A DNA stretch of 64,000 nucleotides from Hyphomicrobiales bacterium. GTDB lineage: Bacteria > Pseudomonadota > Alphaproteobacteria > Rhizobiales > Beijerinckiaceae. The notes below the pieces were generated by a model. That model saw only the letters and a list, made by a program, of their open reading frames with translations, had not been told where the DNA came from and did no database searches. This document shows, piece after piece, positions 1-64,000 of the stretch (within the stretch, counting starts at the first letter, position 1; every line of letters begins with the position of its first letter). Both the position numbers and the translations under genes were made by a program. The DNA lies in the NCBI GenBank assembly GCA_019075865.1, contig JAGXAN010000001.1, positions 62,001 to 126,000 of the forward strand, given 5' to 3'.

Positions 1-2
1 TC

Positions 3-1025
3 GGCGGTAGCGCCACCCTGTTCGGCCCGCTGGTGGGTGCGGCTGTCTGGCTGTATCTGCGCGATTTCCTGCAAGCCACCCTGCATCTGGGTGCGGCCTG
101 GAAGCTGGTGCTGGGCATCGTGTTCGTGGTTCTCGTCGCCTTCTTGCGTCGCGGCCTTATCGGTGGCGCGCGCGATCTGCTGGCTTATCTGATGCCGCCG
201 AGCAAAGCGCTCACGGTCTATCCGGCACCGCTGTCGCCGCTGCCGCTGCCGCGCACCCGTGAAGCATTCTCGGGGCCGGTACTTCAAGCCAAGAGCATCA
301 CCAAGCGCTATGGCGGGCTCTATGCCAATTCGGGCATTGATTTCTCGGTCAATGAGGGTGAATTGCGGGCTGTCATTGGCCCCAATGGCGCTGGCAAGAG
401 CACGTTCTTCAAGATGCTGACCTGCGAGGTCGCGCCAACTTCCGGTCAAATCCTGTTCCACGGCCGCGACATCACTGGCACGGACGTCACCGATGTCTGC
501 CAGATGGGCGTCACCAAGAGCTATCAGGTCAACCAGCTTTTCCCCAAGCTCACCGTGCATCACAATCTGATGATTGCGGCGCTGGGTGAAGGGCGCGGCC
601 GCTTCCGTGCTGACATGACCCGCCGCATCTCGCACGTGCCGGGCGTGGAGGCGCGCATCCACGAAACTTTGAAGCTGATGCATTTGACTGACAAGTCAGA
701 AACACCGGTCTCCGACCTCGCCTACGGCGAGAAGCGACGGCTGGAAATCGGCTTGGCCCTTGCCACCAACCCGACCGTGCTGCTGCTGGATGAGCCATTG
801 GCTGGCATGAGCCCGCAAGAGCGTGCCGAGACCGTGGCATTGCTCCGCGATTTGCGGGTGGGTCGCACCCTCATTATCGTTGAACACGACATGGACGCGA
901 TTTTCGGGTTGGCGGACAAGATCACCGTATTGTGTGAAGGCAAGCTGCTGGCCGAAGGCACGCCGCTGGAAATCAAGAATAATAAGGCAGTTCAGGATGC
1001 ATATCTGGGTGGGGAGTTGGACTAA
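3..1025 (+). CDS. Fused LivM-LivG branched-chain amino acid ABC transporter (5' end outside window)
   Basis: This is the 3' part of a gene whose frame is open from the first bases of the window. The first ~60 residues look like the C-terminal end of a LivM permease (GGSATLFGP, then a hydrophobic helix and RRGLIGGARDLL). After a proline-rich linker the chain runs directly into a complete LivG ATPase with Walker A GPNGAGKST, signature LAYGEKRR, Walker B VLLLDEP and the switch HD in VEHD. The permease and ATPase are therefore one polypeptide, which is an inference from the unbroken frame; such fusions are known in Alphaproteobacteria. An internal GTG at 33 is not a likely start. The stop overlaps the livF start (TAATG). 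The exact substrate (branched-chain amino acids, amides or urea) cannot be told. Confidence 0.85.
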   Translation, partial: GGSATLFGPLVGAAVWLYLRDFLQATLHLGAAWKLVLGIVFVVLVAFLRRGLIGGARDLLAYLMPPSKALTVYPAPLSPLPLPRTREAFSGPVLQAKSITKRYGGLYANSGIDFSVNEGELRAVIGPNGAGKSTFFKMLTCEVAPTSGQILFHGRDITGTDVTDVCQMGVTKSYQVNQLFPKLTVHHNLMIAALGEGRGRFRADMTRRISHVPGVEARIHETLKLMHLTDKSETPVSDLAYGEKRRLEIGLALATNPTVLLLDEPLAGMSPQERAETVALLRDLRVGRTLIIVEHDMDAIFGLADKITVLCEGKLLAEGTPLEIKNNKAVQDAYLGGELD

Positions 1026-1738
1026 TGGCAACGTCGTCTGACAATCTCCTCGAGGTCGAGGGCCTCAACAGCTATTATGGCGATAGCCATATCCTGTTCG
1101 ATGTGGGCTTGCGCGTCGCGCGTCGCGAAGTCGTGGCCCTGCTGGGACGCAATGGTGCCGGAAAAAGCACCACGCTGAAAAGCCTGATGGGTGTCGTGCA
1201 CCCAAAAACCGGGCGCGTGATCCTGGAAGGCAAGGACATTGCCGGGCAGAAATCGCACGCCATCGCCCGCGCCGGCATGCAGCTTGTGCCCGAAGAACGC
1301 CGCGTTTTTGGTGCGCTCAACGTCGAGGAAAACATCATCCTTGCTGGCCTGACAGCAAATGCCAAATGGCCGTTGGAGCGCATTTATGAAATGTTTCCGC
1401 GCCTGAAGGAGCGCCGCAAGAGCCGTGGCACCGACCTTTCCGGCGGCGAGCAGCAGATGCTGGCCATTGCCCGCGCGCTGGTGCGTGACCCCAAGATCGT
1501 CCTGCTGGATGAGCCGTTTGAGGGTCTGGCACCGATCATCGTGCGCGATCTCGTGCACATATGCCGGAATTTGGCCGCCGATGGCCAGACGATCATCGTG
1601 GTCGAGCAGAACATTGCCGCAGCGCTGACGCTGTCCAGCCGCACTTACATCGTCAATAACGGGCATGTCGTGCACGAAGGCCCCTCGGCTGAATTACGCG
1701 GCAATTCCGAGATTTTGCAGCGTTATCTGGGCGTTTGA
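1025..1738 (+). CDS. livF: LivF-type ABC transporter ATP-binding protein
   Basis: This 237-residue ATPase is the second nucleotide-binding subunit of a branched-chain amino acid type importer; with LivG it would power the LivHM permease at the cytoplasmic face. Visible motifs are Walker A GRNGAGKST, signature LSGGEQQ and Walker B IVLLDEP followed by FEGLAP, plus the EERRVFGALNVEEN stretch typical of LivF. Length is normal. The ATG overlaps the preceding TAA by one base, so the two genes are probably translationally coupled. It is the last gene of the liv unit; an 85-base gap precedes yejB. Substrate specificity is not readable from the ATPase. Confidence 0.92.
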   Translation: MATSSDNLLEVEGLNSYYGDSHILFDVGLRVARREVVALLGRNGAGKSTTLKSLMGVVHPKTGRVILEGKDIAGQKSHAIARAGMQLVPEERRVFGALNVEENIILAGLTANAKWPLERIYEMFPRLKERRKSRGTDLSGGEQQMLAIARALVRDPKIVLLDEPFEGLAPIIVRDLVHICRNLAADGQTIIVVEQNIAAALTLSSRTYIVNNGHVVHEGPSAELRGNSEILQRYLGV

Positions 1739-1823
1739 GGCGGGGGCGGATTAACGGCTTGCCAGCGCCCGCCCACCATAGCACATTCGGAAAGACTGAT
1801 TCGTCCGACCGGAACCTCCAGGT

Positions 1824-2888
1824 ATGCTCGCTTATATCATCCGCCGTATTCTGCTTATGATACCGACCATATTTGGCTTGCTCCTGCTTTGCTTTATCAT
1901 TGTGCAATTCGTGCCGGGTGGCCCGGTTGAGCGCATTGCCGCGCAATTGCAGGGCATGGATCAGCACGGCGGCGGTGGCGTGGCGGCACAATCGGGCGGC
2001 AATTCGATTTATCGTGGCGCGGAAGGTCTCGACCCGAAGATTCTGGCCGATTTGAAAAAGCAATTCGGGCTCGACAAGCCAGCGCCGGAGCGTTTCTGGA
2101 TCCTGCTCAAATCCTATGTTCGGTTTGACTTTGGCCGCTCGTTCTACCGCGACGTGCCGGTGCTGACCCTGATCCGGGAGAAACTGCCGGTTTCGATTTC
2201 GCTCGGCCTGTGGATGACCCTGATCTCCTACGCCATTTCCATACCGCTGGGCATCCGCAAGGCGGTGAAGGAAGGCTCGCGCTTCGATCGCTGGTCGTCG
2301 GCTGTGGTCATCGTCGGCTATGCGGTGCCCGGCTTTCTGGTGGGGATTTTGCTGATCGTGCTATTTGCCGGCGGCTCGTTCTTCCAGATATTTCCGTTGC
2401 GCGGCCTCACCTCAGACGGTTGGAGCCAGTTCTCCCTTGCCCACAAAATCAGCGATTATTTCTGGCACATTACCCTGCCGATCATCGCCATGTCGCTTTC
2501 GGCGTTTGCCACCACGACTTTCCTCACCAAAAACTCGTTTCTGGAGGAAATCCGCAAATTATATGTGCAAACCGCGCGCATGAAGGGCCTGAGCGAAACC
2601 CGCGTGCTCTACGGGCATATCTTTCGCAATGCCATGTTGATTGTCATTGCCGGATTTCCGGGCGCTTTCGTCGCCGCCTTCTTCGCCTCATCGCTGCTCA
2701 TCGAAAAGATATTCTCGCTGGATGGTCTGGGCCTCCTTTCGTTTGAATCGCTCGTCAACCGGGATTACCCGGTGGTGATCGCCAATCTTTATATATTTGG
2801 CCTCATGGGCCAGATGGTCAATTTGCTGGCGGATCTGACCTATGTTTGGGTTGACCCGCGCATTGATTTTGAAACGCGTGAGGTTTGA
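1824..2888 (+). CDS. yejB: YejB-type peptide ABC transporter permease
   Basis: This inner-membrane permease of 354 residues belongs to the dipeptide/oligopeptide (OppB) family and most resembles YejB of the YejABEF importer, known in enterobacteria for microcin C uptake. It opens with the family N-terminus (MLAYIIRRIL, a first membrane helix) and carries VPGGPVERI, a Gly/Gln-rich loop near residues 45-60 and the EAA-like loop ARMKGLSETRVLYGHIFRNA. It is followed almost without gap by yejE. A yejA gene (solute-binding protein) would be expected just upstream but livF is there instead. The yejB call is firmer than the substrate. Confidence 0.9.
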   Translation: MLAYIIRRILLMIPTIFGLLLLCFIIVQFVPGGPVERIAAQLQGMDQHGGGGVAAQSGGNSIYRGAEGLDPKILADLKKQFGLDKPAPERFWILLKSYVRFDFGRSFYRDVPVLTLIREKLPVSISLGLWMTLISYAISIPLGIRKAVKEGSRFDRWSSAVVIVGYAVPGFLVGILLIVLFAGGSFFQIFPLRGLTSDGWSQFSLAHKISDYFWHITLPIIAMSLSAFATTTFLTKNSFLEEIRKLYVQTARMKGLSETRVLYGHIFRNAMLIVIAGFPGAFVAAFFASSLLIEKIFSLDGLGLLSFESLVNRDYPVVIANLYIFGLMGQMVNLLADLTYVWVDPRIDFETREV

Positions 2889-2892
2889 GGCC

Positions 2893-4026
2893 GTGAGTGT
2901 AGCGCCCGTCCCCTCCCGGTTTGCCCTTTCTCCGATCAACCAGAGGCGCTGGCGCAACTTTCGCGCCAACAAGCGGGGTTACTGGTCCTTGTGGCTGTTT
3001 ATGGCAATGTTCGTTCTGTCGCTCTTTGCCAACTTCCTCGTCAACGACCGGCCGGTCTTGATGTCCTACAAGGGCGAATGGCTTTATCCGGTATTCGTCA
3101 ATTATCCCGAAACGAAATTTGGCGGCTTCCTGCCCACCACCGATTACCGCGATCCGGTGGTGCAAAAGGAAATCGATGCCGATGGCTGGATGATCTGGCC
3201 GCCCATCCGGTTTTCCTACAATACCCACAAGCTGGATTTGCCAACCCCGGCACCCTCCGCACCGACCTGGACGCTAAAGGACGCGACCTGTCGCGCCGCG
3301 GCATTGCAAAAAGGTCTGCACCCGGCCCCCGGCCATGCGTGCGGCGCGCTCGAATGGAACTGGCTGGGCACCGATGACCAGGCCCGCGATGTGGTCGCAC
3401 GTCTGGTCTACGGATTCCGGATTTCCGTGCTTTTTGGCCTGATACTGGCGACATTGTCCTCCTTCATCGGCGTCACGGCGGGGGCGGTGCAAGGCTATTA
3501 CGGGGGCAAGATTGACCTTGTCATGCAACGCTTCATTGAGGTCTGGTCGGCTCTGCCGCAGCTTTACCTGCTGATTATCGTGGCATCGGTCATTGCTCCC
3601 AACTTTTTTATTCTGCTGGGTATTCTGCTGCTGTTTTCCTGGGTGTCGCTGGTGCATGTCGTGCGTGCCGAATGTCTGCGCGCCCGCAATTTTGAATATG
3701 TGAATGCCGCCCGCGCGCTGGGGCTGGGCAATCGGGCCATTCTGGTCAAGCACGTATTGCCAAACGCCATGGTCGCCACCATCACCTTCCTGCCCTTCAT
3801 TCTCAATGCGTCGATCTCCACCCTCACCGCGTTGGATTTTCTGGGCTTTGGGCTGCCACCTGGTTCGCCATCGCTGGGGGAATTATTGTTGCAGGGCAAA
3901 TCCAACCTTCAGGCACCCTGGCTGGCGCTCGCGGGGTTCGTCACCATCGCGCTGATGCTGTCGCTGCTGGTTTTCATCGGCGAGGCCGTGCGCGACGCCT
4001 TCGATCCACGCAAGAATTTCGGGTGA
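2893..4026 (+). CDS. yejE: YejE-type peptide ABC transporter permease
   Basis: This is the second permease of the YejBEF importer, 377 residues from the GTG chosen here. That start lies 4 bases after the yejB stop and gives the family-like N-terminus SPINQRRWRNFRANKRGYWSLW; an in-frame ATG at 2842 would overlap yejB by 47 bases and add an unlike extension. It has a long periplasmic segment after the first helix (KGEWLYPVFVNYPET..., WNWLGTDDQARDVVARLVYG) and the DppC/OppC-type EAA loop (RARNFEYVNAARALGLGNRAILVKHVLPNA). It should pair with YejB. The stop overlaps the start of the PIN-domain gene. Confidence 0.9.
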   Translation: MSVAPVPSRFALSPINQRRWRNFRANKRGYWSLWLFMAMFVLSLFANFLVNDRPVLMSYKGEWLYPVFVNYPETKFGGFLPTTDYRDPVVQKEIDADGWMIWPPIRFSYNTHKLDLPTPAPSAPTWTLKDATCRAAALQKGLHPAPGHACGALEWNWLGTDDQARDVVARLVYGFRISVLFGLILATLSSFIGVTAGAVQGYYGGKIDLVMQRFIEVWSALPQLYLLIIVASVIAPNFFILLGILLLFSWVSLVHVVRAECLRARNFEYVNAARALGLGNRAILVKHVLPNAMVATITFLPFILNASISTLTALDFLGFGLPPGSPSLGELLLQGKSNLQAPWLALAGFVTIALMLSLLVFIGEAVRDAFDPRKNFG

Positions 4027-4496
4027 GGCTGCAATCCATGACACCAGACCCGCACCATTATTATCTCGACTCCAATTTCTTCATCGCTGCGCTGGAGCAG
4101 GGGGATGATGGCTGCGCCTCGATGTTGCAGGCGGCGTGCACGGGTGCCGTGCTGGCCACAACATCCGCGTTGACGCTTGCCGAAGTATTGACCCGCCCGC
4201 TCGCCGCCGCGCAAGTCCCGCAAAACCGCAGTCTGATCGCGCGCTACGATGCGCTCTTTGAGGGGGGATCCTTGCAGATATGGCCCGTCGACAAGCCGGT
4301 GCTGCGCGCCGCGGCCGCCGCCAGTGCCGGCGGTGCCATGGCCCTGCCCGATTCCATACACGTAGCCAGCGCGATGGTGGCTGGCTGCGATGTTTTTGTC
4401 AGCGATGACCGGCATTTGCGCCTGCCCGGTGAAATGACGCATATCCGGTTGGCGGCGCTGCCCGCCTTTACCTTGCAGGCGCGGAGGCCATTGTGA
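4023..4496 (+). CDS. PIN-domain protein (VapC-like) inside the yej operon
   Basis: This protein of ~157 residues has the PIN ribonuclease fold signature: an N-terminal acidic residue in YLDSNFFIAAL, LTLAEVLTRP (central Glu), DSIHVASAMVAG and FVSDDRHL (C-terminal acids). All usual acidic metal ligands appear present, so it may be an active metal-dependent nuclease. GTG 4023 overlaps the yejE stop; ATG 4038 is an equally good start. Its end overlaps the yejF GTG (GTGA). I find no antitoxin gene beside it, since permease and ATPase genes flank it directly. It is either a solitary PIN enzyme or a VapC without its partner; its role in a transporter operon is unknown. Confidence 0.8.
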   Translation: MRLQSMTPDPHHYYLDSNFFIAALEQGDDGCASMLQAACTGAVLATTSALTLAEVLTRPLAAAQVPQNRSLIARYDALFEGGSLQIWPVDKPVLRAAAAASAGGAMALPDSIHVASAMVAGCDVFVSDDRHLRLPGEMTHIRLAALPAFTLQARRPL

Positions 4497-6106
4497 GCGA
4501 ATCCGCGCCTCTGCTGGAGGTTGAAAACCTGAAAGTGAGCTTCATCCAGAACCGCATCGAGACGATTGCGGTGGATGGGGTCTCGTTTGCCTTGCAGCGT
4601 GGTCGCACGCTGGCTTTGGTCGGTGAATCGGGCTCGGGCAAATCCGTCACCGCCCTGTCGCTGGCCCGCCTTCTGCCGAGCGGTGCCAAGGTCAGCGGCA
4701 GCATCCGTTTCAACGGCGCCAGCATCCTCGACAATTCGGAAGCCCAAATGCGCGCCCTGCGCGGTCGCCAGATGACCATGGTGTTTCAAGAACCCATGTC
4801 TTCGCTCAATCCGCTGCACAATATCGAGAAGCAGATTGGCGAAATTCTGGAATTGCACGGCACGCGCGGCGCAGCCAACATCCGCGCACGCGTGATCGAG
4901 GCCCTGACCGAAGTCGGCATCCCCGATCCGGCCGCCCGCCTCAACGCCTTGCCGCATCAATTGTCAGGCGGGCAACGCCAGCGCGTGATGATTGCCATGG
5001 CGTTGGTCAACCGGCCACCCCTGTTCATTGCCGACGAACCCACCACCGCCCTTGACGTGACGGTGCAGGCGCAAATCCTGAAACTCCTGAAAGAATTGCA
5101 AGCCAAGCTCGGCATTGCCATGCTGTTCATCACCCATGATCTGGGCATTGTCCGCAAGATCGCCGATGATGTGGCGGTCATGCAAAAGGGGCGGATTGTC
5201 GAGGCCGGTCGCACCATCGACATATTAAGCCACCCCCAGCACCCTTATACGCAGGCGCTGCTGGCGGCTGAGCCCAAAGGCCGTGCCCTGCCAGCTTCCG
5301 CCACCGCTGCCACCCTGCTCAAGGTCAAGGATCTGCGCGTCTGGTTTCCGATCAAGCACGGATTGTTGCGCAAGACCATCGGCCATATCAAGGCGGTGGA
5401 CGGCATTTCGCTGGAAGTGCGCGAAGGCCAGACGTTGGGCGTTGTTGGCGAGTCCGGGTCTGGCAAAACCACGCTTGGGCTGGCGATTTTGCGCCTGATC
5501 CGTTCGCAGGGGCCAATTGTTTATCTGGGGCGCGATATTTCAACGCTGGACAGCCGCGCGATGCGGCCGCTGCGCCGACAGATGCAGGTGGTGTTTCAAG
5601 ACCCCTTCGGCTCGTTGTCGCCGCGCCTGTCCGTGATGCAGATTGTCGAGGAAGGTCTCGCCCTGCAAAACCCGCATTTGACCGCGATCCAACGTCGCGA
5701 ACGGGTTGCCGAAGCGCTGGCGCACACCGGGCTTGATCCCGCCAGCATGGATCGCTTCCCGCACGAATTTTCCGGCGGCCAGCGGCAGCGCATTGCCATT
5801 GCCCGCGCCGTGGTGCTGGAGCCAAAATTCATCGTGCTGGATGAGCCGACCTCAGCGCTGGATATGTCCGTGCAGGCGCAAATCGTCGAATTGCTGCGCG
5901 GATTACAGGTTTCTCATGGCCTTGCCTATATGTTCATCAGCCACGACCTGAAGGTGGTGCGCGCGCTGGCCAATGATCTCATCATCATGAAAGCTGGCAA
6001 AGTCGTCGAAAGCGGCCCGGCGGCGCAGATTTTCGATAATCCGCAAACGCCCTATACCAAAGCGCTGTTTGCGGCGGCTTTCAACATAGAAGCGGTACCG
6101 GGCTGA
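4493..6106 (+). CDS. yejF: YejF-type double ATPase of a peptide ABC importer
   Basis: The 537-residue protein is a tandem fusion of two ABC ATPase domains, as in YejF. Domain one has Walker A GESGSGKS near residue 44, signature LSGGQRQR and [20 protein letters not shown]. Domain two starts near residue 275, with Walker A GESGSGKT near 319, signature FSGGQRQR and [20 protein letters not shown]. Each domain ends in the peptide-transporter tail ([26 protein letters not shown]). It would energise YejB-YejE. Start is GTG overlapping the PIN gene stop; its own stop overlaps deoB (TGATG). Two complete ATP sites are visible. Confidence 0.93.
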
Positions 6107-7323
6107 TGGCGCGGGCGGCGCTGATCGTGCTGGATTCATTCGGGGTTGGTCATGCACCGGATGCACAGGTCTATGGCGATCAGGGTGCCAATACACTCGG
6201 CAACATTGCCAAGGCATGTGCGCAAGGCCGGGCCGATCACCCGGGGCTGCGGTCGGGCCCGCTGCACATGCCCCATTTTGCGGCGCTGGGGCTGGGCTTG
6301 GCGGCTGAATGTGCCGGTGGCATCGTCCCGGTTGGCCTTGCCGCGCCGGTCACGCCAGCCGCTGCCTATGGCAGCGCCATCGAAACATCGCGGGGCAAGG
6401 ACACCCCCTCCGGCCATTGGGAGATTGCTGGCGCACCGGTCGATTTTGACTGGGGCTATTTCCCGGCCTTGACCGACAGCATACCCAAGGATCTGGTGGC
6501 AGCCTTGATACGCGCTGGCGACTTGCCCGGCGTGTTGGGCAATTGCCACGCCTCCGGGACCCAGATCATTGAGCAGTTTGGTGCCGAGCATTGCGCCAGT
6601 GGCAAACCGATCATCTACACTTCGGTGGATAGCGTTTTGCAGATTGCCGCACACGAGACCCGTTTTGGGCTGGAGCGGCTCTACGCGCTTTGTCAGGCAG
6701 CGCGCGCCTTGTGCAATGACCGGCACATTGGCCGGGTCATCGCCCGCCCGTTCACGGGCGATGCGCCGGGCCCTTTCCTGCGCACCGGCAACCGCCGCGA
6801 TTTCGCCATGCCGCCGCCCTTGGGCAACCTGTTGGATCGCGCCGCCGAGGCCGGGCGGGCCATCATCACCATTGGCAAGATCGGCGATATATTCGCCCAT
6901 CGCGCTACCGGGCAGGAGCGGCATGGTTTTGGCAATGAGGCCAATATCGACGCCACGCTCAACGCGCTCAAAAGCCTTCCTGAGGGTGGGTTGATCTTCG
7001 CCAATTATGTGGATTTTGACAGCGAATTTGGCCATCGGCGCGACATCGCGGGCTATGCGGCGGCGCTGGAGCGGCTCGATGCCCGTCTGCCGGAGATTTT
7101 AGGGCAGGCGCGAGCCGGTGACCTTATTGTCTTTACTGCCGACCATGGCAATGATCCCACCTGGCGTGGCACCGACCATACCCGCGAGCAGGTGCCGGTG
7201 CTGGCGTATCAACGCGGCATTGCAGGTTTTGCGCTTGGCCAACGACCAAGCTTTGCCGATATCGGGGCAAGCCTCGCCCGCCATCTTGGAATTGGCGCGC
7301 CGATCAAGGGCACAAGTTGGTAG
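6106..7323 (+). CDS. deoB: Phosphopentomutase
   Basis: The 405-residue enzyme interconverts (deoxy)ribose-1-phosphate and -5-phosphate in nucleoside salvage. It is an alkaline-phosphatase-superfamily protein with metal-ligand regions [14 protein letters not shown] at the N-terminus and [19 protein letters not shown] at the C-terminus; the phospho-acceptor Thr lies in [12 protein letters not shown]. Length matches the family. ATG overlaps the yejF stop, so it is the last gene of the yej unit. Nucleoside or nucleotide-peptide uptake followed by salvage would make sense of the coupling, but that is inference. Confidence 0.95.
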
Positions 7324-7422
7324 CTTTTGGCGCGCGATCGCAAATTAAGGCCGCTATTGACCAAAGCTGCAAATCCTCTATCAAAATTCGACCCTTGTTT
7401 AACACGCTCAGGAAATATCCGC

Positions 7423-7944
7423 ATGACCCAGACCGTTTCCAATTGCTGCCTGCCGCCGTTTCAGCGCACCTTGCATGCGCTTTCGGCCATCATCGACAAA
7501 GCGGCGGCGTTTGCCACTGCCCGCAAAGTGGAGGAATCGGTGATTTTGACGTCGCGGCTGGCGCCCGACATGTTCACTTTCACCCGCCAGGTGCAACTCG
7601 CCTGCGATTTTGCCAAAAATGCGGCTGCACGCCTCGCCGGCGTCGAACCGGTCAAATATGAGGATACGGAAAAATCTTTCGCGGATTTGCAGGCCCGCAT
7701 CAAGACGACGCTCGATTATATCGCCAGCCTCGACACCAAGGCGATTGATACCTCCGCTGACCGCGAATTGAGCCTGCCGTTTGGCCCGCGCCGCGTGCAA
7801 ATGAAAGGTGCCGATTATCTGCACCATTTCGCGCTGCCTAATTTCTATTTCCACACCACCACCGCTTACGCCATTTTGCGCAATCTGGGCGTTGAATTGG
7901 GCAAGCAGGACTTTATGGGCGTTGTGCCCGGCCTTTCCGCTTAA
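7423..7944 (+). CDS. DUF1993 family protein
   Basis: This 173-residue soluble protein matches the DUF1993 family by its overall layout (TLHALSAIIDKAAAFA, ...SRLAPDMFTFTRQVQLACDFAKNAAARLAGVEP, ...HFALPNFYFHTTTAYAILRNLGVELGKQDFMG). The family is thought to share the DinB-like four-helix fold; its function is unknown. ATG 7423 was preferred to the longer frame from 7327 because the upstream residues are not family-like. It sits 12 bases upstream of the RidA gene in the same direction, so the two are probably co-transcribed. Confidence 0.8.
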   Translation: MTQTVSNCCLPPFQRTLHALSAIIDKAAAFATARKVEESVILTSRLAPDMFTFTRQVQLACDFAKNAAARLAGVEPVKYEDTEKSFADLQARIKTTLDYIASLDTKAIDTSADRELSLPFGPRRVQMKGADYLHHFALPNFYFHTTTAYAILRNLGVELGKQDFMGVVPGLSA

Positions 7945-7956
7945 GGAGCAAACAAT

Positions 7957-8307
7957 ATGAGCATACAACGTCTGGGCATTGGCGCGCGCATGAGCAGGGC
8001 CGTGGTGCATGGCTCCACGGTCTATCTGGCCGGGCAGGTCGCCGACAAAGCCGTCGGTGCCAGCGTGCCCGAGCAGACCCACGAAATTCTGGGGATCATC
8101 GATGCCATTCTCGCGGAGGCCGGCACCGACAAGACCAAGATTTTGTCTGCCACCATCTATCTGGCGGACATTGCAACCTTCTCGCAAATGAACAGCGAAT
8201 GGGACAAGTGGGTGCCGCAGGGCCACACGCCCGCCCGTGCCACGGTGGAAGCCAAACTGGCCGCCCCGCAATACACGGTCGAGATTGCCGTAATCGCCGC
8301 CAAATAG
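7957..8307 (+). CDS. RidA family protein (reactive imine/enamine deaminase-like)
   Basis: The 116-residue protein has the RidA/YjgF fold pattern (VVHGSTVYLAGQVAD at the start, GTDKTKILSATIYLADIATFSQMN in the middle). The segment HTPARATVEAKLAAPQYTVEIAVIAA carries the conserved Arg needed for deaminase activity. Members hydrolyse reactive enamines/imines left by PLP enzymes, although this looks like a divergent subgroup (starts MSIQRLG) and the substrate cannot be assigned. An AAGGAGC ribosome site precedes the ATG and the DUF1993 gene lies just upstream. Confidence 0.88.
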   Translation: MSIQRLGIGARMSRAVVHGSTVYLAGQVADKAVGASVPEQTHEILGIIDAILAEAGTDKTKILSATIYLADIATFSQMNSEWDKWVPQGHTPARATVEAKLAAPQYTVEIAVIAAK

Positions 8308-8354
8308 GCGATTCACAAGGATTTGCGTGCGGGCGCATCTAATTCTGTGGGTTG

Positions 8355-8388
8355 AGATCGTGCATCTGTGCAAACAGCGGCACGATCT
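8355..8388 (+). other. Two-part hairpin with GCAA tetraloop in the mutS leader
   Basis: AGATCGTGC (8355-8363) pairs perfectly with GCACGATCT (8380-8388). Inside it CTGT (8366-8369) pairs with ACAG (8374-8377), closing a GCAA loop of GNRA type. It ends 14 bases before the mutS ATG and is not followed by a T run, so it is not a standard terminator. It may be a structured leader or a protein-binding dyad. Confidence 0.5.
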
Positions 8389-8402
8389 GCTACATAATTT
8401 GC

Positions 8403-11102
8403 ATGCCGCCTCGCCCGCTTTTTCTTCCCCTGATCCCTGACGCTCCGGCCGACGTGAAACTCACGCCGATGATGGCGCAATATATCGAGATCAAGGTCGC
8501 CAATCCCGATTGTCTGCTGTTTTACCGGATGGGCGATTTCTACGAGCTGTTTTTTGGCGATGCCGAAATTGCTTCGCGTGCTTTGGGGATCGTGCTTACC
8601 AAACGCGGCAAGCATCTGGGCGAAGATATTGCCATGTGCGGCGTGCCGGTGGAGCGCGCCGATGACTATTTGCAGCGGCTGATCGCGCTCGGCCACCGCA
8701 TCGCGGTATGCGAACAATTGGAAGACCCGGCAGAGGCGCGCAAACGCGGCCCCAAATCGGTGGTGCGCCGCGATGTCGTGCGCCTCGTCACCCCCGGCAC
8801 CATTACCGAAGAGCAATTGCTGGAGCCAGGCCGCGCCAATATACTGCTGGCCATTGCGCGGGTGCAAAAAAGCACCGATGATTGGCATTACGGCCTCGCC
8901 GCCACCGATATATCAACCGGAACGCTGCAGGTCTGCGACGCCGATTTCGAGCGCCTGCCGACAGTTTTGGCGCGTTTTGATGCCCGCGAGATTGTCGCAG
9001 GCCCGCTGCTGCTGGCCGATGGCGCGCTCAAGGCTTTGTTGCAGGAGACCGGGGCGGCGCTGGCGCCCGCAGGGCGCGAGACCGGCGCCGGGGAAGGTGC
9101 CGAGCGGCGCATCATGGAATATTATGGTGTCGCCACACTCGAAGGCTTTGGTGCCCTGTCGCGGGCGGAGATTGCGGCAACCGCCACTTTGCTCGCCTAT
9201 GTCTCGACGACGCAATTGGCGACGCCCACCATGCTGGAGCGGCCGCGCAAGCAGGCCGAGGGCGATTTTCTCGAAATCGATGCCGCAACCCGCGCCAATC
9301 TTGAACTCACCCGCACCATGGCCGGTGCCAGCGCCGGGTCGTTGCTGTCCGAGCTCGATATATGTGTCACCGCTGAAGGCAGCCGCCTGATGGCCGAGCG
9401 TTTGGCGCAGCCGCTGGCGCGCCTTGATGAGATCGTGTCGCGTCAGGACAGCATCGCCTGCCTCGTGGATCAAAGCGGGCTGCGCGAATCATTGCGTGGC
9501 CATTTGCGGCACATCCCTGATTTTTCCCGCGCCCTGCAACGCCTGACCCTGCAGCGCGGCGGCCCCCGCGACCTTATGGGGATTCAGGCGGGCATGGCCT
9601 TTGCCGATCTGATCTTTCAGCAATTGCGGGATGCACCCGATTTGCCGCCCGAATTGCAGCAGGTGCAAGCGGCATTGGCGCAACTGGATCCGCAATTGCA
9701 GGAAAGCCTGCGCCATGGATTGGAAGAGGAAGTTCCGCTTAAGGCCCGCGATGGGCAGTTCATCCGCTCCAGCTTCGCGCCGGAATTGGCCGAGGCGCGC
9801 ACGCTGCGCGATACCAGCCGCACCTTTATCGCCGCCTTGCAGGCACGCTATGCGGAGCAGGCTGAAATCCGTCAGCTGAAGATCAAGCACAATAATTTTC
9901 TGGGTTATTTCATCGAAGTGCCGCAAATTTACGGGGAGCGCCTGATGCGCGAGCCCCTCAGCCAAAACTTCATCCATCGCCAGACCATGTCCGACGCCAT
10001 GCGTTTTACCACGCTGGAATTAGGAGAGCTGGATTCGCGGATTTCATCTGCCGGCGAGCAGGCGCTGGCGCTGGAAATGCGCATATTTGGGGAATTGTCG
10101 GCTAAGGTGCTGGCGCATGGCGATGCGCTGAAAGGCGCGGCGCGGGCACTGGCCGTGCTCGATGTTTCGATCGCGCTGGCACAACTGGCGGCAAGTCTGG
10201 ATTGGGTGCGCCCCAAAGTGGACCATTCGCTGGCGTTCCATATCGAGGCGGGCCGCCATGTGGTGGTGGAGGCCGCTTTGCGCCGGGCCGGCAAGAGCTT
10301 CGTCACCAATGCCTGCCAATTGTCCAACGACACGGCGGATGCGCAACGACTTGCGGTGGTCACCGGCCCGAATATGGCGGGCAAATCGACATTCCTGCGC
10401 CAGAATGCGCTCATTCTGGTGCTGGCGCAGATGGGCAGCTTCGTTCCGGCCCGCGCTGCCCATATTGGCATTGTCGATCGTCTGTTTTCGCGGGTAGGCG
10501 CGGCGGATGATCTGGCGCGCGGGCGCTCCACTTTCATGGTGGAAATGGTGGAAACCTCCGCCATTCTCAACCAGGCAACGCCGCGTTCCTTGGTGATATT
10601 GGATGAAATTGGTCGCGGCACCGCTACCTTTGACGGCTTGTCGATCGCTTGGGCCGCGATGGAGCATCTGCACAATGTCAATCAGTCGCGGGCGCTGTTT
10701 GCCACGCATTTTCATGAATTGACCCAGCTTTCGGGCACGCTGGAGCGGCTCGACAACCTGACCATGCGTGTCACAGAATTTGACGGTGAGGTGGTGTTCC
10801 TGCACGAAGTGGCGCATGGCGCGGCGGATCGCTCTTACGGCATTCAGGTGGCAAAACTGGCCGGTCTGCCGCCCGGCGTCATCGCCCGCGCCCGCCATCT
10901 GCTGGCCGGGTTGGAAGCGCATGACCGCCGCGCGCCAGTGGCCGAAATGGCAGCGGAAATGCCGCTATTTGTTGCCGATGTCCCTTCGCCCCTGCTGACC
11001 CTGATCGATCAGCTTGCTCCCGATGACATGAGCCCGAAAGCGGCGCTTGAGGCTATTTACGCGGTCAAGCGCCTGCGGGCGCAAGAGCGTGGCCGCAAAT
11101 AG
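8403..11102 (+). CDS. mutS: DNA mismatch repair protein MutS
   Basis: The 899-residue protein is the mismatch-recognition ATPase. The N-terminal domain has the mismatch-wedge motif GDFYELF inside LLFYRMGDFYELFFGDAEIASRALGI. The clamp region follows, and the C-terminal ABC ATPase shows Walker A TGPNMAGKST, the Q-loop-like region and Walker B LVILDEIGRGTATFDGLSIAWA, then the helix-turn-helix region YGIQVAKLAGLPPGVIARA. ATG 8403 (MPPRP) replaces the longer frame from 8352, whose extra residues are Cys-rich and unlike MutS; no clear ribosome site is visible before it. It is convergent with argG, 18 bases away. Confidence 0.97.
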   Translation: MPPRPLFLPLIPDAPADVKLTPMMAQYIEIKVANPDCLLFYRMGDFYELFFGDAEIASRALGIVLTKRGKHLGEDIAMCGVPVERADDYLQRLIALGHRIAVCEQLEDPAEARKRGPKSVVRRDVVRLVTPGTITEEQLLEPGRANILLAIARVQKSTDDWHYGLAATDISTGTLQVCDADFERLPTVLARFDAREIVAGPLLLADGALKALLQETGAALAPAGRETGAGEGAERRIMEYYGVATLEGFGALSRAEIAATATLLAYVSTTQLATPTMLERPRKQAEGDFLEIDAATRANLELTRTMAGASAGSLLSELDICVTAEGSRLMAERLAQPLARLDEIVSRQDSIACLVDQSGLRESLRGHLRHIPDFSRALQRLTLQRGGPRDLMGIQAGMAFADLIFQQLRDAPDLPPELQQVQAALAQLDPQLQESLRHGLEEEVPLKARDGQFIRSSFAPELAEARTLRDTSRTFIAALQARYAEQAEIRQLKIKHNNFLGYFIEVPQIYGERLMREPLSQNFIHRQTMSDAMRFTTLELGELDSRISSAGEQALALEMRIFGELSAKVLAHGDALKGAARALAVLDVSIALAQLAASLDWVRPKVDHSLAFHIEAGRHVVVEAALRRAGKSFVTNACQLSNDTADAQRLAVVTGPNMAGKSTFLRQNALILVLAQMGSFVPARAAHIGIVDRLFSRVGAADDLARGRSTFMVEMVETSAILNQATPRSLVILDEIGRGTATFDGLSIAWAAMEHLHNVNQSRALFATHFHELTQLSGTLERLDNLTMRVTEFDGEVVFLHEVAHGAADRSYGIQVAKLAGLPPGVIARARHLLAGLEAHDRRAPVAEMAAEMPLFVADVPSPLLTLIDQLAPDDMSPKAALEAIYAVKRLRAQERGRK

Positions 11103-11120
11103 GCCCAGCACGGTTTCGCG

Positions 11121-12362
11121 CTATTTCTTGGCGTTTCGGCGATCCCGCCGGGCCAGCGTGCGCAGACGCAGCGCATTCAGCTTGATGAATCCAGCAGCGT
11201 CGCGGTGATCATAGGCAACGGCACCTTCCTCAAAAGTCACCAGATCCTGATCATACAATGAATTGGGGCTGGTGCGGCCGACCACCGTGGCATTGCCCTT
11301 GTAAAGCTTCACGCGAACCCGGCCCGAGACATGGGCTTGCGACATATCGATCATCGCTTGCAGCATCTCGCGCTCGGGCGAGAACCAGAAGCCGTTATAG
11401 ATCAGCTCCGCATATTTGGGCATGAGTTCATCCTTCAGATGCGCCGCCCCCCGATCCAGCGTGATCGATTCAATGCCGCGATGGGCAAAATACAAAATGG
11501 TGCCGCCCGGCGTTTCATACATGCCGCGTGATTTCATGCCCACGAAGCGGTTTTCGACCAGATCAAGCCGACCAATACCATTGTCATGACCCAACTGGTT
11601 CAGGCGGGTCAGCAATTTGGCGGGTGAAAGCGGCTCGCCGTCAATGGCCACCGCGTCACCCTTTTCGAAATCAATGTCGATATAGGTTGCCTTGTCGGGT
11701 GCCTGTTCGGGGCTCAGGGTGCGCGAGAACACATAGTCCGGCACTTCGACGCCCGGATCTTCCAGCACTTTGCCTTCCGAAGAAACATGCAAGAGATTGG
11801 CATCGGTGGAGAAGGGCGCTTCGCCGCGCTTGTCCTTGGCAATCGGAATCTGGTTCTTTTCGGCAAATTCCAGCAAGGAGGTGCGCGAAGTCAAATCCCA
11901 CTCGCGCCACGGCGCAATCACCTTGATATCCGGCTCCAGCGCGTAATAACCGAGTTCAAACCGCACCTGATCATTGCCTTTGCCAGTCGCGCCATGCGCT
12001 ACCGCATCGGCCCCGACCTTGCGCGCAATCTCAATCTGCTTTTTCGAGATCAACGGGCGCGCGATCGAGGTGCCGAGCAGGTAAAGACCCTCATATTGCG
12101 CATTGGCGCGAAACATCGGAAACACATAGTCGCGCACGAATTCCTCACGCACGTCCTCGATGAAAATATGTTCCGGCTTGATGCCCATCATCAGGGCCTT
12201 GGCACGTGCCGGTTCCAACTCCTCGCCCTGGCCCAGATCAGCGGTAAAGGTCACCACCTCGCAGCCATAGGTCGTTTGCAGCCATTTCAGGATGATGGAA
12301 GTATCGAGACCGCCCGAATAGGCAAGAACGACGCGCTTGATGTTGGACTTGTTGGAGGCCAT
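11121..12362 (-). CDS. argG: Argininosuccinate synthase
   Basis: The enzyme joins citrulline and aspartate with ATP to argininosuccinate in arginine biosynthesis. It is 413 residues from ATG 12362; a TTG at 12371 would add three residues. The N-terminal PP-loop SGGLDTS and the family stretches [22 protein letters not shown] and [21 protein letters not shown] are clear. It stands alone here: argH is not adjacent. A good sigma70-like promoter lies at 12395-12422. Confidence 0.96.
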
Positions 12363-12394
12363 TTCAGACAACTTTCTATGAAAAATCCTCGCGG

Positions 12395-12422
12395 ACTATA
12401 GCCAGCGGTTCGGTTTGTGCAA
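12395..12422 (-). promoter_or_regulatory. Candidate sigma70-type promoter of argG
   Basis: Reading the minus strand, TTGCAC (-35; 12422-12417), a 16-base spacer and TATAGT (-10; 12400-12395) lie ahead of argG, giving a leader of about 26 bases. It matches the sigma70 consensus well; no experimental start is known. Confidence 0.5.
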
Positions 12423-12427
12423 TGACT

Positions 12428-13147
12428 TTAAGGCGAATCGGGGCCATAAATCCAGCGGCGCAGGCCCATCATCAAGCCCCACATGATCAGGGCCGCAAAG
12501 ACAGTGTCGGACAGGAAATGCCCGCCAAACGCCAGCCGCAAGGCGCTGGTCAGCACGCCAAACACCACGGCACCCGCCAAAGCCGGTGCCCGCCACGGCG
12601 GTGGCACCAGCGCGGCCGGTGCGACCATCCAGAAGGCTTCCGCGCCTTCACCCGACGGAAACGAGCAATTGCGCGGGCACGCGCCGTTAAAGCGGTAGAA
12701 AGGCATGAACGGCCGATAGCCATCCAGTTGCGTAACCTGCACCGGGCGCGGGCGATGCAGATGATCTTTCATCACCAGATTGACAATCACCCCCGGCCCC
12801 AAAAGCATGGCCAGCGCGACAAAGGCGAAATCCTTGCCGCTGGGCCGATAGAAAAACGTTTTGCCGCGCCACCGCATAAAATAGGCAAAAGCAATGAATG
12901 CCAGCACCAGAAATGGCGTCACATTGCCGACGCTGCGCCAGAAATTGCCCCACGGGCCCTGTCCGATGAATTGGTGCTGGCCCAGATAGAATGACCGCGC
13001 GACGGTCAGGTCAAGGTTTGGAAACAGCACGAATACGGCGATGGCGACCAGAAAGGCACCCAGCAGCCACGGCCACGTGCCCAGTCTGGCCGGGCGGCGC
13101 TCATCACGTTCAGGCATAGTGTCTGGCTTGTTGGGCACTTGTTCCAC
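12428..13147 (-). CDS. PAP2 superfamily membrane phosphatase
   Basis: The 239-residue protein has about six hydrophobic segments and the three PAP2 motifs: K127...HRPRP (131-135), SFPSGE (162-167) and SALRLAFGGHFLSD (201-214, with R204, H210 and D214). The second motif reads PSGE where classical members have PSGH. Related alphaproteobacterial enzymes with PSGE exist, so it may still be active on lipid phosphates, such as undecaprenyl-PP or lipid A, but the substrate is not readable. It ends 65 bases upstream of argG on the same strand and is divergent from the isomerase-like gene at 13266. Confidence 0.85.
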   Translation of the reverse strand: MEQVPNKPDTMPERDERRPARLGTWPWLLGAFLVAIAVFVLFPNLDLTVARSFYLGQHQFIGQGPWGNFWRSVGNVTPFLVLAFIAFAYFMRWRGKTFFYRPSGKDFAFVALAMLLGPGVIVNLVMKDHLHRPRPVQVTQLDGYRPFMPFYRFNGACPRNCSFPSGEGAEAFWMVAPAALVPPPWRAPALAGAVVFGVLTSALRLAFGGHFLSDTVFAALIMWGLMMGLRRWIYGPDSP

Positions 13148-13265
13148 TCCAATTCAACTCGGGTGCCATAATTCGCCCACCATAAAAATGGAAGCATGGC
13201 TCGAAACATGGCGATTGAGGTGGTATCAAAGCGCGAGCATTTTTGCAAAAGCGTAGGCGGGTTCG

Positions 13266-13859
13266 ATGCGGCTTGATTTCTGGTATGAATTTGCGAGCAC
13301 GTATTCCTACCCCGCCGCCATGCGTATCGAGGGGCTGGCTCAGGCCCGCGGCATCAGTCTGCGATGGCGCCCGTTTCTGCTGGGACCCATATTTGTCGAG
13401 CAGGGCTGGCGCAATTCCCCATTCAACATTTTCCCGCAAAAGGGTGCTTATATGTGGCGGGATATGGCGCGGATCACTGCCGCGCTTGGCCTCGAATTTC
13501 GCAAGCCCGACCCTTTCCCGCAAAATTCATTGCTGGCGGCGCGAACGGTTTTGGCAATACCCGAAGCCTTGCGACCCGCATTCAGCCGCGCGGTTTATGT
13601 TGCGGCATTCGGGCAGGGCCTGCCAATCGCCGAGCGCGACATATTGGCGCAACTCCTCGAAAAGCTTGGTTTGCACGCCTCCACCATTCTCGAAAAAGCT
13701 TTGTCCGAACCGGTCAAAGCCCGGCTGAAGGCCGAGAATGAAGAGGCCAAGCGCCTGGGAATATTCGGCGCACCGACCTTTCTGACGGAGGACGGCGAGA
13801 TGTTTTGGGGTAATGACCGGCTTGAAGCCGCCATCAATTGGGAACGCGGGGCCATATGA
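13266..13859 (+). CDS. 2-hydroxychromene-2-carboxylate isomerase family protein (DsbA fold)
   Basis: The 197-residue protein resembles NahD/kappa-GST enzymes: LDFWYEFASTYSYPAAMRIEGLA at the N-terminus with Ser in the position of the thioredoxin-family nucleophile, RPFLLGPIF, and the C-terminal GIFGAPTFLTEDGEMFWGNDRLE containing the cis-Pro loop. Family members use glutathione to isomerise aromatic intermediates, but many genomic members have other, unknown substrates. Its stop overlaps the ATG of the ThiF-like gene (ATGA), indicating coupling. No naphthalene genes are nearby. Confidence 0.85.
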   Translation: MRLDFWYEFASTYSYPAAMRIEGLAQARGISLRWRPFLLGPIFVEQGWRNSPFNIFPQKGAYMWRDMARITAALGLEFRKPDPFPQNSLLAARTVLAIPEALRPAFSRAVYVAAFGQGLPIAERDILAQLLEKLGLHASTILEKALSEPVKARLKAENEEAKRLGIFGAPTFLTEDGEMFWGNDRLEAAINWERGAI

Positions 13860-14650
13860 CCGAGCTGAACGGCGAAGAAATCGAGCGTTATGCCCGCCAC
13901 ATCGTGCTGCACGACATCGGCGGCCCCGGCCAGTTGAAGCTCAAGGAAGCCAAGGTTTTGGTGATTGGGGCAGGCGGCCTTGGCGCGCCATTGCTGCAAT
14001 ATCTGGCGGCGGCCGGCGTTGGCACCATTGGCATCGTCGATGATGACATGGTATCGCTCTCCAACCTGCAACGCCAGGTTCTGCATGGCACCCCGGATAT
14101 TGGCCGTCGCAAGGTCGATAGCGCCGCCGATGCACTGGCGCGGCTTAATCCGCATGTGAAGGTTTTGTGCCACGCTCTGCGCATCGACGAAAACAACGCC
14201 CGCACTTTGATCGAAGATTATGACATCATTGCCGACGGATCCGATAATTTCGCCACAAGATATTGTGTCTCGGATGCGTGTTTTTTCGCCAAGCGCCCTT
14301 TGGTGACGGCAGCGGTTGGCATTTTTGATGCCTCGCTCACCACATTGCGCCCCTTTGAAACCGCAGGAGATGGTGTGCCAAACCCGACCTATCGCTGCCT
14401 TTTCCCGGAAGCGCCGCCGCCCGGCTCCATCCCCACCTGCGCCGAGGCGGGTGTCTTGGGGGCGTTGACGGGTATGGTCGGCGCGATGATGGCGCTTGAA
14501 ATCATTCGGGAAATTGTTGGTTTTGGCACCGGCTTGGTCGGACGTCTCATGCTCATGGACACGAGGGATATGCGTTTTCAAACGCTGAATTACGTATGGG
14601 ACCCGGAAAACCCTTTGTCGGGCAAGCCCGCCGGCCCTGCCGGGGCGTAA
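13856..14650 (+). CDS. ThiF/MoeB/HesA family adenylyltransferase
   Basis: The E1-like enzyme of 264 residues adenylates the C-terminus of a ubiquitin-like sulfur carrier (MoaD or ThiS type). The Rossmann motif VLVIGAGGLGAPLLQYLAAAG and the stretch LSNLQRQVLHGTPDIGRRKVDSA, with the catalytic Arg and Lys, are typical, as is IADGSDNFATRYCVSDAC. The C-terminal rhodanese domain of some members is absent. Paired CXXC zinc motifs are not evident. Start is the ATG overlapping the previous stop, not the GTG at 13838. No carrier gene is nearby, so the choice between molybdopterin and thiamine pathways is open. Confidence 0.88.
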   Translation: MTELNGEEIERYARHIVLHDIGGPGQLKLKEAKVLVIGAGGLGAPLLQYLAAAGVGTIGIVDDDMVSLSNLQRQVLHGTPDIGRRKVDSAADALARLNPHVKVLCHALRIDENNARTLIEDYDIIADGSDNFATRYCVSDACFFAKRPLVTAAVGIFDASLTTLRPFETAGDGVPNPTYRCLFPEAPPPGSIPTCAEAGVLGALTGMVGAMMALEIIREIVGFGTGLVGRLMLMDTRDMRFQTLNYVWDPENPLSGKPAGPAGA

Positions 14651-14678
14651 TACCCGGCAAAGCCATTGTGTATCGTCA

Positions 14679-15212
14679 TTACTTGGTCGGCAGCGGGGCC
14701 GGGCTGTCTGCCAGCGTATTGAGATAAGCCAGAATGTCGGCGCGCTTTCCAGCATCCGCCTGGCCGGGATAAGCCATTTTGGTGCCTTCAACGTAAGCCT
14801 TCGGATTGGTGATGAAGGTGTTGATATCCGCCAGTTCCCAATTGCCGCCCTTCTTTTTCAGGCCGTCAGAATAGGCAAAGCCGGCGTAGGAACCCTTGGC
14901 CCGGCCAACGACGCCGTAAAGCGGAGGTCCGATTTTGACGCCAGCGCCTTTTTCGAAATTGTGGCAGGCGGAGCAAACCTTGGCGTCATCTGCGCCTTTC
15001 TTGGCATCGGCCTTGGCCAGAAGTTCCGGCAACGGCACGGCCTTTTCGGCGCTCGGCGCAGCGGCTGCTTCTGTTGCGCTGGGCAGGGCATAGCCCGGAA
15101 TTTTTGGCACCGGGCTGTTGTAAAGCACGTCGGAGAAAATCCCCAGCGCCATCACAAACAACAATGTCGCCAGCACACTGCCGGCTTGTTTATTGAATTC
15201 AAACGAATCCAT
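14679..15212 (-). CDS. Membrane-anchored cytochrome c (CycM-like)
   Basis: This is a 177-residue protein from ATG 15212, which has a strong GGAGAAGG ribosome site. One uncleaved N-terminal helix (about residues 11-29) anchors it in the inner membrane. An Ala/Pro-rich linker leads to a class I cytochrome c domain with CSACH haem site at C80-C83-H84 and an axial Met in the TKMAYPG loop. Such anchored cytochromes carry electrons from the bc1 complex to terminal oxidase. Divergent position beside kdsB-pheA is a recurrent alphaproteobacterial arrangement. Confidence 0.92.
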   Translation of the reverse strand: MDSFEFNKQAGSVLATLLFVMALGIFSDVLYNSPVPKIPGYALPSATEAAAAPSAEKAVPLPELLAKADAKKGADDAKVCSACHNFEKGAGVKIGPPLYGVVGRAKGSYAGFAYSDGLKKKGGNWELADINTFITNPKAYVEGTKMAYPGQADAGKRADILAYLNTLADSPAPLPTK

Positions 15213-15281
15213 AATCCACCTTCTCCAGTTGGCCAAAGGCCGCAGTTTAAATCACAACAATCTCAAGTCTGATTACAAGCA

Positions 15282-15309
15282 TTGCGCCGCTCTTGGCAAC
15301 CCGTATAAA
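15282..15309 (+). promoter_or_regulatory. Candidate sigma70-type promoter of kdsB
   Basis: TTGCGC at 15282-15287, a 16-base spacer and TATAAA at 15304-15309 lie 32 bases upstream of the kdsB ATG in the divergent gap with the cytochrome c gene. Confidence 0.45.
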
Positions 15310-15341
15310 GGGCTTGTCTGTCGCTTTTTGAAGCTTGTTCC

Positions 15342-16070
15342 ATGCCTAATCCAATTATTTTAATTCCCGCCCGTATGGCTGCCAGCCGTTTGCCCGGAAA
15401 GCCGCTGGCGGACATCCACGGCGAGCCGATGATTGTGCACGTTTGGCGACGCGCCATGGAGGCGCAGGTTGGGCCGGTTCTGGTCACTGCGGATACGTGG
15501 GATATTGTCGCAGCCGTGCAGAAAGCCGGTGGCGAGGCCGTGCTCACCCGCCCCGATCATCCCTCGGGTTCGGATCGCATTTTCGAGGCCCTCAACAAGC
15601 ACGATCCGGGTGCGCGCCATGACATTGTCATCAACGTGCAGGGCGATTTGCCCACCCTCGACCCCAATGCCATCCACGCAGCACTGGTGCCGCTGGGCGA
15701 TGCTAGCGTCGATATCGCCACCCTATGCGCCCGAATCACCCGGGAGGAGGAACGCGATAACCCCAATGTCGTGAAGATCGTTGGCTCGATGCTCGATGCA
15801 TCAAGGATGCGCTGCCTCTATTTCACGCGGGCCACAGCGCCCTGGGGGGAGGGGCCACTCTATCATCACATCGGCCTATACGCCTACCGTCGGCAGGCTT
15901 TGCAACGATTTATCGCTTTGCCACCATCTCCGTTGGAGCAGCGTGAAAAGCTGGAACAATTGCGGGCGCTGGAAGCCGGGCAGCGCATGGATGCCATGCT
16001 TGTTGACACGGTGCCTTTGGGCGTAGACACGCCCGAGGATCTCCATCGTGCCCGCCAGATACTGGCTTAA
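15342..16070 (+). CDS. kdsB: 3-deoxy-manno-octulosonate cytidylyltransferase
   Basis: The 242-residue enzyme makes CMP-KDO for the inner core of lipopolysaccharide. The N-terminal nucleotide-binding motif [23 protein letters not shown] is diagnostic, followed by [28 protein letters not shown] and YFTRATAPW near residue 165. Length is standard. It lies 6 bases upstream of pheA in the same direction, so the two are almost certainly co-transcribed. It implies a KDO-containing LPS in this organism. Confidence 0.96.
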
Positions 16071-16076
16071 CCCCGA

Positions 16077-16925
16077 ATGAAAGCAGCGTTCATGAAGCCC
16101 AAAATCGCCTATCAGGGGGAACCCGGTGCCAACTCCCACATTGCCTGCATGGAAATGTATCCAGATTACGAGCCTTTGCCCTGCGCAACTTTCGAGGATG
16201 CCTTTGCCGCGATCAATGACGGTGCCGCCACTCTGGGCATGATCCCCATCGAAAACTCGCTGGCGGGCCGGGTCGCCGACATCCATCACCTGATTCCCCA
16301 GGCGAAGCTGCACATCATTGGCGAATATTTTTTGCCCATCCATTTTCAGCTTCTGGCGATCAAGGGCACGCGCCTGCAGGACATTAAAACCGTGCACAGC
16401 CATATTCATGCGCTCGGTCAATGCCGCAAGATCATCCGCAAGCTGAAGGCGGCCCCCGTGGTCGCGGGCGATACCGCCGGTTCGGCGCGCGAAGTCAGGG
16501 ATTGGGCCGACAAGTCACGCGCGTCGCTGGCGACCAGTCTGGCTGGCGAAATTTATGGGCTGGAGGTGCTGGCCGAGAACGTCGAGGATGCGGCGCATAA
16601 CACCACGCGTTTTGTGATTTTGTCGAAAACTGCCAATGACCATGTCGCCAACAAGGGCAAGATTCTCACCAGCTTCCTGTTTCGCGTCCGCAACGTGCCG
16701 GCCGCGCTTTACAAGGCTTTGGGCGGTTTTGCCACCAACAGCGTCAACATGACCAAACTGGAGAGCTATATGGTGGATGGTGAATTCACCGCAACGCAGT
16801 TTCTGGCCGATGTCGAAGGCCATCCAGAGGATGCCAATCTCGCCCGTGCGCTCGAGGAACTTGCGTTTTTCTCGCGCGAAGTTCGCATTCTGGGCGTATA
16901 TCCAGCGGCGGCATGGCGCGGGTGA
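16077..16925 (+). CDS. pheA: Prephenate dehydratase
   Basis: The 282-residue monofunctional enzyme converts prephenate to phenylpyruvate for phenylalanine synthesis. The dehydratase domain begins IAYQGEPGANSHIAC and carries GMIPIENSLAGRV and AHNTTRFVILS (catalytic Thr). The C-terminal ACT domain (from TSFLFRVRNVPAALYKALGGF, with NMTKLESYMV) is the phenylalanine-binding regulatory part. There is no chorismate mutase domain. ATG 16077 or the ATG 15 bases on (MKPKIAYQ) could be the start. The ACT domain suggests feedback control, by family knowledge. Confidence 0.95.
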   Translation: MKAAFMKPKIAYQGEPGANSHIACMEMYPDYEPLPCATFEDAFAAINDGAATLGMIPIENSLAGRVADIHHLIPQAKLHIIGEYFLPIHFQLLAIKGTRLQDIKTVHSHIHALGQCRKIIRKLKAAPVVAGDTAGSAREVRDWADKSRASLATSLAGEIYGLEVLAENVEDAAHNTTRFVILSKTANDHVANKGKILTSFLFRVRNVPAALYKALGGFATNSVNMTKLESYMVDGEFTATQFLADVEGHPEDANLARALEELAFFSREVRILGVYPAAAWRG

Positions 16926-16934
16926 GGCACTGAT

Positions 16935-17579
16935 TTGAAAATCAAGATCTGCGGTTTGAAGACATCGGCGGCGCTCGACACCTGCATCACCTGTGGTGCG
17001 GATATGGCAGGCTTTGTGTTTTTTGCCAAAAGCCCGCGCTTTGTGGATCTGCAACAGGCGCAGGCCCTTGCACGCCAGGCGACCGGGCGCATCGAGACCG
17101 TGGCGCTGGTCGTGGATGCCAGTGACGAGACGCTTGCCGATATTGTCGCAAGCCTGAACCCGGACGTGCTGCAATTGCATGGGGCGGAAACCCCGGCGCG
17201 CGTCGCAGAGATACGCACCCGCTTCGGCCGGCCGGTGATGAAAGCCTTTGGCATAGCCACCGCTTCCGACATCACCCACATGCTGCAACAGGCGGATGTG
17301 CCCGATCGCCTGCTGCTGGATGCCAAACCGTCGGCGGATGCAATTTTGCCCGGTGGCAATGGATTGTGCTTTGACTGGCACCTGCTTGAGGCCCTGCAAC
17401 TGCCCAAGCCCTGGCTTTTGTCAGGTGGTCTCAACCCCGATAATGTCGCTGAGGCGCTGCGTCTCACCCGCGCTCCGGGGGTCGATGTGTCCTCGGGCGT
17501 CGAGAGTCGCCCCGGTGAAAAAGACCTCGCGCGCATCGCCGCCTTTGTTGCGGCTGCGCGAAATGCACCCCTGCCTTGA
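16935..17579 (+). CDS. trpF: Phosphoribosylanthranilate isomerase
   Basis: The 214-residue TIM-barrel enzyme of tryptophan biosynthesis shows the N-terminal KICGLK (catalytic Cys), VVDASDETL, LQLHGAE, LLLDAKPS (catalytic Asp) and the phosphate-binding end WLLSGGLNPDNV plus GVDVSSGVES. The start is TTG 16935 with a TGAGG ribosome site 7-8 bases upstream, taken partly from the end of pheA. It is followed by trpB 61 bases later. Confidence 0.95.
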   Translation: MKIKICGLKTSAALDTCITCGADMAGFVFFAKSPRFVDLQQAQALARQATGRIETVALVVDASDETLADIVASLNPDVLQLHGAETPARVAEIRTRFGRPVMKAFGIATASDITHMLQQADVPDRLLLDAKPSADAILPGGNGLCFDWHLLEALQLPKPWLLSGGLNPDNVAEALRLTRAPGVDVSSGVESRPGEKDLARIAAFVAAARNAPLP

Positions 17580-17640
17580 CGATTCATATTGGTTTTCATC
17601 AAGGCGCACGCTACATACACCGCTTGCAGGAGCTTAAAAA

Positions 17641-18852
17641 GTGCAACAACCGATACCCAATTCCCTTCGCAATGGCCCGGATGAGCGCGGTCATTTTGGC
17701 ATTTTTGGCGGACGCTTTGTGGCCGAAACCTTGATGCCGCTGATTCTGGATCTGGAGGCTGCCTATAAAGCGGCGAGACTGGATCCAGCCTATCGGGCGG
17801 AGTTGGATAATCTGCTCACCCATTATGTCGGTCGTCCCTCGCCGCTGTATTTTGCCGAGCGCATGACAGAATATTGCGGCGGCGCCAAAATCTATTTCAA
17901 GCGCGACGAACTCAACCATACCGGCGCACACAAGATCAACAATGTGCTGGGCCAGATCCTGCTGGCCCGCCGCATGGGCAAGAAGCGCATCATTGCCGAG
18001 ACCGGTGCCGGTCAGCACGGCGTTGCCACCGCTACCGCCTGCGCGCGGTTTGGCCTCGAATGCATCGTCTATATGGGTGCAGTGGACGTTGAACGGCAAA
18101 AGCCCAATGTTTTTCGCATGAAAATGCTGGGCGCGACGGTCGTGCCCGTGCAATCGGGTGCCAAAACCTTGAAGGACGCGATGAACGAGGCCCTGCGCGA
18201 CTGGGTCACCAATGTCGATGACACGTTCTATTGCATTGGCACGGCGGCTGGCCCGCATCCCTATCCGGCCATGGTGCGCGATTTTCAATGCGTGATCGGC
18301 GACGAAACCAAAGTGCAGATGCAGGCCGCCGAGGGCCGCCTGCCCGACTCACTGGTCGCCTGCATCGGCGGTGGGTCTAACGCCATTGGCCTGTTTCACC
18401 CCTTCCTCGATGATTTGTCGGTGGAGATTTTCGGGGTTGAAGCGGCGGGGCACGGCCTCGACAAGGCCCATGCCGCCTCGCTCGCTGGTGGGCGTCCCGG
18501 CGTGCTGCACGGCAACCGAACCTACCTTCTGATGGATGATGACGGCCAGATTCTGGAAGGCCACTCCATTTCCGCCGGGCTCGATTACCCCGGCATTGGC
18601 CCCGAGCATTCATGGCTGAAAGAGGTGGGCCGCGCCCAATATCTCTCCGCCACTGACGACGAAGCGCTGGCCGCATTCCAGCTTTGTTGCAAGCTGGAAG
18701 GCATAATTCCCGCCCTTGAGCCCTCGCACGCGCTGGCAAAAGTTCTGGAATTGGCACCCAAAAAGCCCAAGGATCACCTGATGGTGATGAATTTGTGCGG
18801 ACGCGGTGACAAGGATATTTTCACGGTTGCCGATCATCTTGGCGGCATGTGA
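17641..18852 (+). CDS. trpB: Tryptophan synthase beta chain
   Basis: The 403-residue PLP enzyme condenses indole and serine. GTG start with GCAGGAGC upstream. Clear motifs are [10 protein letters not shown] at the N-terminus, the PLP lysine in [32 protein letters not shown] and [13 protein letters not shown], then [14 protein letters not shown]. trpA, which normally follows within the same operon, is not present: the next gene is an outer-membrane-type protein on the opposite strand. The alpha subunit must be encoded elsewhere. Confidence 0.97.
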
Positions 18853-18870
18853 ATCTGCCCATCTTCCGCA

Positions 18871-19779
18871 TTAAAACGCCAACCCAAACCGTATTTTGGC
18901 GCGAAAGCGCGCGAAATTGGTGAGATCGAGTGCCCGGGTCTCCCCTACGGCGCGACCGGAAACCTGCGTCTCCAGCGCCAATAGCGTGAAGGTCTGCGGT
19001 GTCATTTGAAAATGCAGCATGGGGCCAAGGTAAATCGCCTGCCCCAGCAGCTTTTGCAAATTGGTATCATTATATTGGCGCAGATATTCGAGATTGGTGC
19101 CAAGCGCCAGACGCGGCGTAATGCGATAAACAAGCGCGCTGGCCAGATCAACGCGGCCATTGCGCGCCCATTGCGTCGCGCCTTTGTCTTTGGAGATGTT
19201 GGGCTCATAAGCGCCGTTCAGCGCCAGATACAGCCGGTTGGGCATCAGTTCGGTGTCGCTGATCATTCGCACCTCACCTGAATAGCCGACAATACGCGTT
19301 CCGCTCTGGTCCTCCATCCGTGCCCAGCCAGGCTCGACCGTAACCGCCAGGCCGAAGGGCGAGCCTTTGCCACGGGGCACCAGCACGGATTTGAACGCCG
19401 CCGAAAGCCCGGAAAAGTCCGTGCGGTTGGTATCGTCAAAGCCGGCGATATTGCGAATGCGGGCGCTATTGCCGTAAAGCGCGAGTTCCAGCGAAAAACG
19501 GTCGGTGATCGCATATTCCGACGACAGGCTCTGTGAAAACGCCTGGTAGGTCGAGCCCCGCCGCTGACCTTCAAAGTTGGTTTCGGCTTCCATGTCCTTG
19601 TCGCCGCGGCTGCCGACATCCGAGCCTTGCAGAAAACCGAAGAACTGGCCGGTATCGATCTCGCCAAAAGCATTCGGGTCCTGCGTTTTTGCAGTTTCCT
19701 CATCATCGGCACGTGCCGCCGTGAAACCCAGGCACAAAGGCACCGCCAAAACGGCCAGAATTATAAATCTGCCAAACAT
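18871..19779 (-). CDS. Secreted beta-barrel-like protein of unknown function
   Basis: I do not recognise this ~302-residue protein. It starts with a signal peptide (hydrophobic run FIILAVLAVPLCLGFTAARA, cleavage near ARA). It continues with alternating beta-strand-like stretches rich in aromatic residues (SLELALYGNSARI, LAVTVEPGWARME, RLYLALNGAYEP, LALGTNLEYLRQY, FTLLALETQVSGRA) and ends in Phe (IRFGLAF), as outer-membrane barrels recognised by BAM often do. A start three residues earlier (19788) is possible. It faces trpB tail to tail. An outer-membrane location is inferred. Confidence 0.65.
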   Translation of the reverse strand: MFGRFIILAVLAVPLCLGFTAARADDEETAKTQDPNAFGEIDTGQFFGFLQGSDVGSRGDKDMEAETNFEGQRRGSTYQAFSQSLSSEYAITDRFSLELALYGNSARIRNIAGFDDTNRTDFSGLSAAFKSVLVPRGKGSPFGLAVTVEPGWARMEDQSGTRIVGYSGEVRMISDTELMPNRLYLALNGAYEPNISKDKGATQWARNGRVDLASALVYRITPRLALGTNLEYLRQYNDTNLQKLLGQAIYLGPMLHFQMTPQTFTLLALETQVSGRAVGETRALDLTNFARFRAKIRFGLAF

Positions 19780-19903
19780 TCCCGTCATACCCCGCCATTG
19801 CTCATGATCTGCCTCCAGCGAGGCTCAAGCGGCCAAACCGCCCGCGGGAAATAATGTATAATTAAAACATATTCGTGAAGCCGCCATTTGGGCGGTCATG
19901 ACA

Positions 19904-20548
19904 CTATTTCGTGCCATACATCCGGTCGCCTGCATCGCCAAGGCCGGGCACGATGTAGCCATGCGAATTGAGGTGGCTGTCAATGGCGGCCGTCCAGATC
20001 TCTATATCCGGATGTGCCGCCGTCAGCGCGGCCACGCCTTCGGGTGCTGCCAACAGACAAACGAAGCGGATTTCCTGCGCGCCTTTGGCTTTCAACAAAT
20101 CCAGCGCCGCTATCGCCGAATTGGCGGTAGCCAGCATAGGGTCCATGAGGATGGTGAGCCGTTCGGCGATATCGAGGGGTGCCTTGAAGTAATATTCCAC
20201 CGCTTTCAGGGTCGCCGGATCCCGGTAAAGCCCGATATGGGCGACCCGGGCGGAGGGCACCAGTTCCAGCATTCCATCCAGAAATCCGGTACCGGCGCGC
20301 AGAATCGGCGCAAATACCAGCTTTTTTCCTGAAATGGACGGAGCCTGCATGCGGGTGATCGGTGTTTCGATCTCCAGCATTTCCAGCGGTAGGTCGCGCG
20401 TTACCTCATAGCAAAGCAACATGCCAATTTCATTGAGAAGCTGGCGAAAGCTCATGGTGGAGCAACTTTTCTGGCGCATCAGCGTAAGCTTGTGCTGCAC
20501 CAGCGGATGCTTGATGACGTGAACACCCTGCACCCTGTTGTCCCCCAT
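19904..20548 (-). CDS. upp: Uracil phosphoribosyltransferase
   Basis: The 214-residue salvage enzyme makes UMP from uracil and PRPP. The N-terminal [32 protein letters not shown], the PRPP loop [12 protein letters not shown] and the C-terminal [18 protein letters not shown] are all canonical. It lies just downstream of the TIGR02300 gene on the same strand, 12 bases apart. A small hairpin (CCGCC/GGCGG near 19883-19899) follows it without a T run. Confidence 0.96.
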
Positions 20549-20560
20549 CGCGCCGGTTGC

Positions 20561-20932
20561 CTAGCTTTCTTCGTCGCTCTCGATATCACCGTCAATCAAG
20601 CCGGAGACATCGTCGCCATCTTCCTCTTCCTCTTCGAGGAAAGTGTCGTCAGCCGGTTCGTCGTCGAGTTCGATGTCATCATCGGGCAACACGACGGTGG
20701 GATCTGCCTCAACATCGGCTTCTTCCAACGGCACGAGTTCGGCAGCGGCCGGGTCAACTTCTATCTCGTCGTCCTCATCAGCCGCTACGGCGCGGGCCGC
20801 TGCGCGAGCTGAAGCCGCAAGCTGGAAAACCGTGCCGCAATTGGGGCACACAATCGGATCCTTGTTCAGATCGAAGAATTTTGTGCCGCAGCTCTGGCAT
20901 TGGCGCTTCCCGCCGAGTTCTGGTTTCGCCAA
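20561..20932 (-). CDS. TIGR02300 family zinc-ribbon acidic protein
   Basis: The 123-residue protein has an N-terminal zinc ribbon with C12, C15, C29 and C32 around a FFDLN motif (family FYDLN), followed by a very acidic tail rich in Asp and Glu. This is the alphaproteobacterial TIGR02300 family, commonly found head-to-head with aroA-cmk as here. Function is unknown; the acidic tail suggests binding to a basic or nucleic-acid-associated partner, which is inference. Confidence 0.85.
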   Translation of the reverse strand: MAKPELGGKRQCQSCGTKFFDLNKDPIVCPNCGTVFQLAASARAAARAVAADEDDEIEVDPAAAELVPLEEADVEADPTVVLPDDDIELDDEPADDTFLEEEEEDGDDVSGLIDGDIESDEES

Positions 20933-21104
20933 TTTGGTCTATCCTTCAGGCTTGTTCAAAATTTGGATTGTGGCCGTTCCGGTTAGTCGGGCTTTGCGTG
21001 CGTGTCAAATGGGAATTTGACATTGCAGCCGGTTGGGCGTGTCAAACAGGATAGCAGAAGCACTTTGCCTGTGTTAGGGCAAGAATTATCAACGCCCCGC
21101 CTAA

Positions 21105-23107
<2,003 letters not shown>

Positions 23108-23135
23108 GACGCCGCGCCGGACGGCAGCCTGTTCG

Positions 23136-23801
23136 CTACAGCGACCGCAAACGCGGGGCGACCAGGTTGAAGATCCGGCGATTGCTGAGCCAGCCCGCGC
23201 CGACAAAGGCGAAGGTCGTGCCAAAGTTCCAGATCAGGATAATGGCCGAAGCATCGAGCACGTGGAAGGTGGTGAGCGCGGCGGCAGTCAAGGCCGAGAC
23301 GGCGAGGCTGCCCATCAGCGCTACCTGCAGGGGCCGCAGCAAAGCCGCGTGGCGAAGCATCAGCAGCAGCATCAACGAAAGCGGCAGGCTGCTTAGCACC
23401 AGCGTTGCCAAGCAGCGCAGGGTCTCGCCTGAACTCACGCCATTGGCATCAATCTTCACCCAATGGGTCGCGCATTGATAACCGATATTGCCAATCCACA
23501 ATAAAAACGAGGGGATTGGCAAAGCCAGCCAAAGGCGTGAGCGATCGGGCAGGCTGACCATGAAAGCCGAACAGGCCGCCAGAATTCCGGTAAGGGCCAT
23601 ACCCGCCAGCGACAGCGAGAAATCGGCCTGCTGCAATTTGAGCCACAGATCGGGCCGCACCCCCTGGCTGATGGCAAGCAGGCCAAGCACGATCATGGCC
23701 AATACCAACCACAAAATCGCCCGCGTCAGTGGCTTTTGCAGCGGGCGAACCGGCTGCAAATTCCGTGCGAGATCTTCGATCAGATCGGGGGTAGTAGTCA
23801 C
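23136..23801 (-). CDS. nrsF: NrsF-type (DUF1109) membrane anti-sigma factor
   Basis: The 221-residue protein has about six membrane helices and the DUF1109/NrsF layout, including the N-terminal TPDLIEDLARNLQPVRPL and a C-terminal helix pair ending in GAGWLSNRR. GTG start overlaps the sigF stop (GTGA). In Caulobacter NrsF binds SigF at the membrane and releases it under metal stress; two conserved cysteines matter there. Here C77, C110 and C130 are present. The position of the usual HCxxD motif seems to read HVLD (H180-V181), so the second conserved Cys appears lost. That alignment is by eye. Confidence 0.88.
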   Translation of the reverse strand: MTTTPDLIEDLARNLQPVRPLQKPLTRAILWLVLAMIVLGLLAISQGVRPDLWLKLQQADFSLSLAGMALTGILAACSAFMVSLPDRSRLWLALPIPSFLLWIGNIGYQCATHWVKIDANGVSSGETLRCLATLVLSSLPLSLMLLLMLRHAALLRPLQVALMGSLAVSALTAAALTTFHVLDASAIILIWNFGTTFAFVGAGWLSNRRIFNLVAPRLRSL

Positions 23802-24418
23802 TGGTCTCTCCCGGGGGTCAACAGGGCGCGCAACGATTTCATGGCGCGGTGCGTGGCAATTTTGAGCGCGCCAACCGACATGCCCGTTTTCAATGCCGCT
23901 TCGTTCAAACTCAACTCCTGCAATTTCAATAAATGGATCGCCTGCTGCTGGGCAACAGGCAGTGAGGCAATCGCGGCGGCGAGACTTCGGGGCTGCACCA
24001 TCGGTTCGTCACGCCCATTGCCATCGACAAACTGTTCGTGATCTTCGGTCAAAGTGGTTTCACGTTTGCGGTTGCGGCTGGTTTTGCGCAACCGGTCGAT
24101 CAGCCGTCGCTGTGCGATGGTGGCAAGCCAGGGCCCGAATGGCCGCGACTTGTCATAGGTATGGCGGATGGTGTGCAGCGTCAGCAAAATATCCTGGACG
24201 CCATCCTCGATATCTGCGGCGTTGAAAAGCTGGCGCGCCGCCAATGCGCGCAGATACGGGGTTATCTCGATCAGCAACCGCCGGTAGGCGGCTTGGTCCC
24301 CCTCCTGCCCGCGTGCCATCAAAATGGCCCAGTCAAAATCCTGCGGTGCCTGCATTGGCGCGCCGGCCCCCACCACGGTCAGTTTGGGTCGAAAGCCGCT
24401 GGTGTGCCCTGGTCTCAT
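23798..24418 (-). CDS. sigF: ECF sigma factor, SigF type
   Basis: The 206-residue protein has sigma region 2 (YLRALAARQLFNAADIEDGVQDILLTLHTIRHTYDKSRPFGPWLATIAQRRLIDRLRK) and region 4 (IASLPVAQQQAIHLLKLQELSLNEAALKTGMSVGALKIATHRAMKSLRALL). ATG 24418 overlaps the doxX stop (ATGA), which fixes the start; an internal ATG at 24355 is possible. It shares an operon with its presumed anti-sigma nrsF and with the bufferin genes. The promoter at 27178-27203 has the Caulobacter SigF sequence, so it probably transcribes its own operon. Confidence 0.9.
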   Translation of the reverse strand: MRPGHTSGFRPKLTVVGAGAPMQAPQDFDWAILMARGQEGDQAAYRRLLIEITPYLRALAARQLFNAADIEDGVQDILLTLHTIRHTYDKSRPFGPWLATIAQRRLIDRLRKTSRNRKRETTLTEDHEQFVDGNGRDEPMVQPRSLAAAIASLPVAQQQAIHLLKLQELSLNEAALKTGMSVGALKIATHRAMKSLRALLTPGRDQ

Positions 24419-24954
24419 GTTCCGCTCTGGCCCACGGCCAATTTGTTTGCGCCCCGGTTTCCCCATTTCGCCAGCCAGTGATCTAGCGACAATGCGCCGG
24501 GTCCGATGGCGATGATCGCCAGGGCGAGCGCCGCCCAGGGCAGATGAAAATTCGCCCAACCCTCGGGAACCACCAACTCAATCACCGCGGTCATCATCAA
24601 CAATCCGAAGGCGGCAAAGCGTGTGCCAAGGCCAATCACCAGCAACACCGGCAGCACCACTTCCGCAATGCCATCGATATAGGCCAGCGTATCGGGGAAT
24701 GGCAGGCTGTAAAGCCCCCCGAAGAGATGCAGCTTGAATTCATTTTCAAACAGATAGGCAGCGGCGGGGGCCGGATTGAGAAAACCGTCCCATTTGGTCA
24801 GACCCGAAAACAGGAAAGGCACCGCCAGCGCGACGCGCAGCACCGGCTGGGCGATGAGCCGCGCCAGATCTTGCGCGCCCGAATAAGCGGATACCGCGTA
24901 CTGCGCCATAAATTGCGGCATGGATACTGGCGCGCTTGGATGGGACAGGCTCAT
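24415..24954 (-). CDS. DoxX family membrane protein of the bufferin operon
   Basis: This is a 179-residue protein with four membrane helices typical of DoxX (LRVALAVPFLFSGLTKWDGFLNP; DTLAYIDGIAEVVLPVLLVIGLGTRFAAFGLLMMTAVIELVVP; WAALALAIIAIGPG). ATG 24954 overlaps the bufC stop and its stop overlaps sigF. DoxX proteins accompany many bufferin operons, Caulobacter's SigF-controlled one included. A role in membrane redox chemistry or in handling the peptide or metal is plausible but unproven. Confidence 0.85.
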   Translation of the reverse strand: MSLSHPSAPVSMPQFMAQYAVSAYSGAQDLARLIAQPVLRVALAVPFLFSGLTKWDGFLNPAPAAAYLFENEFKLHLFGGLYSLPFPDTLAYIDGIAEVVLPVLLVIGLGTRFAAFGLLMMTAVIELVVPEGWANFHLPWAALALAIIAIGPGALSLDHWLAKWGNRGANKLAVGQSGT

Positions 24955-25775
24955 GGATCGTTCCTTTTCACGTCGGGTGGGGCAAAACCGAAGCCGACAA
25001 TGCATTGCGCTTCCAACAGGCCGGCGAGATTGGCGGAAAGGTCAAATTCGGGATCGGCAGCAAGCGCCCGCTGCAAAGCGGTGACGACGCTCGCCTGATC
25101 CAGCAGGCTTGAAATGAAAACTTCGCTGGAGCCCTGGATTTCGCGCAATTCAACCAGCGCTTCCGGTCGGCTGACCAGCACGCATTGCGCCTCACCAAGA
25201 TCAACCGGTTGCAACGGTTCGTCGCCAACATTCATCTGCCAGATTCGCAGCGCCGGACCGGTGCAGGACAATACCTGTACGGAAGGATGCAATTGCAGGT
25301 GAAGTCGGTCAAAATCCTGTGGGGCAATGGCAAGGAATGCGGACGGATCGAGCGCGTCGGCATCTTCGGCATGGTAAGCCTCAAGATAGGCCTGCTCGAT
25401 GCGCGCCACATCGGCCAGATAGGGCAATTCACGCGCGGGCGTGAACCTCGCAATAAAATCCGGGAATTGGCCGCCATATTGGAGCAGGATCGGCGATTGC
25501 GGCGGGCAGGACAGCACAAAAGCCTGCGCCATGGCTTGAAAGAACGGCGTGCCCACCAATCGCAGCACGGCTGGAAATTTGTCCTCCAGCAAATGGATCA
25601 AGCCCATCACCACATTGTTGCGATACACGCCAAAGCGATGCGCGCTGGCCACACCATCGGGCCCGAGCAGACCGGCGGGCGCGGCGAGCGCCGGGTTGAG
25701 TATGGCATCGGCGAAAGCACGCTGGCGCTCATGCAGGGGCGGGGCGGGCAGCCCGGATTCAGCCGTGGCGGGCAT
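24951..25775 (-). CDS. bufC: BufC-type partner protein (DUF2063)
   Basis: This ~274-residue soluble protein has the DUF2063 N-terminal domain ([84 protein letters not shown]). It acts with the BufB oxidase as its partner and precursor-binding protein in bufferin maturation, by family knowledge. ATG 25775 has a G-rich upstream stretch; ATG 25796 is possible. It overlaps bufB by 17 bases and doxX by 4. Confidence 0.85.
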
Positions 25776-26661
25776 GGCGCGCCCCCCGCTTTGCATGGTC
25801 AGCCATGATCGCTTCGGCCTGGCAAGCCTCGGCAAACAGCACGTCCCACGACGGAATATCGGCATCGCGCTCGATCAGGGTTGCCACGGCACCGGTGCGC
25901 TCAATTACCTCACCATAGAGGTGCCAGACGGCCGCATCGACAGCGCGGTCATGCGTGTCGATCAGCAATGGCCGACCCAATTCATCGGCTTCAAGATTGT
26001 GGCCCGCAAGATGGATTTCCGCGACATGCGCCAGGGGAAACGCCGCAATATAGGCGCGCGCATCTGTTTGCTGGTTGGTGGCCGATACATGCACATTATT
26101 GACATCGAGCAGCAGCCCGCAATGCGTGCGCCGCACGATCTCGGTGATGAAATCGGTTTCCGACCAGGTGCTTTCGGCAAATCTCAGATAGGTCGAGGGG
26201 TTTTCCAGCAGCATCCTGCACCCCAGCCGATCCTGCACTTCGTCAATATGTGCGCACACCCGGCGCAGGGTCGCGCCATGATAGGGCAGCGGCAACAGAT
26301 CATTGAAAAACCCGCCATCATGGGTCGACCAGGCCAGATGTTCGGAAAAACTAGCCGGTTGATAGCGTAAAATCAGTTGATGCAACCGCGAAAGATGCGC
26401 GCGGTCCAGCGGACGATCCGCGCCGATGGAAAGCCCGACCCCATGCAGCGACAGCGCGTAACGCTCGCGGATATAAGTCAGGTTGCGATGCGGTGGCCCA
26501 CCCGCACCCATGTAATTTTCAGCATGAACCTCAAAAAAGCCGATCTCCGGCTCATTTTCGATGATTGCCGCATAATGGGCCGGCTTCAGGCCAACCCCGG
26601 CCCGTGTCGGCAGCTGTGCGGCCGCCACTTCCTGCAATGGGGCGTGCATCGGGGCGATCAT
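25759..26661 (-). CDS. bufB: BufB, multinuclear iron oxidase (DUF692/MNIO) of bufferin maturation
   Basis: The TIM-barrel enzyme of ~300 residues carries the MNIO metal-ligand set: [59 protein letters not shown] and LIERDADIP. Such enzymes use a di- or tri-iron centre and oxygen to rework cysteines; BufB converts bufferin cysteines to thiooxazole heterocycles. ATG 26661 has AAGGAGA 7 bases upstream and is preferred to ATG 26667 and to the TTG at 26751. It follows bufA after 86 bases and overlaps bufC. Confidence 0.9.
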
Positions 26662-26747
26662 GTGCATTCTCCTTGCCTGTGCTTGAAGTGGATGGGGGCA
26701 TTGGCTTCCCCCATCCAAATAATCAACCGCGCAAGCGGCGGCTGGGC

Positions 26748-27092
26748 TCAAGCCTTGGGCGTCAGGCTGCCGTCACCCTTGGGGGTGTGCATGGTGGTGC
26801 AGGTGCCATGGGCAACCAGTTTGAAGGCATTGCCCTGATAATCGGCGCTGCTGGTGCCTGCGCAGGTGGTGCCGGCGCCAGCATAACAATCATTGTGGCC
26901 CTTGAGCGCCACGCCAAAGCACTTTTCGAGTTTCTGGGCCATGGCCCGCTTCTGGTTGGCTGCACGGGTTTGCATCATCTGCTCTTTGGTCATCATTTTC
27001 ATGCCGTCGGCATTGGCAACCGGAACCATGGTTGCGGCGATGGCGGTGGAAAAAGCGGTGGCGAGCAACAGTGCGGTCGAGCTATTGGACAT
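26748..27092 (-). CDS. bufA: BufA-type bufferin precursor peptide (DUF2282)
   Basis: The 114-residue precursor has a signal peptide (hydrophobic to about residue 26, cleavage near ANA-DG) and a DUF2282 core: [28 protein letters not shown] and HGTCT. The four cysteines are C58, C69, C77 and C98. In the Caulobacter bufferin the middle pair becomes thiooxazoles and the outer pair a disulfide, and the peptide binds copper. By position C69/C77 and C58/C98 would match, which is inference. GGAGGAAA ribosome site; first gene of the six-gene operon. Confidence 0.9.
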
Positions 27093-27177
27093 AAAATTTC
27101 CTCCAGAGATTGGCGTCAGGGAATACGGAGCCTGCTGGCCCGCGTGATGTGCCGTTGCCGACCCATCTGAAACCTAA

Positions 27178-27203
27178 TTCGCTCGCAGCCTCGCAAAGGT
27201 TAC
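27178..27203 (-). promoter_or_regulatory. SigF-type promoter of the bufferin operon
   Basis: On the minus strand GTAACC (27203-27198), exactly 16 bases, then CGAA (27181-27178) lie 86 bases ahead of bufA. This equals the motif described for Caulobacter SigF promoters (GTAACC-N16-CGAA). No other copy followed by a gene start was noticed here, so the six genes probably share this one promoter. Confidence 0.75.
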
Positions 27204-27321
27204 GGCCGTCTGGCATTTATCCGCCTTGGCCTTTGCATGTGGCCGAATTTTTCATGCTATAGATGAGCCCAGCGCCCGCCGGTGGATATTCCAGAACGCA
27301 GGGTCACTTCAGGAGGCTTTT

Positions 27322-28236
27322 ATGCTGGCCGCACTTTTTCTGTTTTTGGTCTTTTTTGCGGTGCTGATCGCGGGTTTGGCGCTGCTCGGCTGCTTTTACA
27401 CGGTGCAGACCGCGCAGGTTGCGATCATCACCCGATTTGGCAAATTCAGAACCGCCGGACAGCCGGGGTTGAACTGGAAATGGCCGTTTATCGACAAAGT
27501 GGCGGGGCGCATAAGCCTGAAGGTCAATCAGATCACTTTGACCATGGAGACCAAAACCCGCGACAACGTGTTCGTCACCATCCCGATTTCCGTGCAGAAC
27601 CGTGTCCGTCCGGACAAGGCCTTTGACGCATTCTACAAACTTTCCGATCCGACCGCGCAAATTCAGGCCTATGTCGAACAGGTCATTCTCGGGCACGTTC
27701 CGGGCATGACGCTTGATGAAGTCTTTGCCAGCCAATCCAGCATCGCTGCCGCCGTGCGCAAGGAACTGGATGTCGACATGTCCGATTTTGGCTATGAGAT
27801 CGTCAACGTGCTGGTCACCGACATTGTCCCTGACGCCAAGGTAAAATCGGCGATGAATGACATCAACGCCGCCCAGCGCGAACAAGTCGCTGCCAATGCG
27901 CGCGGCGAGGCGGAAAAAATTCTGGTGGTCAAGCGGGCTGAAGCGGAAGCCGAGAGCAAGGCCCTGCAAGGCCAGGGCATTGCCAATGAGCGGCGCGCCA
28001 TCATCGCGGGCCTGCAGGAATCGATCGAGGAGTTCCAGAAGGTGGTGGGCGATACCTCGACCGCCGAAGTGATGCAACTCGTGCTCATCACACAATATTT
28101 TGATACGTTGAAATCGATCGGCGATTCGGATCGGAGCAATACATTGTTTCTGTCGCACTCGCCCGGCACGGTGCGGGACATATCGGAGCAGATCATGCAA
28201 TCGGTTCTCGGCGCTGGCAAAGCAAAGTCCGAATAA
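27322..28236 (+). CDS. SPFH/stomatin-like membrane protein
   Basis: The 304-residue protein has an N-terminal membrane helix (about residues 3-25) followed by the band-7/SPFH domain (TVQTAQVAIITRFGKFRTAGQPGLNWKWPFID, ...METKTRDNVFVTIPISVQNRV) and an Ala/Glu-rich coiled coil (REQVAANARGEAEKILVVKRAEAEAESKALQGQGIANERR). Start ATG 27322 has a perfect AGGAGG 6 bases upstream, so the longer frame from 27226 is rejected. Such proteins form membrane microdomain scaffolds or cages; no NfeD or protease partner is adjacent. Confidence 0.9.
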   Translation: MLAALFLFLVFFAVLIAGLALLGCFYTVQTAQVAIITRFGKFRTAGQPGLNWKWPFIDKVAGRISLKVNQITLTMETKTRDNVFVTIPISVQNRVRPDKAFDAFYKLSDPTAQIQAYVEQVILGHVPGMTLDEVFASQSSIAAAVRKELDVDMSDFGYEIVNVLVTDIVPDAKVKSAMNDINAAQREQVAANARGEAEKILVVKRAEAEAESKALQGQGIANERRAIIAGLQESIEEFQKVVGDTSTAEVMQLVLITQYFDTLKSIGDSDRSNTLFLSHSPGTVRDISEQIMQSVLGAGKAKSE

Positions 28237-28255
28237 AAGACAGGGAGATACGGCC

Positions 28256-29302
28256 ATGAAGACCAAAGCGCTTGTGTTGCATAAGGCGGGAGACCTTCGG
28301 GTCGAGGAACGCGAAGTCGGCGAGGTTGGCCCCGATCAGGTGCTGTTGCACGTCGGGGCAGGCGGACTATGCGGCTCAGACATTCATTACTTCTGGGACG
28401 GCGGCATTGGCGCGATCCGGGTGAGCGAACCGATTATCCTTGGCCATGAGGCTGCCGGCACCGTCGAGGCCGTGGGCGTGAATGTGCGCACGGTAAAGCC
28501 CGGGGACCGTGTGGCCATTGACCCCAGCCGCCCATGCGGCACCTGCCGGTTCTGTCTTGAAGGCATGATGAACCAGTGCGAAAATATGGATTTTCATGGC
28601 AGTGCCATGCGCAAACCGCATTCGCAGGGTCTGTTTCGCAATCGCATCGTCGTGGCAGAGCGCCAATGCCTGCCGGTCGGGGACAAGGTATCTCTGGCTG
28701 AGGCTGCCTGCATGGAGCCGCTCTCGGTCGCCCTGCATGCCGTCAACCAGGCCGGCTCGCTTATGGGTCGCCGGGTGCTGGTGACCGGCAGCGGCCCGAT
28801 TGGTGCCTTGACGGTGGCCGCCGCGCGTTACGCGGGCGCGCAGGAGATTATCGCGACCGATATTGCCGATGCCCCCCTTAAAACCGCCATCCGCATGGGT
28901 GCCACGCAAACCATCAATAGCGCGAAGCAGCCAGACCGTTTGGCGACAGGCTTTTCCGCGCACAAGGGCTGGTTTGATGTCGCCTTCGAATGCACGGGCG
29001 TTGGCCCGGTTCTGCCATCGCTGTTTCCGGTGGTTCGGCCGGGTGGCACCATTGTCCAGGTCGGGGTCATGGGCGAAACGAGCATTCCGGTCAATGCTCT
29101 GGTTGGCAAGGAAATTAGCCTGCGCGGCACCCATCGCGCCAATACCGAATATGCGCTCGCGGCCGCGCTCATTCGTGATCGTCGCATCGATGTCACGCCC
29201 ATTCTCACCGCAACCCTGCCCATGGAGCAGGCCGCAAAGGCGTTTGAACTGGTGCGCGACCGCAACACCCAGATGAAAGTCCAACTCAGTTTCACCGACT
29301 GA
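28256..29302 (+). CDS. idnD: Zinc-dependent L-idonate 5-dehydrogenase-like enzyme
   Basis: The 348-residue medium-chain dehydrogenase has catalytic zinc ligands C39 and H64-E65, the structural zinc set C94, C97, C100 and C108, and the nucleotide-binding VLVTGSGPIGALTVAAARYAGAQEIIATD. The last segment favours NAD. Sequence style and the neighbouring gluconate dehydrogenase-like gene point to L-idonate or a related sugar acid/polyol as substrate. It follows the SPFH gene by 19 bases and is followed by a candidate terminator. Confidence 0.82.
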   Translation: MKTKALVLHKAGDLRVEEREVGEVGPDQVLLHVGAGGLCGSDIHYFWDGGIGAIRVSEPIILGHEAAGTVEAVGVNVRTVKPGDRVAIDPSRPCGTCRFCLEGMMNQCENMDFHGSAMRKPHSQGLFRNRIVVAERQCLPVGDKVSLAEAACMEPLSVALHAVNQAGSLMGRRVLVTGSGPIGALTVAAARYAGAQEIIATDIADAPLKTAIRMGATQTINSAKQPDRLATGFSAHKGWFDVAFECTGVGPVLPSLFPVVRPGGTIVQVGVMGETSIPVNALVGKEISLRGTHRANTEYALAAALIRDRRIDVTPILTATLPMEQAAKAFELVRDRNTQMKVQLSFTD

Positions 29303-29323
29303 CCTGTGGATTTATGGGCAAAT

Positions 29324-29345
29324 AACCGACTTCTGATCGGTTTTT
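29324..29345 (+). terminator. Weak Rho-independent terminator after idnD
   Basis: AACCGA (29324-29329) pairs with TCGGTT (29337-29342) around a 7-base loop and runs into five Ts. The stem is short, so termination may be partial. Confidence 0.5.
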
Positions 29346-29403
29346 GTGAAATTAACGGATTGTAATACGGCTAAAGGCTGATAGCCTGTCGCCGGACGCG
29401 CGC

Positions 29404-29439
29404 TTGTCAGACAAAAAAGCAAAAACCTGAACCGGTTTT
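29404..29439 (+). promoter_or_regulatory. Two operator-like inverted repeats upstream of the sugar-acid transporter gene
   Basis: TTGTC-A-GACAA (29404-29414) is a perfect 11-base palindrome of the kind bound by GntR/FadR-family regulators. AAAACC (29422-29427) and GGTTTT (29434-29439) form a second repeat. Both lie within 75 bases upstream of the MFS gene. No regulator gene is in the cluster. Confidence 0.45.
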
Positions 29440-29475
29440 GCGGCCATCAAAACGAAATTCCTGGGAGGGAAGACA

Positions 29476-30894
29476 ATGGACCAAGAAGACATCCGAAATT
29501 ATTCGGATCAAGCGGCGCAAGTTTTGCTCAACAAGCAAGGCACGGCGTCAAGTGTGGCTGGTGGCTGGATGATGATCGCCACGATCCTGATTGAAGCATG
29601 GGACCTTTACGCCATTGCTTTCGTTCTGGTTTTTATCAAGGAAACCTACAATCCAAGCGTGTTGCAGTTTGCGCTCATTGGCGCAGTTGTGCAGGCCGGC
29701 GCGCTGATCGGCGCTTTGGGCGGGGGCTATATCGCGGATCGGTTTGGTCGCAAAAAGGTGTTCATCGCGACGATGGTCTTGTTCATCGTGCTGGCTTTGG
29801 CGCAGTCCTTTGTGCAGGACGTCTGGCAGCTTATCGCAATTCGCTTCCTGTTGGGTCTGCCGCTCGGCAGCGATATTGCCAATGGCTATGCCTATATCAT
29901 GGAGTCCATGTCCAAAGGCGTTCGCGAGCAGATGGGTAGCCGCTGGCAGTTCATGTTCGGCGTGGGCGAAGTGGCATCCCTGATTGTCATTACCCTGCTT
30001 TACATGACCGGCATGTCGCATGAGCTTTTGTGGCGGTTGTCGCTGGGTCTTGGTGCCGTTCCGGCCATCGTGCTGTTGATCGGCCGCATCAACCTGCCCG
30101 AAACACCGCTTTCCCTGATCCACCGTGGCAAATTCGTTGAAGCCAAGCGGGTCTCGATGGAATTGTTCAATGAACCGCTTGCGATGCTGCCCAATCAGGA
30201 CGTGCAGATTGAGCATCCGAAAGTGGGTGACTTCCTGAAAGTCATCTGGGCCGACCCGATCAAGCGCAAAGCCTCGATCTTTGGCTGGATTTCGAATGCC
30301 TGCCAAGGCGCGGAATTCACCGCATGGGGCTTCTATATCCCCGTGATTCTGGTGCTTGCCGGCATTGGCGTTTCGTCCGGCGGCAGCCTGGTTGGCACCA
30401 ATCTGGTCACGGCGTTGATCTTCTGCATTGCCACCATTTCGGGCTATGTGGCGCCGCTGATGTTGCCAAAAATCGGTCATCGTGGCGTCGCCATGTGGGG
30501 ATTTGGCATGGCCTTTTGCGCGTTGATTGTTGGCGGTTACGCCATCGGCCACGACATGAAGCTGCTCATTGTGGTTGCCGCCATCGTCTTGATGTGGGGC
30601 CATTACTGGGATGCTTCCAACGGCATGACCATCAACGCCATCGCGGCACCGGCACGCTTCAAGGCAACGGCGTCGGGTTTTGCTTACATGTTCGTCAAGG
30701 GTGCGGCTTTCTTCGGGGCATTCGTGTTCCCGCTGATCAGTGCCAAACTGGGGGCTTCGGGGGCAACCTATTTTGTGGCGCTTATTTCGTTGACCGGCTT
30801 CCTCGCCGCCAAGTTCATCCTGCCGGAAATGTACAATTACGTTGAGACCGAGGGTGGTCCTGCGGTGAAATCGGCAGCTGTGGCGGCCGAGTAA
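29476..30894 (+). CDS. MFS transporter, sugar or sugar-acid type
   Basis: The 472-residue carrier has twelve predicted membrane helices and MFS motif A (GGGYIADRFGRKKVF). After helix six it has LPETPLSLIHRGKF, resembling the PESPRWL motif of the sugar-porter group, and a cytoplasmic central loop. GGGAGGGAAG ribosome site. Set between idonate-type dehydrogenases and an enolase-superfamily enzyme, it most likely imports the sugar acid that the cluster degrades. Substrate is inferred only from neighbours. Confidence 0.85.
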   Translation: MDQEDIRNYSDQAAQVLLNKQGTASSVAGGWMMIATILIEAWDLYAIAFVLVFIKETYNPSVLQFALIGAVVQAGALIGALGGGYIADRFGRKKVFIATMVLFIVLALAQSFVQDVWQLIAIRFLLGLPLGSDIANGYAYIMESMSKGVREQMGSRWQFMFGVGEVASLIVITLLYMTGMSHELLWRLSLGLGAVPAIVLLIGRINLPETPLSLIHRGKFVEAKRVSMELFNEPLAMLPNQDVQIEHPKVGDFLKVIWADPIKRKASIFGWISNACQGAEFTAWGFYIPVILVLAGIGVSSGGSLVGTNLVTALIFCIATISGYVAPLMLPKIGHRGVAMWGFGMAFCALIVGGYAIGHDMKLLIVVAAIVLMWGHYWDASNGMTINAIAAPARFKATASGFAYMFVKGAAFFGAFVFPLISAKLGASGATYFVALISLTGFLAAKFILPEMYNYVETEGGPAVKSAAVAAE

Positions 30895-30911
30895 AGGCAC
30901 AACTCACAATC

Positions 30912-30940
30912 TTCCGGGGCAGGGTGCACTTGCCCCGGAA
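30912..30940 (+). other. Perfect 10-bp intercistronic hairpin
   Basis: TTCCGGGGCA (30912-30921) pairs with TGCCCCGGAA (30931-30940) around 9 bases, between the transporter gene and the enolase-superfamily gene. It lacks a T run, so it may be an mRNA stabiliser or an attenuating stem rather than a full terminator. Confidence 0.6.
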
Positions 30941-30961
30941 TTCAGATGAATGTGAAATTTC

Positions 30962-32161
30962 ATGAAAATCACCGCGATTGAAACGCTGAATACCGAAGAA
31001 TTTGCCAATGTTCTTTGGGTGCGGGTCCATACGGACGCGGGCATTATCGGCCTTGGCGAGACCTTTTATGGTGCCGGGGCGGTAGCCGCGCAAATCCACG
31101 ACACGTTTGCGGCGCGGCTCTTGGGTAAAAACCCGCTGCATATCGAAGCGCTCAACCGGGATTTGCTCAATCTGCCCATGGCGCAATCTTCTAGCGGGGT
31201 TGAATATCGCGCCGCATCGGCGCTCGATATCGCGCTTTGGGATATTTTCGGCAAGGTTTGCGGCCAGCCCGTGCACCAGATGCTGGGCGGCCTGTGCCGC
31301 GACAAGCAGCGCATCTACAATACATGTGCGGGCACCCGCTATGTCCGCTCGACCAATATCCGTCCGGTTTCCAATTGGAACCGGGGTGCCAGCGATGGCC
31401 CTTATGAAGACCTCGACGCTTTCATGACCGAGGCCGGCGGCCTCGCCGAAAGTCTGCTCGGCCAAGGCATTACCGCCATGAAGATTTGGCCGCTTGATCC
31501 GGCCGCGCAGGAAAACCACGGCCTGTTCATATCAGCGGCTCAAATGCGTGAGGCGGTGCGCCCCTTCGAGCAAATCCGCAAGGCGGTGGGCGATGCCGTG
31601 GATATCATGGTAGAAATGCACTCGCTCTGGAACCTGCCGACAGCCATCGAGATCGCGCGCGAGTTGGAAGCCTTCAAACCGCGCTGGTATGAAGACCCCA
31701 TCAAGATGAATTCGCCGCAGGCGCTGGCCGAGTTTGCGCGCTCCACCAAGGTCTGGACCTGCGCCAGCGAAACGCTCGGCTCGCGCTTTCCCTACAAGGA
31801 CATGCTCGACCGCGATGCCATGCACGTCGTCATGGCCGATCTGTGCTGGACCGGTGGTTTGACCGAAGGCCGCAAGATTGCCTCGATGGCTGAGACCTAT
31901 CACCGCCCCTTCGCCCCGCATGATTGCATTGGCCCGGTGGGCTTTGCGGCGGCTGTACATATGTCCTTCAGCCAGCCCAATACGCTGATACAGGAATCGG
32001 TGCGCGCCTTCTACCGTGGCTGGTATCAGGAACTGGTGACCGTGGTTCCAACCATCAGGGACGGTTATGTATATCCGATGGAAGGCCCCGGCCTTGGCAC
32101 CGAACTCAAACCGCAGGTATTCGATCGCACCGATCTGACCGTGCGGCGCTCCAGCCTTTAG
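30962..32161 (+). CDS. Enolase-superfamily (mandelate racemase subgroup) sugar-acid dehydratase-like enzyme
   Basis: The 399-residue protein has the capping domain (MKITAIETLNTEEFANVLWVRVHTDAGIIGLGETF) and a barrel with GITAMKIWPLD near residue 175, IMVEMHSLWN, RWYEDPI, CASETLGSR and FAPHDCIGPVG. Probable metal ligands are the acids in VEMHS, YEDPI and ASETLG; the His in APHDC is the likely catalytic base, with Lys of MKIWP on the other side. The first ligand is Glu where most members have Asp. Dehydration of an aldonate or similar acid fits the neighbours, but the exact reaction is unknown. Confidence 0.82.
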   Translation: MKITAIETLNTEEFANVLWVRVHTDAGIIGLGETFYGAGAVAAQIHDTFAARLLGKNPLHIEALNRDLLNLPMAQSSSGVEYRAASALDIALWDIFGKVCGQPVHQMLGGLCRDKQRIYNTCAGTRYVRSTNIRPVSNWNRGASDGPYEDLDAFMTEAGGLAESLLGQGITAMKIWPLDPAAQENHGLFISAAQMREAVRPFEQIRKAVGDAVDIMVEMHSLWNLPTAIEIARELEAFKPRWYEDPIKMNSPQALAEFARSTKVWTCASETLGSRFPYKDMLDRDAMHVVMADLCWTGGLTEGRKIASMAETYHRPFAPHDCIGPVGFAAAVHMSFSQPNTLIQESVRAFYRGWYQELVTVVPTIRDGYVYPMEGPGLGTELKPQVFDRTDLTVRRSSL

Positions 32162-32170
32162 GAACCCGCC

Positions 32171-32938
32171 ATGCGCCAGACCCTGTTTGATCTTTCGGGA
32201 AAGACGGCGCTGGTCACCGGTTCCTCGCGCGGCCTGGGTTACGTCATGGCGCGCGAATTGGCGCGATCGGGGGCGCGTATCGTGCTCAATGGCGTGGATC
32301 CGACCCGGCTCGCCAGCGCGCAGGCGCAACTGAAGGCCGAAGGCATCGAAGCCGAAACCCTGGCCTTCGATGTCACGCAAGAGGCCAGCGTCGTCGCAGC
32401 CTTCGCCGAACTCGACAAAAAGGGCATTGCGATCAACATTTTGATCAATAATGCCGGCATTCAGATGCGCAAGCCATTGCTGGATTTTGCTCTGGATGAC
32501 TGGAACAAGGTCATTGCCACCAATCTGACCAGCGCTTTCATCATGGGGCGCGAAGCCGCGCGGCGCATGGTGGCACGCGGGTTTGGCAAGATCATCAACA
32601 TCGGCTCGCTGGCCAGCGAGTTGGCGCGCCCGACCACCGCGCCTTATGCCTCAGCCAAAGGCGGCATCAAGATGCTGACGCGGGCCATGGCGGTGGAATG
32701 GGCGCAAAACGGCGTGCAGGTCAATGGCATTGGCCCGGGCTACATGCTCACCGACATGAACCAGGCACTGATGAGCGACGCCCATTTCAACAATTGGCTG
32801 ATGTCGCGCGTGCCCGCCAAACGCTGGGGCCAACCGGAAGAACTGGCCGGCACGGCGGTTTTTCTTGCCTCGTCTGCCTCTGACTATATCAACGGTCAGA
32901 TGATTTATGTGGACGGTGGCATGCTCGCGGCCATGTAA
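32171..32938 (+). CDS. idnO: SDR-family gluconate 5-dehydrogenase-like enzyme
   Basis: The 255-residue short-chain dehydrogenase has cofactor motif TGSSRGLGYVMA, NNAG at residues 94-97 and the active-site YASAK near residue 161; it resembles IdnO, which interconverts 5-ketogluconate and gluconate. It follows the enolase-superfamily gene by 9 bases. Together with idnD at 28256 it would make the idonate to 5-ketogluconate to gluconate route. The 3' end carries a 14-base tandem duplication that includes the stop codon. Confidence 0.82.
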   Translation: MRQTLFDLSGKTALVTGSSRGLGYVMARELARSGARIVLNGVDPTRLASAQAQLKAEGIEAETLAFDVTQEASVVAAFAELDKKGIAINILINNAGIQMRKPLLDFALDDWNKVIATNLTSAFIMGREAARRMVARGFGKIINIGSLASELARPTTAPYASAKGGIKMLTRAMAVEWAQNGVQVNGIGPGYMLTDMNQALMSDAHFNNWLMSRVPAKRWGQPEELAGTAVFLASSASDYINGQMIYVDGGMLAAM

Positions 32939-32953
32939 GCGCGGCCATGTAAG
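32926..32953 (+). repeat. Perfect 14-bp tandem duplication at the idnO stop codon
   Basis: CGCGGCCATGTAAG occurs twice head to tail (32926-32939 and 32940-32953). The first copy contains the last codons and stop of idnO; the second lies outside the gene. Confidence 0.9.
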
Positions 32954-33116
32954 ATCAGGTCTGAACCAACGCAAGCTCGCGCCATTTTCCGCTCAAAGCC
33001 ACAAGATTGCTGGCATTGGGCCACCACGGCCCCCGCTCCCCCGACGGCGCGTTAAGGTTAACAAATCATTTATTGGCAAACAGCGTTAATAGTATTGTCC
33101 ATGACGGAATTACTTG

Positions 33117-33131
33117 TTAACTATTTGTTAA
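33117..33131 (+). promoter_or_regulatory. CtrA-type box TTAA-N7-TTAA
   Basis: An exact TTAA-N7-TTAA, the alphaproteobacterial CtrA recognition pattern, lies 26 bases upstream of the ATG at 33157 in an AT-rich stretch with further GTTAA copies (around 33054 and 33085). Binding is inferred from the motif only. Confidence 0.45.
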
Positions 33132-33156
33132 TGCAATTTTTTGTGGGATCAACACG

Positions 33157-34194
33157 ATGCGCAGACTGCAAATCTCTACACGGGCGGGGGCCGCCTATCT
33201 GCTCGGTTTGGGCAGTTTCCTGGCACTCACGACACCAGCGGCTGCGCATGTAAAGTGGTTTGCGCCCTATAATGTAGGCGCGCAGCCGGATCAGTTGCAC
33301 GAAGTGCTCGATAGCAATTTTTTTGTCCTGATCGCTCTCTCCATTGCATTGATCGCATTCGGCGCCTTCATCGAGACGACCTTCATTGGCAAGGCGATTT
33401 TGCGGGCCCTCGACAGCGTAACAGGCATTCTCAACATTGGCAGCGAATATATCATGCGCGCCATTGTCGGCGTGTTTCTCGTCGCGCTCTGGCAGCACGG
33501 CGGCATCATTCTGACACCCGAACTCAAGACCCAGTCCACTTTCATCCCCTGGCTCCAGTTATTGATGGCCATTTCCTTGATTTGGCGGCCGACAATGCTG
33601 TTTGCGGCGGTGGGGATTTTCTTTCTCTACGGTTTTGCCCTGATGCATTATTCGGTATTCCACATGATGGATTACCCGATATTCCTGGGTATAGCCGTCT
33701 ATTTTGGGGCGCTGAGCCTCAACCGAAAGGTGTTTTCAATTGAACCGGTGACCTTTTTGCGCTGGTCAACCGGGCTGACGCTGATCTGGGCCTCGGTCGA
33801 AAAATGGGCTTACCCCGAATGGACATATGCGTTGGCCGTTTCGCATCCAGGCATGTTCGGGGGATTCTCCAAAGAATTTTTTCTCTGCGCCGCCGGCGCG
33901 GTGGAGTTTGCGCTGGCCTTCTGCCTGCTGGCCACGCCGTTCCTGCGTCGCACCAGCGCCATCATATTGCTGGCAATGTTTGTCGGCGCGATCCTGCCTT
34001 TTGGCATGATTGATGCCATCGGTCACAGCGCCATCATCGCCGTGCTGCTGGTGGTGATCGGGGATAATGCACCGGCCAATAACAACAGGCAGGAAATCTG
34101 GCGCAGCGCGGTCGCCTTTTCCGGGGCGCTGGTTCTGGTTATCGGCAGCTATTACGCGCTGCACGCCGCCATCTACGCCACGCTGATCCTGTGA
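33157..34194 (+). CDS. DoxX-like polytopic membrane protein with N-terminal His after the signal peptide
   Basis: The 345-residue protein has a signal peptide (AYLLGLGSFLALTTPAAA, cleavage predicted at 30/31) followed directly by HVKWFAPY, so the mature chain would start with H31. About eight membrane helices follow. The C-terminal half (RWSTGLTLIWASVEKWAYPEW, FLCAAGAVEFALAFCLLATPFLRR) is DoxX-like. A mature N-terminal His is a known copper-binding feature in CopC and related proteins; metal binding here is speculation. Function unknown. A CtrA-type box lies upstream and a cupredoxin gene converges. Confidence 0.72.
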   Translation: MRRLQISTRAGAAYLLGLGSFLALTTPAAAHVKWFAPYNVGAQPDQLHEVLDSNFFVLIALSIALIAFGAFIETTFIGKAILRALDSVTGILNIGSEYIMRAIVGVFLVALWQHGGIILTPELKTQSTFIPWLQLLMAISLIWRPTMLFAAVGIFFLYGFALMHYSVFHMMDYPIFLGIAVYFGALSLNRKVFSIEPVTFLRWSTGLTLIWASVEKWAYPEWTYALAVSHPGMFGGFSKEFFLCAAGAVEFALAFCLLATPFLRRTSAIILLAMFVGAILPFGMIDAIGHSAIIAVLLVVIGDNAPANNNRQEIWRSAVAFSGALVLVIGSYYALHAAIYATLIL

Positions 34195-34214
34195 GACCAA
34201 ACATCGGGCGTGCC

Positions 34215-34598
34215 TCAATTCTTGGGCGTTTCCTCGACCTTTATCGATAGCTTCATGCGGGGGTGAATGCCGCAAAGCACGGTAAAGGTCCCAACCTCAG
34301 ACATGGTCACGTCATGGCGGCTGCCCGGTGTCTGGTCACCGGAATCGTAGCTGAAGTGTTTGGACTGGATATAGGCGTGATGCAGCAAATCGCCATCGTC
34401 ATTGAATATCTCGATGATGTCGCCGCGCTTCAAATTGAGGTTGTTCGGGGTGAATTTCTGCCCCTTCTGGGATATGATGAACAGGCGTTTACGCTCATTG
34501 GCCACACTGGTGCTTTTTGTCGCGTAATAAGTAAATCCGCCAGCCAACATCAATGTCGCCAATAATGTAATAAATTTGAATTTAGCTGAAATTTTCAT
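34215..34598 (-). CDS. Cupredoxin-domain protein (methylamine-utilisation type)
   Basis: The 127-residue protein has an N-terminal helix (residues 8-26, signal peptide or anchor) and a plastocyanin-like domain. The type 1 copper ligands are visible as H73 or H74 (LLHHAY), C109, H112 and M115 (VLCGIHPRM). It is probably a periplasmic electron carrier. No mau dehydrogenase genes are present, but a MauG-like di-haem protein lies 3.5 kb away, with a GGDEF-EAL gene between. Confidence 0.85.
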   Translation of the reverse strand: MKISAKFKFITLLATLMLAGGFTYYATKSTSVANERKRLFIISQKGQKFTPNNLNLKRGDIIEIFNDDGDLLHHAYIQSKHFSYDSGDQTPGSRHDVTMSEVGTFTVLCGIHPRMKLSIKVEETPKN

Positions 34599-34716
34599 GC
34601 GGAAACGCTTTCATTGTGGCCTTCTTCCATGACAGACCATCTTGATTAAATATTTATGTAAGTATTTCACTCAGGTGATTTTTGACGAATTTTTATAAAT
34701 CTCAATCTAAGTCACT

Positions 34717-34728
34717 GTCATTAATGAC
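34717..34728 (+). promoter_or_regulatory. Perfect 12-bp palindrome in the cupredoxin / GGDEF-EAL divergent gap
   Basis: GTCATTAATGAC is a complete palindrome in the AT-rich 193-base gap between the divergent cupredoxin and GGDEF-EAL genes. It could serve as an operator for one or both; no regulator is known. Confidence 0.35.
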
Positions 34729-34751
34729 TAATTAAACTCCTCCCCGATAGA

Positions 34752-34782
34752 CTGAATTTGGACGCATCCTGGCCAAATTCAG
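34752..34782 (+). promoter_or_regulatory. 10-bp leader hairpin directly before the GGDEF-EAL ribosome site
   Basis: CTGAATTTGG (34752-34761) pairs perfectly with CCAAATTCAG (34773-34782). The last base touches the AGGGGA ribosome site ahead of the TTG start at 34792. The stem is well placed to affect translation. Confidence 0.5.
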
Positions 34783-34791
34783 GGGAATAAT

Positions 34792-37683
34792 TTGACTATT
34801 CTTGAGTTGAAACAAGACCCCGCCCCCTCAACACCGCTTCTGCGCAGGTGGCTACGCCATGCGCTGTTTCATTTCAAAACCATTCGCGGCCGAATACTTC
34901 TGGTGTTTTTGGCGCTCGGCATTGTTACCTCCGTCATGGGAACCTACGTGGTTTACAGTGTCAGCACCGTTGGCAACTTGGCCCGTGATACCTTCGACCA
35001 TTCGTTGATGGCAACCAGTTACGCGCGGGCTGCCGGGTCGGATTTTGCCAGGATCCAGACAGATCTGGCGCGTCTCAAGGCTGTCAGCAGCGACGCCGAG
35101 AAACAAGCTTTGAAAGCCAGCATAGTTGCCGGTGGTGCCTCGCTGATGGAGGACCTTGATATTGTCAGCGACCGCGCGCAATCCGAGCGCGCCCGATCGG
35201 CGATCGACGCTTTGCGCGCCAATTTCAACAAATGCGGTGTTTTCGCCGGTGATTACAAGGCATTAACGACCCTCGACGACTGCATGAAGGGTGCCAAGCT
35301 CAAGGACAATGACGGCATACGTGCCCTCAATCTCGTGGTCAATTATGTGGCAGGCGACGCTTTCGATCAAAAATTGGCAACCCAGGCCCTTGTCGCGACG
35401 CAGGAGAAACTGAACATTGCTGCCACGCTCGCGGTGCTAGTGCTGTCGGCTCTCGTACTTCGGCGTCTTTCGACCCAGATCACCAGTTCGGTTGGCCGCG
35501 CTTCCAAAATCGCCACCGACATAGCCGCCGGCCAATTGGATATTGATATCCCCCGCGCCGGCAAGGATGAAATCGGCTGGCTCATGATCAGCATGCGGGT
35601 CATGCGCGACAATATCCGTGAATTGCTCGGGCGCGAGATCAGCCTGCGCGAGGCAGTCCAGTCGCGGCTGGAGGATACGCTCGCCCTCTCGCAGGATGGC
35701 ATTGTCGTTACCGACGCCTTTGGTGAGATCATTCTGGCCAATCGCCAGGTCATCTCTTTCATTACCCATCACGATGGCGCGATGAACCGCATTGAACATG
35801 CCTCGGACGATGAATTCGCGAAATTGGCGATTCAACGTCACAAACACGCCCTGCGCGCCCTGATCGACGCGGCGGCGGGGCCCGGTGGCGTTCTCAACAT
35901 CAACGGCCGGTGGTTGCGGGTGAGCCAAAGCCAGACCCGCGAAGGGGGCCTGATGCTGGTTCTGGCGGATGTTTCCACGCTTAAGGAGCGCGAAAACAGC
36001 CTGAATATTGCCAATCAGCAATTTGATGCGGCGCTGGAGAACATGTCGAGCGGCCTCTGCCTTTATGGCCCCGACGGCAAGATTCAGGTCGTCAATGACA
36101 ACTTTCGCCGCATCTATAGTTTCGACAATTCACTGGTTCATCCCGGGCTTTCCTATGTTCAGATTCTGAAATGGATGGCGCAGAATTATGAGATGGAAGA
36201 CGCAGAGGCTGAGATAGATCTGGTCAGTGAAGTCAACCAATTACCCAAAGATTTCAGCCGCAATGTCAACCTGAAGGACAACCGGGTGATTTCGGTTATC
36301 AGCAAGCAATTGCCGGATGGCGGCTGGATCGAAACGCACGAAGACATTTCGGAACGCCGCCGGGCAGAAGGCAAGATCGCATTCCTCGCCTCGCATGACG
36401 TGCTGACGGGGTTGGCAAACCGTGCTCTGCTGGCCGAACGGGTCGATTACGCAGTGTCGGGTCTGGGTCGCGGCGTCGGCTTTGCCCTGTTCCTGCTTGA
36501 TCTTGACCATTTCAAGGATGTCAACGACACGTTCGGCCATCCCATGGGAGACGAATTGCTGTGCGCAGTGGCGAACCGGCTTTCAGCGCTGGTGCGTGAC
36601 GTGGACACGGTCAGCCGTTTGGGCGGCGATGAATTTGCAATTCTTTTGGCCGGTTCGATGGCGGCCAATGAGGCCGAGGCGATCGCGCAGCGGATTGTCA
36701 AATCCCTGTCGACCACCTTTGTCATCAAGGGTCAGGCTTTGAGCATTGGCGTCAGCATTGGCATAACCCTCGCGCCCAACGATGGCTCGGACGGTGACAA
36801 GCTACTGAAAAATGCCGATGCAGCACTCTACCTTGCCAAGAACGAGGGTCGCGGTGTAGCGCGCTTCTTCGATATGGAAATGGATGTTATGCTGCAAGCC
36901 AACAAGGATCGCGAAGCCGATCTGCGGCGGGCTGTCGCCAACAAGGAACTGGAAGTCCATTATCAGCCATTGCTTTGCATAGACTCCATGGAAATCGCCG
37001 GATTCGAGGCGCTGGTGCGCTGGCGCCATCCAATCAAGGGCATGATCCCGCCCATGGAATTCATCTCGCTGGCCGAAGATATTGGCTTGATCGGGGAGAT
37101 TGGCGAATTCGTCCTTAATACAGCATGTGAAGCTGCCACCCACTGGCCCAAAAGCATCAAAATATCGGTGAACGTTTCGGTTTCACAGGTGAAATCTGAC
37201 GATTTTGTCGAAGTGGTGACCAAATGCCTGCGCCAATCCCGCCTGTCACCCTTGCAGTTGGATCTGGAAATCACCGAATCCCTCGTCATGAACAAGAACG
37301 CCGGCACAGTCGCCAAATTGCATCAACTGCGCGAGATGGGCGTCGATATCAGCATGGACGATTTTGGCACCGGCTTCTCGTCGCTGAGCTACCTTGGCAG
37401 CTTCCCCTTCAGCAAGATCAAGATTGATCGCAGTTTTGTCGCCGGCCTCACCACCAATTCGGGTTCGCGCGCCATCATCGAGGCGGTGTTACTGATCAGT
37501 GCCAGCTACAAAATGAAAGTGACCGCCGAGGGCGTTGAAACCATCGAGCAGTTGGAAGCGTTGAAGAAAATCAAGTGCAATGAGGCCCAGGGATATTTGT
37601 TCAGCAAACCCATGCCCATCAGCGACGTGGAAAAATTCATATCGGAGCGCAATTACGCCAAACTTGAGAAATTGTCGGCATGA
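34792..37683 (+). CDS. Membrane-bound GGDEF-EAL cyclic-di-GMP enzyme with HAMP and PAS domains
   Basis: The 963-residue protein starts at TTG 34792 (AGGGGA upstream). Order: membrane helix about 33-53, periplasmic sensor to about 200, second helix, HAMP about 220-275, PAS-like segments about 285-390 and 400-515, GGDEF domain with intact RLGGDEFAILL near 611, EAL domain from about 690 with FEALVRW near 739, then DLEITESLVM and DDFGTGFSSLSYL. Both catalytic signatures look complete, so it could make and degrade c-di-GMP. The periplasmic part is rich in Ala, Asp and Lys and fits no sensor I recognise. Neighbours suggest a redox or copper signal. Confidence 0.9.
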   Translation: MTILELKQDPAPSTPLLRRWLRHALFHFKTIRGRILLVFLALGIVTSVMGTYVVYSVSTVGNLARDTFDHSLMATSYARAAGSDFARIQTDLARLKAVSSDAEKQALKASIVAGGASLMEDLDIVSDRAQSERARSAIDALRANFNKCGVFAGDYKALTTLDDCMKGAKLKDNDGIRALNLVVNYVAGDAFDQKLATQALVATQEKLNIAATLAVLVLSALVLRRLSTQITSSVGRASKIATDIAAGQLDIDIPRAGKDEIGWLMISMRVMRDNIRELLGREISLREAVQSRLEDTLALSQDGIVVTDAFGEIILANRQVISFITHHDGAMNRIEHASDDEFAKLAIQRHKHALRALIDAAAGPGGVLNINGRWLRVSQSQTREGGLMLVLADVSTLKERENSLNIANQQFDAALENMSSGLCLYGPDGKIQVVNDNFRRIYSFDNSLVHPGLSYVQILKWMAQNYEMEDAEAEIDLVSEVNQLPKDFSRNVNLKDNRVISVISKQLPDGGWIETHEDISERRRAEGKIAFLASHDVLTGLANRALLAERVDYAVSGLGRGVGFALFLLDLDHFKDVNDTFGHPMGDELLCAVANRLSALVRDVDTVSRLGGDEFAILLAGSMAANEAEAIAQRIVKSLSTTFVIKGQALSIGVSIGITLAPNDGSDGDKLLKNADAALYLAKNEGRGVARFFDMEMDVMLQANKDREADLRRAVANKELEVHYQPLLCIDSMEIAGFEALVRWRHPIKGMIPPMEFISLAEDIGLIGEIGEFVLNTACEAATHWPKSIKISVNVSVSQVKSDDFVEVVTKCLRQSRLSPLQLDLEITESLVMNKNAGTVAKLHQLREMGVDISMDDFGTGFSSLSYLGSFPFSKIKIDRSFVAGLTTNSGSRAIIEAVLLISASYKMKVTAEGVETIEQLEALKKIKCNEAQGYLFSKPMPISDVEKFISERNYAKLEKLSA

Positions 37684-37779
37684 ACGCCATGTCGACAAAT
37701 TTGCGTGTCACAAGGATCAATCGCCCGTCGCCGTCCTGCCTTTTTGTGAAAGCGACCCTTCAAGCTTAAGGATCATATC

Positions 37780-37941
37780 ATGTTCATCATTACCGGAATT
37801 GCCAGTGTTACCCTTGGCGCGGCGTTTGCCCTCAGCGCCCCAGTCAAGAGCCCGAAGGCCAAATCCTTTGAGCGCCTGGCCGGAAGCCTGCTGATCCTGG
37901 GTCTTGGCGCCTTTGGTTTGGGTATGCGCTATTTCCCGTGA
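37780..37941 (+). CDS. 53-residue membrane protein
   Basis: ATG 37780 has AAGGA 8 bases upstream. The product has a first helix MFIITGIASVTLGAAFALSA, a polar turn with Lys and Arg (VKSPKAKSFERLAG) and a second helix SLLILGLGAFGLGMRYFP. It is a small two-helix inner-membrane protein of unknown function, just downstream of the GGDEF-EAL gene. Confidence 0.6.
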   Translation: MFIITGIASVTLGAAFALSAPVKSPKAKSFERLAGSLLILGLGAFGLGMRYFP

Positions 37942-38029
37942 AAGCGCGATTGCGGGCCCGCTCGGGCCGCGCCCATGACCGGTTAAGTTTCAAAAAGGCA
38001 TGATGCGCCAAAGCCGCTGACTGGCGGCC

Positions 38030-39043
38030 TTAAGGATTTTTCGCGCTGGCGTCATGGGGCACAGAGGACAGGCTGTTCAGGAACGCCACCAAATCGTGCC
38101 TCTCGGCCTCGTTCAAGCCCAGCGGCTTGATCACCACCGATTGGCTCGGTCGCGCTATGCCCCCCGAATTATAAAAGCCCACCACATCGTCCAGCGTGGC
38201 CAGCGAACCATCGTGCATATAAGGCGCATGGGTCGCGACATCACGCAAGGTTGGCACCTTGAACGCGTATTTCAACTTGAGCGAGGTCTGAAAATAGCGC
38301 CCGCGACCGATATTATGGGTATCTGGCAGGCCGATATCCTGAAACGATCCATCCGTGAAGGCCCAGCCACTATGGCATTGGGCGCAATGGCCACGGCCGT
38401 TGAATATCGCAAAGCCGCGTTGGGCGGCCGGGCTGATTGCCTTTGCGTCGCCCTGCACGAAACGATCAAAAGGTGCAATGCCGGAGACGATGCCACGCTC
38501 AAAGGTTGCCAGCGCCATCTCGATGTTGGTTTTGTTGATTTTGCGGTCAGGGAAAGCGCCGGCAAATGCCGTCCGGTAATGACCGGAATTTTCAAGCCTG
38601 CCGATCAGCCGCGTCGCTGAAAGATTCATGTTGGCGGCACCGGTGATCGGCCCGAATGTCACGGCCTCAAGCCCCGCATATTTTCCATCCCAACCCAGAA
38701 AATCAAGCCATGCATTGTTCAGTAGGCTGGGGGTTTTCAACGCGATTTCGCTGCCCGTTGAACCATGCGAGGTTTTGAGGTTATTGCTCCATCCAAGGTT
38801 CGGATTATGGCAGGAAGCGCAGGAAATGTTACGTCGGTCGGATAAAAGATTATCAAAAAACAGGGTCTGGCCCAGTGCCCATTTGGCCCGCGAATAGGGG
38901 TTGGATTTAGGGTAAGGCACGTCCTTGGGGCGTTTGTATTGAGCCCCCGCCGATGTCGCAGGGCCAGCAAACCGCTTCTCCAATGGAAAACCGATTGTAA
39001 CTGCGAGCCCTAAGATTGTGAGTCCAAAAAGTTTGTTTTTCAT
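38030..39043 (-). CDS. MauG-like di-haem cytochrome c peroxidase family protein
   Basis: The 337-residue secreted protein (signal peptide about residues 1-20) has two c-type haem sites, CASCH at C75-C78-H79 and CAQCH at C220-C223-H224, with family features FFDNLLSDRRNISCASCHNP, DRFVQGD and VPTLRDVATHAPYMHDGSLATLDDVVGFYNSGG. Members reduce hydrogen peroxide or oxidise protein residues (MauG). Length fits the family. The reductant could be the cupredoxin encoded at 34215, an inference from proximity. Confidence 0.9.
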   Translation of the reverse strand: MKNKLFGLTILGLAVTIGFPLEKRFAGPATSAGAQYKRPKDVPYPKSNPYSRAKWALGQTLFFDNLLSDRRNISCASCHNPNLGWSNNLKTSHGSTGSEIALKTPSLLNNAWLDFLGWDGKYAGLEAVTFGPITGAANMNLSATRLIGRLENSGHYRTAFAGAFPDRKINKTNIEMALATFERGIVSGIAPFDRFVQGDAKAISPAAQRGFAIFNGRGHCAQCHSGWAFTDGSFQDIGLPDTHNIGRGRYFQTSLKLKYAFKVPTLRDVATHAPYMHDGSLATLDDVVGFYNSGGIARPSQSVVIKPLGLNEAERHDLVAFLNSLSSVPHDASAKNP

Positions 39044-39050
39044 GATGTGC

Positions 39051-39067
39051 CTGACATTGATTGTCAG
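39051..39067 (-). other. Inverted repeat just upstream of the di-haem peroxidase start
   Basis: CTGACA (39051-39056) and TGTCAG (39062-39067) form a 6-bp perfect stem only 8 bases before the start codon, in the region where the ribosome would bind. Confidence 0.35.
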
Positions 39068-39121
39068 ACCAAAGTCTTTACAAATTCTGAATTCTCAAAA
39101 ATTTTTCAATAAAATGAATGG

Positions 39122-39136
39122 TTTACGTGACGTAAA
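39122..39136 (-). promoter_or_regulatory. 15-bp perfect palindrome upstream of the di-haem peroxidase gene
   Basis: TTTACGT-G-ACGTAAA lies 79 bases ahead of the start codon. The shape is that of a dimeric repressor or activator site (MerR- or TetR-like); the regulator is not in the window. Confidence 0.5.
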
Positions 39137-39238
39137 GTGAACTGTCGCATATCTGTTATGCGCAAAACTCATGAAGCCGGATTGATGGTGTTTTTGAGCA
39201 ATTTTGGGTCATTTTGGTCAAATTAAGCGCTTGGCGGG

Positions 39239-40123
39239 CTAGTCGCCGAGAAAATCCCGGATCGCGCCGGTCACCAATTCGGGTGCTTCATGCACAACCC
39301 AATGGCTTGCCGATGGCGCTTGCACAACCCGCAGATCTGCGACGCATTCTTGCAATCCTTCCAGCAAAACCGGCAAAAGCGCCGTGTCCTGCATGCCCCA
39401 GATGACCAGGGTTGGCATTTCCACCCTGAATTTTGCGGCCTCCAGCTTCAACCCGCTTGGATCGGGCGCCCCGGGCACCGGCGGCAATAGCGGCGTGGCG
39501 CGGTAATAGTTCAGCATGGCGTCCATCGCACCCGGTTGTTGCCAGATAGCGACATAGGTTGCCATTTCGGTCTCGCTCAGCCCGCTTTTCCCCGAAACCG
39601 GATGCTTGAACATCGCTTGCAACCGCACGCAATCTTGCGCGAGCAGCCTTTCGGCAGCGTCCGGGCGGCGTAGCGCCAGCATATATTGGCTCGCGGCCTG
39701 CTGCGCCGGGTCTTGGGCCAATGCCCGCGCAAACGGCACCGCATGCGGGGCGTTGATGATAACAAGGCGGCGCACCATGCTCTTGAAATGGGTTGCAAAG
39801 GCCCAGGCAATCGCCCCACCCCAATCATGTGCGACCAGAACGCAATCGCTGTAGCCCAGATGCTCAATCAACCCGGAGACATCGCCCATCAGCGCGTCGA
39901 TACGGTAATCGCTCACCTTTTTGGGTTTGTCGGATAGGTTAAATCCGCGAAGATCCAGTGCCACGGTGAAATAATTCGGGCTGAATGCCGCCATTTGCCC
40001 GGCCCAGGCACCCGAATATTCCGGAAAGCCATGCAGGAACACCATCAATGGGCGCGTGCCTTTTTCGCCAGCGCTCAGATAATGCAGCCCGATCCCGCGC
40101 AGCACCGCAAAGTGGCTTTCCAT
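39239..40123 (-). CDS. Alpha/beta hydrolase, epoxide hydrolase or dehalogenase-like
   Basis: The 294-residue enzyme (ATG 40123; the frame extends to 40171) shows the oxyanion segment FLHGFPEYSGAW and the nucleophile Asp D100 in VAHDWGG. The late acid/His pair appears in WGMQDTALLP and SASHWVVHEAP. The Asp nucleophile and HGFPE point to epoxide hydrolases or fluoroacetate/haloalkane dehalogenases rather than esterases. Substrate unknown. It is transcribed away from the fatty-acid operon. Confidence 0.85.
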   Translation of the reverse strand: MESHFAVLRGIGLHYLSAGEKGTRPLMVFLHGFPEYSGAWAGQMAAFSPNYFTVALDLRGFNLSDKPKKVSDYRIDALMGDVSGLIEHLGYSDCVLVAHDWGGAIAWAFATHFKSMVRRLVIINAPHAVPFARALAQDPAQQAASQYMLALRRPDAAERLLAQDCVRLQAMFKHPVSGKSGLSETEMATYVAIWQQPGAMDAMLNYYRATPLLPPVPGAPDPSGLKLEAAKFRVEMPTLVIWGMQDTALLPVLLEGLQECVADLRVVQAPSASHWVVHEAPELVTGAIRDFLGD

Positions 40124-40374
40124 TTCATCCCCCGATTGGCCGCCGGCAAAAATTGAGATTGGAGCAAACAAGATTGCTTTACAAGCGCTGCATCGCCCGA
40201 TAGCTTTGGTTCACATATGGACGGAAGATCCTGAACCAGGTTGGAGCGCGGCGAGGAAGCTTGGGGCCAAACGGCTTTGAGCGGGCATTCTTGCCCTTGC
40301 GTCGAGGTTCAGTCTTTCCCGTTCATTTTGCGCTGTCGCAAGGATGGCGCCGTCCATGAACACAGGAAACTGCC

Positions 40375-42474
40375 ATGACAAGCATCCACTATTCCGTAGC
40401 CGATAAAATCGCGACCATTGCCCTCGATAATCCGCCCGTCAATGGTCTTGGCTATGCGCTGCGTCATGCTTTCATGGATAGCCTTGCCAAAGCCCAGGCC
40501 GATGCTGGCGTGGAAGCCATTGTCATCACCGGCACCGGCAACGTATTTTCGGGCGGTGCCGATATTCGCGAATTTGGCTCGCCGCGTTCCACCGCCGCCC
40601 CCAACCTTCTGGACATGATCAACGGTGTTGAGAGCAGCCCCAAGCCGGTGATTGCCGCCATCAATGGCACGGCAATGGGCGGTGGCCTTGAACTGGCGCT
40701 TGGCTGCCATGGGCGCGTGGCGCTCGACAAGGCGGTTGTTGCATTGCCCGAGGTCAAGCTTGGCCTCATACCCGGCGCGGGTGGGACGCAGCGACTGCCG
40801 CGCGCTATCGGGCTGGAAATGGCGACCAATATCATCGTCTCCGGCGAGCCTTTTCCGGTCAAGATGCTGGCCAAATCCGGGCTGTTCGACGCCGTCGTCA
40901 GCGACAATCTGATGGCCGCGGCCGCCGAGCTTGGCCGCAAACTCGCCGCCAGCGGCAAACCCCTGCCGATGGTGCGCAAACAGCCTTTCAACCTCAAGGG
41001 CTCGGACGCGGAAGGCTTTTTGCAATTTGCCCGAATGGGCGCTGCCAGCCAGTTCCCGCGTGAACCTGCACGCGCCCAGAGTGTCGATGCCATAGTCGGC
41101 GGTCTGAAATCTTTTGACGATGGCATGGCCAATGAGCGCAAGATTTTTGTGTCATTGATGTTCACGCCCGGTTCGCAGGCCATGCGTCATGCTTTTCTGG
41201 CCGAGCGCGGGGCCTCGCGCATTCCCGATGTCCCGCCCGAGACACCAACCCGCCCGATCACGAAAGTGGGCGTGGTGGGCGCGGGCACCATGGGCGGCGG
41301 CATCGCGATGAATTTTCTCAACGCGGGAATTCCGGTCACCATTGTCGAAACCCAGCAGGAAGCGCTGGATCGCGGCCTTGCCACCATCCGCAAGAATTAT
41401 GAAAACTCGGCCAAGCGCGGGCGCATCACCGCCGCCGACGTCGAGACCCGCATGGGCCTGTTGCAACCCACCCTTGATTTTGGCGCGCTGTCGCAGGCGG
41501 ATCTGATCATCGAGGCGGTCTTTGAAAATATGGATGTCAAGAAGCAGGTATTCGAGAAACTGGACAGCGTCGCCAAGCCGGGGGCGATCCTGGCCTCCAA
41601 CACTTCGACGCTTGATTTGAACGCGATTGCCAATTTCACCAAGCGGCCGGCCGACGTCATCGGCATGCATTTCTTCTCGCCCGCCAATGTCATGAAATTG
41701 CTGGAAGTGGTGCGCGGTGCGGCCACGAGCAAGGAAGTGTTGGCAAGCGTGATGAAGCTTGCCAAGCCCATCAAGAAAATTGCGGCGGTTTCGGGTGTTT
41801 GCGATGGCTTCATTGGCAATCGCATGCTGGAGCATTATGGCCGCATGGCGAATTTTCTGGTTGAGGAAGGCGCGACGCCGCAGCAGGTGGACCGCGCATT
41901 GGAAAACTGGGGCATGGCGATGGGGCCGTTCCGCATGGGCGACCTTGCCGGCAATGACATTGGTTGGGCGATCCGCAAACGCCGCTATGTCGAAAAGCCC
42001 CATGTCGCTTATTCGAAAATCGCCGATCTCCTCTGCGAAAAGGGCCGCTTTGGCCAGAAAACCGGCGCAGGATGGTATCGTTACGAGGCGGGCAACCGCA
42101 ATGCCATCCCTGACCCGGAAGTCGATCAGATCATCACCGATTACCGGCGTGAAATCGGCGTCAACCCGCGCCAGATCAGTGATTCCGAGATCGTCGAACG
42201 CTGCATTTTTGCGCTGGTCAATGAGGGGGCACGCATTCTGGAAGAAGGCATAGCCCAGCGCGCGTCGGATATAGATACGGTCTATCTGGCCGGCTATGGC
42301 TTCCCCGCATGGCGCGGCGGGCCGATGTTTTATGCCGATACGCTCGGCCTTTACAATGTCGCCAGCAAAATGAAGCAGTTTGCGCTGGCACCGCGCGGCG
42401 ATGCCAGCTTCTGGCAGCCTGCACCTCTCCTCGCCAAACTCGCGGCTGAAGGCAAAACCTTCAACGCCGCCTGA
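40375..42474 (+). CDS. Bifunctional enoyl-CoA hydratase / 3-hydroxyacyl-CoA dehydrogenase (FadJ-like)
   Basis: The 699-residue enzyme carries out two steps of beta-oxidation. The N-terminal crotonase domain has [28 protein letters not shown] and the Glu in [20 protein letters not shown]. The dehydrogenase part starts near residue 297 with [17 protein letters not shown] and continues with [12 protein letters not shown] and [17 protein letters not shown]. Two C-terminal domains complete it. It heads a four-gene run with thiolase, SDR and acyl-CoA ligase. Confidence 0.93.
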
Positions 42475-42509
42475 ACCCTGACAACCTCGGCCCTGCCCGG
42501 AGAATTTCG

Positions 42510-43691
42510 ATGAATGAAGCCGTAATTGTTTCCACCGCCCGCACTGCACTTGCCAAATCATGGCGCGGTGCCCTCAACATGACGCATGGCGCAACGATGG
42601 GCGGGCATGTCGTGGCCGCCGCCGTTGAGCGCGCCGGCATTGATCCAGGTGAGGTGGAAGACCTGATCATCGGTTGCGCCACACCCGAAGGCGCGACCGG
42701 CGTCAATGTCGCCCGCCAGATCGCCTTGCGGGCCAAACTGCCGGTGACGGCGGCAGGGGTTACCGTCAACCGCTTTTGCTCTTCCGGCCTTCAGGCAATT
42801 GCCATGGCCGCGCAATCGGTGATTGTGGATTCTGTGCCGGTGATGGTCGCGGGCGGCGTTGAATCCATCTCCTGCACCCAGAATGAGCACACCAACCGCT
42901 TCATGATCAACGAACCCTGGCTTTTGGAAAACAAGCCTGAAATCTACTGGACGATGTTGCAAACCGCCGAAACTGTGGCGAGCCGCTACAAGATCTCGCG
43001 CCAGTTGCAGGATGAATATGGCGTGCGCAGCCAACAGCGTGCCGCAGCCGGGCAGGCCGCCGGCAAATTCACCGATGAGATCGTCCCGATCACGGTTCGC
43101 GCCTCAGTGGCGGACAAGGCGACCGGCATGCTGCAAACCCGGGATGTGGTTTTGAGCATGGATGAAGGCATTCGCGCCGACACGACGCTGGAAGGCGTTT
43201 CCAAAATTCGTCCCGCGCTCCCCGGCGGCGTCATTTCGGCTGGCAATGCCAGCCAGTTTTCCGATGGCGCATCGGCCTGCGTCGTGATGAACGCCAAACT
43301 CGCCGAAAAGCGCGGGCTTTCCCCGCTGGGCATTTTCCGTGGGTTCGCGGTGGCCGGTTGTGAGCCGGATGAAATGGGCATTGGCCCGGTTTTCGCCATT
43401 CCCAAATTGCTGGCTCGCCACAATCTCAAGGTTTCCGACATCGGTCTTTGGGAGTTGAACGAGGCCTTTGCCGTGCAGGTGATTTACTGCCGCGACAAGC
43501 TCGGGATCCCGGATGATCGGCTCAACGTCAATGGCGGCGCGATTGCGGTTGGCCACCCTTACGGCGTCACCGGTGCGCGCCTCACCGGCCATGCGCTGAT
43601 CGAGGGCAAGCGTCGCGGTGTCAAATATGCCGTTGTCACCATGTGTATTGGCGGCGGGCAGGGTGCTGCTGGCCTGTTCGAAATCTGCTAA
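42510..43691 (+). CDS. Acetyl-CoA acyltransferase (thiolase)
   Basis: The 393-residue thiolase has the nucleophile C90 in [11 protein letters not shown], the His H349 in [16 protein letters not shown] and the second active Cys C379 in [11 protein letters not shown]. It completes the beta-oxidation cycle, releasing acetyl-CoA, and lies 35 bases after the FadJ-like gene. The combination makes a degradative role more likely than PHB-type biosynthesis. Confidence 0.94.
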
Positions 43692-43703
43692 GGGAGCCTG
43701 ATC

Positions 43704-44477
43704 ATGAGCGTCAAGAAATTATTCGATCTCAGCGGTCGCCTGGCTCTGGTCACCGGCGGTTCGCGCGGGCTTGGCCTGCAAATGGCGCAGGCATTGGGCG
43801 AAATGGGCGCAAAAGTCGCGCTTGTTGCGCGTAAGGCTGATGAATTGGCGCAGGCGCAAGGCCATCTGGCGGAATTGGGCATTGAGGCCCAGTCCTTCCC
43901 GGCCGATTTGTCCAAGCGCACCGCCATCGCGCCGCTCATTGCCGCCATCGTCGAAAAAATGGGCCCCATCGATATTTTGGTCAACAATGCCGGTGCCTCC
44001 TGGGGCGCGCCCGCCGAGGACTATCCGGACGAGGCCTGGGACAAGGTGATGGACCTCAACATCGACGCGATCTTTTTCGTCAGCCGTGAAGTGGGCAAGC
44101 GCTGCATGATCCCGGGCAAATCCGGCTCCATCATCAATATTGCCTCGATTGCCGGATTGCGTGGCAACCCCATTGAGATGAAAACCATCGCCTATAATAC
44201 CTCGAAAGGGGCCGTGGTGAATTTCACGCGGGCTCTGGCCGCCGAATGGGGCCCGCACAACATTCGCGTCAACGCCATTTTGCCCGGCTTTTTCCCGTCC
44301 AAAATGACCAAGGGTCTGCTTGGCTCCATGCAGGAAATGGTCATTCAGCGCTCGCCGCTGCGCCGCATTGGTGGCGATGAGGATTTGATGGGTGCCGCGA
44401 CCCTGTTTGCCAGCGATGCCGCTCGCCACATCACCGGCCAATGCCTCGCGGTTGATGGCGGCTCGACCGCTCTATAA
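43704..44477 (+). CDS. Short-chain dehydrogenase/reductase
   Basis: The 257-residue SDR has TGGSRGLGLQMA, NNAG near residue 94, a catalytic YNTSK near residue 168 and C-terminal GQCLAVDGGSTAL. It lies 12 bases after the thiolase gene with GGGAGC before the ATG. It may act on a hydroxy- or ketoacyl-CoA; the substrate is not readable. Part of the 40.4-46.2 kb fatty-acid operon. Confidence 0.88.
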   Translation: MSVKKLFDLSGRLALVTGGSRGLGLQMAQALGEMGAKVALVARKADELAQAQGHLAELGIEAQSFPADLSKRTAIAPLIAAIVEKMGPIDILVNNAGASWGAPAEDYPDEAWDKVMDLNIDAIFFVSREVGKRCMIPGKSGSIINIASIAGLRGNPIEMKTIAYNTSKGAVVNFTRALAAEWGPHNIRVNAILPGFFPSKMTKGLLGSMQEMVIQRSPLRRIGGDEDLMGAATLFASDAARHITGQCLAVDGGSTAL

Positions 44478-44556
44478 ATTCTTGCAGGCGGAAAAGGGCC
44501 CGTGAAACACACAGGCCCGGTTCTTGATGCGAATGATGACCCCAGGGAGGCTCAAT

Positions 44557-46224
44557 TTGTCGGATCTTCACTTTGCCTTCTGGCCCAAAGGCCTGCCGCG
44601 CGAACTCACCATCCCCGCGACCAATCTCTTTTACAATGTGGAAGTGTCCGCCGCGCGGTTCCCTGACAAGCCGTTCATTGTCTTTTACGATTCTGTCGTC
44701 ACCTTCGCCGCTTTCAAACGCCAGGCCGAACATGTCGCGGGCTTTCTAGCCAGCCAATGCGGGGTAAAGCCGGGCGACCGTGTGCTGATCGACATGCAGA
44801 ACTCGCCGCAGTTTGTCCTTGCCTATTACGGAATTCTGCGCGCTGGCGGTGTTGTCGTGCCGGTTAACCCGATGAATCTGACGGCTGAACTCAGGCATTA
44901 TGTCGATGATAGCGGCGCAAAGGTCGCGTTTGCGGCGCAGGAGCTGTTTACGCAATTGCGGCCTCTGCTGGGCGCAGGGCTGGAACATATCATTGTCGCA
45001 GCCTATTCGGATTATCTGAAAGTTGAAACCGATCTGAAGGTGCCCGATTTCGTTCGCGCGCCGCGCCTGGCGCTTGGTGAGCCGGGCGTCACCCTCTGGC
45101 GCGACATGCTGCTGGCCAAGCACGCACCGCCGCAGGTCAATGCCGGGCCGGATGATCTGTGCGTCATGCCCTATACCTCCGGCACCACCGGCATGCCCAA
45201 GGGCTGTGCCCATACCCATCGCAACGTCATGAGCACCGCCGTCGGTGGCCTGCAATGGCATGGCACCCCGCAGGATTCCGTTTTTCTGGCGGTTCTGCCA
45301 TATTTTCATGTCACCGGCATGCAATCGGCGATGAACTCGCCGATGTTTGGCGGTAGCACCATCGTCATTCAACCCCGATGGGATCGTGACGTCGCAGCCC
45401 AAAATATCGAGCGTTACAAAGTCACGGCTTTCACCGCCATTCCAACCATGGTGATTGATTTCCTGATGAATCCGCGGCTGTCTGAATATGACATTTCTTC
45501 CATCAACCGCCTCAGTGGCGGCGGCGCTGCCATGCCCGAAGCCATTGCCCAGAAGCTTTTCGATCTTTGCGGCATCCACTACATGGAGGGCTATGGCATG
45601 AGCGAAACCATTGCTCCCACCCACCTCAACCCGCCCGATCGCCCCAAGAAACAGTGTCTGGGCATTCCGATGTTTGGCGTCGAGGCGCGCGTGATTGACC
45701 CGCTCACCCTGGAGACGTTGCCGCAGGGCGAAGTCGGCGAGATCATCGTCAGCGGCCCGCAAATCATGCAAGGCTATTGGCAAAAGCCCAAGGCCAACGA
45801 GGAAGCTTTCCTGTTTCTCGATGGCAAGCGCTTTCTGCGCACCGGCGATCTCGGCCGCATCGATGAAGATGGCTATTACTTCATGGTTGATCGCCTCAAG
45901 CGCATGATCAATGCCGCTGGTTTCAAGGTGTGGCCATCCGAGGTCGAAAACATGATGTATGCCAACCCCGAAATTGCCGAGGTTTGCATCGTGGCCTCGC
46001 CGGATCCGCGTCGCGGCGAGACAGTCAAGGCCTTTATCGTGCGCAAACCCGGCTCCACTGCCAGCGTCGAAGACATCATCGGCTGGTGTCAGCAGCAGAT
46101 GGCGACCTACAAGACCCCGCGCCTCGTCGAGTTTGTGACAACCTTGCCAAAATCAGGCACCGGCAAGGTGCAATGGCGCGCTTTGCAGGAGCAGGAAGCC
46201 GCGCGGGTCGCGACCAAGCCGTAA
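44557..46224 (+). CDS. Acyl-CoA ligase (AMP-binding enzyme)
   Basis: The 555-residue adenylate-forming ligase activates a carboxylic acid with ATP and CoA. TTG 44557 with AGGGAGG 6 bases upstream is preferred; the frame is open from 44524 but those starts lie ahead of the ribosome site. Motifs are YTSGTTGMPKGC (phosphate loop), GYGMSETIAP, FLRTGDLGRIDEDGYYFMVDRLKRMINAAGFKVWPSEVE and PKSGTGKVQWRAL (catalytic Lys). It feeds the FadJ/thiolase enzymes upstream. Chain-length preference is unknown. Confidence 0.92.
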   Translation: MSDLHFAFWPKGLPRELTIPATNLFYNVEVSAARFPDKPFIVFYDSVVTFAAFKRQAEHVAGFLASQCGVKPGDRVLIDMQNSPQFVLAYYGILRAGGVVVPVNPMNLTAELRHYVDDSGAKVAFAAQELFTQLRPLLGAGLEHIIVAAYSDYLKVETDLKVPDFVRAPRLALGEPGVTLWRDMLLAKHAPPQVNAGPDDLCVMPYTSGTTGMPKGCAHTHRNVMSTAVGGLQWHGTPQDSVFLAVLPYFHVTGMQSAMNSPMFGGSTIVIQPRWDRDVAAQNIERYKVTAFTAIPTMVIDFLMNPRLSEYDISSINRLSGGGAAMPEAIAQKLFDLCGIHYMEGYGMSETIAPTHLNPPDRPKKQCLGIPMFGVEARVIDPLTLETLPQGEVGEIIVSGPQIMQGYWQKPKANEEAFLFLDGKRFLRTGDLGRIDEDGYYFMVDRLKRMINAAGFKVWPSEVENMMYANPEIAEVCIVASPDPRRGETVKAFIVRKPGSTASVEDIIGWCQQQMATYKTPRLVEFVTTLPKSGTGKVQWRALQEQEAARVATKP

Positions 46225-46233
46225 CGCGCCCAA

Positions 46234-47379
46234 TCACGCAATGCGCCAGGGCCGCGCAATAAGCGCGCGCCGCAGCGGGGATTCCAGCCAGCGATAGCTG
46301 GCGAGCGCAGCCAAGATCGACGCAATCGCGCAGGCCAGCGCCAGCCACGGTCGCGCCTGCGGGCTGGCAAGCCCCCAATCACCAAAGTATCCAGGCACAA
46401 AAATCGCTACCAGTTGATGCACCAGATACAGCCCATAAGAGGCATCGCCCAGATGCCCCATCATGGCACCGCGCATGAAATTATCCGCTCCTCCCAGTTC
46501 CGCCAAAGCGCAGGCGGTGAGCATCAGCGCCAATAGCACAATCAGCCACGCTGGCGGCCAGTGCAGGTTCATGCCGAGCAAGATCAGGAGGAACCCGCCA
46601 TGCACCAACGCCCATGGCGGGATTGGCAGCGCGCGCAGGCGCGGCAGGCTTTGGGCGATCACCATGCCGGTCAAAAAGGTGGGCAAGGCACGCAAGGCAC
46701 CATAGTCAAAGGTCGCCTCGGTCCAGGCGCGCTGGTGTGCGGCGTCCCGCATCAGCTGAAACAAAAGCGCAAAAGCCACCGCCGTGATCAGCGCCCAAAG
46801 GCCACCGACCCGTGACAGGAACCGCAGGAAAAGCGGGCTGAGGCCATACATCATAAATTCGGCGCTGATCGACCACGACGCCAGATTGAAGGTCAAATGA
46901 TCGAGCATGCCGGTCGCCTGTAACAAAAGCATGGCGGCGGGCAGGCCGTTCCACGCCATTTCCGGGTGCTCCGGCGACAGGCCCCGGGACGAGTAAAGCC
47001 AACCCGCCAGCGCGGCCAAACCCGTCGTCACGAAATAAAGCGGATATAGCCGCGCCACCCGCGCCCAGAGAAACCGGGCGTAATCGCCAAGATTGGCCAA
47101 CCGCTGGCCATAGGCGCGAGCTATGACAAAACCGGATAGAAGAAAGAAGAAATCCACCATCAGGTTGAAGTCATCGATCATCGGCAGCCAGCGGTCGAGG
47201 CCCAAAGAAAACCGGTTGTTATAATGATACATGACCACGCAAAGCGCGGCCAGAAAACGATAGCCGTCAAGGGCGCGAAAGCGGAAATGCCGATCGGTTA
47301 GGCCGACGGCAGAATTTTGTCGCAAGCTTTGGGGCACATCTTGCAAAACCAAAATCGCATTCCCAATTGAGCTCTGCAC
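46234..47379 (-). CDS. Acyltransferase 3 (OafA/YrhL-like) membrane protein
   Basis: The protein of ~381 residues has about ten membrane helices and the acyltransferase-3 pattern: FRALDGYRFLAALCVVMYHYNNRF (catalytic His region), DFFFLLSGFVIARAYG and ARLYPLYFVT, then SWSISAEFMMYGLSP and YGLYLVHQLVAIFVP. Such enzymes O-acylate surface polysaccharides or peptidoglycan. GTG 47379 has no clear ribosome site and several later starts are possible, down to about 47320. Its 5' end overlaps the upstream region of the divergent hsp20 gene. Confidence 0.86.
   Translation of the reverse strand: MQSSIGNAILVLQDVPQSLRQNSAVGLTDRHFRFRALDGYRFLAALCVVMYHYNNRFSLGLDRWLPMIDDFNLMVDFFFLLSGFVIARAYGQRLANLGDYARFLWARVARLYPLYFVTTGLAALAGWLYSSRGLSPEHPEMAWNGLPAAMLLLQATGMLDHLTFNLASWSISAEFMMYGLSPLFLRFLSRVGGLWALITAVAFALLFQLMRDAAHQRAWTEATFDYGALRALPTFLTGMVIAQSLPRLRALPIPPWALVHGGFLLILLGMNLHWPPAWLIVLLALMLTACALAELGGADNFMRGAMMGHLGDASYGLYLVHQLVAIFVPGYFGDWGLASPQARPWLALACAIASILAALASYRWLESPLRRALIARPWRIA
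47340..47368 (+). promoter_or_regulatory. Candidate RpoH-type promoter of hsp20
   Basis: CTTG at 47340-47343 and CCCAATT at 47362-47368, 18 bases apart, resemble the alphaproteobacterial heat-shock promoter CTTG-N17/18-CYTATNT. Two bases of the -10 deviate. Confidence 0.35.
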
Positions 47380-47402
47380 GCGCCAAACATGGGTGTGCAG
47401 AA

Positions 47403-47456
47403 AACGCGCCCGAATGGTTCGGGGCGTTCCATATCGCTTCTAATGGAGGATGTGTC
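47403..47456 (+). ncRNA. ROSE-type RNA thermometer in the hsp20 leader
   Basis: Two hairpins fit the ROSE plan. The first, 47403-47428, pairs AACGC(G)CCCGAA with TTCGGGGCGTT around TGG, with one bulged G. The second, 47430-47454, pairs CATATC(G)CTTC with the ribosome site GGAGGATGTG around TAAT. The bulged G in the TCGCT sequence is the hallmark of ROSE elements, which melt on heating and free the ribosome site. Confidence 0.75.
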
Positions 47457-47933
47457 ATGCGTCATTATGATTTGTCACCTTTGTATCGTTCCACAATCGG
47501 GTTCGACCGGCTGTTTTCCTTGCTGGATCAGGCCTCGGGACTTGAGCCGGCGGCTCAAACCTACCCGCCCTACAACATCGAGCGCACGGGCGAGAATGCC
47601 TACCGCATCAGCATTGCGGTTGCCGGTTTTGCCGAATCGGAACTTGTCATTGAGACCAAGGAAAACACCCTGACCGTGCAGGGCAGCAAGGTGGCTCCGG
47701 CAGAGACCGATGCTGCGACCAAGGTGCAAGTGCTGCATCAGGGTATTGCCGCGCGCGCCTTTGAGCGACGCTTCCAACTCGCGGATCACGTCAAGGTCGT
47801 CGGGGCGGGCCTCGAAAACGGCCTGTTGAACATCGAACTGACCCATGAGGTGCCCGAGGCTGCGCAGCCGCGCCGAATCCCGATTGGCAAATCCCTCAAC
47901 ATCGAGGCGAGCCCGGCCAAAAAGGCCGCGTAA
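47457..47933 (+). CDS. Hsp20 / alpha-crystallin family small heat shock protein
   Basis: The 158-residue chaperone has the IbpA-like N-terminus (MRHYDLSPLYRSTIGFDRLFSLLDQASG) and the alpha-crystallin domain: YPPYNIERTGENAYRISIAVAGFAESELVIETKENTLTVQG, then GIAARAFERRFQLADHVKVVGAGLENGLLNIEL. The C-terminal RRIPIG matches the oligomerisation I-x-I motif only in part (IPI). ATG 47457 follows GGAGGA; the longer frame from 47367 is leader. Regulation by heat through the RNA thermometer is strongly suggested. Confidence 0.94.
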   Translation: MRHYDLSPLYRSTIGFDRLFSLLDQASGLEPAAQTYPPYNIERTGENAYRISIAVAGFAESELVIETKENTLTVQGSKVAPAETDAATKVQVLHQGIAARAFERRFQLADHVKVVGAGLENGLLNIELTHEVPEAAQPRRIPIGKSLNIEASPAKKAA

Positions 47934-47962
47934 CTGCCAATTATCGGAACGATGAAGATGAG

Positions 47963-47989
47963 AGGCGGCTCATGCGAGCCGCCTTTTTT
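47963..47989 (+). terminator. Rho-independent terminator of hsp20
   Basis: AGGCGGCTC (47963-47971) and GAGCCGCCT (47976-47984) form a perfect 9-bp stem with an ATGC loop, followed by a T run to 47989. Confidence 0.85.
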
Positions 47990-49235
47990 ATCGGCTGGCC
48001 GATTGCGCGCTGAAACTGCGCGGGGCCGGGCTGATGGTGCGGGCCGATCCATTGCTGATTTGCAACACCGCCAGACCGCGCTCGTTCATGCCATTGGGCC
48101 GGAACCGGAAAACGCCATCCGCGCCGTTGAAGCCGGCGCTGTTGGTGAGCACCGCCTCCGAGAAGCGTTGTGCGCCCTGCGTGCGTGCCAGCGCCGCCGA
48201 TAGCGTCACGGCGTCATAGGTGAGGGTGGCGATGCGCGTCGGATCGGCGTGGAAGCGGGCGCGATAGCGCTGCGCAAAATCATTAAACCCCGAATTGTCC
48301 GGGGCGGCAAACCAGGCGCCCTGCATGGCGGGGGCACTCATCACCCGCGCGTCATTCCACAATCCGGTACCAACAATCTGCACTTTGCGGGTATCGACCC
48401 CGCTTTGGTTCAAGAGACGGGCAACATTGCCAACGGCATTGGCTTGCTCTGGCAGGAAAAGGCCATTGATCTGATCCTTGACCTGCGCCACCTTTTCGAT
48501 GGCGCTGCCCAGCGTTGCCGGGCTGTAGCGCTCCAGTGTCTGGATGCGAATGCCACGCGCTGCGGCCCGCTCCTGAAATTCCGCTGCGGCGACATTGCCA
48601 TATTGATTGTCGGGAATGAGCGCGGCGAAACTGGTTTTACCATGGGCAGCGGCATAATCGACGACGCGGTCAACATCGCTCTCCACGAGGAAAGACAAAA
48701 GATAAACGCCCTGCGACGCCACTGTCTTGTCGGTGGAGAATGCGATCTCGGGGCGTCCGGCTGTGCGGGCGACCTGCGCGCTGGCGCGTACGTCTCCGGC
48801 AATCAGCGGCCCGAGGATCAATTCAGCGCCCTCGTTGAGCGCCGCCTGCGTCGCCGCCGCCGCGCCCTGCGGGCTGGAGCCGTCATCCTTGATCAGGAGC
48901 GTGATGTCCGTGCCACCTGATTCCGAAATCGCCAGTTCAGCCGCGTTGCGCAGCGAAGCGCCGACAACGCTGGGGCCACCGGCCTGGGTCAGCGGCAGGA
49001 TCAACCCGACACGCACCGGCCCGGTGCCCAATTGGTTCAGGCTGCCCTGGGGTGCGGCCAGCGGTGAAGATTGCACCGGCATGGTCGGGGCCGCGAGTTT
49101 TTCCGAAGGCTGGCCCATCAAGCCGCTGGTGGCGGAGCAACCGGCAAGCGCCAGCACAAGACCAAAGCAGGCACCAAATCGGGCCAGATGGCGATGGTTT
49201 TGCAAATTGCCTTGCCAAAGTGTCCGTTTCAACAC
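47988..49235 (-). CDS. Lipoprotein with LpoA/LivK-like periplasmic domain (penicillin-binding protein activator family)
   Basis: The ~415-residue protein starts at GTG 49235 (GGAGAG upstream; TTG 49232 is the alternative). A lipobox LVLALAGCSAT marks a lipid-anchored protein. A Pro/Ala-rich linker leads to a type 1 periplasmic-binding fold: VRVGLILPLTQAGGPSVVGASLRNAAELAI, IKDDGSSPQGAAAATQAALNEGAELILGPL, TRIATLTYDAVTLSAAL. This pattern is called penicillin-binding protein activator (LpoA C-domain-like) in Alphaproteobacteria. It is divergent from rsmI, the usual arrangement. The ligand is unknown. Confidence 0.85.
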   Translation of the reverse strand: MLKRTLWQGNLQNHRHLARFGACFGLVLALAGCSATSGLMGQPSEKLAAPTMPVQSSPLAAPQGSLNQLGTGPVRVGLILPLTQAGGPSVVGASLRNAAELAISESGGTDITLLIKDDGSSPQGAAAATQAALNEGAELILGPLIAGDVRASAQVARTAGRPEIAFSTDKTVASQGVYLLSFLVESDVDRVVDYAAAHGKTSFAALIPDNQYGNVAAAEFQERAAARGIRIQTLERYSPATLGSAIEKVAQVKDQINGLFLPEQANAVGNVARLLNQSGVDTRKVQIVGTGLWNDARVMSAPAMQGAWFAAPDNSGFNDFAQRYRARFHADPTRIATLTYDAVTLSAALARTQGAQRFSEAVLTNSAGFNGADGVFRFRPNGMNERGLAVLQISNGSARTISPAPRSFSAQSASR

Positions 49236-49285
49236 ATCAACTCTCCATCGCAGTTCCACCCGAAAGGTGACATATTTTGAAAAAA

Positions 49286-49320
49286 CGTTAGTAACGATAT
49301 TATTCAGGTTGTAGCAACCT
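49286..49320 (-). promoter_or_regulatory. Two adjacent palindromes upstream of the LpoA-like gene
   Basis: CGTTA-G-TAACG (49286-49296) and AGGTTG-TAG-CAACCT (49306-49320) are perfect inverted repeats 9 bases apart, 50-85 bases ahead of the lipoprotein start. They look like binding sites for dimeric regulators; none is identified. Confidence 0.4.
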
Positions 49321-49492
49321 TTCGTTAACAAGTCTGTCATATCCGCCCAAAATGCCCACCGTCTTTTTGCCATGCTTTGCCAGAAAACACCAAATGCGGG
49401 GCGGTCATTCAGTCGTGATACCTTTATATAGAACAGTTTTTCAATAAAAAGAACGAAGGCATCGACCTTCAATCAGTGGCAGGGCAACCATT

Positions 49493-50419
49493 ATGTCGAA
49501 ACCGGACCATCGATCCAGCAGCGAATCTCGTGAGCCGGCGACTTATACCGCCTTCGGGCTTTCGGCTGAGGCCGAGTCGATCGCCCCCGGTCTGCATGTC
49601 GTGGCTACCCCCATCGGCAATCTGCGTGACATATCCTTTCGCGCGCTGGCGACATTGGCAGCGGCGGACGTTGTGCTGGCGGAGGACACGCGCGTCACCA
49701 AGGTCTTGCTCGCCCATTTTGGCATAACCACGCCCCTTACCGCCTATCACGAGCATAATGCCAATGCCATGCGCCCGCAATTGCTGGCCCGTCTGCAGGC
49801 GGGCGCGGCTTTGGCCTTGGTCTCCGATGCCGGCACGCCTCTGGTCTCTGATCCGGGCTTCAAATTGGTTGCCGACGCGCTGGCGGCTGGCATATCGGTT
49901 ACGTCCGTGCCGGGTGCTTCAGCCATTCTGGCCGCCCTTGTGGTGGCCGGACTGCCAACCGACCGGTTCTTTTTCGAGGGCTTCCTGCCGGTCAAATCCG
50001 GTCAGCGCCGCCATCGCATTGCCGAACTGGCGGCCATTCCGGGCACTTTGGTGTTTTTTGAATCGCCGCGCCGTCTGGCCGATACTTTGCAGGATCTGGC
50101 CGATGTGCTGGGCGAGCGCGACGCCGCCATCGCCCGTGAACTCACCAAATACTACGAAACCGTGCGGCGCGGCACGCTGGCGGGTCTGGCAGCCGAATTG
50201 GCGCAGGAGCCGACCCCGAAAGGCGAGATCGTATTGCTGGTGGCCCCTCCGCAAAATGGCGCTGCCGCTGCCGGTGCGGCCAGTCTCGATGCGGCGCTGG
50301 AAGTGGCGCTGCAAAGTTTTTCGGTAAAGGATGCCGCTGATGTCGTCAGCGCCCAGACCGGATTGCCGCGCCGTCAGGTCTATGCGCGCGCGCTGCAAAT
50401 GGGGCTGAACCGGCCATGA
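49493..50419 (+). CDS. rsmI: 16S rRNA 2'-O-methyltransferase RsmI (C1402)
   Basis: The 308-residue SAM-dependent enzyme has the canonical LHVVATPIGNLRDISFRALATLAAADVVLAEDTRVTKVLLAHFGI, then YHEHNA, LVSDAGTPLVSDPGFKLV and DRFFFEGFLPVKSGQRRHRI. It methylates the ribose of C1402 in 16S rRNA. It overlaps yraN by 4 bases (ATGA), the usual neighbour. Confidence 0.96.
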   Translation: MSKPDHRSSSESREPATYTAFGLSAEAESIAPGLHVVATPIGNLRDISFRALATLAAADVVLAEDTRVTKVLLAHFGITTPLTAYHEHNANAMRPQLLARLQAGAALALVSDAGTPLVSDPGFKLVADALAAGISVTSVPGASAILAALVVAGLPTDRFFFEGFLPVKSGQRRHRIAELAAIPGTLVFFESPRRLADTLQDLADVLGERDAAIARELTKYYETVRRGTLAGLAAELAQEPTPKGEIVLLVAPPQNGAAAAGAASLDAALEVALQSFSVKDAADVVSAQTGLPRRQVYARALQMGLNRP

Positions 50420-50793
50420 GCGGTCGCAGCCGTGACAGCCGCCGCGCGGCGCTTCGGCTGGGCGTGCGGTCCGAATCCCTCGCCTGCCTCTATCTTCGCG
50501 CCAAAGGCTATCGCATTCTGGCGCGCCGCTACATGGTCAAGGGCGGCGAGGTTGATATTATCGCCCGGCGCGCCTCCACCATCGCCTTCGTCGAGGTCAA
50601 GGCGCGCGCCACCCCGGCACTGGCGCTGGCGGCGATTGACGCCGGCAAGCACCACCGCCTCACCATTGCGGCGCGTCACTGGCTCACTGGCCGGGATTGG
50701 GCCACGTCATGCAACCTGCGTGGTGATGCGTTGTGCATTTCGCCCTGGCATTGGCCGCGCCATCATCAGGCTGCGATCCCTTTACGGATCTAG
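50416..50793 (+). CDS. yraN: YraN family (UPF0102) endonuclease-like protein
   Basis: The 125-residue protein has the restriction-endonuclease-like fold signature of YraN: AACLYLRAKGY-type start (here SLACLYLRAKGYRILARRY), KGGEVDIIARR and IAFVEVKARATP. The D and the E/K of the ExK-like motif are in place. Function in cells is not settled. It overlaps rsmI. Confidence 0.9.
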   Translation: MSGRSRDSRRAALRLGVRSESLACLYLRAKGYRILARRYMVKGGEVDIIARRASTIAFVEVKARATPALALAAIDAGKHHRLTIAARHWLTGRDWATSCNLRGDALCISPWHWPRHHQAAIPLRI

Positions 50794-50866
50794 CCCGCCG
50801 CTTTACATGCCACAGGGAAGCCATCATGTCCGTTAAAACAGCGCTTTCACGTTTTGGGAGATGCAG

Positions 50867-51313
50867 ATGACCATATCCAAATATCTGGTTCCACTGGCGC
50901 TTGCCGCGTTTTTGCCCATGGTCGCCCATGCGGCCGGGCTCGAAGGGCTGGACATTGTGACCGCAACCGGCACCCATCATTTTGAAGTGGAAGTCATGCA
51001 TACCGATCCGGAACTGGAGCGTGGCCTGATGAACCGGCATTTCATGCCCGCCGACCACGGCATGCTGTTTGATTTTGGCAAGGTGAAACCGGTGATGATG
51101 TGGATGAAAAACACCTATATCCCGCTCGACATGGTTTTCATCAACCCGCATGGCAAGGTCATCAATATCATTGATAATGCAGAGCCTTTGTCCGAAACGG
51201 TGCTGCCGTCCAGCCGTCCCGCGCTGGCGGCGCTGGAGATCAATGGCGGCATCGCGGCCAAGATTGGCCTGAAGGCCGGTGACCAGATCATCGACCCATT
51301 GTTTCAGAAATAG
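50867..51313 (+). CDS. Secreted DUF192 family protein
   Basis: The 148-residue protein has a signal peptide (YLVPLALAAFLPMVAHA) and a DUF192 domain: HHFEVEVMHTDPELERGLMNRHFMPADHGMLFDFGKVKPVMMWMKNTYIPLDMVFINPHGKVINI. ATG 50867 is placed 6 bases after GGGAG; ATG 50861 is too close. The fold is known but the function is not. It lies 7 bases before trmD. Confidence 0.88.
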   Translation: MTISKYLVPLALAAFLPMVAHAAGLEGLDIVTATGTHHFEVEVMHTDPELERGLMNRHFMPADHGMLFDFGKVKPVMMWMKNTYIPLDMVFINPHGKVINIIDNAEPLSETVLPSSRPALAALEINGGIAAKIGLKAGDQIIDPLFQK

Positions 51314-51320
51314 CGACACC

Positions 51321-52016
51321 ATGTGGACAGCCACCCTTTTCACCCTTTTGCCCGAGATGTTTCCCGGCCCGCTGGGACAATCGCTGTCGGGTGAGGGGCT
51401 GCGCCAGAAGATTTGGGAATTGCAGATCGAGGATATCCGCAACCATGGCCTTGGCCGTCATCGCGCTGTCGATGACACGCCGGCCGGTGGCGGCCCGGGC
51501 ATGGTTATTCGCGCCGATGTGCTCAGCGCCAGCCTGGACAGCGTGCTGGATGCCGCCGACCCGCGCCCACGACTGCTGATGAGCCCGCGTGGTCGCCCGC
51601 TGTCGCAGGCGCAGGTGAAAACCTGGGCGCAGGGGCCGGGCCTGTGCATCATCTGCGGTCGCTTCGAGGGGGTGGACGAGCGTGTCATCGCCGCTCGTGG
51701 CATGCAGGAAGTGTCCATTGGCGATTATATCCTTTCCGGCGGCGAGATCCCCGCCATGGCTCTGCTGGATGCCTGCGTGCGGCTGCTGCCCGGGGTCATG
51801 GGCAAATCAGCCTCGGCGCTGGAGGAAAGCTTTGAAAACAACCGGTTGGAATATCCGCAATTCACCCGCCCGCGCGAATGGGAAGGTCACGCCATTCCAG
51901 AGATTTTGCTCTCCGGCGACCATGCAAAAATCGCAAAATGGCGTCAGGCGCAGTCCCTGGAATTGACGAAGGCCCGCCGTCCCGATCTTCTGGACAAGGG
52001 CGATGGCCAAACCTGA
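51321..52016 (+). CDS. trmD: tRNA (guanine37-N1)-methyltransferase
   Basis: The 231-residue knotted SPOUT enzyme has the N-terminal ATLFTLLPEMFPGPLGQSLSGEGL, RHRAVDDTPAGGGPGMVIRADVL, LLMSPRGRPLSQAQV, IICGRFEGVDERV and SIGDYILSGGEIPAM. It methylates G37 of tRNAs to keep the reading frame. ATG 51321 is used; the longer frame reaches back into the DUF192 gene. Usual partners rimM and rplS are not adjacent here. Confidence 0.95.
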   Translation: MWTATLFTLLPEMFPGPLGQSLSGEGLRQKIWELQIEDIRNHGLGRHRAVDDTPAGGGPGMVIRADVLSASLDSVLDAADPRPRLLMSPRGRPLSQAQVKTWAQGPGLCIICGRFEGVDERVIAARGMQEVSIGDYILSGGEIPAMALLDACVRLLPGVMGKSASALEESFENNRLEYPQFTRPREWEGHAIPEILLSGDHAKIAKWRQAQSLELTKARRPDLLDKGDGQT

Positions 52017-52022
52017 ACCGGG

Positions 52023-53003
52023 CTATCGGCCTACGTAAGCGCGAACCTTGGCTTGCACGGCGGTAGTTTGCGCTGGTGTCAAGAATCGCAGTTGGTCATC
52101 GAGCCAGGCGTCTTTTTCCCCGGCGGCGCGCGCCAGCAAATGCCATTTCATGGCCTCGACCAGGTCTTTGGGTATTCCCCTGCCGGCCGCCATCAGCCGG
52201 GCGATTCGGTTTTGCGCCATGGGATTATCGAGTTCGGCACCATGCAGCAAGGTTTTGGCGGCCGCACTTTCATCCTTGGGCACGCCCAGACCCTTGAACA
52301 GGGCGAGCCCATATTCCACCATGCCCGCGCTATTGCCACGATCTGCCGCCGTATGGAACCATTTTGCCGCCTGCGCCAGATCCTGCGGAACGCCGCGACC
52401 TTTCTGGTACAAAATCCCCAGCGCCAGCGCCGCGTCAGCATTGCCACCCTGCGCCGACTTCTGGAACAGAGCCGCCGCTTGCGCGAAATCGGCCATGTCG
52501 GTTTTGTCGCTTTTGTTTTCGATCGCCAGAATGGCTAAGTTATATTGCGCGCCGGGCTCGCCTTGCGCCGCGGCCTTTTCCAGCCAGTTCTTTGCCTGGA
52601 CCTTGTCTTTTGAGACGCCCTTGCCCTCCAGATAATCGACCCCCAGCGCGAATTGCGCCTCGCGATTGCCGAGTGCAGCCGAAAGCGCGAACCATCGTGC
52701 GCTTTCCTTCGGGTCGAGGGGCACAGCGCGGCCATCGGCATAGATCTGGCCAATCAGGGCCATGGCAGCCGCGTCATCCTTGTTGGTTTGCAGGCGTTGC
52801 AAGGCTTCATCAAGGGCGGTGCGATAGAGGCCACGCTGATAGGCGCCAAACGCCAAATCCGGCTTGGCCGGCGTCTGCAAGCCTGGTGCAACCGCGCTCT
52901 GGGCAAACGCGGGGGCCGCGATGACCATCAGGCCCAGCACCAAAGCCGCCGCGTGACAGAAGTGAGGCTTGCCCATGGAACCTTGATTACCCCGCGATTT
53001 CAT
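52023..53003 (-). CDS. Secreted Sel1-repeat protein
   Basis: This protein of ~326 residues has a signal peptide (AALVLGLMVIAAPAFAQ) and about six Sel1-like repeats (for example ALGVDYLEGKGVSKDKVQAKNWLEKAAAQGEPGAQYNLA and ALGILYQKGRGVPQDLAQAAKWFHTAADRGNSAGM). Such repeats mediate protein binding in the periplasm. ATG 53003 has AAAGG upstream; ATG 52976 and a GTG at 53096 are alternatives. It follows the ThiE-like gene on the same strand, a pairing seen in other Alphaproteobacteria. Confidence 0.85.
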   Translation of the reverse strand: MKSRGNQGSMGKPHFCHAAALVLGLMVIAAPAFAQSAVAPGLQTPAKPDLAFGAYQRGLYRTALDEALQRLQTNKDDAAAMALIGQIYADGRAVPLDPKESARWFALSAALGNREAQFALGVDYLEGKGVSKDKVQAKNWLEKAAAQGEPGAQYNLAILAIENKSDKTDMADFAQAAALFQKSAQGGNADAALALGILYQKGRGVPQDLAQAAKWFHTAADRGNSAGMVEYGLALFKGLGVPKDESAAAKTLLHGAELDNPMAQNRIARLMAAGRGIPKDLVEAMKWHLLARAAGEKDAWLDDQLRFLTPAQTTAVQAKVRAYVGR

Positions 53004-53096
53004 TTCAGCAAGGCCTTTAGAAAGCCATTGCGCCGAAAATTTGTTGGACGTGCCGGCAGGCATCGCTTGCGTGGACACAGAAGGATTCCCCGGCAC

Positions 53097-53750
53097 TTAC
53101 GGCGAGGTTTCCACCTGCAGCAACATTTGCGCTTCTTTCATGGCTTCAGCCGCACCGCGCGGATCGTTCCAGATGGCATCCCCCAGCGCCACAAACTCGG
53201 CCCCAGCCGCGCAGAGCGGCGCGATATCGGCCAGCCGGTGTGCATAACCAACACAGGGCACATTGAAGATATTCGCCCACCATTCGATGCGCTCCACCGT
53301 CGCGGCCAGTTCCGGCACGTAATTATCCGCCTTGGGCTCACCAAACATCAGGTAATCAACCCCCGCTTCGCCGGCCGCCATGGCGTCATCACGGCTTTTC
53401 AGGCCGCCGATGCCAACGATCCTGTCCGGTTGCAGCCGGGTTAGCGTATCTTCGAGGCTCGGATGCAGCCCGCGGGAAAAATGCACGCCATCCGCATTGG
53501 CGCGCATCACCAGCGTCGGGCCATCAGCACCGGCATCGGCTTCCACCAGCAAGGCGGCACCCTGCGGCTGCGCAATATCGGCGCAGGCCCGCACCAGCTT
53601 TTTGGCGTCGCCCTCATCGCGCGCCGCCATGCGCAGCAACACGCAGGCGACATCGCCTGCCGTTACCGCCTCTTGCAGCTTCTTTACAAAATCGCCTGCC
53701 TCTTGCAGCACCGGCGTGATGAGATAGATGCGCGGTGTTTCCATCATCAA
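53097..53750 (-). CDS. ThiE/TenI-like thiamine phosphate synthase family protein
   Basis: The 217-residue barrel protein resembles thiamine phosphate synthase: IYLITPVLQEAGDFVKKLQEAV, ANADGVHFSRG (family GVHLGQ), VGIGGLKSRDDAMAAGEAGVDYLMFGEP and CVGYAHRLADIAPLCAAGAEFVALGDAIW. Several ThiE active-site features deviate, so a paralog with another role is possible. No other thiamine genes or TPP riboswitch are nearby. The first two ATGs after 53750 are equally possible starts. Confidence 0.75.
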   Translation of the reverse strand: MMMETPRIYLITPVLQEAGDFVKKLQEAVTAGDVACVLLRMAARDEGDAKKLVRACADIAQPQGAALLVEADAGADGPTLVMRANADGVHFSRGLHPSLEDTLTRLQPDRIVGIGGLKSRDDAMAAGEAGVDYLMFGEPKADNYVPELAATVERIEWWANIFNVPCVGYAHRLADIAPLCAAGAEFVALGDAIWNDPRGAAEAMKEAQMLLQVETSP

Positions 53751-53802
53751 TATAAATCCTTCGGCATAAATTCCGGCAATCTTGCCGATAACACAGGCCC
53801 GG

Positions 53803-54645
53803 CTATTTGCCCAACAGTCGCTGTTTCAGCATTCGGCGCATCCGGAACGAGTTTTTCGACACGTAGCGCCATAGATTGGCTTTCACAATGGCTTTTGAAA
53901 CCGCATCCATATCCGATTCATCGACCTTGCGCGCACAATATTGGCGAAATGCGGTAAATATCGCCCAACGCTCGTCGGGGCTGTATGTGGGATGCGCCGG
54001 CTTGTCGGGGTCCATGCCACATCGCTGAATAAAATGGGTCTTGCTGGTCAACCCGATCTGGTCATTGACCAGCGCCGGAAACAACATTGAATGATCTACG
54101 ATCCAGAATGGCACTTCATCAATGGCCTGATTGACCATGGGCGCAAAGGGCACCCGCCGGAACATGCCATACACCCAGCTTGGATGCACCCGCTCCATCA
54201 GCGTCAGGGTGCGCAAAAGGCGATTGCTGGACAGCTTGGGAACCGGCCGGATGAATTGCCGGTTCTGGTCGACAAACAGCGAGTGAATATCCGAGCCCGC
54301 CACAACCATGCGCGGTGATTGATCCAGCAACTGGCGCAATTCAGCGACATAATTGAGCGCCGAGAGGTCATCGTAAGCCCGCCACATCATGAATTCACTG
54401 TCGGTGGCAGTCAGTGTCTCCCTGAAATTGGTGAACAAGGGCACGGTCTGGGCGCGGCGCACCACCTTGAAGCGCTTGTCACTTTCGGCAAATCGGCTGG
54501 CGATCTCGTTGGTGGCGTCGGTCGAGGCATTGTCATAGACAATCACCTCGAAATCGCCGTCGGTTTGATCCTTGAGGTTTTGCAAGGTCGCTTCAATCAG
54601 CGCGCCGCCATTGAGAACCGGCAAGGCAATGGATAAACGCGGCAT
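53803..54645 (-). CDS. Family 2 glycosyltransferase (copy 1)
   Basis: The 280-residue GT-A enzyme opens LSIALPVLNGGALIEATLQNLKDQT, has FEVIVYDNASTDATNEIA and a metal-binding-like WRAYDDLSALNYV in the position of the DXD motif. It is closely similar in layout to the gene at 54703, including a C-terminal helix rich in Arg/Lys (RMRRMLKQRLLGK), so the two are probably tandem duplicates. A role in surface polysaccharide assembly fits the rfb genes beyond. Sugar donor unknown. Confidence 0.87.
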   Translation of the reverse strand: MPRLSIALPVLNGGALIEATLQNLKDQTDGDFEVIVYDNASTDATNEIASRFAESDKRFKVVRRAQTVPLFTNFRETLTATDSEFMMWRAYDDLSALNYVAELRQLLDQSPRMVVAGSDIHSLFVDQNRQFIRPVPKLSSNRLLRTLTLMERVHPSWVYGMFRRVPFAPMVNQAIDEVPFWIVDHSMLFPALVNDQIGLTSKTHFIQRCGMDPDKPAHPTYSPDERWAIFTAFRQYCARKVDESDMDAVSKAIVKANLWRYVSKNSFRMRRMLKQRLLGK

Positions 54646-54702
54646 TTTCGATCCCTGGTTTGTCGGGCCGGCTGACGTGCCAGGCCGCGCAATGGTGGCA
54701 GT

Positions 54703-55548
54703 CTAGCGACCGTTCAATTTTGTCCAAAGCATTTTGCGGGCGCGATAGGTGCGCCGGAAGGCATGACGCACCGCATTCAGCTTCAGTATGGCTTTTTCAA
54801 ACCCGTTGAACGGGCTTTGGTCAATGGACTGCCAGCAATGGTTGAGAAACGACCGGAAAATGGTCCATTGCTCGGCGCTGGGCACATAGATCTTGCCTGC
54901 CTTCTTCGGGTCGCCGCCGGTGCGCTGGACAAAATAGGTATCGCCGCTAAAAACCACTTCATCGTGCAGCAGCATGGCAAACAGATAGGCATAATCGGCG
55001 CCCAAGTTCTGCGGCCATTTGTCGATCACGGCATCGTAATAGGGCAGCAGGTTTTTACGCCGGTAGAGGCCATAAATGGTGCTGGCATGCGCCTTGTTGA
55101 TCGCCAGAATGGTTTTGGTCAGCCGCGTCCCGAACCTGGGCGGAGTTTTGCGCACGCTCAGCTTGTGCTTGTTCAATTGCCAGACGGCGATATGGCCGGC
55201 AGCCAGCGTCGCCTTGGGCGCAGCATCAAGGCAGGCGACCAGCGTCTCGATGTAATTGGGCGCGGCAAGGTCATCATCGGCCCGCCACATAAAATATTCG
55301 CTGTCGCTCTCGTTCAGCGTTTGCCGGAAATGCTGGTAGATCGGGATGTTCACCGGCCGGCGCACCACGCGAAAGCGCGGGTCTTGCGCCGCAAATTCGC
55401 TGGCGATGCGAAAGGTCGCATCCGTCGAAGCATTATCATAAATGATAACCTCGAAATCCCGGTAGGTCTGGTTGCGAAGGTCCTGTAAAGCCTCCAGCAA
55501 ATATTGCTCGCCATTATAACAAGGCAAAGCTACGCTGATGCGCGGCAT
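54703..55548 (-). CDS. Family 2 glycosyltransferase (copy 2)
   Basis: The 281-residue glycosyltransferase has ISVALPCYNGEQYLLEALQDLRNQT, FEVIIYDNASTDATFRIASEFA and WRADDDLAAPNYIETL as the DXD region. It shares layout and many identical segments with copy 1 downstream, 57 bases apart. It is divergent from rfbF with a 173-base gap in which I see no clear regulatory motif. Confidence 0.88.
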   Translation of the reverse strand: MPRISVALPCYNGEQYLLEALQDLRNQTYRDFEVIIYDNASTDATFRIASEFAAQDPRFRVVRRPVNIPIYQHFRQTLNESDSEYFMWRADDDLAAPNYIETLVACLDAAPKATLAAGHIAVWQLNKHKLSVRKTPPRFGTRLTKTILAINKAHASTIYGLYRRKNLLPYYDAVIDKWPQNLGADYAYLFAMLLHDEVVFSGDTYFVQRTGGDPKKAGKIYVPSAEQWTIFRSFLNHCWQSIDQSPFNGFEKAILKLNAVRHAFRRTYRARKMLWTKLNGR

Positions 55549-55721
55549 GAATAAATTCCTGTTTCAATCCGCTACGGACGCGGTTCGGCTACGCTCAGAC
55601 GGATATTATGCGCGCCCCGCCCTGACCCACGCGCGCAACCCATAATCAAAAACCGTTATGCTGGCAAATCCCGTGCGAACCCGCTATGGGGGCATGGGAA
55701 ATTTTTTTGACAGGTTGAGAA

Positions 55722-56489
55722 ATGAAAGCATTCATCCTTGCAGGTGGCCTTGGCACGCGCATTTCGGAGGAATCGCAACTGCGGCCCAAGCCGATGATCG
55801 AAATCGGCGGTCGGCCCATCCTTTGGCACATCATGCGGCTTTACGCGCATCACGGCGTCAATGATTTTGTGATCTTGCTGGGTTACCGCGGTTACATGAT
55901 CAAGGAATATTTTGCCAATTACGTGCTGCATTCGTCCGATGTTACGGTCGATGTCGCCAACAACCAGATCCATTACCATCAGACCTATGCCGAACCCTGG
56001 CGGATCACGCTGGTGGATACGGGCGAGAATACCATGACCGGCGGGCGGCTGAAGCGGGCGCGCCACTTCATCAACCCCGGCGAGAGCTTTTGTCTCACCT
56101 ATGGCGATGGCGTAGCCGATATTGATATCACCGCGCTGATCGCATTTCACAAGCAGCAGGGCAAGCAGGCGACCTTGACCGCAGTCGTACCCCCCGGCCG
56201 CTATGGCGCGCTCGATCTGGACGGCACCGGCGTGAAGCGCTTCATCGAGAAGCCGCCGGGCGACAATGCCCTCATCAATGGCGGTTTTTTCGTGCTGGAA
56301 CCGGATGTGGTTGACCGCATTGAAGGTGACGAAACGGCCTGGGAATCCGCGCCCTTGCAGGGTCTGGCCAAGGATGGCCAGTTGGCGGCGTTTCGTCATC
56401 GTGGTTTTTGGCAGCCGATGGATACATTGCGCGACAAGCAGCAGCTTGAGGCCATGTGGGCCACGGGCCACGCGCCGTGGAAGGTGTGA
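55722..56489 (+). CDS. rfbF: Glucose-1-phosphate cytidylyltransferase
   Basis: The 255-residue enzyme makes CDP-glucose from CTP and glucose-1-phosphate. The start KAFILAGGLGTRISEESQLRPKPMIEIGGRPILWHIMRLY is diagnostic, and LTYGDGVADIDI, INGGFFVLEPDVVD and HRGFWQPMDTLRDKQQLE complete the family pattern. It is two bases ahead of rfbG. Together they give CDP-4-keto-6-deoxyglucose for a deoxyhexose in LPS or another glycan. Confidence 0.94.
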   Translation: MKAFILAGGLGTRISEESQLRPKPMIEIGGRPILWHIMRLYAHHGVNDFVILLGYRGYMIKEYFANYVLHSSDVTVDVANNQIHYHQTYAEPWRITLVDTGENTMTGGRLKRARHFINPGESFCLTYGDGVADIDITALIAFHKQQGKQATLTAVVPPGRYGALDLDGTGVKRFIEKPPGDNALINGGFFVLEPDVVDRIEGDETAWESAPLQGLAKDGQLAAFRHRGFWQPMDTLRDKQQLEAMWATGHAPWKV

Positions 56490-56491
56490 TC

Positions 56492-57562
56492 ATGACGCAG
56501 GCCAGCGTCAACCCGGCATTTTGGGCCGGCAAGCGCGTTTTTCTCACCGGTCACACCGGTTTCAAAGGGGCCTGGATGACGCTTCTGCTGCGCGAGTTGG
56601 GCGCGCAGGTATTTGGCTTTGCGCTGGCCCCGGCAACCGATCCCGCTTTGTTTGAACTATTGTCACCCTGGCCGGGCGTGACCAGCACCATCGGCGATAT
56701 TCGCAACGCTGCTTCGGTGGCGGCAGCCGTAGCCGAGGCCGATCCCGATATTGCCATTCACATGGCCGCCCAGCCTTTCGTGCGGCTGTCCTACCGCGAA
56801 CCGGTTTCGACATTTGCCACCAATGTGCTCGGCACCGTGCATGTGCTGGAGGCGCTGCGCGCTGCGCCGCATATCAAGACCATTCTGGCCATCACCACCG
56901 ACAAGGTTTACCGCAACCATGATGGCAGCGCCGCCTTTACCGAGCAGGACGCGTTGGGTGGGCACGACCCCTATTCGGCTTCCAAGGCGGCTTGCGAAAT
57001 CGCCATCGAATCCTATGCGAAGTCTTTTTTCACCCCGCGCGGCATAAGCCTCGCCAGCGCCCGCGCCGGCAATGTCATCGGCGGTGGCGATTTTTCGCCC
57101 GATCGTATCATTCCCGATATTTTCACGAGTTTTCGCACCGGCCAGCCTTTGGTCTTGCGTTATCCGCACGCGACCCGGCCTTGGCAGCATGTGCTCGACT
57201 GTCTCAACGGCTATCTGCTGTATATCGAGGCGCTGGCGGGCGGTGCTGACGTGCCGCTGGCCCTCAATTTCGGGCCAGGTGGCGCGCCAATGCCGGTAGC
57301 CGACGTGGTTGCGCGCATGCAAAAGGCGCTTGGCTCGCAGCAGGGCTGGGTGCAGGACCCCGGCCCCCATCCCAAGGAGGCGGCGACGCTGGCACTCGAC
57401 ACGAGGGCGGCGCGCACCAGCCTGAATTGGCGCGACCGGCTTGATACGCAAGCCGCCATCGCCCAAACCGCCGCCTGGTACGGTGCCCTGCAAAATGGGG
57501 CAGATATGCGCGTCTGGAGCTTGCAGGAGTTGCGCCGGTTTCAGACGATGAAATCGGGGTAA
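56492..57562 (+). CDS. rfbG: CDP-glucose 4,6-dehydratase
   Basis: The 356-residue extended SDR has the NAD motif LTGHTGFKGAWM, HMAAQPFVRLSYREP, TTDKVYRNHD, the catalytic DPYSASKAACE and SARAGNVIGGGDFSPDRIIPD. ATG 56492 follows the rfbF stop by two bases; the frame extends back to 56456 within rfbF. Its 3' end overlaps the convergent epimerase gene by 22 bases. rfbH, which follows in dideoxyhexose pathways, is absent, so the product is probably a 6-deoxyhexose. Confidence 0.94.
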   Translation: MTQASVNPAFWAGKRVFLTGHTGFKGAWMTLLLRELGAQVFGFALAPATDPALFELLSPWPGVTSTIGDIRNAASVAAAVAEADPDIAIHMAAQPFVRLSYREPVSTFATNVLGTVHVLEALRAAPHIKTILAITTDKVYRNHDGSAAFTEQDALGGHDPYSASKAACEIAIESYAKSFFTPRGISLASARAGNVIGGGDFSPDRIIPDIFTSFRTGQPLVLRYPHATRPWQHVLDCLNGYLLYIEALAGGADVPLALNFGPGGAPMPVADVVARMQKALGSQQGWVQDPGPHPKEAATLALDTRAARTSLNWRDRLDTQAAIAQTAAWYGALQNGADMRVWSLQELRRFQTMKSG

Positions 57563-58071
57563 TTGGCGTCGCGCGGGTGCACCAGAAGCGGGGCCTGCGG
57601 CCAGATCACGCCAAAGGCCGGGTCATTGTAACGCAGGCCTGAATCAACGCCCGGCGTGAAATTGCGGCTCATCAGATAGAGAAAATCGCTTTCCGGCTCC
57701 AGCGTCAAATAGCCGTGCGCGCATCCGGCCGGCACCATCAGCGCCCGCATGTTTTTGGCGGTTAACTCCACGCCGATCCAGCGCCGGTAGGTCGGGCTGT
57801 CGCGCCGGATATCAATGGCGACATCATAGACGCTGCCCCGCACGCAGCGCACGAATTTGGCCTCCTCATAGGGCGGGCGGTTGAAATGCATGCCGCGCAT
57901 CGTCAGCGCATGCGGATTTTGCGCGAGATTCACCTGCGTCGGGGCAAAAGCGATATGGGCCGCCGCAAACTCATCCGGGCAGAATACCCGGTTGAAACTG
58001 CCGCGCTCGTCAACGCGGCTGTCAACGTCGACAATATAGGCGTTATGAATATCGGTCGCGGTGAATTTCAA
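57541..58071 (-). CDS. dTDP-4-dehydrorhamnose 3,5-epimerase-like (RmlC) protein
   Basis: The 176-residue cupin has DERGSFNRVFCPDEF, QVNLAQNPHALTMRGMHFN (active-site His in GMHF), KFVRCVRGSVYDVAIDIRRDSPTY, MVPAGCAHGYLTLEPESDFLYLMS and GLRYNDPAFGVIWP. These match RmlC/RfbC-type epimerases. Beside rfbF-rfbG it probably epimerises a CDP- rather than a dTDP-sugar, which is inference. Its end overlaps the rfbG end. Confidence 0.87.
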   Translation of the reverse strand: MKFTATDIHNAYIVDVDSRVDERGSFNRVFCPDEFAAAHIAFAPTQVNLAQNPHALTMRGMHFNRPPYEEAKFVRCVRGSVYDVAIDIRRDSPTYRRWIGVELTAKNMRALMVPAGCAHGYLTLEPESDFLYLMSRNFTPGVDSGLRYNDPAFGVIWPQAPLLVHPRDANYPDFIV

Positions 58072-58153
58072 GGTCTGGCTCCTGCTGCGGATGGGCGTGT
58101 TTGCGCCATTTGCCTGAATTTTGCAGGTTCAGTCAATTTTCGGCGAATCAGAG

Positions 58154-58183
58154 TTGACATACCAAAGTATTATATACTATAGT
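58154..58183 (+). promoter_or_regulatory. Strong sigma70-like promoter with overlapping inverted repeat
   Basis: TTGACA (58154-58159), 18 bases, TATAGT (58178-58183). The spacer holds AGTAT-TAT-ATACT (58166-58178), a perfect repeat that touches the -10 and could be an operator. It points to the small gene at 58233. Confidence 0.55.
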
Positions 58184-58232
58184 TTTAGGCAATAAGGCGA
58201 TATAAATAAAATCTGCCAAACGGGAGTGCCCC

Positions 58233-58424
58233 ATGCCAAACAGGTTGATTGCCGGCGCGCCGCGATCGGTTGACCACGTCGCGAATGTTTTGAAATTTGT
58301 CATTCTGGTGCTCGCGGCTGCGGTCGCGGGGACGATGTTGGGCCGCTATGGATTTGTGAATTTTGCCGATTGGCATCATTTCATTCCAGCCGCCGCAGCC
58401 AATGATTTCACTTTCACAGGCTAA
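58233..58424 (+). CDS. 63-residue membrane protein
   Basis: The small protein has a basic N-terminus (MPNRLIAGAPRSVDHV), one clear membrane helix (about residues 18-36: NVLKFVILVLAAAVAGTML) and a short aromatic/His tail (YGFVNFADWHHFIPAAAANDFTFTG). ATG has GGGAG upstream, and a consensus-like promoter lies 50 bases ahead, which supports it being real. Not recognised; function unknown. Confidence 0.65.
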   Translation: MPNRLIAGAPRSVDHVANVLKFVILVLAAAVAGTMLGRYGFVNFADWHHFIPAAAANDFTFTG

Positions 58425-58438
58425 GCCCTAAGCCTGTG
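58415..58438. terminator. Hairpin spanning the small-ORF stop, between convergent genes
   Basis: CACAGGCT (58415-58422) pairs with AGCCTGTG (58431-58438) around 8 bases. It includes the stop codon of the 63-residue gene and lies between it and the end of ubiB. No T run, so it is at best a weak bidirectional terminator. Confidence 0.4.
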
Positions 58439-58451
58439 GGAACTTGGCTGG

Positions 58452-59990
58452 TCAGCGTCCGCGCATGGCCAGCCAAGCTAACAATATCACGATCAGCCAT
58501 AGCGCCAGATGTGCCCAGCGTGACAGGGTCGCCTCCGCCTTGCGAATCTCGGCTTTGGGCGAGGTGGGCAATTCATTGGCCCAATTTTCCATGCGCGTCG
58601 CCAGTTTTGGCAGGAGTTGCACAAACCGCACGGCATGTCCGGCACCTTCTCGTAAATCGCGCAGACGCCCCACCGGCCCCAGATTTTCCTCGATCCAGGA
58701 TCGCACCACCGGTTCAGAAGTCACCCACATATTCAGATGTGGGTCGAGCGTGCGCGCCACCCCTTCTACAACCACCATGGTCTTTTGCAGCATCACCAAT
58801 TCGGTTCGCGTACGCATTTCAAACAATGCCGTCACCTCAAACAGCAGGGTAAGCAGCTTGGCCATGGAAATCTGGTCAGCGGTGCGCGAATGGATCGGTT
58901 CGCCGATGGCGCGGATCGCCTGCGCAAAGTCGTCGATGTCATAGACGCGCGGCACATAACCGGCTTCAAAATGCACTTCCGCCACCCGCCGGTAATTGCG
59001 GGTGATGAAGCCGAACAGGATTTCGGCCAGAAATCGGCGTTCCTTGCGCCCAAGCCGCCCCATTATGCCAAAATCGACCGCGACCAACCGGCCTTCGCTG
59101 TCCATGAACAGATTGCCTGGATGCATGTCGGCGTGAAAGAAGCCGTCGCGCATCGCATGGCGCAAAAAAGACTGGATGACGCTGCGCCCCAGTGCCGGGA
59201 GGTCACGGCCCGATTTTTCCAGCCCGGTCAGGTCGGATAGCGGAATGCCATCGACCCATTCCAGCGTCAGCACATCTTTGGCGGTGCGATCCCAATCGAC
59301 TTTCGGAACGCGAAAATCCGTGTCTTGCGCGCAATTTTCGGCAAATTCGGAGGCGGCGGCAGCTTCGAGGCGCAAATCAAGCTCGATCGACATGGAGCGC
59401 GCCAGCGTTTCGACCACCTCGACCGGACGCAACCGCGCCGCATCCGGCACCAGCCGCTCCGCCAGCCTCGCGGCGAAAAACATGTCCGAAAGATCGCGGC
59501 GAAACCGGCGTTGCACCCCGGGGCGGACAACCTTCACCGCCACCTGCGAGCCGTCCGGCAAAGTCGCGCGGTGCACCTGCGCAATCGAGGCCGCAGCGAC
59601 CGGTTCGCTGAATTCCACAAAAAAGCTGTCAATTTTGCCTTCAAAGGCCGCTTCGATGATTTCGACTGCCTTGGCACGCCCAAACGGTGCCATGCGGTCT
59701 TGCAGGCTCTCCAGTTCGCGCACCATTTTCATGCCGACCACATCGGGTCGCGTCGCCAGAAATTGCCCAAGCTTGACGTAGGAAGGGCCCAGCCTGGCCA
59801 TGGCTATGGCAATACGATTGCCCGAATCAACCGACTTCCGCCGCGGCACCAGCCGCGCCACAAATAGCGGAATCCGCGCGCTGGCTGGCAGCAAATTACC
59901 ATCCACGTCGGCAAACACGCCTTCTCTGGCCAGAATGGCTCCGGCGCGGGCCAGGCGGACGAAATGGCCGATGTCAGCAAAAATCCCCAA
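58452..59990 (-). CDS. ubiB: UbiB, ubiquinone biosynthesis ABC1/ADCK-type kinase-like protein
   Basis: The 512-residue membrane-associated protein has the KxGQ motif (YVKLGQFLATRPDVVG), AAASIAQVHRATLPDGSQVAVKVVRPGV, a kinase-like HADMHPGNLF and DFGIMGRLGRKERRF, and two C-terminal membrane helices ending in LALWLIVILLAWLAMR. It supports ubiquinone biosynthesis by acting on lipid intermediates. It follows ubiE by 2 bases on the same strand. Confidence 0.94.
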   Translation of the reverse strand: MGIFADIGHFVRLARAGAILAREGVFADVDGNLLPASARIPLFVARLVPRRKSVDSGNRIAIAMARLGPSYVKLGQFLATRPDVVGMKMVRELESLQDRMAPFGRAKAVEIIEAAFEGKIDSFFVEFSEPVAAASIAQVHRATLPDGSQVAVKVVRPGVQRRFRRDLSDMFFAARLAERLVPDAARLRPVEVVETLARSMSIELDLRLEAAAASEFAENCAQDTDFRVPKVDWDRTAKDVLTLEWVDGIPLSDLTGLEKSGRDLPALGRSVIQSFLRHAMRDGFFHADMHPGNLFMDSEGRLVAVDFGIMGRLGRKERRFLAEILFGFITRNYRRVAEVHFEAGYVPRVYDIDDFAQAIRAIGEPIHSRTADQISMAKLLTLLFEVTALFEMRTRTELVMLQKTMVVVEGVARTLDPHLNMWVTSEPVVRSWIEENLGPVGRLRDLREGAGHAVRFVQLLPKLATRMENWANELPTSPKAEIRKAEATLSRWAHLALWLIVILLAWLAMRGR

Positions 59991-59992
59991 GA

Positions 59993-60742
59993 CTAAAGCT
60001 TCCAGCCCGAGTGGATCGCGACAATCCCGCCGCTGAGGCGGGTGAAGGACGCGCGCTGAAAGCCAGCCTCTGCAATCATTTCGCTAAATAGTTCCGGCCC
60101 CGGAAACTGGCGGATGGACTCAACCAGATATTGGTAGGGCGCTGCGTCACCCGTCACCATGCGCCCAACCGGCGGGATGAGGTTGAACGAAAATGCATCA
60201 TAAATACGCGACAGCCCCGGCACATCGACCTGGCTGAATTCGAGGCACAGAAATCGCCCGCCGATTTTCAGAACGCGATGGGCCTCGCGCAACGCTGCGT
60301 CAATGCGCGGCACGTTGCGAATGCCAAAAGCAATGGTGTAGGCGTCAAAGGTTTCGTCCGGGAGCGGCAAGCTTTCGGCATTGGCTTCCACAAAGGTCAA
60401 TTGCGAATCGAGACCGCGCTGCTGCGCCCGCGTGCGGCCGACTTCCAGCATGTCGCCATTGATATCAAGCACGGTGACGCGCGAATGCACCCCCCCCGCT
60501 TTGGCGACGCGAAACGCCACATCGCCCGTGCCACCCGCGACATCGAGATGGTTGAAGCCGCGCCGTGCCGGCTTGACCATGCCGACCAGAACGTCCTTCC
60601 ACAACCGATGCAGGCCCACAGACATCAGGTCATTCATCAGGTCATAACGCGACGCCACCTTGTGGAACACGTCATCGACCCGCGATTGCTTGTCGTTCAG
60701 CGGAATGGTTTCATAACCAAAATGCGTATCTGGGTTCGACAT
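59993..60742 (-). CDS. ubiE: UbiE, demethylubiquinone/demethylmenaquinone C-methyltransferase
   Basis: The 249-residue SAM methyltransferase has [45 protein letters not shown], the SAM motif [66 protein letters not shown] and a C-terminal [15 protein letters not shown] 60742 gives the family N-terminus; ATG 60757 is possible. The frame stays open to 61054, but the extension is not UbiE-like. Operon with ubiB. Confidence 0.95.
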
Positions 60743-60757
60743 GCGCGGGTATTCCAT

Positions 60758-61116
60758 AAAGGGGTTCAAAACGGCAGCGGGCATCTTATAGCCGCAATGG
60801 CCTGTCATGGCTATGGCTTGGGCTATGGCCAGCCGTCTAGAGATCATGATCGGGTGCGAATGTCGCAGCCTGCCGATGGGAAGCTCGGGGTTAACCACAA
60901 TATTTTGACAGCTTTGACCCGCCTGCGCCATTTTTATGACGAAGATAGCCCCCATTTTGCTGGCAAAAGCTGGTGCAAATGTGCAATACGCACATGCGCG
61001 GATGTGTCTAATGTCCTGCATCTTGGCAAGGGCACGACTCTGTCCTACATCCATGCTATACGCGCTTGCTGGTCTAGCGCGGGTTATGAACGCATTTTGT
61101 TTGAATTGGACCCCTC
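60758..61116. other. 359-base divergent intergenic region between ubiE and ftsH
   Basis: No gene is supported here; the open frame continuing upstream of ubiE has no family likeness or ribosome site. It should hold the promoters of both units. A heat-shock-like promoter for ftsH is listed separately, and a short GGCTATGG direct repeat lies near 60811-60828. Confidence 0.5.
61022..61050 (+). promoter_or_regulatory. Candidate RpoH-type promoter of ftsH
   Basis: CTTG (61022-61025), 18 bases, CCTACAT (61044-61050) match the alphaproteobacterial RpoH pattern CTTG-N17/18-CYTATNT with one mismatch. It would give a leader of about 60 bases. ftsH is a heat-shock gene in many bacteria. Confidence 0.45.
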
Positions 61117-63036
61117 ATGAATCCGAATTATCGGCACTATGCCCTCTGGGTCGTGATCTTTTTTCTGGCCGTAGCCCTGTTCGTCCTGTTTCAGAAGCCC
61201 GGTCAGAGCGAAGCATCCAGCCAGATGATTTATTCGCAATTTTCCAGCGAGCTTTCGCAGGGCCATGTCCGCGACGTCGTGATTGCCGGCCATGAATTGT
61301 CGGGCCATCTCAATTCCGGCACGGCCTTCACCACCTATGCCCCGACGGATCCGGGCCTGGTGGATAAATTGCTCGCCAAGGGCGTGAGCACCAAGGCCGA
61401 GCATCCCAATTCCGGCAGCTCCTGGCTCGCCGCGCTCATCATGAATGGTCTGCCCCTGATTGCCATGATCGGTATTCTGGTTTTCATGTCGCGCCAGATG
61501 CAGGGCGGGGCTGGCAAGGCGATGGGCTTTGGCAAATCCAAGGCCAAGCTTCTCACCGAGGCGCATGGCCGAGTGACGTTTAACGATGTCGCGGGCGTGG
61601 ACGAAGCCAAGGAAGACCTCGAAGAGATCGTTGAATTCCTGCGCGATCCGCAGAAATTCCAGCGTCTGGGCGGTAAAATTCCGCGCGGTGTGCTGCTGGT
61701 TGGCCCTCCTGGCACCGGCAAGACCTTGCTGGCGCGCGCCATTGCCGGCGAGGCCAATGTGCCTTTCTTCACCATCTCAGGTTCTGATTTCGTCGAAATG
61801 TTTGTCGGCGTAGGTGCCAGCCGTGTCCGCGACATGTTCGAGCAGGCCAAGAAAAACGCGCCCTGCATCATTTTCATCGATGAAATCGACGCGGTCGGCC
61901 GTCATCGCGGCGCTGGCCTTGGCGGTGGCAACGATGAACGCGAGCAGACCCTCAACCAGTTGCTGGTGGAGATGGACGGCTTCGAAACCAATGAAGGCAT
62001 CATCCTGATTGCCGCCACCAACCGGCCGGATGTGCTCGACCCCGCCTTGCTGCGTCCCGGCCGTTTTGATCGCCAGATCGTCGTTCCCAATCCTGATGTC
62101 ATCGGCCGCGAGAAGATTTTGCGTGTGCATGCGCGCAAGGTGCCGTTGTCGCCGGATGTCGATCTCAAGATCGTCGCCCGTGGCACGCCCGGTTTTTCCG
62201 GCGCGGATTTGATGAACCTTGTCAACGAGGCGGCCCTGCTCGCCGCGCGTCGCGGCAAGCGCATTGTCACCATGTCCGAATTTGAAAGTGCCAAGGACAA
62301 GGTGATGATGGGTGCCGAGCGCAAGTCCATTGCCATGTCGCAGGATGAGAAGCTGACCACCGCTTACCACGAGGGTGGCCATGCGCTGGTCGCCCTGAGC
62401 GTCCCCGGTGCCGATCCTGTGCACAAGGCAACGATCATCCCGCGCGGTCGCGCGCTGGGCATGGTGATGCAATTGCCCGAAGGCGATCGCTATTCCATGA
62501 ACTACCAGCAGATGACCTCGCGCCTCGCCATTATTATGGCTGGACGCGTGGCCGAAGAGCAGGTGTTTGGCAAGGATCGCGTAACTTCCGGCGCATCGGG
62601 CGACATCCAGCAGGCGACCCAACTCGCCCGCTCGATGGTCACCCGCTGGGGATTCTCGAAAGAGCTCGGCATGGTCATGCATGGCGAGAGTCAGGACGAG
62701 GTTTTCCTCGGCTACCAGATCGGTCGCCAACCCACGACTTCCGAGGCAACGGCCCGCAAGATCGATGATGAGGTCAAGCGCCTGATCGAGGAGGGCTATG
62801 TTGAGGCCACCCGCATCATCGTCGAGCGTCGCGGCGATCTCGAAATCCTGGCGCAGGGTTTGCTGGAATACGAAACCCTTTCGGGAAGCGAAATTCTGGA
62901 CCTGTTCCAGGGCAAGCCGCCGGTACGTGATTCGGGCGACAGCTCCAATCCCCCGCGCAGCGGAACCACGGTTCCCTCGGTTGGCCGCGGCCGCCCGAAG
63001 CCCGAATCCGGGCTGGAACCCCAACCGCTCGGTTAG
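61117..63036 (+). CDS. ftsH: ATP-dependent zinc metalloprotease FtsH
   Basis: The 639-residue membrane protease has two N-terminal helices (about 7-25 and 107-125) around a periplasmic domain, an AAA module with [22 protein letters not shown] near residue 195, [15 protein letters not shown], and [19 protein letters not shown] as the second region of homology. The protease part carries the zinc site HEGGH at H418-H422. The C-terminus is Pro/Gly/Ser-rich. It degrades unassembled membrane and regulatory proteins such as RpoH and LpxC in other bacteria. glmM follows, as in most Alphaproteobacteria. Confidence 0.97.
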
Positions 63037-63057
63037 GTCAATTTCCAGACATTTCAT

Positions 63058-63094
63058 AGCCCGCCGCAGTCCAATTCTGCGGCGGGCTTTTTTT
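63058..63094 (+). terminator. Rho-independent terminator of ftsH
   Basis: GCCCGCCGCAG (63059-63069) and CTGCGGCGGGC (63077-63087) form a perfect 11-bp stem with a 7-base loop and a run of seven Ts. It separates ftsH from glmM. Confidence 0.92.
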
Positions 63095-63186
63095 AAGCTT
63101 ATCGTCAGGCGCCGCCAGCAATCTTGCCCCAGATTGGCGATTTGTCCCAATTCATGTATCTTGCCGCAAACGTCGCAATGACTGAA

Positions 63187-63222
63187 GCAATCCAGATTGC
63201 GATCCAAATTGCAATCCAAATT
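63187..63222 (+). repeat. Three 12-bp tandem repeats upstream of glmM
   Basis: GCAATCCAGATT, GCGATCCAAATT and GCAATCCAAATT follow each other without gaps and end 10 bases before the glmM ATG, overlapping the leader and ribosome-site region. Confidence 0.85.
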
Positions 63223-63232
63223 GAGAGTGTCG

Positions 63233-64000
63233 ATGGCCCATAAATATTTTGGAACCGATGGTATCCGTGGACTTGCCAATCGGGTGATTACGCCGGAATT
63301 GGCGCTCAAGGTTGGCCAGGCTGCGGGTCTGGCCTTTCAGCGCGGCGATCATCGCCACCGCGTCGTCATTGGCAAGGATACCCGGCTGTCGGGATATATG
63401 ATCGAATATGCGCTTGTTTCGGGTTTTACCTCGGTTGGCATGGACGTGCTTTTGCTGGGCCCCATCCCGACGCCGGCGGTAGCCATGCTGACCCGCTCGA
63501 TGCGCGCGGATCTGGGGGTGATGATTTCCGCCTCCCATAATGCGTTCGAAGACAATGGCATCAAGCTGTTTGGCCCGGATGGTTACAAGCTTTCCGACCA
63601 GATCGAGGGCGAAATCGAGGCGTTGCTGTCGCAGGATTTGAGTCCGCAACTGGCACTCAGCCGGGGCCTTGGCCGCGCCAAGCGCATCGAGAGCGTCCAC
63701 GCGCGCTACATTGAGTTTGCCAAGCGCACCCTGCCGCGCAACATTTCGCTGGAGGGACTGCGCATCGTCGTCGATTGCGCCAATGGTGCGGCTTACAAAG
63801 TGGCACCCGAAGCGCTTTGGGAACTGGGTGCCGAGGTCATTACCATTGGCGTTGAACCGGACGGCTTCAACATTAACCACAAGGTCGGCTCCACCGCGCC
63901 GCAGGCGATTTGTGACAAGGTCCGCGAAGTGCGCGCCGATATTGGCATCGCGCTGGATGGCGACGCCGACCGTTTGCTGATCGTTGACGAGCGCGGCGGG
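63233..64000 (+). CDS. glmM: Phosphoglucosamine mutase (3' end outside window)
   Basis: The first 256 residues are present. The start [43 protein letters not shown] and the phosphoserine loop [12 protein letters not shown] (S101) identify GlmM; the metal loop [14 protein letters not shown] is at the window end. It converts glucosamine-6-phosphate to glucosamine-1-phosphate for peptidoglycan and LPS. It follows the ftsH terminator and so needs its own promoter, near or within the repeat-bearing leader. Confidence 0.95.

Follow-up and report, generated by a model that had tools for sequence, protein, structure and literature searches.

Bufferin genes that are accompanied by an ECF sigma factor and a membrane anti-sigma factor have been described before. 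The SigF regulon of Caulobacter crescentus includes two bufferin operons, one of them CC3254-3257, together with an operon of the msrPQ type; sigF-nrsF (CC3253-3252) form a separate unit, divergent by gene numbering, with a SigF promoter of its own (PMC3511200). The regulon is induced by copper and required for copper tolerance (PMC8224329, in part). Caulobacter NrsF carries two cysteines, C131 and C181, and single mutants of either are partly de-repressed and still inducible. The gigPABT genes of Cupriavidus metallidurans with rpoQ-rsqA similarly combine bufferin core genes with an ECF sigma factor and a membrane anti-sigma factor. They are induced by gold and copper and form a 'divergon' in which rpoQ is transcribed from RpoD (PMC10304878, in part).

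The family of NrsF also contains OsrA, the anti-sigma factor of EcfF in Bradyrhizobium japonicum (ECF16/DUF1109). OsrA C129 is predicted to lie within the membrane, C179 is required for the response to H2O2, and of the cysteine mutants one is constitutive and the other uninducible (PMC3420878, in part). The EcfF regulon lists methionine sulphoxide reductases, and no bufferin genes are named in the available part of that source. DUF2282, MNIO, DUF2063, DoxX, sigma factor and NrsF proteins are all named as members of Buf1 clusters by Antoine et al. (2025; PMC12452194, in part), whose available text describes neither NrsF classes nor a hairpin between bufA and bufB. The cysteine mutants of Caulobacter and Bradyrhizobium behave differently, and how NrsF-type proteins perceive metals or oxidants is not settled in the field.

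Organization of the operon

The window, a stretch of 64,000 nucleotides from a Hyphomicrobiales bacterium, contains six genes on the minus strand (27092-23136) in the order bufA-bufB-bufC-doxX-sigF-nrsF. The first, bufA (27092-26748), encodes a DUF2282 bufferin precursor of 114 amino acids (PF10048, 78.5 bits, cut-off 22.4). It is followed by bufB (26661-25759, an ATG start preceded by AAGGAG) for the MNIO bufferin maturase (MNIO_BufB NF050167, 381 bits, equivalog cut-off 310) and bufC (25775-24951, ATG) for the DUF2063 partner protein (PF09836, 89 bits). The doxX gene (24954-24415, ATG) encodes a membrane protein (PF07681, 58 bits) that is HvfX-like, yet falls under the NCBIfam cut-off. The operon ends with sigF (24418-23798, ATG), an ECF sigma factor (Sigma70_r2 PF04542, 47.5 bits; Sigma70_r4_2 PF08281, 34.6 bits), and nrsF (23801-23136, GTG), a six-helix anti-sigma factor (PF06532, 85 bits, cut-off 26.8). 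From bufB through nrsF each stop overlaps the next start, by 17 nt and then as ATGA, ATGA and GTGA. The sequence-only reading had described such tightly packed genes, these six families and a four-cysteine BufA, and the ORFs and the profile scores, which exceed the Pfam cut-offs for all six products, bear this out; the only cysteines of BufA are the four in EKC, NDC, TTC and GTC.

Judged by its sequence the operon is a Buf1 bufferin cluster, an already known type: the DUF2063 gene adjoins the MNIO gene, as is required of these clusters, and sigF and nrsF are adjacent and overlapping, as is required of SigF/NrsF (ECF16) systems. DUF2282, MNIO (PF05114) and NrsF have one match each in the assembly (99% complete). 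Solved relatives of BufB are 3bww and MbnB (7dz9); comparison of BufC with PDB sequences gave no credible match, and an Rfam scan across the operon gave a single match, under the gathering score.

The gene set had been likened to the Caulobacter locus, and in content this stands, all six families being common to both. The layout is different, since the Caulobacter sigF-nrsF unit is separate whereas the window sigF overlaps doxX and has no SigF motif before it, and the class of NrsF sensor also differs (see below). Unlike the gig divergon, the window genes are in line. With six genes and one known promoter, this sigma-last layout would represent a compact metal-responsive module.

A single SigF-type promoter

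A SigF-type promoter, GTAACC-N16-CGAA (27203-27178, minus strand), matches exactly the motif of Caulobacter (PMC3511200), its first base lying 111 nt before the bufA ATG. Position 27203 is also the outer coordinate of the sequence-only reading, in which a promoter is not mentioned. Among 15 exact genome matches (spacers 15-17) this is the only one outside mechanical ORFs of more than 150 amino acids. The count itself was rejected as genome-wide evidence, as a reversed control pattern is commoner (74 sites), showing no enrichment of the motif; its weight therefore lies only in position and conservation. No SigF motif within two mismatches is found in the 350 nt upstream of the window sigF.

Conservation was examined in 80 BufB loci, the best of at least 564 confirmed, a sample that favours sequences close to the window and so is enriched in sigma-last loci, and whose rows are not independent (five are Mesorhizobium, for example). 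All 15 sigma-last loci of this sample carry the motif ahead of bufA with at most one mismatch: 11 match exactly with spacer N16 and one with N15, and three deviate at one base. Before sigF, neither this motif within one mismatch nor a GTAAC core with CG[AT]A (spacers 15-17) was found in any of the 15 sigma-last loci among those listed. By comparison, GTAAC[AG]-N15/16-CG[AT]A precedes sigF in 11 of the 21 divergent loci listed, and 8 of these 21 have the bufA motif within one mismatch, the others being weaker or without one. Promoter distances outside the window are approximate, gene starts there being set at HMM domain starts.

The sequence evidence thus speaks well for a putative self-amplifying circuit on one transcript. 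Metal or a related periplasmic stress would cause the membrane-bound NrsF to free SigF, which would then transcribe from the single promoter before bufA through to nrsF. The positive feedback proposed earlier for the sigma-last order is plausible, given an exact SigF promoter before bufA and none within one mismatch before sigF, but it would be tempered because NrsF is translated from the same message; sigma and anti-sigma factor would rise together, so that the amplification would carry its own brake. Since a sigma factor that depends solely on its own promoter could never begin to accumulate, some basal promoter is required; none stood out among sigma70-like sites (two found, 1.4 expected).

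A candidate SigF regulon

The copper-type genes at 33-39 kb had been suggested to share the physiology of the operon. This is unsupported and they were rejected as part of the system, since none of 16 relaxed genome SigF motifs lies there; the cupredoxin call in this region scores 17.5 bits, under the Pfam cut-off of 27. Another candidate, upstream of a SulP-like ORF (L197), was also set aside as weak (GTAACA...CGTA, inside a 142-aa ORF).

Elsewhere in the genome a trx-ccdA pair is preceded by a second SigF site, GTAACT-N16-CGAA, whose first base lies 76 nt upstream of the ATG of trx, and SigF would also drive this periplasmic thioredoxin-CcdA operon. Both other same-genus genomes that carry the bufferin operon have GTAACC-N16-CGAA before the same trx gene; a fourth (G003, 73% complete) gave no NrsF or trx match. 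Among 13 NrsF-bearing genomes, in one of which (G025) the ORF was not located, the core motif precedes trx exactly in five and with one mismatch in four, the latter being weak sites of which about 0.13 are expected per region by chance (our own arithmetic); it precedes trx in none of six NrsF-less genomes. EcfF of B. japonicum likewise controls a thioredoxin and DsbD-like pair (PMC3420878, in part).

The His180 class of NrsF

The canonical cysteine pair of NrsF proteins (C129/C131 and C179/C181) is only half retained in the window. Cys130 (codon 23412-23414, minus strand), invariant in a 27-row alignment, corresponds to OsrA C129 and Caulobacter C131. The place of OsrA C179 and Caulobacter C181 is taken by His180 (23262-23264, minus strand) in an alignment anchored by D183, which is at least 90% conserved in the same rows. 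A class-specific new cysteine, Cys110 (23472-23474, minus strand), lies at the end of helix 96-112. Of 99 NrsF rows compared, 28 have His at residue 180, 69 Cys and 2 Glu; Cys110 is found in 26 of the 28 His180 rows, being missing in two, and in none of the Cys180 or Glu180 rows. The His180 rows form one clade in the tree (support 99/97). By sequence comparison this NrsF is a variant class, set apart from canonical C129/C179 NrsF. No account of the clade or of its Cys110 was found in the available parts of the NrsF and bufferin literature.

The AF2 model of NrsF (pLDDT 85.6, pTM 0.80) consists of six long helices and has no match among PDB folds at E 0.001 or better. In the model the ends of helices, or positions close to them, hold Cys110, Cys130 and His180, all three on the same membrane face. 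As these three replace the known Cys129/Cys179 pair, we infer a rewired, perhaps metal-binding sensor, with a metal trigger rather than oxidation of the Cys179 type. The association of Cys110 with His180 may reflect one event and is not proof of contact, since both arose in a single clade; the predicted membrane position of OsrA C129 likewise counts against the proposal.

The His180 class is not tied to one layout. Sigma-last order at first looked almost perfectly linked to it, as 15 of the 16 sigma-last rows among the loci listed have a CCH-type NrsF, the exception (L181) being of the Cys class. The comparison took in 46 additional regions, leaving out loci already included, fragments (G325 C34, G342 C197, G176 C1) and three weak partial hits (G102, G210, G216). 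Divergent loci (L089, L190, L229, L230, L233, L234) can have a CCH-type NrsF too, as do a sigma-first locus (L062) and eight rows with no bufferin genes in the 4-15 kb examined around each. Sigma-last order was therefore rejected as a correlate of the sensor class and is a trait of one subclade. A chance arrangement is of no concern, since 14 further loci combine the six genes in sigma-last order with an NrsF of this class. Besides several Hyphomicrobiales, two MAG contigs, labelled Rhodobacterales and Edaphobacter, show the layout. In two loci counted as otherwise arranged (L183, L185), bufA-doxX-sigF-nrsF are in line and bufB-bufC lie on the opposite strand.

The BufA peptide

BufA begins with a Sec-type signal peptide, judged by eye, with putative cleavage after ANA. 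The 29 residues from there to the first Cys (26922-27008, minus strand) include six Met. Among the best 80 of at least 564 BufB loci, nine of 12 readable sigma-last BufA have at least five Met within 35 residues before the first Cys (three misparsed rows, L071, L073 and L076, are omitted), and BufA beside Cys-type NrsF has at most four. Six Met are also counted there in three sigF-less loci (L077, L081, L120).

By analogy with what is reported for Caulobacter Buf1, the two central cysteines would be converted by BufB-BufC to copper-binding heterocycles before export, and the exported bufferin would then buffer periplasmic metal, most likely copper. Thiooxazoles of Buf1 chelate copper (PMC12452194, in part). 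The peptide is thus probably modified and probably binds copper.

Signal, metal and transcription

Taken as a whole, a Buf1 operon with its own switch, single-promoter feedback, copper buffering and a metal-triggered NrsF appears likely. That sigF-nrsF instead owe most of their transcription to a promoter that escaped recognition, internal or of the housekeeping type, with little feedback and an incidental gene order, seems improbable. The RpoD dependence of rpoQ-rsqA would fit such a promoter, as would the weak autoregulation of Caulobacter sigF under chromium (PMC3511200) and the need for some basal SigF in any case. Deletion of rpoQ increased gig expression and did not abolish it (PMC10304878, in part), a point against the reading as an operon with its own switch. 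However, the genes overlap gaplessly from bufB to nrsF, the 15 sigma-last loci lack a near-match before sigF, and copper raised Caulobacter sigF by 2.2-4.7 log2 (PMC8224329 Table 2, in part), all of which favour the single transcript.

It is tentatively proposed that NrsF-His180 is a separate anti-sigma class binding periplasmic metal, probably Cu(I), via Cys110, Cys130 and His180. If true, metal coordination would replace thiol oxidation, giving two sensing chemistries on one fold with the same bufferin response; because nature has put His in place of the sensing Cys and added Cys110 while the output genes stayed the same, the input of the sensor becomes testable. Redox-sensor drift, in which Cys110 and Cys130 still sense oxidation or reactive chlorine, is rather doubtful, since OsrA C179S is not inducible by H2O2 (PMC3420878, in part), so that losing C179 costs the known redox response, and since His180 is conserved in 28 of 28 clade rows. 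Nevertheless, two cysteines are still present, known NrsF-family proteins sense H2O2 or HOCl (PMC3420878, PMC8315932, both in part), a thioredoxin-CcdA reducing pathway falls within the putative regulon, and the plasmid relative L231 adjoins genes annotated as molybdopterin-dependent oxidoreductase and cytochrome b. Metal-resistance genes near two plasmid relatives (chrA/merTP; copper oxidase/TolC) argue against such drift. The chrA and merTP genes beside one of these, the response of gig to gold (PMC10304878, in part) and the triggering of Caulobacter SigF by Cr and Cd (PMC3511200) could suggest that gold, chromate, cadmium or mercury is buffered rather than copper. This seems unlikely, as loss of Caulobacter sigF impaired tolerance to Cu and not to Cr or Cd (PMC8224329, in part), and in sister genome G002 SCO-PCuAC-SCO copper-chaperone genes adjoin both the bufferin and the trx-ccdA operons.

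Hairpins between bufA and bufB

The bufA-bufB gap contains two hairpins on the minus strand, one terminator-like by scan (26744-26724) and one with a 10-bp perfect stem and no U-run (26717-26689). These could lower read-through to sigF, a point against a single transcript. The RNA fold of 26750-26662 has an energy of -34.5 kcal/mol (z -2.42), and a longer stretch around the gap gives z -1.5. A perfect stem of at least 7 bp is absent from the gap at two sister genomes (L064, L066). Across the bufferin loci listed, stems of at least 8 bp are over-represented in bufA-bufB gaps (39 of 90, against 14 of 87 other gaps between genes on the same strand). The 90 are those among 99 gap rows that measure 40-200 nt and contain no N; the fold comparison by group covered 89 bufA-bufB gaps. 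The hairpins would probably let the precursor message outlast or outnumber that of the maturase.

The sigF-nrsF bufferin operon

The six minus-strand genes proposed by the sequence-only reading are borne out: bufA (27092-26748), bufB (26661-25759), bufC (25775-24951), doxX (24954-24415), sigF (24418-23798) and nrsF (23801-23136). All six products exceed their Pfam gathering scores, and BufB also exceeds the NCBIfam equivalog cut-off for bufferin maturases. The tight packing described from bufB onwards is likewise confirmed, each of bufC, doxX, sigF and nrsF overlapping the preceding gene; the sole gap within the operon is the 86 nt between bufA and bufB. DUF2282, MNIO and NrsF are each matched once in the assembly, which has 18 contigs and is 99% complete; it therefore holds no second locus of this kind. 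The closest BufB among the best 80 of 564 named loci is that of a Bradyrhizobium MAG (72%); this match and the breadth of the host's order, at least 25 families in one sample, make Hyphomicrobiales likely. The operon is ordinary as a bufferin operon, and its moderate interest lies in the His180 class of its NrsF, a small inferred regulon and its stem-loops.

A distinct class of NrsF

C129 of Bradyrhizobium OsrA is required for binding its sigma factor, and C179, predicted to be periplasmic, for the H2O2 response, a C179S variant being uninducible (PMC3420878); C131 and C181 of Caulobacter NrsF are the same pair (PMC3511200). The window's NrsF has C130 at the position of the first conserved cysteine and His180 in place of the second. 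Ninety-nine NrsF rows were assembled from 80 named BufB loci (the best 80 of 564), 71 regions surrounding NrsF in additional genomes, and the window, with position 180 aligned via D183 (at least 90% conserved in 27 rows). Residue 180 is His in 28 rows, Cys in 69 and Glu in 2; Cys110 is found in 26 of the 28 His180 rows and in none of the 69 Cys180 or 2 Glu180 rows. A tree built without the class-defining columns and their neighbours recovers the His180 rows as a single clade (ultrafast bootstrap/SH-aLRT 99/97), with the 15 His180 rows in which sigF-nrsF ends the bufferin operon (sigma-last) as a subclade (100/92). NrsF matches occur in 70 plasmid records, 15 of them listed, and six were examined, from Burkholderia (three), Cupriavidus, Rhizobium and Nitrobacter; the six full-length NrsF on them all have C110/C130/H180. 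One of these plasmids, L231, also carries a seventh NrsF-like ORF, a partial one with His at position 180, the other sites being missing in the alignment.

In an AlphaFold2 model (pLDDT 85.6, pTM 0.80, 27-row alignment), C110 falls at the C-terminal end of helix 96-112 and C130 close to the beginning of helix 124-148; H180 directly follows helix 157-179. Given a cytoplasmic N-terminus, all three residues would lie on one periplasmic face. The simplest reading is that the His180 NrsF is a changed sensor, perhaps acting through metal coordination; alternatively, it may be a redox sensor acting via the remaining cysteines. His-class NrsF was not found among the listed titles and abstract openings of the open-licence PMC literature on NrsF and bufferins.

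The sigma-last layout occurs in 16 of the 99 rows, a sigma-first layout in 3 and a divergent or other arrangement in 37; bufferin genes are not nearby in the remaining 43. The sigma-last rows comprise a Bradyrhizobium MAG, Ancylobacter, Aminobacter, Rhizobium sp. S152, a Rhizobiaceae MAG, five Mesorhizobium, one Rhodobacterales MAG, one Edaphobacter MAG (Acidobacteriota, possibly a misbinned contig), three genomes from the genus of the window, its own among them, and the Cys-class row L181. The layout is thus an established variant and not unique to the window. Antoine et al. 2025 assign sigma and NrsF genes to Buf1 clusters (PMC12452194), and the gene-order figure of that paper may well already depict the sigma-last order. 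The Rhizobium plasmid L232 has this order plus one extra gene. The regions analysed around six His180 NrsF-sigF pairs (L063, L067, L188, L189, L191 and L192) hold no bufferin genes.

Promoter and proposed feedback circuit

An exact match to the Caulobacter SigF motif, GTAACC-N16-CGAA (PMC3511200), lies 5' of bufA at 27203-27178 on the minus strand. With spacers of 15-17 the exact motif has 15 matches across the 3.29-Mb genome against 74 for a reversed control pattern, so that the count by itself carries no meaning; 14 of the 15 fall within mechanical ORFs of >150 aa, the site at 27203-27178 being the sole exception. The motif precedes bufA in all 15 sigma-last loci compared (11 exact at N16, one exact at N15, three with one mismatch), and within one mismatch it precedes sigF in none of them. 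The relaxed form GTAAC[AG]-N15/16-CG[AT]A, found 5' of sigF in 11 of 21 divergent loci, is also absent from that position in all 15. It thus appears that sigF has no promoter of its own in the sigma-last operon, in support of the earlier suggestion of positive feedback. NrsF, encoded on the same message, must limit this loop. The loop also requires some basal SigF, for which no source was found.

The sixth -35 base of the bufA promoter is C or T in all 17 His180-NrsF loci, and A or G in all those Cys180 loci, 16 of 21, in which a GTAAC-core match is present, hinting at a possible shift in promoter specificity between the classes. The split is not absolute, as C also ends the -35 of the published Caulobacter motif and of one trx site in genome G024, both Cys-class.

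Stem-loops between bufA and bufB

Two hairpins lie in the window's bufA-bufB gap, of which the second has a perfect 10-bp stem and no U-run; the RNA of the gap folds at -34.5 kcal/mol (z -2.42; -1.5 for a longer stretch). Of 90 bufA-bufB gaps, 39 contain a perfect stem of at least 8 bp, where random windows drawn from the same loci would give 2.4; the figures for other same-strand gaps and for windows 5' of bufA are 14 of 87 and 1 of 90, respectively. Dinucleotide shuffles predict about 1.1 in 89 bufA-bufB gaps, and the folding z is below -2 in 34 of 89. By eye, the stem sequences vary from locus to locus. Neither sister-genus locus (L064, L066) has a perfect stem of at least 7 bp in this gap, which leaves conservation within the genus without support. 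We infer that the stem-loop serves RNA processing, stability or partial termination, to the advantage of precursor over maturase. No such hairpin was found among the listed titles and abstract openings of the open-licence PMC literature on bufferins.

Inferred regulon

The window's genome contains 16 sites for a relaxed motif, GTAACN-N16-CGWA. Apart from that of bufA, the convincing candidate is at G000:C9:41427-41402 (contig C9 of this genome), where a gene for a periplasmic thioredoxin (WCPTC) has its ATG 76 nt past the first base of the site and is followed, directly or with an overlap, by a CcdA/DsbD-type gene (site and operon, G000:C9:40217-41427, equivalent to L207:4218-5428). Exact GTAACC-N16-CGAA precedes trx in G001 and G002, the two further genomes of the genus that have the operon. 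In the genomes of 13 NrsF-bearing relatives, in one of which the trx ORF was not located, the core motif before trx is exact in five and has one mismatch, weak evidence, in four; it is found in none of six NrsF-less genomes. The trx-ccdA operon is thus a likely second regulon member, judged by its motif, and in B. japonicum a similar thioredoxin/DsbD-like pair is under the control of EcfF (PMC3420878).

In G002, a sister species, the trx-ccdA pair, a SCO1-PCuAC-SCO1 copper-chaperone set (L064:2094-3842) and the bufferin operon adjoin one another in that order, a neighbourhood that points to copper. The two SCO genes of the window's genome are located away from the operon. The proposal that the genes at 33-39 kb belong to the same physiology was not upheld: no SigF motif lies within 33157-39043. 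This stretch encodes a membrane protein that Pfam does not match at E 0.01, a small protein that resembles cupredoxins but scores below Pfam's cut-off, a protein judged by eye to be GGDEF/EAL-like, and a MauG-like di-haem peroxidase.

A weak SigF-like site, GTAACA-N16-CGTA (L197, G000:C7:150397-150372), lies 84 nt 5' of an ORF that by eye resembles a SulP sulfate permease. The window's BufA has a Met-rich spacer of 29 residues between signal peptide and first cysteine (27008-26922, minus strand). BufA encoded beside Cys-type NrsF almost never has such a spacer, and some other BufA spacers are without Met (EFTAAQKK type); Met-rich spacers also occur in loci without sigF (L077, L081 and L120).
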